Positions 1-32,579 of a DNA stretch of 32,579 nt are shown here, piece after piece (position 1 is the stretch's first letter; each line of letters opens with the position of its first letter). The DNA is from Fulvivirga lutimaris (GTDB taxonomy: Bacteria > Bacteroidota > Bacteroidia > Cytophagales > Cyclobacteriaceae): the NCBI RefSeq assembly GCF_009711525.1, contig NZ_SMLV01000423.1, forward strand, positions 1 through 32,579, read 5' to 3'. The notes under the pieces were generated by a model. The model was not told the origin of the DNA and did not search any database. It saw only the letters and a program-made list of their open reading frames with translations. A program made the position numbers and the translations under genes.

Positions 1-443
1 TGTATATTTCCATTTTCATCTGCAATAAAATAAATTTTGCTTGATGTTGAATAGGTCATCATACCACCTCCTGGTCCTCCAGGAATTGAAAAAGAAGAGT
101 TACTATAATTGGAGTATAGAGTCAATTTTCCATTTTGTTCTAGTCTGAATTCAATTTTATCATATTCAGCAATTCTATCATGATAGTCTACAATGCAATT
201 TGTTAAGATTCTAAAAGTATCTTTTTTGAATGTATATTCTTTAAATTGATTTAAAGGAAATTTTTGAGGGTTTTTATCTCTTTTAGTCTTCCAAATTTCT
301 AACTCAAGATGATTGTTAAGATAGTTTCTTTGGTACTTAACATACCCTTTTATAGTATCATTTTCATTTGTAATAGCATAACCAAACTGAGCTGAACATA
401 CAGTTGCTATGTTCATTAGTAGAATTAAACAAATTAATCTCAT
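1..443 (-). CDS. Secreted protein of unknown function, C-terminus beyond the window
   Basis: Reading frame on the minus strand from an ATG at 443 that stays open to base 1, so about 147 residues are visible and the C-terminus lies outside the window. The first 18 residues (MRLICLILLMNIATVCSA) look like a cleavable signal peptide, with cleavage before QFGYA, which suggests export to the periplasm or beyond. After it come many charged and aromatic residues with a beta-strand-like alternation, and a glycine-rich turn (PGGPGGGMM) about 120 residues in. No catalytic motif is recognised. The start lies 6 bases downstream of the fabG stop in the same direction, so it may be read through from fabG, although the two functions have no evident link. 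The family is unknown to me. The frame and signal peptide are seen; export is inferred. Confidence 0.7.
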   Translation of the reverse strand, partial: MRLICLILLMNIATVCSAQFGYAITNENDTIKGYVKYQRNYLNNHLELEIWKTKRDKNPQKFPLNQFKEYTFKKDTFRILTNCIVDYHDRIAEYDKIEFRLEQNGKLTLYSNYSNSSFSIPGGPGGGMMTYSTSSKIYFIADENGNI

Positions 444-449
444 AGTCTA

Positions 450-1196
450 TCAAGTCAACATCCCGCCATCAACCTGAATGGTCTGGCCTGTAATGTATGC
501 TGACATATCAGAACCTAAGAACACACAAGCATTGGCCACATCATCTGGAGAACCACCACGTTTCAAAGGAATGGCATCTCTCCAGCCTTGCACTGTTTTC
601 TCATCCAGTACTTCTGTCATTTCAGTCTCTATAAATCCTGGTGCAATAGCGTTTGATCTTATACCTCTGGAGCCTAATTCTAAAGCAACAGATTTTGTGA
701 ATCCTAGAATACCAGCTTTTGAAGCGGCATAGTTAGCCTGACCCGCATTACCTTTGAGTCCTACTACTGAGGTCATGTTAATGATAGAACCAGAACGCTG
801 CTTCATCATAGTTTTAGTAGCTGCCTTTACTGTATTGAAGCAAGATTTCAGGTTGATGTTAATCACAGCATCCCAATCAGCTTCACTTAATCTTAATAGA
901 AGGTTGTCTTTGGTAATACCGGCATTGTTTACCAAAATGTCCAACGAACCAAAATCTGCCACAACATCATTAATCAGCTGTTCTGCCGCGGCAAAATCTG
1001 AAGCGTCTGAACGATAACCTTTCGCTTTAATACCAGCTGAGGCCAATTCTTGTTCTAACGCTTGTCCTTTTTCAACACTTGATAAATAGGTGAATGCCAC
1101 ATTAGCACCTTGTTCAGCAAATTTTTGAGCTATTGCTCTTCCAATTCCTTTTGATGCACCAGTGATCAGCGCGGTCTTTCCTTCTAATAATTTCAT
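450..1196 (-). CDS. fabG: 3-oxoacyl-[ACP] reductase FabG
   Basis: Classical short-chain dehydrogenase of 248 residues, the usual FabG length. FabG reduces 3-oxoacyl-ACP to 3-hydroxyacyl-ACP with NADPH in the first reductive step of fatty-acid elongation in the cytoplasm. The cofactor loop TGASKGIG is at residues 12-19, the structural NNAG at 90-93, the catalytic Ser143, Tyr156 and Lys160 (YAASK) are all present, and the C-terminus ends in the GG-M-x pattern typical of FabG. The ATG at 1196 fits the family N-terminus (MKLLEGKTALITG). The gene stands alone rather than in a fab cluster and is divergent from lpd. Other SDRs can look alike, but the length, the active site and the ending QVDGGM favour FabG. 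Confidence 0.93.
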   Translation of the reverse strand: MKLLEGKTALITGASKGIGRAIAQKFAEQGANVAFTYLSSVEKGQALEQELASAGIKAKGYRSDASDFAAAEQLINDVVADFGSLDILVNNAGITKDNLLLRLSEADWDAVININLKSCFNTVKAATKTMMKQRSGSIINMTSVVGLKGNAGQANYAASKAGILGFTKSVALELGSRGIRSNAIAPGFIETEMTEVLDEKTVQGWRDAIPLKRGGSPDDVANACVFLGSDMSAYITGQTIQVDGGMLT

Positions 1197-1248
1197 TTGA
1201 TTTATTTGCGTTTTGAATACCCAAAGAAAATAAAACTTATGGCTAAGA

Positions 1249-1257
1249 CAAAGTAAA
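1249..1257 (-). promoter_or_regulatory. Candidate -7 box of fabG (TTTACTTTG on the minus strand)
   Basis: Read on the minus strand, the sequence is TTTACTTTG about 52 bases before the fabG ATG. It differs by one base from the Bacteroidetes -7 consensus TAnnTTTG if aligned as TTACTTTG. The same nine bases occur upstream of pdxJ and of the alpha/beta hydrolase gene. No clear -33 TTG was found at the right distance, so this is a candidate only. Confidence 0.35.
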
Positions 1258-1265
1258 ATCTTTAG

Positions 1266-1289
1266 TCATGCTCAGCTTGTCGAAGCATA
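1266..1289 (+). repeat. Solitary copy of the dispersed CTTGTCGA palindromic repeat
   Basis: The core CAGCTTGTCGA is bounded by ATGCT (1268-1272) and AGCAT (1284-1288), which are perfect inverted repeats. The copies at 10235-10258 and 10670-10693 have ATCCT and AGGAT at the same places, so both arms changed together and the stem is kept. The copy lies in the 208-base divergent gap between fabG and lpd; I see nothing else in that gap besides candidate promoter boxes. Confidence 0.7.
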
Positions 1290-1357
1290 TTGTGATAACA
1301 ACACATTTAGACTGGATCAATGTGTTGAGCTAAATTTTTTTCTAAACCCATTTACAT

Positions 1358-1365
1358 TAAATTTG
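1358..1365 (+). promoter_or_regulatory. Candidate -7 box of lpd (TAAATTTG)
   Basis: Exact match to the Bacteroidetes housekeeping -7 consensus TAnnTTTG, 39 bases before the ATG at 1405. Transcription would start near 1372. This places the in-frame TTG at 1363 inside the promoter and so argues for the ATG at 1405 as the real start. No clear -33 element is seen. Confidence 0.5.
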
Positions 1366-1404
1366 CGATCCCAGAAATTAAGTAAAGAACTAACTAGATA
1401 TAAC

Positions 1405-2799
1405 ATGGCTAATTCATATGATTTAATAGTATTAGGAACAGGTCCCGGTGGTTATGTGGCTGCAATCAGAGCTTCTCAGCTAGGATTGAAAGTGGCGGTA
1501 GTCGAGAAGGAATCATTAGGAGGAATCTGTTTGAATTGGGGATGTATCCCTACCAAAGCCTTATTAAAAAGTGCTAATGTTTTTGAATATATCCAGCACG
1601 CCAGTGATTATGGTATTTCTATTAAAGGTGCTGATGTGAATTTTACTGATGTAGTGAAGCGTAGCCGTGGAGTTGCTGATGGCATGAGTAAAGGAGTTCA
1701 GTTTTTGATGAAGAAAAACAAAATCGATGTGATCATGGGTTTTGGGAAGCTGAAAGCTGGAAAGAAAATAGAAGTTAAGGATGATGCCGGTAAAACTGAA
1801 ACTTACTCTGCTGAGCACATTATAGTGGCAACAGGTGGTCGCTCAAGAGAGTTGCCAACCATGCCTATCGATGGTAAAAAAATCATTGGTTACAGACAAG
1901 CCATGGTATTGGACAAAGCACCTAAGAAAATGGTGATTGTTGGATCAGGAGCTATTGGTGTTGAGTTTGCCTATTTCTACAATGCTATGGGCACTGAAGT
2001 TACTGTGGTAGAATTTATGCCAAGAATTGTTCCTGTAGAGGACGAAGAGGTATCTAAAGCATTGGAAAGAAACTTCAAAAAGTCTGGTATGAAAGTAATG
2101 ACCAGTGCTGAAGTAACTAATGTGGATACCAAAGGCAAAGGTTGCAAAGTGACGGTTAAGACTAAGAAAGGTGATGAAGTTATCGACTGTGATATAGTAT
2201 TATCAGCGGTTGGTGTTTCTACTAACATTGAAGGTATTGGTCTTGAAGATATAGGCGTAGCTACTGATAAAGGAAAAGTAATTGTTGACGATTACTACAA
2301 AACAAATATTCCTGGTGTTTATGCCATTGGAGACATTGTTCACGGACCTGCTTTAGCTCACGTAGCATCAGCAGAAGGTATTACTTGTGTTGAGAAAATT
2401 GCAGGACATAGTCCAGAGCCGATTGATTACAATAACATACCAGGATGTACTTATTGCAGCCCTGAGATAGCATCAGTAGGTTATACAGAAGAGAAAGCTA
2501 AAGAAGCTGGTTATGAATTAAAAGTGGGTAAATTCCCATTCTCTGCTTCTGGTAAGGCAAGTGCTGCAGGAGCTAAAGACGGTTTTGTGAAATTGATATT
2601 TGATGCTAAATATGGCGAATTACTAGGTGCACATATGATTGGTGCCAACGTAACGGAGATGATTGCTGAGATTGTTGCCATCAGAAAACTGGAAACAACT
2701 GGTCATGAGCTAATCAAGACTGTTCACCCTCACCCAACCATGTCTGAGGCGGTGATGGAAGCAGCAGCAGCGGCATATGATGAAGTAATCCACATCTAA
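1405..2799 (+). CDS. lpd: Dihydrolipoyl dehydrogenase (E3)
   Basis: FAD-dependent disulfide oxidoreductase of 464 residues. It reoxidises the dihydrolipoyl groups of 2-oxoacid dehydrogenase complexes (pyruvate, 2-oxoglutarate, branched-chain) and of the glycine cleavage system, passing electrons to NAD. The FAD-binding GTGPGG is at residues 11-16 and the redox-active disulfide at Cys42 and Cys47 (CLNWGC). A second dinucleotide fold (VIVGSGAIGVEFA) binds NAD, the FAD-binding AIGDI motif follows, and the C-terminal HPHPTMSE carries the catalytic His-Glu pair. The frame could be extended upstream to a TTG at 1363, but that lies inside a -7 box, so the ATG at 1405 (MANSYDLIVLG) is chosen. It is monocistronic with its own terminator, and no E1 or E2 genes are adjacent. 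Confidence 0.95.
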   Translation: MANSYDLIVLGTGPGGYVAAIRASQLGLKVAVVEKESLGGICLNWGCIPTKALLKSANVFEYIQHASDYGISIKGADVNFTDVVKRSRGVADGMSKGVQFLMKKNKIDVIMGFGKLKAGKKIEVKDDAGKTETYSAEHIIVATGGRSRELPTMPIDGKKIIGYRQAMVLDKAPKKMVIVGSGAIGVEFAYFYNAMGTEVTVVEFMPRIVPVEDEEVSKALERNFKKSGMKVMTSAEVTNVDTKGKGCKVTVKTKKGDEVIDCDIVLSAVGVSTNIEGIGLEDIGVATDKGKVIVDDYYKTNIPGVYAIGDIVHGPALAHVASAEGITCVEKIAGHSPEPIDYNNIPGCTYCSPEIASVGYTEEKAKEAGYELKVGKFPFSASGKASAAGAKDGFVKLIFDAKYGELLGAHMIGANVTEMIAEIVAIRKLETTGHELIKTVHPHPTMSEAVMEAAAAAYDEVIHI

Positions 2800-2819
2800 A
2801 AATAAATTAGAAATAATTG

Positions 2820-2848
2820 AACAAAGCACCATCTTTTGGTGCTTTGTT
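2820..2848 (+). terminator. Rho-independent terminator after lpd
   Basis: Perfect 12-base stem AACAAAGCACCA / TGGTGCTTTGTT with the 5-base loop TCTTT, starting 21 bases after the lpd stop; the 3' arm runs into a T-rich stretch. It ends only 26 bases before the ATG of the sigma-factor gene. Confidence 0.85.
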
Positions 2849-2874
2849 TGTTTAACATCATATCTAAGAAACGC

Positions 2875-3432
2875 ATGTCAAAAAGTAAACAGGGAATTCT
2901 TGATCAAGATCAGCTTGTTCAGCGCTTAAAAGCGAGGGATAAGTCGGCCCTGTCTTATTTGTATGACAACTACTCAGCAGCCATTTATGGAGCCATTTCC
3001 AGAATAATCAATGATGAAGATGTAGCCGAAGAAGTACTTCAGGATGCTTTCATGAAATACTGGGATAAGATAGGAAGCTATGATGACTCAAAAGGGCGTT
3101 TATTTACCTGGATGCTGAATTTGGCCAGAAATTTATCAATCGATAAATTGAGGTCTAAAGAAATAAAGAAAACCAAAAAAACTGATGACATCAGTACCAA
3201 CGTATATAACGTTGAAAACGAAAATCTGATCTACCAGAATGAGGAGAGTATCGGTGTCAAAGACCTGATGAAAAACCTGCGTGAAGAGGAAAGGAAAATC
3301 GTTGAAATGGTTTATTTTAAAGGATATACGCAATCTGAGATTGCTGATGAAACGGGCATTCCGCTTGGAACTGTCAAAACAAGACTTAGGATGGCTTTAA
3401 AAAATTTACGATCAGTATTAGGGGTAGGGTGA
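2875..3432 (+). CDS. ECF-type RNA polymerase sigma factor
   Basis: Sigma-70 family factor of the extracytoplasmic-function type, 185 residues. It holds only sigma region 2 (about residues 25-95, with DEDVAEEVLQDAFMKYW and the DNA-melting stretch FTWMLNLARNLSIDKLR) and region 4 (about 128-182, with the helix-turn-helix YTQSEIADETGIPLGTVKTR). An acidic linker joins them. It would direct RNA polymerase to a special promoter set once released from its anti-sigma factor, which is the next gene and overlaps by four bases (GTGA). An in-frame TTG at 2836 is rejected because it lies in the lpd terminator; the ATG at 2875 gives a normal N-terminus. With the RskA-like partner it resembles the SigK/SigL group, but the signal and regulon cannot be read here. 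Confidence 0.92.
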   Translation: MSKSKQGILDQDQLVQRLKARDKSALSYLYDNYSAAIYGAISRIINDEDVAEEVLQDAFMKYWDKIGSYDDSKGRLFTWMLNLARNLSIDKLRSKEIKKTKKTDDISTNVYNVENENLIYQNEESIGVKDLMKNLREEERKIVEMVYFKGYTQSEIADETGIPLGTVKTRLRMALKNLRSVLGVG

Positions 3433-4211
3433 ATATAGAAGAATACATATCGTCAGGTGTGCTGGAGAGCTATGTGCTGGGAGAACTTTCTGAAAGCGAG
3501 ATTCAGGAAGTAGAGCAGATGTCCGCAAAGTATCCGGAAATAAAGGAAGAGATAATTCAAATTGAGCTTTCGCTGGAGAAGCTGGCATTTAAAACGGCTG
3601 TGGAGCCAAATGCAGATGTTAAAGAAAAGTTATTGGCAGCAATAGAAGAGGAGGAGACTCCCGTGATTGCAATGAAGCCAGAGTCCAGTTCAAGCTGGAT
3701 GCGCTATGCCGCTTCGGTTTCTATACTAGTAGCGGTTTCAGCTTCAATATTGGCCTATACCTATTATAACAATTGGAAAAACACAGAAGCTCAGCTGACA
3801 TCACTCATTGCTCAAAATCAACAAATCGCCAGTGATTATAATGTTGTAAATCAGCGACTGGATAAAATTGAAAATGACTTTAATGTGGTCAGCAGCAGTG
3901 CTTTTTCAAAAGTGACTATGAAAGGCACTGATAATGCACCTGATGCTTTAGCAGATATTTATTGGAATGCCGACACCAAAGAGGTTTACTTAAGCATTCA
4001 GAATTTAAGAGAACTTTCACAAGAACAGCAGTTTCAACTATGGGCCATTATTGATGGGCAGCCAGTGGATGCAGGTACTTTTAACCTGACTGATGGTTTG
4101 CTTAAAATGAAAAACATTGCTGGAGCAGCAGCCTTCGCTGTAACGATAGAGCCTAAAGGCGGAAGTATAAATCCATCTTTAGAGACCATGCAGGTAGTTG
4201 GGAATGTTTAG
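3429..4211 (+). CDS. RskA-family membrane anti-sigma factor
   Basis: Protein of 260 residues with a GTG start overlapping the sigma-factor stop, which implies translational coupling and roughly matched amounts. The N-terminal 75 residues form the cytoplasmic sigma-binding part. They contain no Cys, so this is not a zinc-finger anti-sigma factor. One membrane helix spans about 92-112 (MRYAASVSILVAVSASILAY), followed by a coiled-coil-like stretch (about 118-150) and a periplasmic RskA C-terminal domain with its characteristic FQLWAIIDGQPVDAGTF and FAVTIEPKGGS. By family knowledge it sequesters the sigma factor and is removed by regulated proteolysis; no protease gene is nearby. Its stop abuts the stop of the opposing gene at 4212 with no gap. 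Confidence 0.9.
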   Translation: MNIEEYISSGVLESYVLGELSESEIQEVEQMSAKYPEIKEEIIQIELSLEKLAFKTAVEPNADVKEKLLAAIEEEETPVIAMKPESSSSWMRYAASVSILVAVSASILAYTYYNNWKNTEAQLTSLIAQNQQIASDYNVVNQRLDKIENDFNVVSSSAFSKVTMKGTDNAPDALADIYWNADTKEVYLSIQNLRELSQEQQFQLWAIIDGQPVDAGTFNLTDGLLKMKNIAGAAAFAVTIEPKGGSINPSLETMQVVGNV

Positions 4212-4880
4212 TTACTTAACAAAATAGCCGGTGGGTAGTATTTGTCCATCAGAAAAATAGAAAGAATAGATTTTATTGTTTTTTCTATCAATTAGCCTAA
4301 CATAGTTTACGCTATCAGTGTAGGTTGAAGTAAAGTTTTTCAATGTATCTCCATTTGGGTAAAAGTAAACCTCATTAATTAGTGTGTCTTTCCAATAAAC
4401 AGCAGACCTGAATTGTTCGCCACTAGGATACCAACTTTCGGAATTCTGATGCTTTAATCCATTTAAATATTTTGTCTCAACAGCCTTTTGGCCATGACTA
4501 AAGTAGTCAACTTTAAGGATCATTGATTTTTCAATGGCATAAGTTTTTGTAGTAAAGTATTTAGCCTTTGCCACTTTTTCTATTTGACTCTCAACAGGTT
4601 GTTGCATTATAGAATAGAAACCAAAACCTATTAAACTAAATATTAGAATTATTGCAATGACTATCTTGACCCTTCTGACTTTTCCTTGGTGTCTTACTTT
4701 TTCGCCTAGATCTGTCAAATATTGTTTAGAAGCCTTTTTATATTTATAGATTCTTACTTTTTTAGATCGACTAAAGTTCTCTTTGAGGATATCAAATCCT
4801 CTTTTCTTTTTGAGAAGATTTCTATTATTTGCAAGTGTCTTGTTCATTGAATCCAATGAACCAAATCCGCCTCCCGACAT
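4212..4880 (-). CDS. Membrane protein with YwqK/MORN-like repeats, function unknown
   Basis: Protein of 222 residues. The N-terminus is glycine-rich then very basic (MSGGGFGSLDSMNKTLANN followed by a KKKRG patch). A single membrane helix spans about 72-91 (VKIVIAIILIFSLIGFGFYS), with no signal peptidase site, so it is probably anchored with the basic N-terminal part in the cytoplasm. The outer part has repeats of the kind ...WYPSGEQFRSAVYWKDTLI and VYFYPNGDTLKNF, which resemble the YwqK/MORN-like aromatic-glycine repeats seen in Bacteroidetes surface proteins. No enzymatic motif is seen. It converges with the anti-sigma gene, and their stop codons touch. I recognise the repeat style but not a named function. 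Confidence 0.7.
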   Translation of the reverse strand: MSGGGFGSLDSMNKTLANNRNLLKKKRGFDILKENFSRSKKVRIYKYKKASKQYLTDLGEKVRHQGKVRRVKIVIAIILIFSLIGFGFYSIMQQPVESQIEKVAKAKYFTTKTYAIEKSMILKVDYFSHGQKAVETKYLNGLKHQNSESWYPSGEQFRSAVYWKDTLINEVYFYPNGDTLKNFTSTYTDSVNYVRLIDRKNNKIYSFYFSDGQILPTGYFVK

Positions 4881-4914
4881 ATATAATAGGTTATTTGAAT
4901 TATATACTGAATTA

Positions 4915-5832
4915 TTACCTGAAGTAATCCACCACCCTTTTCACCGAAACTTCCGGAGTCGAGGCTTCGTATTCAAAACGCCTGTTGAATTTAGTACTAT
5001 CAAAATAATAATCCCGATCATATTGGTAAGCCATTTCTTTTAGCTCTTTAAGTACAGGCATGAATATCCCTAGTATGCCCATCATCCATAAGGGTAGTGC
5101 CCTTCCTCTGGCATTTATATTCATTTCTTTACCAAACAACTCAATCCACTGGGTAACGGTAAGTGGAGTAGGATCTGTTGGTAAATGCCAAACATCTCCA
5201 AATGATGTAGCTGCATTGCCCAGCATAGCTGTACCAATAGCTGCATCAGTAGTGTCAGTAAAAGAATGTATCATGTTTAATGAGGCAAACCAATCCGCCT
5301 TTTGGCCCTTAGCCAAATTTTTATAGATAGTCTCTGTCGGCACACTATTAATTGGGCCAATAAAATCTGCGGCCCTTGCTATTAATGCTTCAATGTCACC
5401 TTTCTCATGGGCATCCATTACCATATGCGCCACCTTTTCTCTGACCCTACCTTTATCACTTGTAGGCCTAATAGGTGTCTTTTCTGTCATATGCTTTAAA
5501 CCATCCCTGTCATACATATAGACATTATCAAAGAAAACCAATTTAGCTTTGTGAACACTGCACGCTTCAATGGCATTGTTCATCACAATAGGCCATTGCT
5601 CTTGCCAGATTTTGGTTTTATAAACAAGGCCAACAGTCAAGTAAACAATTTTAGACCCCTCTACTGCTTTAATCACAGCCTCTTTATTCAACAGATCAGC
5701 TTTATGGATTAAATCAGTGTCATTTACCTTTACCGGGTTCCGACCAACTAATTTTATATCATTTGTGAATTTTGGAAGTGCTTTGGTTAATTCTGTACCA
5801 ATAGCTCCTCCGGCTCCGAGGATTGTTTGCAT
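4915..5832 (-). CDS. Atypical NAD(P)-binding short-chain dehydrogenase / epimerase-like protein
   Basis: Protein of 305 residues with an N-terminal Rossmann fold beginning almost at the first residue (ILGAGGAIGTEL, nucleotide loop GAGGAIG at about residues 6-12), followed by strands and helices like those of NAD-dependent epimerase/dehydratases. The usual SDR catalytic YxxxK is not evident: around the expected place the sequence reads FFDNVYMYDRDG and then a TSDKGRVREKVAHMV helix. It therefore fits the atypical or extended SDR group, in which substrate and reaction vary widely. The C-terminal part (ALPLWMMGILGIFMPVLKEL) is hydrophobic but short and may be a substrate cap or membrane contact. 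It is divergent from the large TPR gene across 153 bases. The substrate cannot be assigned. Confidence 0.8.
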   Translation of the reverse strand: MQTILGAGGAIGTELTKALPKFTNDIKLVGRNPVKVNDTDLIHKADLLNKEAVIKAVEGSKIVYLTVGLVYKTKIWQEQWPIVMNNAIEACSVHKAKLVFFDNVYMYDRDGLKHMTEKTPIRPTSDKGRVREKVAHMVMDAHEKGDIEALIARAADFIGPINSVPTETIYKNLAKGQKADWFASLNMIHSFTDTTDAAIGTAMLGNAATSFGDVWHLPTDPTPLTVTQWIELFGKEMNINARGRALPLWMMGILGIFMPVLKELKEMAYQYDRDYYFDSTKFNRRFEYEASTPEVSVKRVVDYFR

Positions 5833-5985
5833 GATATATGTAAGCTAAAAAATTAATTTATCGTTTTAAAATGTAAAGGTCTAGAACCTGACTTAGTGAT
5901 TACATGCTTACTGTATATTTAAGTCATCTGCTCCTTATAAACTGTATTATTTTGAATAACTTTACTTTCCTTCAAAACTTCATTT

Positions 5986-8900
5986 ATGATGCAGTACAGA
6001 TATATTCTTTCTTTCTTGGTGCTAATTTTTAGCACATTCTCAGTGTATTCTCAGGATGCTGATCCCTTGCAGGAGACTTATGAAAAAGCAAACGCCAAAC
6101 TTGAGGAGGGCGATTATAGAAATGCGATTCTTGATTACTCGCAGCTGATAAATTCAAAATTTACCAATGACGAAGTTTATATCAAGCGTGGTATTGCCCA
6201 TTTTAAAATGAAGGACTATGCCAAAGCGCAGGAAGATTTGGATAAAGCAGTAAAGGCAAGACAAAGCTCAGCGGAGTTATTTGGTTATCTGGGCATGACC
6301 AAATATGAATTGAAAGACTATCAAGGCGCGGCTTCTGATTTGGAGAAGGGTGTTTCAATGGGATTTAAAGATGCTGAAGGGCTTTACAATCTGGGAAATG
6401 CTAAGTTCAGAATAGAGAGTTATCAGGATGCTATCAAATATTATGATCAGGCTGAGGGAGCGGGATTCAAAGAAGCTGCTCTTTTTAATAATAGAGGTAA
6501 AGCCAAATTTACATTAAAGAATTATGCACCTGCTGTAACTGACTATGACAAGGCGCTGGCAGCTGATGCCAAATATGATAAAGCCTTAGAAAATAGAGCG
6601 GAAGCTAATTTTGAATTGAAGGATTGGGAAAAAGCAGCTGCAGATTATGCTGCTCTTATAAAATCCGGAATGGTTGATGCCGAGAATTATGCTCGCCAGG
6701 GGATTGCCGAATACAACCTAAAGAAGCAGGAGGAGGCTATCAAAAGTATGGAAAGTGCTCTTCAGCGCGGAAGCAAAATGGAGATTCTAAAGTTCTATTT
6801 GGGAGAAGCATATTTCGCCAAGGAAGATTATAAAAAGGCTGCTCAATATTATGATCAGGCCATGAGAGGAAATGTTGAAGAGAAGTCTCTACCTGTTCAG
6901 TTAAGCAAATCCTATTACTTTTCTAAGAATTATTCAGCCACAGAAACTGCTGTTTCAGATGCTATCAATAAGGGAAATAATGACACCGAACTTTACCTAT
7001 ATCGTGGTATAGCACGCTATGAGTTGAAGAATGAAGATGGTGCGCTAACGGATTTGAAACAGGCTGTTGATAATGGCGCGAGCGATTATAATGCCTTCTA
7101 TTATTACGGCAATCTTCAGTTTAAAAAAGAAGAGTATCACTTAGCTGTCAGTGCATATGAGATGGCATTGGCTATGCAAAGTGATGACCCTGTGATATAT
7201 AACAATCGTGGAAAAGCTCAATTTTTTCTTGAGCAGTATAAGGAGGCTGTTGCTGATTTTAATAAAGCACTTGAGCTTAAGCCTGATTATGACAAAGCAT
7301 TGGAAAATAGAGCGGAGGCATATTATGCGCTAAAAGATTGGCCTAATGTAAAATCTGATTATGAAAAACTTAAAGCTAAAGGAAGTTCTGATGCTGTGGT
7401 ATTTGAGCGTATTGGGTTTGCGAAGTATTATGGTGATGACTTTGAAGGAGCGGCTACAGACCTGAAGTCAGCGTTACAAAGAGGAGCAGAGAACCCTGAG
7501 ATTAATGAGGTTTTAGGTACAGCACTTTATAAAACCAATAATTATAAAGAAGCCTTTAACTACCTACTGAAAGCTGCGGAAGCTACGGCACCATCTGCTG
7601 CATTGGCTGAGATGACGGGTATTGCAGCTTACGAAACTAAAAATTATGGTAAAGCCGCTGAGTTCATCACGAAAGCGATTGATGGAGGCTCAGCTAACAA
7701 GGAGCTATTTACTTATCGGGGAATTTCAAGAGCAAACACAGGCGATGAAGCTGGTTCATTGGAAGATCTTAAAAAAGCAGCTGCGTCTGGAACGCAAGTG
7801 TATGAAGTTTATGGTCTTTTAGGAGATATGTACTACAAGGCGGACGACTTTCAAAATGCCATTACAACCTATGACAAGGCAACGGCTATTAAGGCCGATG
7901 ATCATGTTGTTTTTAACAACAGAGGTAAGGCTAAGATGATGCTTAAAAACTATGCAGGAGCCGTGGAGGACTTTGACAAATCGTTGGCTATTAAAGGTGA
8001 TTATGGAAGAGCACTGTTAAATCGGGGTACGGCCAAATATGAGATAAAAGATTTTGCGGGTGCTATTGCAGATTTAGAAAAGGCTAAGGACTCTGCTGGT
8101 GAGAATAGAGATGTAACTAAAATGCTGGCTTTAGCATACTATCAAACCGGAAATAAGGAAGAAGCTAAGAGTTATCTGGATAAAGCTATTGCTGCCAATG
8201 TCAATGATTCTAAAGTCTTTTTATATAGCGGCTATTTGGCCTTTGAAGATAAGGATTTTGCCAAAGCTGCTACCAATCTTGATAAGGCAGAGAAAGCTGG
8301 AGAGAGTGAAGCAGATCTTTTTGAAAAACGTGGATTGTCAAAATTTGAGCAGAAGGATTATGCCGGTTCTTTGGTGGATTTAAATAAAGCCACAGGCTCT
8401 GGCATTGATAACGGAAATGCCTATGCTAAAATTGGTATTGCTCATTATGAACTCAAAAACTTTCCTGAAGCAGTTGAAAATCTAAATAAGGCCATTGCCA
8501 AAGGAACTGCTGACCAGGTGGTTTATTATAATTTAGGTAACGCTCAATTCAGGACTGAAGATTATTCAGGTTCTGTTAAGTCGTACGATCAAGCCATTGC
8601 TAAAGGTGCTAATGACGAGCTGGTATATAATAATAGAGGTAAGGCAAAAATGCTACTCAGCCAGACCAAAGAGGCCATAGCTGATTTTGATAAGTCATTA
8701 CAAATCAAGCCTGATTATCAGATTGCTTTAAGAAACAGAGGCGCAGCCAAATATGAGACTGCTGATTATGCTGGTGCCATTGGTGACCTGAATAAAATAG
8801 TGGCTACTGGAAAAGCCGAAAAAGAGGAGTACTTGTATTTAGGAGTATCAAAATTTAAAACTGAAGACTATGACGGAGCGCTGGCTGATTTGAATCAGGC

Positions 8901-10182
8901 AAAGTCTTTAGGCTCGAATGATAAGTTGCTTTACTATGGTATTGGTAACGCCCAATTTATAAAAGGAGAATTTGAGGCTTCCATACCTAACCTCGAAAAG
9001 GCTATTCAGATGGATGCTGCTGATATGGAAACTTATTGGCATTTGGGAGACGCCAATTATAATATGGAGAAATATGCGGCTGCAGTTACTAACCTGCAAA
9101 AAGCAATAGAAATGGGTGCTTCAGGGGCAGAGGTTTATCATAACTTAGGTCATGCACTATATGAAGGCAATGATTTTGAAGCTTCTATTTCAGCACTTTC
9201 AAAGGCCATTAGCGCTAATGCCACTTATGGATCAGCATACTTCCACAGAGGAAATGCTAAGTTCAGACAAAAGAACTATCAGGCTGCAATAAAGGACTAT
9301 GACGAGGCCACAAAAAATGGAGTCAGCAACCCCATTGTGTTTAACAATAGAGGTAAAGCTTACCAATTATCTGATAACAATGAATCCGCCATCGCAGATT
9401 TTGGTAAGGCCATAGAAGCTGATGATACTTATGTTCGTGCCTATCAGAACCGAGGCGAGACCTACTATAATATGGAGCAATATGAGCTGGCAATTAAAGA
9501 TTTGTCAAAAGTTGAAAAATTAGTAGATGAGGATGATCCTGATGTAATTTATTTCCTTGCTGAATCTTACTATGGCATGGAAGAGTATTTACGTTCCATC
9601 TCTTATTATGATAAAACTATTGAAGGAGGTAAGAAAGATGGCATTGTTTACCAACATAGAGGAAGAGCATTAATTGCTGCTGAGAACTATGCTGATGCGC
9701 TTTCAGATATAGACAAAGCCATTGCTTCCGGTGTTAAAGAGTCGGCCATTTATGTGGACAGATCAAGAGCTAATTTGTATCTAGGTAATGATAGAGCTGC
9801 ATTGGGAGACCTGGATAAAGCAATTTCAGCTGATCCCAATAATCCAGATGCATACTACAATAGAGCATATTTAAAGGAATTGGCAGAGGATTGGGAAGGT
9901 GCCATTACCGATTATGATCATGTAATTAAACTTACTCCTGATGACGCAGAAGCTTATTATAGCCTGGCCAATGTTCGAGTTTCTCAGGAAAACATCGGGG
10001 GTGCTATGGAGCCTATCAATAAAGCTATTGAGTTAGATCCTAAAAATGCTTCTTATTACAAGGTGAAAGGCAACATTTTCTACCGTTTAGAAAACACCTC
10101 AGGAGCATGTGAGAATTGGAAGAAGTCAAAAGAGTTGGGCGATACTAAAGTGGATTACTTTATTAAGCAGTATTGTAATTAG
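5986..10182 (+). CDS. Giant exported tetratricopeptide-repeat protein
   Basis: Protein of 1398 residues. The first 22 residues (MMQYRYILSFLVLIFSTFSVYS) are a signal peptide; the remainder, from about residue 29 to the end, is an unbroken run of about 40 TPR units of 34 residues. Typical units read NNRGKAKF.LKNY..A..DYDKAL. The motif NNRG recurs at residues 168, 406, 644, 882 and 1120, exactly 238 residues (7 x 34) apart each time, showing a seven-TPR higher-order unit. A related unit near 1359 is one residue out of phase, and the protein ends in a GACENWKKSKELGD / YC tail common in Bacteroidetes TPR proteins. There is no enzymatic domain, membrane helix or sorting signal, so a periplasmic scaffold for protein assembly is the likely role (inference). 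ATGs occur at 5986 and 5989; either could be used. Confidence 0.93.
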   Translation: MMQYRYILSFLVLIFSTFSVYSQDADPLQETYEKANAKLEEGDYRNAILDYSQLINSKFTNDEVYIKRGIAHFKMKDYAKAQEDLDKAVKARQSSAELFGYLGMTKYELKDYQGAASDLEKGVSMGFKDAEGLYNLGNAKFRIESYQDAIKYYDQAEGAGFKEAALFNNRGKAKFTLKNYAPAVTDYDKALAADAKYDKALENRAEANFELKDWEKAAADYAALIKSGMVDAENYARQGIAEYNLKKQEEAIKSMESALQRGSKMEILKFYLGEAYFAKEDYKKAAQYYDQAMRGNVEEKSLPVQLSKSYYFSKNYSATETAVSDAINKGNNDTELYLYRGIARYELKNEDGALTDLKQAVDNGASDYNAFYYYGNLQFKKEEYHLAVSAYEMALAMQSDDPVIYNNRGKAQFFLEQYKEAVADFNKALELKPDYDKALENRAEAYYALKDWPNVKSDYEKLKAKGSSDAVVFERIGFAKYYGDDFEGAATDLKSALQRGAENPEINEVLGTALYKTNNYKEAFNYLLKAAEATAPSAALAEMTGIAAYETKNYGKAAEFITKAIDGGSANKELFTYRGISRANTGDEAGSLEDLKKAAASGTQVYEVYGLLGDMYYKADDFQNAITTYDKATAIKADDHVVFNNRGKAKMMLKNYAGAVEDFDKSLAIKGDYGRALLNRGTAKYEIKDFAGAIADLEKAKDSAGENRDVTKMLALAYYQTGNKEEAKSYLDKAIAANVNDSKVFLYSGYLAFEDKDFAKAATNLDKAEKAGESEADLFEKRGLSKFEQKDYAGSLVDLNKATGSGIDNGNAYAKIGIAHYELKNFPEAVENLNKAIAKGTADQVVYYNLGNAQFRTEDYSGSVKSYDQAIAKGANDELVYNNRGKAKMLLSQTKEAIADFDKSLQIKPDYQIALRNRGAAKYETADYAGAIGDLNKIVATGKAEKEEYLYLGVSKFKTEDYDGALADLNQAKSLGSNDKLLYYGIGNAQFIKGEFEASIPNLEKAIQMDAADMETYWHLGDANYNMEKYAAAVTNLQKAIEMGASGAEVYHNLGHALYEGNDFEASISALSKAISANATYGSAYFHRGNAKFRQKNYQAAIKDYDEATKNGVSNPIVFNNRGKAYQLSDNNESAIADFGKAIEADDTYVRAYQNRGETYYNMEQYELAIKDLSKVEKLVDEDDPDVIYFLAESYYGMEEYLRSISYYDKTIEGGKKDGIVYQHRGRALIAAENYADALSDIDKAIASGVKESAIYVDRSRANLYLGNDRAALGDLDKAISADPNNPDAYYNRAYLKELAEDWEGAITDYDHVIKLTPDDAEAYYSLANVRVSQENIGGAMEPINKAIELDPKNASYYKVKGNIFYRLENTSGACENWKKSKELGDTKVDYFIKQYCN

Positions 10183-10211
10183 AGGTGCTTCACATAAGTT
10201 TATGGATTATT

Positions 10212-10258
10212 GTTACCCGAAGCTTGTCGATTTTGTCATCCTGAGCTTGTCGAAGGAT
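10212..10258 (+). repeat. Left two-copy block of the CTTGTCGA repeat
   Basis: A degenerate half-copy (GTTACCCGAAGCTTGTCGA, 10212-10230) is joined by TTTT to a full copy (10235-10258: GTCATCCTGAGCTTGTCGAA then GGAT). Bases 10221-10258 are identical over 38 bases to 10656-10693 on the other side of the nuclease gene. Confidence 0.85.
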
Positions 10259-10300
10259 CAAAATCATTCAAACCAAATGCCCTTCGACAGGCTCAGGGTG
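10237..10300 (+). repeat. Long imperfect inverted repeat (hairpin) behind the TPR gene
   Basis: The left arm CATCCTGAGCTTGTCGAAGG (10237-10256) and right arm CCTTCGACAGGCTCAGGGTG (10281-10300) pair over 20 positions; the two non-Watson-Crick positions become G-U pairs in RNA. The loop is 24 bases. It is 54 bases past the TPR stop and could protect or end that transcript. There is no T-run, so it is not a classical terminator. Confidence 0.75.
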
Positions 10301-10328
10301 TCATTTGATTTGAATTAAGCATCAATTA

Positions 10329-10625
10329 ATGGCTATTCTTCAACCATATACTGTTTATATTTTGAAATGCTCTGACAATTCATATTATGTTGGAGTTACT
10401 AATGACATTGACAGAAGACTGAAGGAACATCAGGAAGGTTTAATCAAGGGCTATACTTCTTCAAGACGACCATTAGAGTTAGTTTTTACTGAACATTTTC
10501 AAGAAGTAAATCGAGCTATTGCTTTCGAAAAACAAATTAAGGGATGGCGAAGAGCAAAGAAAGAAGCGCTAATCAGTGGAAGTTGGCATTTGTTACCGGA
10601 GCTTTCAAAAGCATATAAAAAGTAA
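10329..10625 (+). CDS. GIY-YIG family nuclease (UPF0213-like), linked to palindromic repeats
   Basis: Single-domain GIY-YIG protein of 98 residues, typical for the small bacterial family. The first motif is TVYIL with Tyr10, the second YYVGVT with Tyr20 and Gly22. The RRLKEH segment supplies the conserved Arg29/Arg30 and His34, followed by YTSSRRP (42-48) and the metal-binding Glu67 in AIAFEKQIKGW. The active site therefore looks intact, and a metal-dependent DNA-cutting activity is plausible from the family. The ATG at 10329 follows the stop of the TPR gene by 146 bases that are mostly repeat. The same palindromic repeat lies on both sides, which suggests that the nuclease acts on, or spreads with, the repeat in the way RAYT transposases relate to REP sequences. 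The role in this cell is not known. Confidence 0.85.
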   Translation: MAILQPYTVYILKCSDNSYYVGVTNDIDRRLKEHQEGLIKGYTSSRRPLELVFTEHFQEVNRAIAFEKQIKGWRRAKKEALISGSWHLLPELSKAYKK

Positions 10626-10646
10626 TCGTCTTAGTATTCTCGAGCT

Positions 10647-10693
10647 ATCATCCTGAGCTTGTCGATTTTGTCATCCTGAGCTTGTCGAAGGAT
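10647..10693 (+). repeat. Right two-copy block of the CTTGTCGA repeat
   Basis: One copy (ATCATCCTGAGCTTGTCGA, about 10646-10664), then TTTT, then a full copy ending in AGGAT (10669-10693). It is in the same orientation and order as the left block at 10212-10258, with 38 identical bases. It begins 21 bases after the nuclease stop. The remaining bases to the next gene at 10811 hold no recognisable feature. Confidence 0.85.
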
Positions 10694-10810
10694 ACATTAT
10701 TGTACCCTTTCACCCAAAACCTTACATAAGTGTGAACATCAGCATTTTAGATTGACAAATGCACTTTCCTTTTTCGTTCAACCGGTATAGAGCACTGGAG
10801 GCAACTTAAA

Positions 10811-11293
10811 ATGAAAATCACATCTTTATTATTTTTTCTACTTATATCTGCCAGTGGAATAGCTCAGACCTTTACAAGCAAGGTGGTCAATATTATTGAT
10901 GGCAATACTTTTGAAATAATTGATGATTATGATGAAGTAACCAAATTCATGTTGAGTGAGGTGGACTGTCCAGAGCTTGGTCAGGAATTAAGTGAAGAGG
11001 CACGTGCATTTTCTGAAAAGCTGATTTTAAAGAAGAAAGTTGAGGTTACCGTTGAGGGCAAAGACATGTGGGGTAATAAGCTTGTTGTTATCAAGTTAAA
11101 AAATGGTGATTTACTTCATGAGAAATTAATAGAAGAAGGTCTTGCCTGGGCAAGCAGAAAAGCAGAACCAAAAGTTGCCGAACTTCAAGCCAAAGCTAAG
11201 GGCGATAAAAAAGGAATATGGGCGATGGTAGAACCTACTCCTCCCTGGATATACAGACGCCAACAAACTATGTCTCAGGCAAAGGGACGCTAG
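10811..11293 (+). CDS. Exported staphylococcal-nuclease-fold protein, catalytic residues replaced
   Basis: Protein of 160 residues with a signal peptide (about 1-18, MKITSLLFFLLISASGIA) and an SNase-like OB fold spanning about 22-138. The family landmarks are readable: IIDGNTFEI for IDGDT, FMLSEVDCPE for the RLxxVDTPE segment, DMWGNKL for the YGRGL segment, and LIEEGLAW. By alignment with staphylococcal nuclease, the calcium ligand Asp21 is Asn32 here, the catalytic Arg35 is Met47 and Arg87 is Asn89. Only the general base Glu43 (Glu55) and Asp40 (Asp52) remain. Thus it has the fold but probably not the phosphodiesterase activity. It may bind nucleic acid or another ligand in the periplasm. 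The start is the ATG giving a clean signal peptide. Confidence 0.82.
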   Translation: MKITSLLFFLLISASGIAQTFTSKVVNIIDGNTFEIIDDYDEVTKFMLSEVDCPELGQELSEEARAFSEKLILKKKVEVTVEGKDMWGNKLVVIKLKNGDLLHEKLIEEGLAWASRKAEPKVAELQAKAKGDKKGIWAMVEPTPPWIYRRQQTMSQAKGR

Positions 11294-11325
11294 GACATTA
11301 AAGTATCCAATTACAATAATTTGCC

Positions 11326-11333
11326 TATTTTCG
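11326..11333 (+). promoter_or_regulatory. Candidate -7 box (TATTTTCG)
   Basis: Differs by one base from TAnnTTTG, 12 bases before the start codon of the lysine-rich protein. The nine bases CTATTTTCG recur upstream of the membrane-protein gene at 25467. Weak evidence. Confidence 0.25.
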
Positions 11334-11345
11334 AGTTATACAACT

Positions 11346-11720
11346 ATGAAAAAGCAAGGCATCTTTCCATTCGTAATCATCTTTTTTTGTACTCTAACAG
11401 CATTCGGCCAGACTAAAAAGGAGAAAAAAGAAGACAATTCTTTTGCTCCTGTCCCGCAAGAACAGAGTGCTACACAAAAAAAGATAATGAAGAAAAAGGG
11501 CAAAAAGTCATCCCGAGCTGCCTTTAATAAACGCATGGACAAAAAGATCAAGGAGTTTGATCAACGCATGGAAGCCAATGCCAAAGAGAATAAAAAAATG
11601 AGACGGGAAATGGAGAAACCCCAGTATTCAGATCCTTCTTACTTTGGCCATAAGAAGAAGCCTAAAAAGCGAAAACAAGGGAAAAGAAAGCTTTGTAAAG
11701 AGTGTGGTATCTGGCACTAA
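11346..11720 (+). CDS. Small secreted lysine-rich protein with C-terminal CxxC motif
   Basis: Protein of 124 residues. Residues 1-21 (MKKQGIFPFVIIFFCTLTAFG) form a signal peptide. The mature part is extremely basic, with many KK and KKK runs and a probable helical middle (about 55-92, RMDKKIKEFDQRMEANAKEN). It ends in RKLCKECGIWH, giving Cys117, Cys120 and His124, which could bind a metal ion or form a disulfide. I do not recognise a function. The frame is supported by the signal peptide, the clear start and stop, and its position between same-strand genes (52 bases after the SNase-like gene, 33 bases before deoC). It might bind nucleic acid or acidic surface polymer, but that rests on charge alone. 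A minus-strand frame across the same bases is judged a shadow. Confidence 0.75.
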   Translation: MKKQGIFPFVIIFFCTLTAFGQTKKEKKEDNSFAPVPQEQSATQKKIMKKKGKKSSRAAFNKRMDKKIKEFDQRMEANAKENKKMRREMEKPQYSDPSYFGHKKKPKKRKQGKRKLCKECGIWH

Positions 11721-11753
11721 AAATTAAATCCGCATTTTTACTATATTGGTTTA

Positions 11754-12422
11754 ATGAAAAACCTGAATCGTTTCATTGAACATACTAATCTTAAACCTAC
11801 CATTACCAGAAAGGACGTTGATCTCTTGATCAAAGAGGCTAAAGAGCATCAATTTGTAGGTGTTTGCGTACCTCCTTTCTGGGTAAAAAGAGCTCAAAGA
11901 GAAATTGGCGATAGTGATGTTCAGCTTGTAACTGTTGTAGGCTTTCCAATTGGTTATAATATGACCGAGATTAAGATGGAAGAGATGAAACTAGCTATTC
12001 GTGATGGTGCAGATGAATTGGATTTGGTGATGAATGTTTCTGCTTTTAAAGATGGTATGCTCTGGCCAAAAATAGAATTTGCGAAGAGCAGCAAGCTATG
12101 TCATGAAGAAGGGAAAATTCTAAAAGTGATTATCGAAACAGCCTATTTGTCTGATGAAGAAATATTGATAGCATGTAAATTATGCAATGATGCAGGTGTT
12201 GATTTCGTAAAGACCTCTACTGGATTGGCTCCCGAAGGTGCTAAAATTGAACATATTAAATTGATGAGGGGTGTACTTCCTTCTAGTGTTGGCATTAAGG
12301 CTTCTGGAGGCATTAAAACTTATGAGCAGGCCATTGCCCTGATTAATGCTGGAGCTGATAGATTAGGGACTTCAAGTGGTGTTGAGATAATGAAGGAATC
12401 GCAAAAGCTATCCTATGACTAA
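11754..12422 (+). CDS. deoC: Deoxyribose-phosphate aldolase
   Basis: DeoC/class I aldolase of 222 residues, the short bacterial form. It cleaves 2-deoxy-D-ribose 5-phosphate to glyceraldehyde 3-phosphate and acetaldehyde, letting the cell use deoxynucleosides. The N-terminal HTNLKPT is at 10-16. The Schiff-base Lys153 lies in DFVKTSTG, the second catalytic lysine is Lys182 in IKASGG, and Asp90 in DELDLVMN matches the proton-relay Asp102 of the E. coli enzyme. The end GADRLGTSSG is the phosphate-binding loop. The stop overlaps the acylphosphatase gene by 8 bases, so the two are co-translated. No deoA, deoB or deoD is adjacent. Confidence 0.94.
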   Translation: MKNLNRFIEHTNLKPTITRKDVDLLIKEAKEHQFVGVCVPPFWVKRAQREIGDSDVQLVTVVGFPIGYNMTEIKMEEMKLAIRDGADELDLVMNVSAFKDGMLWPKIEFAKSSKLCHEEGKILKVIIETAYLSDEEILIACKLCNDAGVDFVKTSTGLAPEGAKIEHIKLMRGVLPSSVGIKASGGIKTYEQAIALINAGADRLGTSSGVEIMKESQKLSYD

Positions 12423-12690
12423 GCACTTCAATATCACTGTTTCAGGAAAAGTGCAGGGTGTTTTTTACCGTGCTTCAACAAAACATAAGGCTGAAGAATT
12501 GGGCATCACTGGCTTTGTTAGAAACATGTCCAATGGCTCAGTTTATATTGAAGCAGAGGGTCAAATGCCCCAACTCAGCGCTCTAATAGACTGGTGTAAA
12601 ATTGGACCAACTCACTCCAAAGTTGAAAATGTGCATTTTATACCAGGTGATGTTATGGATTTTAAAGGGTTTGAGATAAAACACTTTTAA
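12415..12690 (+). CDS. acyP: Acylphosphatase
   Basis: Small enzyme of 91 residues with the acylphosphatase signature GKVQGVFYRAST (11-22), whose Arg19 binds the phosphate, and GFVRNMSNGSV with the catalytic Asn37. It hydrolyses carboxyl-phosphate bonds such as those of acetyl phosphate or 1,3-bisphosphoglycerate in the cytoplasm. The ATG lies inside the end of deoC (8-base overlap), so the two form a coupled pair. The cellular role of bacterial acylphosphatases is poorly settled. The gene converges with the decarboxylase gene after a gap of only three bases, with no terminator between. Confidence 0.93.
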   Translation: MTKHFNITVSGKVQGVFYRASTKHKAEELGITGFVRNMSNGSVYIEAEGQMPQLSALIDWCKIGPTHSKVENVHFIPGDVMDFKGFEIKHF

Positions 12691-12693
12691 AAA

Positions 12694-13917
12694 CTACTGC
12701 GCATCAAAGTCATTAATAAACCTATCAATAAAGCCTTGAGTCACATGATCCATAATCACAATCTTATACCATTTGGCATTGTCGTGAGAGTCGGGTACCA
12801 GCATGTATTTTGAGGCCAGTTCAGGCGTCATGTACTTTCCTTTGATAGTGATAATGTTCATTTTTGGATTTCTGAAGTACTCAACGCCACGCTCATCGAG
12901 GTTGTCACACAACCTGCTTGTTTTTTGCATGAGTTGATTGATCTTGGTTTTCCATCCATCAGATCCATAGGTACGCATAATCATCCACACGGCTATGGCG
13001 TTAGCCCCGGATCTACTCCCTACTAATGTGTAATCCTTGCCTTTTACATAGTTGGCTTCTTCGGTAATGGCATGATGCATAAAACCTTTTCTGACTAAAT
13101 AAATACCCGTACCGTAAGGTGACTGTAGCATTTTGTGCCCATCAAGGCTGAAAGAAAATATTTTAGGGTTTTTAAAAGTGTAGTGATCATTGTCTGTAAC
13201 AAAAGGATAAATGTATCCTCCATAGGCACCATCCACGTGAATTCTATAGTCAATATTTAGCTCGTCAAGCCAACCGGAGATTTCTACTATATCATCAACA
13301 GAACCAAACATGGTGGTTGACATATTCATAACCACAATAAAATGCTTTACTCCATCTTTTTTAGCTTGCTCTATCTGGCTAAAGACACTCTCTTTTGTAA
13401 TCCTTCTGGTGTCCTCCTCAATACTGGTAACATATTTTTTAAGGCTCAAGAGCGAAGCCCCTTTGGGCATTGAATAGTGGGAGTCTTCAGAATATACAAG
13501 CCCAATTTCTTCGGCTTTAGCCTTATGCTCGTTTATAAAATAATTCTTAAGTACCCACATGCCCTGAATGTTAGCTTCTGTACCACCTGAAGCTACATAA
13601 CCATCAAACTCTTCATCACCACCTTCAAATATCTCCTGTGCACAAAGGGCAATCAGCTCTCTTTCAATTTTATGAGTCCCTTGAAAAGCAGGCTCAGAAG
13701 CCGTTAAAGTATGACAGCCAATATGGTTAGGGTTTGCGATTAATGTAGAAAGGAAAGGGGCATCCTTCAAAAAAGGAGCATCATTATAAAAAACCTGAGG
13801 ATCAAGATAAGAAGCCGGCAGTCCTAAAACTGGCTTCTCTCTATAATTAAGATTTTCGTCCAACGCACCGAAAATGATACGTTTCATTTCTGCATGTGAA
13901 TAGCTTTTCCAATACAT
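12694..13917 (-). CDS. PLP-dependent group II amino-acid decarboxylase, substrate unknown
   Basis: Fold-type I PLP enzyme of 407 residues, of the glutamate/histidine/aromatic-amino-acid decarboxylase group. Seen are the phosphate-site motif ASGGTEANIQG (109-119), the PLP-nitrogen-binding HVDGAYGG (227-234, Asp229) and the internal-aldimine SLDGHKML with Lys262. It would remove the alpha-carboxyl of an amino acid to form an amine. It is shorter than GadB-type enzymes (about 460) and closer in size to the histidine or MfnA-like tyrosine decarboxylases. The sequence does not decide the substrate. No amine antiporter or polyamine genes are near. It is the last gene of a minus-strand series, separated from the next gene by an inverted repeat. 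Confidence 0.87.
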   Translation of the reverse strand: MYWKSYSHAEMKRIIFGALDENLNYREKPVLGLPASYLDPQVFYNDAPFLKDAPFLSTLIANPNHIGCHTLTASEPAFQGTHKIERELIALCAQEIFEGGDEEFDGYVASGGTEANIQGMWVLKNYFINEHKAKAEEIGLVYSEDSHYSMPKGASLLSLKKYVTSIEEDTRRITKESVFSQIEQAKKDGVKHFIVVMNMSTTMFGSVDDIVEISGWLDELNIDYRIHVDGAYGGYIYPFVTDNDHYTFKNPKIFSFSLDGHKMLQSPYGTGIYLVRKGFMHHAITEEANYVKGKDYTLVGSRSGANAIAVWMIMRTYGSDGWKTKINQLMQKTSRLCDNLDERGVEYFRNPKMNIITIKGKYMTPELASKYMLVPDSHDNAKWYKIVIMDHVTQGFIDRFINDFDAQ

Positions 13918-13960
13918 AGCGCAATCGTTTTAGTTGCCGCGAATATAGGAAAGAGCATTT

Positions 13961-14041
13961 AAAAGCTACAAGCCGCAAGTAGTAAGATGTTAGAATAATT
14001 GTTACTAGTTTTTACCTAGTTGCTTGAAACATGTAGCTTTT
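13961..14041 (-). repeat. Inverted repeat between two minus-strand genes, possible terminator
   Basis: AAAAGCTACA (13961-13970) and TGTAGCTTTT (14032-14041) are perfect 10-base inverted repeats around a 61-base interior that itself contains partly matching CAAG/CTTG and CTAG stretches. The right arm touches the stop codon of the gene at 14041. Read on the minus strand the structure ends in TGTAGCTTTT, so it could end that transcript, but the long interior makes a simple terminator doubtful. Confidence 0.5.
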
Positions 14042-14541
14042 TACGCCATCTTCCTTACAATGCCTTTGTATTTGTAGATCTTAAGCTCGAAATGCTGATT
14101 GATGAAGGCCTTCATTCGATTTTCTGCCAGTTCAGACTTTCTGCCCTCAGGGTAGAAGACAGTCAATTCCAGAACAGCTCTAAGGAAGTTAGGCTTCAAA
14201 CAAAAATCTACCAACCATGACTTGAAAGTATCTTCCCAATCTTGACGGTATTTAGAGGAATGATCAGTGCCGTCAAATAAAAATTCTAATTGATTTTGGC
14301 CGTATTTAAATCTATAAACAGCCGCCAGATTTCTATAAAATTCTTCTAATCTACTGGTATAAACAGTCTCGTGTGATTTGATTGATTTTATAGTAGCATC
14401 TTCAATCCCCAGAGGATTGTAAATATCCAGATAAAAGCTCTTACTAAAATCAATAAGATGCAGGATTAGCTTCTCTTCAAGGTCGAGCTGCGCTTTTTCA
14501 AGGATATAATTTTTATCAAGGGGAAAATACTTCTGGATCAT
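14041..14541 (-). CDS. Protein of unknown function (166 residues)
   Basis: Soluble protein of 166 residues without signal peptide or membrane helix, rich in aromatic residues and charged helices. Visible stretches include YTSRLEEFYRNLAAVYRFKYG and DWEDTFKSWLVDFCLKPNF. I recognise no domain or catalytic motif. The reading frame is supported by a clear ATG at 14541, the absence of a credible competitor on the other strand, and codon use like its neighbours. It lies 59 bases after the SDR gene in the same direction and may be in its transcript. Confidence 0.7.
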   Translation of the reverse strand: MIQKYFPLDKNYILEKAQLDLEEKLILHLIDFSKSFYLDIYNPLGIEDATIKSIKSHETVYTSRLEEFYRNLAAVYRFKYGQNQLEFLFDGTDHSSKYRQDWEDTFKSWLVDFCLKPNFLRAVLELTVFYPEGRKSELAENRMKAFINQHFELKIYKYKGIVRKMA

Positions 14542-14600
14542 CCGAGATTAAAATGGTTGTGCTAATATAATCAATTAATGCTTTTAGGTGCTGAAGACTT

Positions 14601-15407
14601 TTACTTAAATGGCGAATTTTCTTCTTTGGCCATCACATTATAAACCATTTTATCCATCATTCCGGGGAACCATTTGTTGAGAAATACGGTCATTTTTCCC
14701 TGAGCAGTCATGATAATGTATTTTTTTCTTTTTATCGTGGCTTTGTAGATTAATGATGCGCACTCTTCAGCCGTCATCATTTTCTCTTCTTTTCGTGGTG
14801 ATTCTCCCTGTGAAGTTCCATCAGCTGTAAGTGATGTCTTTCTGATATTTGATGCTGTAAATCCAGGACAAGCAGTCAATACATGCACTCCGGTTTTAAA
14901 CATCTCGGTTCTCAGCGCTTCAAGAAAGCCCTGAAGTGCAAATTTAGAAGCAGAGTAACCCACACGACCAGGCAACCCTCTAAAACCTGCAATAGATGAA
15001 ATACCGATTACTGATCCTTTAGTTTTTAATATCTCTGGCAAGCAATATTTGGTCGCATAAATAGAACCCCAGAAGTTGATGTCCATTACTTTGTGAATGA
15101 CGCTTAGGTCTACATCATTAAATGGCGCACGCATAGAAATGCCTGCATTATTGATTAGAATGTCAATTTTGCCATAAGCAGCTAGTGCAGCGTCAACCAT
15201 TTTTTTGTTGTCGGCTTCAATGCTCACATCACCTTGAAAACCAAGAGCATCTATATTTTGAGATTTTAAGGATGCAACCACCTCGTCAAGCGCTTCTTTC
15301 TTACGCCCGGTCACCACTATTTTGGAACCCTGATTACCAAATACTTCTGCCAAAGCTTTACCAATACCTGATGACCCTCCAGTGATGATTACGACTTTAT
15401 CTTTCAT
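14601..15407 (-). CDS. Classical short-chain dehydrogenase/reductase
   Basis: SDR of 268 residues with a complete active site: nucleotide loop TGGSSGIG (9-16), NNAG (86-89), catalytic Ser138, Tyr151 and Lys155 (YSASK). The C-terminal 40 residues (KKYIIMTAQGKMTVFLNKWF...) form a hydrophobic and basic tail like that of DHRS7-like, membrane-associated SDRs acting on lipids or ketones. The cofactor loop followed by VVTGRK suggests NADP preference (Arg35 after the second strand). It is distinct from FabG at 450-1196 by this tail and by sequence. The substrate is unknown. It is preceded by 181 bases without a gene. Confidence 0.86.
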   Translation of the reverse strand: MKDKVVIITGGSSGIGKALAEVFGNQGSKIVVTGRKKEALDEVVASLKSQNIDALGFQGDVSIEADNKKMVDAALAAYGKIDILINNAGISMRAPFNDVDLSVIHKVMDINFWGSIYATKYCLPEILKTKGSVIGISSIAGFRGLPGRVGYSASKFALQGFLEALRTEMFKTGVHVLTACPGFTASNIRKTSLTADGTSQGESPRKEEKMMTAEECASLIYKATIKRKKYIIMTAQGKMTVFLNKWFPGMMDKMVYNVMAKEENSPFK

Positions 15408-15424
15408 GCTTTAAATGATTTTCC

Positions 15425-15440
15425 GACTTTATAAAAAGTC
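15425..15440. repeat. Short perfect inverted repeat upstream of the SDR gene
   Basis: GACTTT (15425-15430) and AAAGTC (15435-15440) around ATAA, 18 bases upstream of the SDR start on the minus strand. It could be an operator half-site pair, the end of the regulator transcript, or chance. I see nothing else in 15441-15588. Confidence 0.25.
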
Positions 15441-15588
15441 AAAACTAATGAATTTGGTGCCTACGGTCTATTAAGTAAATGTCTATTTTAAACCTCAGCG
15501 CTAGCAGGTCTGATTTTAAATATTAGAATAAATGAAAATGCGCATGAAAATGGTCAGGCCATAGAACAATTAGAAGGAATATGATCTT

Positions 15589-16254
15589 TTATAGCTTGAA
15601 ATCCAGTCCCTCTTTCACTAGTTTTTCATACTTCTCAATGTTGAATTTGAACAGTTTGGCAGGCTTATGTGACACATTCTCTTGTTTATTCCCTGTATCA
15701 ACGAGCAATTGCATCTGATCTATTTTAGATCTGAAATTTCTTTTGTTCAGGTTGGTTTGTAAAATAGCTTCGTAGAGTTGCTGAAGCTCAGTGAGCGAAA
15801 ATGTCTCAGGAAGCAGGTTGAAACCAATTGGCTCATGTCTTACTTTATGTTGAAGCATTTTGAACCCCTCTTCAATGATTGCCCTGTGGTCGAAGGCCAA
15901 ACTTGGAAGATTTGTGATGTCGCACCACTCTAGGCTTTTGGCCGTATAGCCTGCTACTGGAGAGTAATGATCAATGTTGATAAGCGCATAATATCCAACA
16001 GTTATTACCCGTTCCACAGGATACCTGGCCACATCTCCGAAGGCTCTAATTTGCTCTAGATAAATATTTTCAAGGCTGGCAATGTCTTTCAATGTTCTCA
16101 ATGCACATTGGTCAATATCCTCATCAGCTTTTACAAAGTCACCGGGCAGGGCCATTAGCCCTTTTTGAGGAGATTGCTTTCGCTCAATAAGCAACACTTT
16201 TAGCTGGTTATTGTGAAAACCGAATATGACGCAGTCTATTGAATTTTTGATCAT
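15589..16254 (-). CDS. xylR: Nudix-type (NrtR family) transcriptional regulator of xylose use
   Basis: Protein of 221 residues combining an N-terminal Nudix fold (about 5-135) with a C-terminal winged helix (about 145-221; FSLTELQQLYEAILQTNLNKRNFRSKI and HKPAKLFKF are NrtR hallmarks). The Nudix box is broken. GDFVKADEDIDQCALRTLKD keeps Gly38 and Arg53, but Thr54, Asp57 and Ile58 stand where the metal-binding glutamates should be, so it probably senses a sugar ligand instead of hydrolysing nucleotides. It is divergent from xylB, with two matching operators between, which fits autoregulation and repression of the xyl operon. From memory, Bacteroides thetaiotaomicron has the same regulator-xylB-xylA-xylE order. 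Ligand and sign of control are inferred. Confidence 0.87.
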   Translation of the reverse strand: MIKNSIDCVIFGFHNNQLKVLLIERKQSPQKGLMALPGDFVKADEDIDQCALRTLKDIASLENIYLEQIRAFGDVARYPVERVITVGYYALINIDHYSPVAGYTAKSLEWCDITNLPSLAFDHRAIIEEGFKMLQHKVRHEPIGFNLLPETFSLTELQQLYEAILQTNLNKRNFRSKIDQMQLLVDTGNKQENVSHKPAKLFKFNIEKYEKLVKEGLDFKL

Positions 16255-16281
16255 GCTAGTAAATGAAGATATAAATATATA

Positions 16282-16304
16282 CTTAGTTTGAAAAATAAAC
16301 TAAG
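16282..16304. promoter_or_regulatory. Xylose regulator operator 1 (nrtR-type regulator side)
   Basis: Perfect inverted repeat CTTAGTTT (16282-16289) / AAACTAAG (16297-16304) with spacer GAAAAAT. It lies 27 bases upstream of the regulator start codon. Identical arms occur in operator 2, and the centres are 60 bases apart. Confidence 0.82.
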
Positions 16305-16341
16305 GACTATTTTGATTTGTCGGATAATTAAAATACATTCA

Positions 16342-16364
16342 CTTAGTTTAAATAGTAAACTAAG
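16342..16364. promoter_or_regulatory. Xylose regulator operator 2 (xylB side)
   Basis: Perfect inverted repeat CTTAGTTT (16342-16349) / AAACTAAG (16357-16364) with spacer AAATAGT; flanking A and T extend each arm to nine bases. It ends 17 bases before the xylB ATG, so a bound regulator would cover the leader or transcription start. Confidence 0.85.
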
Positions 16365-16381
16365 TAAAACTAATAGAATAA

Positions 16382-17866
16382 ATGTTGCTCATAGGATACG
16401 ATATTGGAACATCATCAATAAAAGCTGCCTTGGTGGATAGTACTTCGAAAAAAGTACTGGGCAGTGCTCATTACCCTGAGCGTGAGATGTCTATCATTTC
16501 TGAGAAAGTAGGCTGGGCGGAGCAAAACCCTCAAGATTGGTGGCAAAACCTGCAAACGGTTACAGATAAATTGTTTGAACAGACAGGAGCCAATCGATCA
16601 GATGTACAAGCCATTGGTATTACATATCAAATGCACGGTTTGGTGATTGTGGATAGAGAAGGTGAAGTTATTCGTCCTTCTATTATCTGGTGTGATAGTC
16701 GTGCCGTGGAGATTGGTGATGAGGCCTTTAAGGAAATAGGAAAGGACAAGTGTCTTCAATCAATGCTCAATTCACCAGGAAATTTTACTGCTTCTAAGCT
16801 TAAATGGGTCAAGGAAAATGAACCTGCTAATTATGAAAAGGTCAAGCATGTGTTCCTACCTGGTGATTATATAGCTTACAAATTTACGGGTGAGGCCAGT
16901 ACTACAGCTACCGGACTTTCTGAAGGAATTTTGTGGGATTTTAAAAGTAATGAACTCAATAAAACCCTTGTTGATTACTATGGTTTTGATCAGGACCTGA
17001 TACCAAAGATTAACCCTGCATTTTCTGATCAGGGAACAATATTGCCTGAAATGGCTGAGAAATTTGGCTTTGATAAAAGAGCCATTGTGGCTTATAGAGC
17101 TGGTGACCAACCTAATAATGCATTCTCATTAAATGTGGTAAATCCAGGTGAAATCGCTGCTACGGCTGGTACATCTGGGGTTGTTTATGGTGTTGTTGAT
17201 CAGCTGAGTTTTGACACCTTAAACAGGGTCAACACGTTTGCTCATATTAATCATAGTGCTGAAGCCCGAAGATTGGGAATATTACTATGTATTAATGGAA
17301 CGGGAAGCGCTTATGGATGGCTGCGCAATCAGTTAGCTCCAAATTCTAGTTATGTAGATCTGGAGAGTGAAGCTTCATCAATAGCTGTAGGTTCTGATGG
17401 TCTTTCATTCTTACCCTTCGGTAATGGCGCAGAGCGCATGTTGGAAAATAGACTGGTAGGTGCTCATTTCAATAACCTACAATTTAATCAGCATACAAAA
17501 TCGCATTTGATCAGAGCATGTCTTGAAGGTGTGGCTTTTTCTTTTGTTTATGGCATGGCCTGTCTTAAGGAAAGTGGAGTAACACCTGAAGTGATAAAAG
17601 CAGATGGCAGTAACATGTTTCAGTCAGCTATATTTTCTCAAACGATTGCCACACTAACCGGTACAGAAATCCAACTTAAGAAAACTTCTGGTGCTGTTGG
17701 AGCAGCACTTGGCGCAGGTGTTGGTGCAGGGCACTTCGCAAATTTACAAGAGGCCTTTTTTGAGGAGAAAATTCAAAATGTATATAAATCGGGGTCAAAT
17801 GATAAGTCGGCATTAGAAGATGCCTATGAAAATTGGCTAAATGAACTTGAAAATAAATTGAAATAG
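16382..17866 (+). CDS. xylB: Xylulokinase
   Basis: FGGY-family carbohydrate kinase of 494 residues that phosphorylates D-xylulose to D-xylulose 5-phosphate with ATP. The N-terminal phosphate loop DIGTSSIKA is at 7-15. The substrate-binding QMHG at 83-86 matches that of E. coli XylB, and the catalytic Asp242 is in RAGDQPNNAF. The ATP-binding AGTSGVVYG and C-terminal DGSNMFQS and GAVGAALGAG segments follow. It is the first gene of the operon: xylA starts nine bases after its stop. It probably is under the Nudix-type regulator, since an operator ends 17 bases before its start. FGGY kinases for other pentoses look alike, but the xylA and transporter context settles the call. Confidence 0.95.
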   Translation: MLLIGYDIGTSSIKAALVDSTSKKVLGSAHYPEREMSIISEKVGWAEQNPQDWWQNLQTVTDKLFEQTGANRSDVQAIGITYQMHGLVIVDREGEVIRPSIIWCDSRAVEIGDEAFKEIGKDKCLQSMLNSPGNFTASKLKWVKENEPANYEKVKHVFLPGDYIAYKFTGEASTTATGLSEGILWDFKSNELNKTLVDYYGFDQDLIPKINPAFSDQGTILPEMAEKFGFDKRAIVAYRAGDQPNNAFSLNVVNPGEIAATAGTSGVVYGVVDQLSFDTLNRVNTFAHINHSAEARRLGILLCINGTGSAYGWLRNQLAPNSSYVDLESEASSIAVGSDGLSFLPFGNGAERMLENRLVGAHFNNLQFNQHTKSHLIRACLEGVAFSFVYGMACLKESGVTPEVIKADGSNMFQSAIFSQTIATLTGTEIQLKKTSGAVGAALGAGVGAGHFANLQEAFFEEKIQNVYKSGSNDKSALEDAYENWLNELENKLK

Positions 17867-17875
17867 TAAAGAGTA

Positions 17876-19219
17876 ATGAATAAGAACGAAATCAAATTAA
17901 CATTAGGAGAGAAAGAATATTTTAAGGGCATTGATAAGATTCAATATGAGGGTAAAGACTCAAAGAATCCTTTAGCTTTTAAGTATTATGATGAGAATAA
18001 AATTGTAGCAGGCAAGTCAATGCGCGAGCATTTCAAGTTTGCTGTTGCTTACTGGCATTCCTTCTGCGCTACAGGTGCTGACCCATTCGGACCGGGCACT
18101 ATGGTATTGCCTTGGGCCTCAGGTAATGACCCAATTGGTAGAGCTAAAGATAAAATGGATGCGGCCTTTGAATTTATTTCAAAACTAGGCGTACCTTACT
18201 ACTGCTTCCATGATTTTGATTTGGTAGAAGAAGGTGGCTCAATCAAAGAGTCTGAGCAGCGTTTAGAAGCAATCTCTGATTATGCATTAGAAAAGCAGAA
18301 AGCTTCTGGTATCAACTTGCTGTGGGGAACAGCCAATGCTTTCTCCAACCCAAGGTACATGAATGGTGCGGCTACTAATCCTGATTTTGATGTGGTGGCT
18401 TTTGCCGGAGCTCAAATAAAAAATGCACTTGATACTACCATCAAGCTTGGTGGTGAAAATTATGTATTCTGGGGTGGTAGAGAAGGCTATATGTCATTGC
18501 TTAATACCAACATGAAAAGAGAAATTGATCATCTGGCTCAATTTCTTCATATGGCTAAGGACTATGCAAGAAGTCAGGGCTTTAAAGGAACATTTTTCAT
18601 TGAGCCTAAGCCAATGGAGCCAACAAAACATCAATATGATTTTGATGCCGCTACAGTTATTGGCTTTATTAATCAGTATGGCTTGGCAGATGATTTTAAG
18701 TTAAATATTGAAGTTAACCACGCTACGTTGGCTCAACACACTTTCCAACATGAACTTCAGGTATCCAGTAACTCAGGCTTGTTGGGTAGTATTGATGCTA
18801 ATAGAGGTGATTATCAGAATGGCTGGGATACCGATCAGTTTCCAAACAACATAACTGAGATTACTGAGGCGTTATTGGTACTGCTTCAGGACAATGTTCA
18901 ACTTGATGGAGGAATTAATTTTGACGCTAAACTTAGAAGAAATTCCACTGATGCTGAAGATTTATTTCATGCTCATATTGGTGGTATGGATGTCTTTGCG
19001 CGCTCATTGCTTATTGCTGACCGAATTTTGACAGATTCTGACTATTCAGCTTTAAGAAGTAACAGATATAGTTCTTTTGATTCTGGCACAGGAAAAGATT
19101 TTGAAGCAGGAAAACTTTCCTTAACTGATCTATACAAGTATGCTGCCAGTACAGGAGAACCAAAACAACGTAGTGGAAAACAAGAATTGTTCGAAAACAT
19201 TATCAATCAATATATATAA
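17876..19219 (+). CDS. xylA: Xylose isomerase (class II)
   Basis: TIM-barrel metalloenzyme of 447 residues, the long class II form, converting D-xylose to D-xylulose. The catalytic region YCFHDFD contains His112 and Asp115. WGGREGY is at 199-205, the metal ligand Glu243 and Lys245 are in IEPKPMEP, and the metal-binding NHATLAQH (281-288) and [17 protein letters not shown] (304-320) are intact. It needs Mg, Mn or Co by family knowledge. It lies between xylB and the transporter with gaps of 9 and 2 bases, a compact three-gene operon. Confidence 0.97.
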
Positions 19220-19221
19220 CC

Positions 19222-20625
19222 GTGGAAGAGAAACAAGGAAGTAATTTATACATTATCCTGATCACTTTGGTAGCTACTTTGGGTGGCTTCCTGTTTGGTT
19301 TCGATAGTGGCGTAATCAATGGAACAGTAAAAGGTTTAGAAACTGCCTTTGATGCCCAGAATATAGGCAGTGGGTTCAATGTTGCTTCAATGCTACTTGG
19401 TTGTGCCGTGGGAGCATTTTTTGCTGGCCGTCTTGCTGATCAATATGGAAGAAGGTCAATGCTAAGAGTGGCAGCAGTTTTTTTTATAGTTTCTGCCTGG
19501 GGGTCTGGAATAGCCACCTCATCTTCAATATTCATAGTATACAGAATTTTGGGAGGTCTGGCAGTTGGCGCTGCCTCAGTTATGGCACCCGCTTATATTA
19601 GTGAAATTGCTCCAGCAAAATATCGTGGGGCTCTGGCTACTGTACAGCAAATTGCCATCATTGGTGGACTATTCATTTCGTTTCTGAGCAACTATGTGTT
19701 GGCCAGTATTTCTGGCTCTGCAGAAAATGTTTTGTGGATGGGTTTCGAAACCTGGAGATGGATGTTCTGGATAGAACTGTTTCCTGCTTCAATATTCCTT
19801 GTTTCTTTATTTTTCATTCCACAAACGCCTAGGTACCTGGTAAGTAAGAATAACATTACCAAAGCTCAGGAAGTCTTAGAAAAGCTCTTTGGTTTGGGCA
19901 TAGCTAAATCAAAATTATCGGAGATTAGGTCATCATTGGCCAAAAATGCTCACCGACCAAGATTGTCGGATCTTTATGACAAAAGTTTAGGTAGAATCAG
20001 ACCTATAGTTTGGGTAGGTATTGGCTTGGCCTCTTTTCAGCAGTTGGTAGGTATCAATGTAGTATTTTACTATGGTGCTATTTTGTGGCAGGCAGTGGGT
20101 TTTGGAGAAAGCGATGCACTTTTAATTAATGTGCTTTCAGGTGCCTTAAGTATAGCAGCGGTTGTAGTTTCATTACTTCTAGTCGATCGCATGGGCAGGA
20201 AGCCTATATTATTGATAGGTTCTATTGGCATGTCCATTACTTTAGCATTAGTCGTAATAGCCTTTTCAACAGGTAATTTGCTTGAAAACAATACGCTCGA
20301 GCTCAATGACTCAATGGGGATGCTGGCACTAATTGCTGCTAATGGCTATGTTATTTTCTTCAACTTCTCATGGGGGCCTGTTATGTGGGTGCTGTTGGGA
20401 GAAATGTTCCCAAATCAGCTGCGTGGGTCAGGGTTGGCTATTTCTGGTTTATTTCAGTGGGTGGCAAATTTTATTATCACGCTTACCTTCCCGGTATTGC
20501 TAGCTTCTATTGGGCTATCAATGGCGTATAGTATTTATACTTTCTTCGCGATACTTTCCATCATTTTTGTGGTGAAGTTAGTGAAGGAGACAAAAGGAAT
20601 GGAGCTGGAAGAGATGCAGGGATAA
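19222..20625 (+). CDS. xylE: D-xylose:H+ symporter, MFS sugar porter family
   Basis: Membrane protein of 467 residues with 12 predicted helices in the sugar-porter arrangement. Signatures are FLFGFDSGVINGT in helix 1, GRLADQYGRR in the loop after helix 2, the sugar-binding QQLVGINVVFYY in helix 7, DRMGRKP in loop 8-9, and KETKGMELEEM at the C-terminal end. Its place directly behind xylA (two-base gap, GTG start) and control by the xyl operators argue for xylose as substrate, with glucose or arabinose as less likely choices. It brings the sugar across the inner membrane; no outer-membrane SusC/D pair is nearby. Confidence 0.9.
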   Translation: MEEKQGSNLYIILITLVATLGGFLFGFDSGVINGTVKGLETAFDAQNIGSGFNVASMLLGCAVGAFFAGRLADQYGRRSMLRVAAVFFIVSAWGSGIATSSSIFIVYRILGGLAVGAASVMAPAYISEIAPAKYRGALATVQQIAIIGGLFISFLSNYVLASISGSAENVLWMGFETWRWMFWIELFPASIFLVSLFFIPQTPRYLVSKNNITKAQEVLEKLFGLGIAKSKLSEIRSSLAKNAHRPRLSDLYDKSLGRIRPIVWVGIGLASFQQLVGINVVFYYGAILWQAVGFGESDALLINVLSGALSIAAVVVSLLLVDRMGRKPILLIGSIGMSITLALVVIAFSTGNLLENNTLELNDSMGMLALIAANGYVIFFNFSWGPVMWVLLGEMFPNQLRGSGLAISGLFQWVANFIITLTFPVLLASIGLSMAYSIYTFFAILSIIFVVKLVKETKGMELEEMQG

Positions 20626-20640
20626 GGCAATTGGAATTCA

Positions 20641-20670
20641 GGTTTAGCCGGACATTTGTCCGGCTAAACT
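20641..20670. terminator. Bidirectional terminator between the xyl operon and the helicase gene
   Basis: Stem TTTAGCCGGACA (20643-20654) / TGTCCGGCTAAA (20657-20668), extended by G-C and G-T pairs, with T-rich or A-rich sequence on both sides. It lies in the 49-base gap between two convergent genes and can end both transcripts. Confidence 0.9.
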
Positions 20671-20674
20671 TATT

Positions 20675-23599
20675 TTAGCTAAGCAGCGACTCGATATCTT
20701 CTTTAGATAAACTCTTCACAAAGCTCGATTCTGTTGTTATCAGATCGCTTGCCAATTTTTTCTTGTGCGACTGTAATGCAAGAATCTTCTCCTCAACGGT
20801 ATCTTTAGTGATGAACTTGTAAGTAAATACCTTGTTCTGCTGACCTATTCTATGGGCTCTATCTACAGCTTGCGCTTCTGCAGCTGGATTCCACCAAGGG
20901 TCAAGAATAAACACATAATCAGCTTTAGTAAGGTTTAAGCCCAGTCCACCTGCTTTAAGTGAGATGAGGAATACCTTCAGATCATCTTCATTCTGGAATC
21001 TTTCAACCTGTTCTTGTCGGTCTTTAGTTGAGCCATCAAGGTAAGCGTAATCAATTTCCATCGTTTTAAGGTGTTCTTTAATGATAGACAGATGTTTTAC
21101 AAACTGACTGAATATCAAAATCTTATGACCTTCTCTAATGGCATTGTCCAGCATGAAAGAAACATCCCACATTTTACCAGATGCACCTTCATAGTTTTCG
21201 TCAACCATTTTAGGGTGATTAGCAATCTGTCTCAGTTTAGTCAGGCCTTGCAACAGAAGCATTTGAGACTTATTAAGTCCTTGCTGCTCTATATTTTCAA
21301 GGATAGCATTTCTGTAGTATGATTTAACCTTTTCGTACTCCGCTTCCTGATCCGGCAGCATGGCAGAATACTGAATATTTTCTGTTTTCTCAGGAAGCTC
21401 TGTAGCTACCTGTGATTTATGCCTTCTAAGTATAAAAGGTTTAATAATAGAATAGAGTTTCTGGGTTTTTGACTGATCTCCCTGCTTTTCTATCGGGTTC
21501 AAAAATTCGTTTTTGAAGAAACTCTGAGTACCAAGCAAACCAGGATTGATGAAATTCATCTGCGACCAAAGATCCATTGTACTGTTCTCCAGAGGAGTAC
21601 CAGTAAGAATCAACCGGTTACGGGAATTCAACTCACGCACTGCTTTAGCAATGTTTGAGGTTGGATTTTTTATGGCCTGAGATTCATCCAGAATCACATA
21701 GTTGAATCGGTAATATTTTAATAGATCAATATCCAGTCTGACAATTCCATAGCTAGTTATGATCACATCGTACTTTGAGAATTTCTCCGGGTTTTTCTCT
21801 CTGTTGGTTCCTGTATAGGTAAAGACCTTAAGTTTTGGTGTAAACTTCTTAGCTTCCATTTCCCAATTGTAAACCAAAGAAGTAGGCATTACTAAAAGAG
21901 AGGCACCAGTTGCTCCAAGTTCCTTTTGTGACTGTAAAAGAGCCAATGTCTGAACCGTTTTACCAAGACCCATGTCATCGGCAAGGCAACCACCAAATTT
22001 GAATTTGCTCAAGAACTGCATCCAGTCAAAGCCAGCCTTCTGGTATGGTCGGAGATCACCTTTAAAATTTTTGGGAACTGGTTGCTCATCAATACCTTCA
22101 AAAGCCCTCAACCCTTCAAGTTTATTGCTTATGGTTACTGTAGCAAGATTACCACTTTCAAGATCTTTCACTAAAGATAAGTGATGCTTTTTCAGATGCG
22201 GCTCACCATGCTCATCTTCCTCAGAGAAAGCAAATAGCTCTGAATATTCCACCAACCAAGAATCAGGAATTACAGCTATCTCGCCATTAGGCAAAGTAAA
22301 TTCCATTTTCTTCTTCATGATAAGCTTTCTTATCTCTTTAAAGCTTATCTCATACTCACCGAATTTGATAACTGCATGGATATCAAACCAGTCTATATTT
22401 TCTTTTACTTCTACAGTAATTTTGTATTCACCGATAAAGTATTTTTTCTGCGCTTTACCCTTCTGATCAAGAATAAACTGACGCTTCATTAACTCATCGC
22501 GCTGTGTGTCCAGCCAGCCAAAAGCAGTGGTTTTTGGTATAGCGGCTTTAGAGTTTTTTAATGGCAATCCGGAGCTTGTCAGGTAGTTAAGAATATCTTT
22601 TTCTTCATCAAGCTTGCGCTTAACTCTATGAAAAGTGTATTTCTCATCTTTTTTCTCCACGCTTACGCTCACAGGGCTTAAATGATCGGCTTTGAATTTG
22701 AACTGACCATACTTAAATGACAATTCAAAAAGCATCTTTTCATTATCTGCTGCTCCATTAGATTTTTCACCAAACAGATTTCCATTTGATGAACCCATCA
22801 ACTCGCTTAATGTAAGTACTGGCTGCGGAGAAAAGTGCTCGCTATTAATTTCAAATCCTTTGGCATAAACATCAAAGGAAGCAATAAGCGGAGCAACAAA
22901 TTTATTATAATATGTTTCTTCAACATTCTTAGGAATGATGATGAATTTCTTATTTAAAAAGGGCTGTAATTTTTTGCCATCTACGTCTTTTTCAAAGGAG
23001 TATAGTTTGCCACAGCATACCATCCAGGCAGGTTCTTTACAAATAATGTATGAGCCTCTGTACTGAAAATCTACTTTCTCACCTTTATATTTTATAGTAG
23101 GGAAGTAATGCGTATTGTCATCATTTCTTCTGAAATGGAAAAGCACCGTTGATTTTTCTTCTAGTACTTCAATTTGCTTCCAGGCTGGTTCACCATCATT
23201 GCCCATCTCAAAGACCATCTTTCCCTTCATTCTCTCCAGGATTTTAGCCCTTCTTCTTTCCAGATAACGATCTATCTCCTGCTGCACAAGTTCATTGCCC
23301 TTAGCTTTATCATAGATTTTTAGAAAAAAATCGTCTGCTTTGATATTGCCTTTGGTATAAAACTTTTTCACAACAGAATCCTGCTGCATAGAATCCATTA
23401 ATTCTATCAGTTCATAGTCTGTGTCATCAAGACCTTTGGCAAATTCTGCAGCATTCTTAGAAGAAATATTCTGATGCTGAAGAGTCAATTTACCTTTATC
23501 ATCCAGGTGAATCACAAAAGACTCAAACAGATAACCAAGGTACTCATGCTGGTATAATGAGTAAACAATTTGGAAGGGCTGAGAAGCCGATACTTTCAT
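20675..23599 (-). CDS. SNF2-family DNA-dependent ATPase/helicase
   Basis: Protein of 974 residues. The C-terminal 460 residues form a full Snf2 motor: motif I DDMGLGKT (541-548), motif II DESQ (638-641, the DExQ form seen in bacterial Snf2 proteins), motif III LTGTPLEN (665-672), and in the second lobe ILIFSQF, the IV-VI region with GGLGLNLTKADYV and the VDRAHRIGQ arginine-finger motif. The N-terminal 500 residues are an alpha/beta region seen with bacterial Snf2 proteins, without an obvious SWIM zinc site. It likely translocates on double-stranded DNA to remodel protein-DNA complexes, perhaps RNA polymerase as in RapA-like enzymes. No restriction or defence genes are next to it. The ATG at 23599 is preceded by 145 non-coding bases. 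Confidence 0.9.
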   Translation of the reverse strand: MKVSASQPFQIVYSLYQHEYLGYLFESFVIHLDDKGKLTLQHQNISSKNAAEFAKGLDDTDYELIELMDSMQQDSVVKKFYTKGNIKADDFFLKIYDKAKGNELVQQEIDRYLERRRAKILERMKGKMVFEMGNDGEPAWKQIEVLEEKSTVLFHFRRNDDNTHYFPTIKYKGEKVDFQYRGSYIICKEPAWMVCCGKLYSFEKDVDGKKLQPFLNKKFIIIPKNVEETYYNKFVAPLIASFDVYAKGFEINSEHFSPQPVLTLSELMGSSNGNLFGEKSNGAADNEKMLFELSFKYGQFKFKADHLSPVSVSVEKKDEKYTFHRVKRKLDEEKDILNYLTSSGLPLKNSKAAIPKTTAFGWLDTQRDELMKRQFILDQKGKAQKKYFIGEYKITVEVKENIDWFDIHAVIKFGEYEISFKEIRKLIMKKKMEFTLPNGEIAVIPDSWLVEYSELFAFSEEDEHGEPHLKKHHLSLVKDLESGNLATVTISNKLEGLRAFEGIDEQPVPKNFKGDLRPYQKAGFDWMQFLSKFKFGGCLADDMGLGKTVQTLALLQSQKELGATGASLLVMPTSLVYNWEMEAKKFTPKLKVFTYTGTNREKNPEKFSKYDVIITSYGIVRLDIDLLKYYRFNYVILDESQAIKNPTSNIAKAVRELNSRNRLILTGTPLENSTMDLWSQMNFINPGLLGTQSFFKNEFLNPIEKQGDQSKTQKLYSIIKPFILRRHKSQVATELPEKTENIQYSAMLPDQEAEYEKVKSYYRNAILENIEQQGLNKSQMLLLQGLTKLRQIANHPKMVDENYEGASGKMWDVSFMLDNAIREGHKILIFSQFVKHLSIIKEHLKTMEIDYAYLDGSTKDRQEQVERFQNEDDLKVFLISLKAGGLGLNLTKADYVFILDPWWNPAAEAQAVDRAHRIGQQNKVFTYKFITKDTVEEKILALQSHKKKLASDLITTESSFVKSLSKEDIESLLS

Positions 23600-23670
23600 A
23601 ACTTAACATTCAACAGAACCTGCAAAATACAAAAAATAATCTAACTTTAAGTCAATTGTAACGGGTTTTG

Positions 23671-23712
23671 TGCTAAAAAATCAACCAAACAGTTTAGTGG
23701 TTAAAATTAGCA
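23671..23712 (-). repeat. Interrupted inverted repeat behind the LolC/E-type gene
   Basis: TGCTAA (23671-23676) pairs with TTAGCA (23707-23712), and inner AACCA (23683-23687) with TGGTT (23698-23702), around a short loop. Read on the minus strand it follows the permease stop by about 30 bases and ends near a T-rich run, so it may be a weak terminator. The gap 23600-23744 has no gene. Confidence 0.4.
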
Positions 23713-23744
23713 GATAAGTGGTTTGCTTGTCTGTGTTCCGAGGT

Positions 23745-24968
23745 CTACAGGTACTGCACATTGCCGTAACGGGTGGCAATTATAGCAGGTCTGTATGATA
23801 TAATCAAGGTGATTATTACAAGACTTATTGATGTGTATAGAAAATCAAGCGCTTGCATTTTGACGGGATAATTTTCAAGTACTGCAGTCTCCATTCCCAT
23901 AGATATTAGTCCGAAGTTTTGCTGCAGCCAGCATATGGCTCCTCCCAGAAACATACCGAGTATAGCACCACCAAGAGAGATAATTGCTCCTTCAGCAAGG
24001 AAAATCTGCTTAATCAATTTATTTGTTGCTCCCAGGCTATATAAGACTGAAATGTCCTTTTTCTTCTCAATTGCCAACATCGACAAAGAGAAGAATATAT
24101 TGATTGATCCAACTCCCAGAATAAATGAGAAGGACATAAAAACAAAAAGCTTCTCCATATTGAGTAGCTTGTATAGGTCTGCATGTTGCTGGTCATTATT
24201 CAAAACAGCAAATCCATCTCCCAAAGTAGCCTGCAGCTTCTCCTGAACGTCAATGAGGTCAGCCCCTTCTTCTAATTTTATTTCGAGGGATGTTCTTTTG
24301 TTTCCATATTCCAAGAGATCTTTAGCAAAATCTAAAGGCACAAATATGTAGTTCTCGTCATAATTTTTTTCAATGGCAAAAACACTTCCGGGTAGAATGT
24401 TCTTTCTACTGTAAAGTTTACTGACATCCAGCTGACCTGGCTTAACGTCTTTGGTATAATGCACTTGCAATGGATACATATCATTGCCAGGAACTATCGA
24501 CAATGCATACTGTACGCCTCTGCCTATAATGGCATAATTAACATCATCTTTCTTTAGCTTCAATTCACCAGCTACAATGGCGTTATCAATCCTTTTTTGC
24601 TCTATAAAATTGTCACTTACACCTTTTATGGTGACTATCATGTTGGCCTCACGGTATCTCACATAGGCATAGTCTTCAATAACTTCTGTAATAATGGCCA
24701 CACCTTCTACTGCCTTAATTTCTTCCAAAAAAGTGTCTGACACTTCGAAGGACTTGCCTTTAGTGACCTCTATTTTAATTTGCGGGTCGAAGGCAGTGTA
24801 AATGGAGCGAAGGAGTCCTTCAAGCCCATTAAATACAGAAAGAACCACTATTAGTGAGGCAGTGCATATCATTACAATGGCCATTGATATCAGAGAAATG
24901 ATATTGATAAAATTTCTCTTCTTGCCAGAGAAGAAGTACCTGCGCGCTATAAAAAATGAAAGGTTCAA
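23745..24968 (-). CDS. LolC/LolE-type ABC transporter permease (FtsX-like)
   Basis: Protein of 407 residues with the MacB/FtsX-like topology: an N-terminal helix (about 20-48, IISLISMAIVMICTASLIVVL), a large periplasmic domain (about 49-270), then three helices at about 272-295, 315-345 and 370-395. Sequence style (FIARRYFFSGKKRNFINIIS) fits the LolC/E group that extracts lipoproteins from the inner membrane together with the ATPase LolD. No lolD gene is adjacent, so the partner must be elsewhere. The start is a TTG one base after the rbfA stop, which implies coupling to rbfA; no better ATG is available without losing the conserved N-terminus. Confidence 0.85.
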   Translation of the reverse strand: MNLSFFIARRYFFSGKKRNFINIISLISMAIVMICTASLIVVLSVFNGLEGLLRSIYTAFDPQIKIEVTKGKSFEVSDTFLEEIKAVEGVAIITEVIEDYAYVRYREANMIVTIKGVSDNFIEQKRIDNAIVAGELKLKKDDVNYAIIGRGVQYALSIVPGNDMYPLQVHYTKDVKPGQLDVSKLYSRKNILPGSVFAIEKNYDENYIFVPLDFAKDLLEYGNKRTSLEIKLEEGADLIDVQEKLQATLGDGFAVLNNDQQHADLYKLLNMEKLFVFMSFSFILGVGSINIFFSLSMLAIEKKKDISVLYSLGATNKLIKQIFLAEGAIISLGGAILGMFLGGAICWLQQNFGLISMGMETAVLENYPVKMQALDFLYTSISLVIITLIISYRPAIIATRYGNVQYL

Positions 24969-24969
24969 A

Positions 24970-25341
24970 TTATTCTTCCTCGTCTGCTGGTGGAATATCT
25001 AATGAGTCAATGAGGTTGTCAATCTTAGAAGCACTCTCCTCTACTTCATCAATAAAGAATCTGAGATCAGGCACAATTCTTACTTGTTTGCCAATCTTGT
25101 TGCCAAGGTCTCTGCGGATTTCGTTTTTATGCTCATTGATTTTATCAAGCAAGGCCTCCTTATCTTTTACCATCAGCATGGAAAGATAAACCGTTGCTAT
25201 ACTTAGGTCCGGTGTCATCTTGACATCTGCGATCGTAATAAATGCGCCTGCAAGCACACCCATTTTGTCTCTTTGAAAAATATCGCTTAGATCTTTCTGA
25301 ATTAATTTAGCGTATTTAAGCTGACGAGTACTTTCTTTCAT
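24970..25341 (-). CDS. rbfA: Ribosome-binding factor A
   Basis: Protein of 123 residues, the usual RbfA length, with a single KH-like domain. RbfA binds the immature 30S subunit and aids 16S rRNA 5'-end maturation and cold adaptation. Features are the N-terminal helix STRQLKYAKLIQKDLSDIF and strands FITIADVKMTPDLSIATVYLS. The C-terminal part is IRRDLGNKIGKQVRIVPDLRFFIDE, matching the family's LG-x-K-x5-R-x-x-P-x-L-x-F-x-x-D pattern, and an acidic tail follows. It is first in a two-gene unit with the LolC/E-type permease. Its upstream region contains a near-palindrome ATGCAAATATCTGCAT (25342-25357) touching the start codon, of unknown meaning. Confidence 0.93.
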   Translation of the reverse strand: MKESTRQLKYAKLIQKDLSDIFQRDKMGVLAGAFITIADVKMTPDLSIATVYLSMLMVKDKEALLDKINEHKNEIRRDLGNKIGKQVRIVPDLRFFIDEVEESASKIDNLIDSLDIPPADEEE

Positions 25342-25436
25342 GATGCAAATATCTGCATTTAATTAGTTTTTTCGAGTTTATACTTGAATAGCATACAATT
25401 TTATACAAATGCATGTGTGGCTTTTTAAGTATTGGC

Positions 25437-25444
25437 TATTTTCG
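25437..25444 (+). promoter_or_regulatory. Candidate -7 box (TATTTTCG)
   Basis: One base from TAnnTTTG, about 22 bases before the TTG start of the membrane-protein gene at 25467. The same nine bases CTATTTTCG occur at 11325-11333. Weak evidence. Confidence 0.25.
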
Positions 25445-25466
25445 TGGCTAAATTATTCCATAGATT

Positions 25467-26879
25467 TTGCTTAGATACTTCAGAATAAATGATCCGTACA
25501 GACTTATAGCAATATTCTTATTGTTACTGATCATTCGACTCCCGGTTTTTATAAGTTCTGACTTAATCACACTGCCTGAACTAAATTTTATGTTGGTAGG
25601 TGAAAAACTTACTGGTGGAGCAAAACTTTACTCTGAGGTTTGGGATTGTATTGCACCATTAAGTGCATTTATCTACAACGGAATTGATTATTTGTTTGGA
25701 AGGTCCCAGTTGACTTATCAAATATTGGCCTACATATTGGTTTGCTACCAGATATTTGTTTTTAACTCATTTCTTATAAATAGCAAAGCCTATACAGAGA
25801 ATACCTATGTGCCAGGTATTATTTATGCTTTGTTGAGCTCAATTTGCTACGACATGTTTACCCTTACGCCATTTCTAATAGGGCTTACATTTCTTCTGCT
25901 GGCATTAAAAAACATATTTCAGCATATAGAATTCAGATCTAAAAGAGATGAAGACATACTCAATATTGGGTTGTTCATTGGACTGGCAACAGTAACATAT
26001 CAGCCCTTTGCCATTTTCGCATTATGCACCCTTTTAATATTTGTTCTATTTACAGGAACTGTCGGTCGCAGGTATATTATGATGCTTTTTGGTTTTTTTC
26101 TGCCGATTCTTATAGCAGGAAGTTATTTCTTCTTGACCAACAGGTTCACTGATTTTATGTACAGCTTTTTGTCACCTTTTTTCGTGATTGGCAAGACATG
26201 GTACTTTTCCTTTGGAGAACTGATCGTACTTTTTGCAATACCTACCTTATACTTTCTGCTCGCACTTTTCAGAATGGTTCAAGGTGCCAGGCTTACCAAC
26301 TATCAGGGTAGACTAACTCAATCGATGGTTGTTTGGATGTCATTTAGCGTAGGCTTTATCCTTATTAGTGATGAATATGACCCAACTGTTTACCTTATTT
26401 TGGTGCCAGTTGCCTCATTTTATATAGCTCACCATTTCCTTATTTATAGAAGAAGAGGCCTTGCAGAAATATCCTTTATTTTATTTTTTGCAGGCACTAT
26501 AACAACAGGCATATTCAGCTATAGCACTCCTCAATGGTTGGCGAAATATTTTGATGACAAAGATTATGTTGTGAATCTTGGTAGCCATGAAGATATTAAA
26601 GGGGAGCGAATCCTTGTTCTGGATGATAATATCAGACCCTACTATTATGCTCAATCAGCAACTCCCTTTCTTAATTGGCAGATGTCAGAAGAGGTTTTTA
26701 ATAACTTAGATTATTATGATAACCTTACTTTGATCTATGAAGGAATAGTTAATGATAAGCCGGATATTATTATTGATAGCAATAATAGAATGCCCAAAAT
26801 CTTTGATAAGATTCCTACTTTAGAAAAGTTGTATTTTAAAGGAAGAGATGGTAATTACCATCTAAAAGTTAGCAACTGA
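25467..26879 (+). CDS. Polytopic membrane protein, GT-C glycosyltransferase-like
   Basis: Protein of 470 residues with about 10-11 hydrophobic helices (first at about 12-33, IAIFLLLLIIRLPVFI) and a soluble C-terminal segment of about 100 residues (ERILVLDDNIRPYYY..., PDIIIDSNNRM). A soluble tail after many helices, and the early loop ELNFMLVGEKLTGGAKLY followed by EVWDCIAPL, recall GT-C type glycosyltransferases that use lipid-linked sugars, but no DxD motif is clear, so this is tentative. The start codon appears to be TTG at 25467, since the next in-frame ATG would delete the first helix. The last 11 bases overlap the end of the convergent rpiB gene. Confidence 0.72.
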   Translation: MLRYFRINDPYRLIAIFLLLLIIRLPVFISSDLITLPELNFMLVGEKLTGGAKLYSEVWDCIAPLSAFIYNGIDYLFGRSQLTYQILAYILVCYQIFVFNSFLINSKAYTENTYVPGIIYALLSSICYDMFTLTPFLIGLTFLLLALKNIFQHIEFRSKRDEDILNIGLFIGLATVTYQPFAIFALCTLLIFVLFTGTVGRRYIMMLFGFFLPILIAGSYFFLTNRFTDFMYSFLSPFFVIGKTWYFSFGELIVLFAIPTLYFLLALFRMVQGARLTNYQGRLTQSMVVWMSFSVGFILISDEYDPTVYLILVPVASFYIAHHFLIYRRRGLAEISFILFFAGTITTGIFSYSTPQWLAKYFDDKDYVVNLGSHEDIKGERILVLDDNIRPYYYAQSATPFLNWQMSEEVFNNLDYYDNLTLIYEGIVNDKPDIIIDSNNRMPKIFDKIPTLEKLYFKGRDGNYHLKVSN

Positions 26880-27297
26880 TCTTATCTACTCTTCTGCCGT
26901 GTCGGCCACCTTCAAAAGGTTCTGTTAAAAAAGTATCGACAATTTTTTGAGCTAGATCCAAATCAATGAACCTGGCGGGTATACAAACAACATTAGCATT
27001 GTTGTGCTGCCTGGCAAGAGAGGCCAATTCCTCATTCCAGCAGATGGCAGCTCTAATACCCTGATGTTTATTTGCTGTCATAGCTACACCATTGGCACTA
27101 CCGCAGATTAAAATACCCAATTCATTTTTACCACTTTCAACAGAAGAGGAAACCGGATGAGCAAAATCTGGATAGTCTACGGAATCAGCAGTGTCGGTAC
27201 CAAAATTTTGAACTTCATGACCTTGCTTTTCTAAAGCTTCAATAATCGAAGCTTTGTATTCAAACCCTGCGTGGTCGCCACCAATTGCTATCTTCAT
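26869..27297 (-). CDS. rpiB: Ribose-5-phosphate isomerase B
   Basis: Protein of 142 residues of the RpiB/LacAB family, interconverting ribose 5-phosphate and ribulose 5-phosphate in the pentose phosphate pathway. Motifs: GGDHAG (6-11), the active-site LICGSANGV with Cys65, His98 in ARQHNNANV, and the phosphate-binding GRHGRRVDKI near the end. It is the last gene of the glyA-tatC-rpiB unit and its ATG overlaps the tatC stop by four bases (ATGA). Its tail overlaps the 3' end of the opposing membrane-protein gene by 11 bases, so the two transcripts are complementary there. Confidence 0.95.
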   Translation of the reverse strand: MKIAIGGDHAGFEYKASIIEALEKQGHEVQNFGTDTADSVDYPDFAHPVSSSVESGKNELGILICGSANGVAMTANKHQGIRAAICWNEELASLARQHNNANVVCIPARFIDLDLAQKIVDTFLTEPFEGGRHGRRVDKISC

Positions 27298-28145
27298 GAG
27301 TCCTTATATTTTAGTTCTTCTTTTTTTGCTTTTCTAGCAGCTCTTCTGTGTACTCCTGCAGAAATAAATATACTAAATTGATACAGGCCTAACAATGGTA
27401 ATGCTATTAGAATCTGGCTCAACGGATCTGGAGGAGTGAATACAGCGCCCATAATAAGTATTACAACAACAGCATGCTTTCTATAGTGCCTCATTAGCGC
27501 TGGAGTTACTAATCCTAACTTAGACAGGAAATAAACAACTATTGGTAGTTGAAAAAGCAACCCGCTACCTAATACAAGTGAGCTTAGCGTTGAAATGTAT
27601 GATGTGATATCGAATTCATTGTTTACCAGATCACTAACCTGATATCCAGCCAAAAAGCTAACTGCCAGCGGTGACATGATAAAATACCCGAAGAGTACGC
27701 CAGTTGTAAATAAAACTGTTACCGAAAAAACAGCACCCCTTGAAATGGATTTTTCAGTCATGTGCAATCCCGGACTAATAAATTTCCAGAACTCCCAAAA
27801 GACATATGGAAAAGCTACAATAAGCCCAATGACAAATGAAGAAGTAATATGCATTGTAAACTGCCCTGTCATCTGACGGCTCTGAATTTTAAAATCCAGC
27901 GCTTCAATACATAAGGCAGGAGAATTAATTGCTTCTGCAAGCTTGCAGAGCATTTTAAATGTCCAAAAATCTGGCCGTGCTGGCCCAAATATTACTGTGT
28001 TGAAAACAAAATCAACAGAAATGAATGCCACTACGCTAAACACTAGTATAGCGATGACAGATCGTATTAAATGCCACCTTAATTCCTCAAGGTGGTCAAT
28101 AAACGACATCTCTTTTTCTTCAGGCTGATCTAAATAGGTGGTCAC
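27294..28145 (-). CDS. tatC: Twin-arginine translocase subunit TatC
   Basis: Protein of 283 residues with six membrane helices, slightly longer than the usual 240-260 because of a large first periplasmic loop and a basic C-terminal tail. TatC recognises the twin-arginine signal of folded exported proteins. The N-terminal HLEELR (18-23) is the hallmark, followed by FPYVFWEFWKFISPGL before helix 3 and TPPDPLSQILIALPLLGLY in helices 5-6. The start is GTG and overlaps the glyA stop by one base (TAGTG). No tatA or tatB gene is adjacent. Confidence 0.96.
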   Translation of the reverse strand: MTTYLDQPEEKEMSFIDHLEELRWHLIRSVIAILVFSVVAFISVDFVFNTVIFGPARPDFWTFKMLCKLAEAINSPALCIEALDFKIQSRQMTGQFTMHITSSFVIGLIVAFPYVFWEFWKFISPGLHMTEKSISRGAVFSVTVLFTTGVLFGYFIMSPLAVSFLAGYQVSDLVNNEFDITSYISTLSSLVLGSGLLFQLPIVVYFLSKLGLVTPALMRHYRKHAVVVILIMGAVFTPPDPLSQILIALPLLGLYQFSIFISAGVHRRAARKAKKEELKYKDS

Positions 28146-29416
28146 TATTGATATAGAGGAAATTTATTCATCCAGGTATTTATTTCTGTCTTAACATCAG
28201 AAATTACAGCTTCATCTTCATGGTTAGCTAAAACCTTGTCGATAAGATCAACAATTTTAGTCATATCATCTTCTTTCATGCCTCTTGTTGTAACCGCAGC
28301 AGAACCAACACGCATACCTGAAGTAACAAATGGTGATTCGGTATCGAATGGTACCATGTTTTTGTTAATTGTGATATCAGCTTTGATCAAGGTGTTTTCT
28401 GCTATCTTACCAGTCAATCCTTTAGATCTAAGATCAATCAGCATCATGTGATTGTCCGTTCCTCCAGAAATGATGTCATAGCCTTTATCTAAAAATGCTT
28501 TAGCCATTGCTTTTGCGTTTTTAGTCACCTGAACCACATAATTCATGTAATCATCAGATAGTGCCTCGCCAAAAGCCACAGCTTTTGCTGCTATAACATG
28601 CTCTAAAGGTCCGCCTTGTGTACCAGGGAACACTCCAGAATCTAATAATGAAGATATTTTTCTCAATTCTCCTTTAGGAGTTTTTAAGCCGAATGGGTTA
28701 TCAAAATTCTCACCCACCATAATCAATCCGCCTCTTGGACCTCTCAATGTTTTGTGGGTGGTGGTTGTAACTATATGGCAGAATTCCATCGGGTCATTCA
28801 ATAAGCCTCTGGCAATTAATCCTGATGGATGCGAGATATCTGCTAATAATAGGGCGCCAACCTCATCTGCAGCTTCTCTTAATTTTTCGTAATTCCAATC
28901 ACGACTGTAAGCTGAAGCGCCACAAATGATCAATTTTGGTTTTTCTTTCTTGGCAGTCTTTACTACTTCATCCCAATCAATCAGGCCGGTACTCTTTTCT
29001 ACTCCATAAAAAGTAGGGTTGTAAAGTTTTCCAGAGAAGTTTACCGGAGAGCCATGAGTAAGGTGACCACCATGAGAAAGGTCAAATCCTAATATTTTAT
29101 CTCCTGGGTTTAGCACTGCCAGCATAACCGCAGCATTGGCCTGAGCACCTGAGTGAGGCTGTACATTGGCCCATGAAGCACCAAAAAGTTCTTTTACCCT
29201 ATCAATCGCAAGATTTTCAATCTCATCAACAACTTCACAACCACCATAATAACGCTTTCCGGGAAGGCCTTCTGCATATTTATTGGTTAAAACTGTGCCC
29301 ATACATTCCATCACCTGCGGTGATGCAAAGTTTTCTGAGGCAATAAGTTCAATGCCGGATTGCTGTCTGTTTTTTTCTTTTGATATTAGATCGAAAATAG
29401 TGGTGTCTCTCTGCAT
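28145..29416 (-). CDS. glyA: Serine hydroxymethyltransferase
   Basis: PLP enzyme of 423 residues transferring the serine C3 carbon to tetrahydrofolate, giving glycine and 5,10-methylene-THF, the main one-carbon source. The internal-aldimine Lys222 sits in [15 protein letters not shown]. The N-terminal [10 protein letters not shown], the substrate segment [15 protein letters not shown], the PLP-ring DISHPSGL and the folate region all match the family. It heads the glyA-tatC-rpiB unit with a good upstream promoter and lies 78 bases after pdxJ, whose product leads to its cofactor. Confidence 0.97.
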
Positions 29417-29441
29417 AATAAGGGCTCTAAAAAATGAAGCC

Positions 29442-29472
29442 CAAAAATAAGCTAAGCCTTAGAGATTACCAA
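29442..29472 (-). promoter_or_regulatory. Promoter of glyA-tatC-rpiB
   Basis: On the minus strand, TATTTTTG (plus 29442-29449) matches TAnnTTTG exactly, and a TTG (plus 29470-29472) stands 20 bases upstream, the spacing known for Bacteroidetes -33/-7 promoters. Transcription would start about 20 bases before the ATG at 29416. A short inverted repeat GGGCT/AGCCC (29422-29442) overlaps the likely start site. Confidence 0.6.
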
Positions 29473-29494
29473 TAATAATTGTGAGCCCTTTAAT

Positions 29495-30229
29495 TTATTT
29501 AGTATCATAAAACCCAACCTCTTTTAAATACTTCTGAATTGTATTCTCAAGGCCAAGATATATGGCATCACAAACAAGTGCATGACCGATGGATACTTCG
29601 TCAAGGTGAGGTACTTGCTCTCTAAAATATTTCAGGTTATCAAGGTCAAGGTCATGTCCGGCATTAATCTCAAGTCCAACTTTATGGGCAATTTTAGCAG
29701 CTTCTACATATGGTTTCACTGCCGCCACTTTGTCTTTAAAATAACCCCTGGCGTAGGCTTCGGTATAGAGTTCAATTCTATCTGTTCCCACATTGGCGGC
29801 ATGTTCTACCATTTTAGATACTGGCTCTACAAAAATTGAAGTTCTAATACCTGCTGACTTAAGAGTACTGGTAATTTCTTTTAAAAGCTCGGCATTTTTT
29901 ATAGTATCCCAGCCTGCATTTGAGGTTATTGCATCTGGTGGGTCGGGTACAAGTGTGGCCTGGGCAGGTTTTACCTCTAATACAAGATCAAGGTACCGCT
30001 GGTCAGGATAACCCTCAATATTAAATTCTGTAGTTACAACTTTACTTAGTGCTAAAACATCAGATCTTTTTATGTGTCTTTCATCAGGTCTTGGATGCAC
30101 GGTGATGCCTTGAGCACCAAAACGCTCACAGTCTTTCGCAACTTGAATCAAATCTGGGTTGTTACTACCTCTAGCATTTCTTATAGTGGCAAATTTGTTA
30201 ATATTTACACTCAGACGGGTCATGGGCAT
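29495..30229 (-). CDS. pdxJ: Pyridoxine 5'-phosphate synthase
   Basis: TIM-barrel enzyme of 244 residues joining 1-deoxyxylulose 5-phosphate and 3-amino-2-oxopropyl phosphate in the deoxyxylulose-dependent vitamin B6 route. Seen are [16 protein letters not shown] near the N-terminus, the substrate loop [13 protein letters not shown] with His45, Arg47, Arg51 and His52, the EGYPD segment, VEPV, and the C-terminal phosphate-binding [12 protein letters not shown] and SIGHALV. ATGs at 30229 and 30223 are both possible (MPMTRLSV); homologues usually begin at the second. It is divergent from yqeY across 74 bases. Confidence 0.95.
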
Positions 30230-30241
30230 TTTTATATTTTA

Positions 30242-30249
30242 TAAATTTG
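30242..30249 (+). promoter_or_regulatory. Candidate -7 box of yqeY-cvpA-pabA (TAAATTTG)
   Basis: Exact TAnnTTTG match 54 bases before the yqeY ATG, in the divergent gap with pdxJ. No -33 TTG was found at the right spacing. Confidence 0.4.
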
Positions 30250-30264
30250 GAACCGATTGAATTA

Positions 30265-30273
30265 CAAAGTAAA
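30265..30273 (-). promoter_or_regulatory. Candidate -7 box of pdxJ (TTTACTTTG on the minus strand)
   Basis: Same nine bases as upstream of fabG and of the hydrolase gene at 31893; 35 bases before the pdxJ ATG. Confidence 0.35.
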
Positions 30274-30303
30274 CGAATTGATAATTAACAAAATTCAAAT
30301 TAT

Positions 30304-30756
30304 ATGAGTCTTAAGCAACAAATTGACGGTGACATAAAACAGGCGATGCTTCAGAAGAAAAAGGAAGAGCTCACTGCATTGAGGGCTATTAAATCGGCCA
30401 TCTTATTAGCTGAGACGGAAAAAGGTGGTGGAGATGGTTTAGACAGCGATGCAGAGATGAAATTATTGGCCAAGCAGGCTAAACAAAGAAAAGACTCTGC
30501 TGATATATATGCCAAAGAAGGAAGAGAAGACTTGGCTAATAAGGAGCTATTTGAATTAGAAGTAATTAGCAAGTATTTGCCAAAGCAACTGTCTGATGAG
30601 GAAATCGAAGAAACTGTTAAGGGAATAATATCCAAAGTAGGTGCTGCTGGCCCACAAGATATGGGCAAAGTAATGGGAGCTGCAACCAAAGAAATGTCAG
30701 GAAAAGCTGATGGGAAAAAAATATCTGAAATAGTAAAGAAGTTACTTTCTAACTAG
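30304..30756 (+). CDS. yqeY: GatB/YqeY domain protein
   Basis: Protein of 150 residues, all-helical, of the YqeY family, which resembles the C-terminal tRNA-contacting domain of the GatB amidotransferase subunit. Family features are LKQQIDGDIKQAMLQKKKE at the start, ALRAIKSAILLAE, KQRKDSADIYAKEGREDLA in the middle and the C-terminal PQDMGKVMGAATKEMSGKADG. The molecular role is not established; a link to tRNA or amidotransfer is assumed from the fold. It is first in a run with cvpA and the glutamine amidotransferase gene; cvpA starts one base after its stop. Confidence 0.93.
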   Translation: MSLKQQIDGDIKQAMLQKKKEELTALRAIKSAILLAETEKGGGDGLDSDAEMKLLAKQAKQRKDSADIYAKEGREDLANKELFELEVISKYLPKQLSDEEIEETVKGIISKVGAAGPQDMGKVMGAATKEMSGKADGKKISEIVKKLLSN

Positions 30757-30757
30757 A

Positions 30758-31294
30758 TTGAATACGCTCGATATTATTATTTTGGCACCTTTGCTTTTTG
30801 GTGCATACAGGGGTTTCAAAAAGGGGTTTGTACTTGAAATAGTGGCCATTGTATCTTTTGTTTTGGCCATAATAGGAGGGTTTAAGCTCATGCATTGGGG
30901 TATGGACTTAATAGATCAGTATTTCGATATCAGTGGTGAGTTGCTGCCCTATATTTCATTTATAGTAATTTTCATTGGAATAATTCTGCTGACCAATTTA
31001 GTTGGAAAAGTTTTTAAGAAAATTCTTGACCTGACCCTTTTGGGAACTGTAGATAATCTTGCTGGAGCAGTGCTTTCTGTAATTAAATGGGCCTTTGGCA
31101 TAAGCGTTCTGCTGTGGTTATCAACATCATTTGGAATAAACTTTTCAGAGGAATGGGTGGAAGGGTCAGTTCTATATGAACCTATTGTTACATTTGCCCC
31201 AAAATTAGTCGAGTACCTTTCAGCGGTTGTGCCATATACCAATGATTTGTTTGATCATATTCAAAAGCTTTTAAGTGGGAGTACTTCTTCTTGA
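30758..31294 (+). CDS. cvpA: CvpA family membrane protein
   Basis: Inner-membrane protein of 178 residues with four hydrophobic helices (about 2-20, 25-46, 62-85 and 98-122) and a short C-terminal tail. The sequence IIILAPLLFGAYRGFKKGFVLE is the CvpA signature. Its family is linked to colicin V production and, in enterobacteria, to bile and envelope stress tolerance, but the molecular role is unsettled. The start codon is TTG at 30758, one base after the yqeY stop; no ATG before the conserved N-terminus is available. Its last 20 bases overlap the start of the next gene. Confidence 0.88.
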   Translation: MNTLDIIILAPLLFGAYRGFKKGFVLEIVAIVSFVLAIIGGFKLMHWGMDLIDQYFDISGELLPYISFIVIFIGIILLTNLVGKVFKKILDLTLLGTVDNLAGAVLSVIKWAFGISVLLWLSTSFGINFSEEWVEGSVLYEPIVTFAPKLVEYLSAVVPYTNDLFDHIQKLLSGSTSS

Positions 31295-31850
31295 TAATTT
31301 TGATTCCTTCACATTTAATCTTGTAGATTATTTTTTGCAGTTAGGAGTTAAATGTGATGTGGTGCGGAATGACTCAACTATTGATGATGTTAAGAAGCTG
31401 CAACCAGCTGCATTAATTATATCTCCAGGCCCACAGGTACCTTCTAAAGCAGGATGCCTAATGGAAGTTTTGGAAACTTTTGCTAATAAAATACCAGTTT
31501 TGGGAATTTGTCTTGGGCATCAGGCAATTGGGGAATTTTATGGTATGAATTTAATAAAAGCACCGCAACCTCGTCATGGAAAAATCACTTCAGTGAACCA
31601 TTCTAACGATGTTATTTTTAATGAAATACCTGAACATTTTAATGCCGTTCAGTACAACTCTTTGATATTGGAAAATAAATACAATACAAATATTAATATC
31701 ATTGCGACTGCTAATAATGGTCAAATAATGGCTGTAAAGCACAATAATCTACCAATCTGGGGGTTGCAATTTCATCCTGAAGCAGCACTTACAGAGCACG
31801 GCCTTCAGATGCTCAAAAATTGGGTAGATTATAATAAGTTAGGAGTATAA
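31275..31850 (+). CDS. pabA: Aminodeoxychorismate/anthranilate synthase component II (glutamine amidotransferase)
   Basis: Class I glutamine amidotransferase of 191 residues that supplies ammonia to a chorismate-using partner. The nucleophile Cys79 is in GICLGHQ, the catalytic His167 and Glu169 in LQFHPEA, and the N-terminal LLLDNFDSFTFNLVDYF is typical of TrpG/PabA. Sequence alone does not separate the folate (PabA) from the tryptophan (TrpG) role, and some species use one protein for both. No trpE, pabB or pabC is adjacent, and a stand-alone gene favours PabA. GTG start within cvpA; the 20-base overlap suggests coupled translation. Confidence 0.85.
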   Translation: MGVLLLDNFDSFTFNLVDYFLQLGVKCDVVRNDSTIDDVKKLQPAALIISPGPQVPSKAGCLMEVLETFANKIPVLGICLGHQAIGEFYGMNLIKAPQPRHGKITSVNHSNDVIFNEIPEHFNAVQYNSLILENKYNTNINIIATANNGQIMAVKHNNLPIWGLQFHPEAALTEHGLQMLKNWVDYNKLGV

Positions 31851-31863
31851 TTCAGCATTTTTG

Positions 31864-31872
31864 TTTACTTTG
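31864..31872 (+). promoter_or_regulatory. Candidate -7 box of the hydrolase gene (TTTACTTTG)
   Basis: Third occurrence in the window of the same nine bases at a promoter-like distance, here 20 bases before the ATG at 31893. Confidence 0.35.
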
Positions 31873-31892
31873 TATCAACTAAATTTTTACGA

Positions 31893-32579
31893 ATGTCTTT
31901 AGCTGTAAGGGAAGAAAAGGATTTTAAATACATTGATGAAGGCTCAGGAGAAGTTCTATTGTTGCTTCATGGGTTGTTTGGAGCATTGAGTAATTGGGAA
32001 GAGGTAGTCAACAATTTTAAAGAGAAATACCGTGTAGTTATTCCTTTATTGCCTATTTATGAGATGCCGATACGTCAGGCAGGATTGGAGGGGCTTCAGG
32101 AATTTGTAGAGAAATTTATCGCGCTTAAAAAGTTTGAGAATATGACGCTTATAGGTAATTCTTTGGGTGGCCATGTTGCATTAATGTATACTCTAGCAAA
32201 CCCTAGTAAAGTAAAAAGCCTCGTACTTACGGGTAGTTCTGGGCTATTTGAAAACTCTATGGGAGGTTCTTTTCCTAAAAGAGGGAGTTATGAATATATT
32301 AGAGAAAGAGTTGAGTATACTTTTTATGATCCATCAACAGCTACTAAGGAGCTTGTAGATGAAGTTTTTGAAACTACTAAGAGTATACCTAAATGTTTGA
32401 GAATTGTGGCCATTGCAAAATCTGCACAACGTCATAATATGGCCAAAGAAATTCCAAGAATAAAGCAACCGACATTGTTGGTATGGGGACTTAATGATAC
32501 CATTACCCCACCGCACGTTGGTCATGAATTCAATAAGCTTATACCAAATTCACAACTTGAGTTTGTTGACAAATGCTGT
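31893..32579 (+). CDS. Alpha/beta hydrolase, C-terminus beyond the window
   Basis: Frame open from an ATG at 31893 to the end of the window, 229 residues, probably about 30 short of the full length. The oxyanion-hole motif HGLFG (26-30) and the nucleophile elbow GNSLGG with Ser90 are clear, and the likely acid Asp lies in LVWGLNDTITPP. The catalytic His would be expected just past the window edge. This is the single-domain fold of MhpC-like esterases, haloperoxidases and BioH-like proteins, and the substrate cannot be told. It follows pabA by 42 bases, with its own candidate promoter. Confidence 0.85.
   Translation, partial: MSLAVREEKDFKYIDEGSGEVLLLLHGLFGALSNWEEVVNNFKEKYRVVIPLLPIYEMPIRQAGLEGLQEFVEKFIALKKFENMTLIGNSLGGHVALMYTLANPSKVKSLVLTGSSGLFENSMGGSFPKRGSYEYIRERVEYTFYDPSTATKELVDEVFETTKSIPKCLRIVAIAKSAQRHNMAKEIPRIKQPTLLVWGLNDTITPPHVGHEFNKLIPNSQLEFVDKCC

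Follow-up and report, generated by a model that had tools for sequence, protein, structure and literature searches.

What is a small GIY-YIG gene doing between two identical stretches of palindromic DNA? The question was raised by a locus in Fulvivirga lutimaris, for which a first-pass annotation had proposed a unit resembling RAYT/REP systems, in which a GIY-YIG nuclease takes the role of the Y1 transposase, and a possible target-site duplication at its ends. The window analysed here is the whole stretch of 32,579 nucleotides in which the locus lies (contig C103:1-32579); the genome comprises 4.86 Mb in 436 contigs and is 98% complete, and the relatives of the window, judged by tree and by search, are Bacteroidota. 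From the comparisons described below we consider it likely that the product of the gene, P0001, acts as the cognate nuclease for the tagged hairpin surrounding it, and that gene and repeats together form a small mobile module of the RAYT/REP kind.

The gene and its flanking repeats

By reading of the sequence, P0001 appears to be flanked by one TPR-like gene and by P0002, a small gene resembling that of a nuclease. The features of the locus, and one more distant copy of the repeat, are the following:

1264-1288, + strand: lone related repeat copy, AGTC-ATGCT-CAGCTTGTCGA-AGCAT, with the compensated stem ATGCT/AGCAT
10206-10218, + strand: ATTATTGTTACCC, left half of the supposed target-site duplication, overlapping a degenerate repeat copy
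10210-10230, + strand: degenerate, truncated repeat copy upstream of the gene, overlapping the supposed target-site duplication
10234-10258, + strand: full repeat copy upstream, TGTC tag, stem ATCCT/AGGAT, loop GAGCTTGTCGA
10280-10303, - strand: inverted repeat copy, stem CCCT/AGGG, loop GAGCCTGTCGA
10329-10625, + strand: P0001, putative GIY-YIG nuclease gene, 98 aa, PF01541 (E 2.3e-20), conserved residues present
10645-10665, + strand: truncated repeat copy downstream, tag-side half
10669-10693, + strand: full repeat copy downstream, identical to 10234-10258
10696-10707, + strand: ATTATTGTACCC, right half of the supposed target-site duplication

The open GIY-YIG frame claimed between the repeats was confirmed. 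Its 98-residue product matched PF01541 with an E-value of 2.3e-20; a weaker match was to T5orf172 (25.5 bits, cut-off 20), and the same Pfam search gave none to Y1_Tnp. The GIY/YIG, Arg, His and Glu conserved in the GIY-YIG superfamily are all present. In an alignment of 34 sequences (P0001, L099 and 32 of the best 80 named relatives) Y10, Y20, G22, R30, H34 and E67 were invariant, and these presumably include the catalytic residues. The solved structures nearest to P0001 by sequence are the UPF0213 proteins 1zg2 and 1ywl. P0001 is likely to be a DNA-cutting enzyme, and we refer to it as a putative nuclease.

The repeat is a tagged hairpin, TGTC-ATCCT-GAGCTTGTCGA-AGGAT, present on either side of P0001. 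As the first-pass annotation had stated, 38 bases are identical and in direct orientation on the two sides of the gene (10221-10258 and 10656-10693), and the internal order is the same in both, a partial copy followed by a full one. The inverted copy at 10280-10303 had been overlooked. It pairs with the upstream + strand copy over 20 bp, and this 20-bp hairpin is contained in the DNA fold of 10206-10320 (z -3.73), whereas the downstream flank alone did not fold above shuffles (z -0.17). The core CCTGAGCNTGTCGAAGG, allowing up to three mismatches, occurs five times in the window, compared with 0.18 expected from 100 shuffles. It was also correct that the repeat is found elsewhere in the window, in the form of one related copy, 1264-1288, in which the stem is compensated. 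A search of the window with Rfam at gathering thresholds yielded no family. In the host genome there are four exact copies of the core, three of them at P0001, and ten copies with up to two mismatches versus one in the control; the repeat has hardly spread in the F. lutimaris genome.

Association of gene and repeat among relatives

A first search for relatives returned 22 loci, 17 of them with an ORF (L102, L105, L117, L119 and L120, where none was recovered, were left out), and 13 reached a flank score of 14, including L109, whose ORF was misassigned. A scan of named genomes yielded 109 relatives of P0001, and the best 80 of the 109 were analysed with the motif GAG[CG]N1-4[CG]TCGA combined with a paired outer stem. 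Motif density in these 80 loci was 6.0/kb within 125 bp of the gene and 0.037/kb beyond 500 bp, an approximately 160-fold difference within the same loci. The motif was present within 500 bp of the gene in 65 of the 80 loci, on both sides in 43, and four matches were located within the gene. Another repeat, with a score of at least 14, is shared by the two flanks in eight of the 15 loci that have no motif at this distance. Since the motif had been derived from the same loci, it was judged against distance, against the reversed-sequence control, which gave 0 matches, and against loci of Y1 genes, of which 1 in 32 had it.

Another measure of the association was the presence of a common repeat in the 250 bp upstream and the 250 bp downstream of a gene (score of at least 14), with other ORFs of the same loci as control. 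Such a repeat was detected for 58 of 79 GIY-YIG genes, L079 having been dropped because of its missing upstream flank, and for 11 of 317 other ORFs (MWU p 1.6e-26). Both the enrichment and the flank counts bear out the first-pass expectation that the repeat should be concentrated near genes of this family. A generic detector of a tag followed by a 7-bp hairpin gave a weak signal (14/76 versus 37/369, p 0.047; four of the 80 loci with short flanks were dropped), because the stems in the 80-locus set are short; for this reason the loop motif was used instead.

At the level of whole genomes the link was modest: of 17 genomes with a P0001-like gene, 7 had at least four copies, as did 7 of the 41 lacking one (n=58). 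Two genomes, G010 with 21 copies and G034 with 23, have no GIY-YIG match to P0001 at E 1e-10. In the 21 genomes that were selected because they have the gene, the motif was always present, in 2 to 152 copies (control 0). The 25 and 24 motif matches of G004 and G006 lie largely on one strand and are partly clustered a few hundred bases apart, and they may be coding repeats rather than REPs.

Structure and orientation of the repeat

Pairs 2-4 of the outer stem were Watson-Crick in 89% of cases when one repeat per locus was counted (63 distinct), compared with a mean of 45% and a maximum of 53% after shuffling and with 27-35% for slid pairs. The corresponding values for all 147 distinct flank pairs were 85% and, shuffled, 43%. 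These figures indicate that the stem of the repeat covaries.

Among known palindromic repeats, the CGTC REPs have a tag that reads CGTC, TGTC or CCTC, a stem opened by A-T, stems of 8-9 bp and loops of 4-5 nt, and are arranged mainly as head-to-head dimers (Di Nocera 2013, PMC3733652). In 154 window-type repeats the tag was TGTC (101), CGTC (16), GGTC (11) or AGTC (10) in the commonest forms; 117 of the 154 thus begin with TGTC or CGTC, as in CGTC REPs, and the GTAG tag of RAYT/REP systems is not theirs. The first base of the left stem arm is A in at least 144 of the 154 and is paired with T in 73, and an A-T first pair is also seen in hairpins such as ATTCCTG..CAGGAAT from other subfamilies and from plasmid-record loci. 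The outer stem of the window type is 4-5 bp and its loop mostly 11-12 nt. The window type therefore resembles the published CGTC REPs (PMC3733652) in its tag and in the order of its dimers, but its stem is shorter and its conserved loop longer.

The copies lying innermost usually point their tags outward, upstream in 46 of 59 cases (46:13) and downstream in 41 of 48 (41:7). Among the pairs within 60 bp of each other listed for G068, 11 were by eye head-to-head, one tail-to-tail and one direct. Head-to-head order thus predominates across loci, as in CGTC REPs, but not in the window itself, where the innermost copies are in the minority orientation (upstream -, downstream +) and their tags do not face outward.

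GIY-YIG subfamilies and their repeats

The host genome carries seven GIY-YIG genes. Four of them, L003, L004, L006 and L007, have a repeat on both flanks (scores 35-62), in each case unlike that of the window, and the palindrome pattern of the L007 type occurs four times in the genome, three times beside the L007 gene. When the flanks of six host paralogs were compared with each other (L005 was left out), 0 of 15 pairs had a score of 15 or more. Pairs from different genomes did have common repeats, L003/L116 at 72% protein identity (score 32) and L007/L114 at 62% (score 25). There were exceptions: L003/L101 scored 25 at 42% identity, L107/L114 scored 20 at 49%, and L099/L116, which belong to one genome, scored 15 at 40%. 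As flanks within the host are unlike and those of close cross-genome pairs alike, with these exceptions, the repeats mostly, although not always, follow the nuclease subfamily.

With the L007 protein as query, a second subfamily was found in 55 of 98 genomes of the family, the host's own included. The search returned 30 loci, of which 27 were scored (no ORF was recovered for L196, L198 and L208); the 27 include the host's L007 gene (L181) and, once more, the locus of L114 (L191). Hairpins shared by both flanks, often of the form CGTC-AT...AT-GACG, were present in 24 of the 27, a figure judged against the control of the P0001 set (11/317) and not against ORFs of the same loci.

The two host genes L005 (C234:4751-4984) and L008 (C241:26925-27158) are located at tRNA-Ser and tRNA-Ala genes. 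At L008 a copy of the 3' part of the tRNA lies on the opposite side of the GIY-YIG gene, and at L005 a tRNA-like stretch is repeated on both sides.

Loci outside Bacteroidota

Eighteen loci were hand-picked from 60 of 73 plasmid records, L145 being left out because of its broken frame. In eight of the 18 a repeat was common to both flanks (Methylobacterium, S. meliloti, Novosphingobium, Azospirillum, Rhizobium, Shinella, N. gonorrhoeae and Planktothrix), and in the Sinorhizobium, Azospirillum, Rhizobium, Shinella, Novosphingobium and Neisseria genes hairpins are shared across the gene. The sequence directly before the hairpin was CGTC in five of the 18 loci and CCTC in a sixth; CGTC also stands there in many loci of the second subfamily. 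Stems of 8-9 bp with loops of 4-5 nt were observed in the Rhizobium, Shinella, Azospirillum and Neisseria loci.

Six other loci encode YazA/UPF0213-like proteins, the housekeeping type to which 1zg2 and 1ywl belong. These share domain and size with P0001, but they form a clade of their own (support 100/92, in a tree of 102 columns with many forks without resolution and a root for drawing only), and no repeat was common to both of their flanks. In the remaining four, one flank of L137 and of L162 carries repeats or palindromes, both flanks of L147 carry long palindromes that do not match each other, and L148, where the gene contains a stop, has neither repeats nor palindromes in its flanks. In the flanks of L163, from a Planktothrix agardhii plasmid, a hairpin was not found; a strong direct repeat lies on both sides (score 76), and the GIY-YIG gene has a type IIL restriction enzyme on one side and a DISARM gene on the other.

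Occupied and empty sites

Among 15 same-genus genomes, the TPR gene and P0002 were located next to each other in 13, in a survey that leaves out G003 (L132) and G002 (L134). The gap between them holds a P0001-type gene in two of the 13 genomes and lacks it in 11; the loop motif is present in both occupied gaps and in 0 of the 11 empty ones. One of the empty gaps, that of G010 (L122), 353 bp long and without a GIY-YIG gene, holds a different palindrome family.

The same gaps decided the fate of the supposed target-site duplication. The first-pass annotation had read ATTATTGT(T)ACCC outside both ends of the unit as possibly such a duplication, a fit to which would be an empty site retaining the sequence. 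The left copy (10206-10218), however, overlaps the degenerate repeat copy at 10210-10230, which is 71-81% identical, in register, to three other copies, and ATTATTGT was absent from 11 of 11 same-genus empty gaps as well as from the gap in G011, the second genome with an occupied site. On these grounds the duplication was rejected.

Similar differences in occupancy were observed elsewhere. In Azospirillum lipoferum the gene and its REP dimers lie between sufB and sufC, and four Azospirillum relatives, 90-97% identical where the sequences match, lack both the gene and a CGTC REP at this place; the empty gap of Azospirillum B510 contains another inverted repeat, of a non-CGTC type. The Azospirillum, Shinella and Sinorhizobium comparisons yield presence and absence only, with no clean or sharp junction and no target duplication. 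In seven Chryseobacterium loci the unit is situated between murG and murC (genes named by sequence reading). G007 (L100/L115), whose gene is identical to L026 of Fulvivirga sediminis, has the gene unit with its repeats twice in tandem, 980 bp apart. The distribution is patchy: a P0001-like gene was found in 16 of 57 relatives and the second subfamily in 54 of 97, the own genome left out, and 3 of the 80 relatives (best 80 of 109) have an internal stop in the gene. The repeat also occurs without the gene. Among 12 hand-picked gene-free stretches of one Flavobacterium genome, 11 hold a head-to-head dimer that starts with TGTC, ten of these 11 dimers end with GACA, and their sites are mostly unrelated.

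GIY-YIG is a homing endonuclease fold, and the putative nuclease could be a free-standing homing endonuclease that inserts into pre-existing REPs as landing sites, the REPs being spread by something else. Phage enzymes of the Seg/Mob type are likewise small, free-standing GIY-YIG nucleases of patchy distribution, but they home into an allelic site, whereas the subfamilies described here travel with multicopy hairpin repeats of their own. The repeats without a close gene in G010 and G034 agree with such an origin, and the position of L005 and L008 at tRNA genes, with tRNA-like pieces on both sides, fits an enzyme aimed at hairpin-forming sites. However, the empty Azospirillum sites lack the CGTC REP together with the gene, just as the 11 same-genus gaps lack the motif; the repeats therefore arrived with the gene there or were lost with it. 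Moreover, the gene-free dimers have the same tags-outward ends as the gene-bearing units, the repeat type mostly tracks the nuclease subfamily (with the exceptions given above), and the other candidate for spreading the repeats, the Y1 genes, had the motif in 1 of 32 loci. Taking these observations together, we regard insertion into pre-existing REPs as unlikely.

A still smaller probability attaches to the idea that the nuclease is domesticated and trims or controls REP hairpins, in genome maintenance or mRNA processing, with the nearby repeats serving as its own regulatory sites. Conservation of the catalytic residues would be explained by such a role, and hairpins on both sides could act on the transcript of the gene, but the patchiness of both subfamilies (16/57 and 54/97), the location inside the conserved pairs sufB/sufC and murG/murC (the latter by sequence reading), the tandem double copy and the internal stop in 3 of 80 relatives all resemble a mobile element.

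Comparison with known repeat systems

A search for Y1_Tnp, the domain of the IS200/RAYT class, gave 48 matches, all 11 genomes searched being positive, and 32 of the loci were examined. A coincidental proximity of ordinary RAYT-mobilised REPs to GIY-YIG genes, or one due to the accumulation of both in permissive intergenic regions, is very improbable: Y1_Tnp genes are indeed present in 11 of 11 genomes, including G010 and G034 with their repeats and no close GIY-YIG match, but the motif was within 500 bp of 1 of 32 Y1 loci as against 65 of 80 GIY-YIG loci (best 80 of 109), other ORFs rarely have a flank-shared repeat (11/317), and the tag is mostly TGTC/CGTC, not GTAG.

The likeness to RAYT/REP systems and REPINs lies in an enzyme gene flanked by short tagged palindromes, in repeat families that are specific for the enzyme, and in head-to-head dimers scattered as gene-free copies. 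The difference lies in the tag and in the enzyme: the gene beside the repeats encodes an HUH transposase of the Y1 type there and a GIY-YIG protein here. We regard the system as a REP-associated enzyme system with an unrelated enzyme. The first-pass proposal of a RAYT/REP-like unit with GIY-YIG in the role of Y1 has thus held in its main part, through the association (approximately 160-fold; 58/79 versus 11/317), the other subfamilies and some proteobacteria, and has lost the target-site duplication. Its terms self-contained and repeat-spreading would, for the unit in the window, go one step further than these comparisons, and it is likewise from sequence that we infer cutting and movement by the nuclease module.

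The preferred reading, that gene and repeats form a mobile module, extends to the whole protein family, which probably recognises its cognate hairpin and promotes the spread of that hairpin. The sequence comparisons show an association of gene and repeat, a covarying hairpin tagged with TGTC or CGTC, a usual tags-outward order with or without the gene, and patchiness; they also show partial subfamily specificity and an absence of such repeats beside the six housekeeping relatives. The protein may recognise the hairpin in its extruded state, where the DNA is single-stranded or cruciform (as in replication, for instance), and would cut at the tag or close to it. GIY-YIG enzymes presumably hydrolyse DNA with no covalent intermediate, and for this reason copying would proceed via host repair. 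Spread to new sites would follow a homing-like route of host break or gap repair rather than strand transfer by a transposase. Gene-free head-to-head dimers would then be non-autonomous passengers resembling REPINs, and the repeats may belong to the CGTC REP superfamily or be closely related to it.

Bacterial genomes commonly contain short palindromic repeats, and RAYT is the known enzyme for one superfamily of them. The CGTC REPs, which occur in Bacteroidetes, alphaproteobacteria, Neisseria (dRS3) and Rickettsia (RPE-4/6), among others, were said in 2013 to "apparently lack a dedicated transposase", and that paper reports no associated transposase gene (PMC3733652). No word beginning with GIY stands in its text. 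The repeats of the second subfamily, of the alphaproteobacteria and of the gonococcus match the description published there. The literature search covered open-access papers, preprints and most subscription papers being outside its scope, and among the papers listed none links GIY-YIG to such repeats; an earlier description of the pairing may exist elsewhere.

We are inclined, by a narrow balance of probability, to the broader view that what spreads the CGTC REPs is an overlooked and large family of GIY-YIG nucleases, every one of which has its cognate hairpin. A superfamily without an enzyme in 2013 (PMC3733652) would then gain a concrete candidate enzyme family. If true, REP systems would have arisen twice, with unrelated enzymes, and there would be a second, chemically different way of seeding a genome with REPs, a repeat mobility free of transposase and driven by hairpin cutting and host repair. 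The origin of the dRS3-type palindromes of the gonococcus and of the rhizobial palindromes becomes open to direct experiment.

For the latter, a S. meliloti record has 78 copies of its palindrome (control 0), seven of them within 1 kb at the gene. A 196-bp insertion in S. meliloti Ak57 contains a palindrome but is not a clean dimer. In the comparison of L211 with L212-L214 (Sinorhizobium M103 and S. meliloti Ak57), the palindrome dimer that lies left of the GIY-YIG gene has three copies in Ak57 and a single one in M103.
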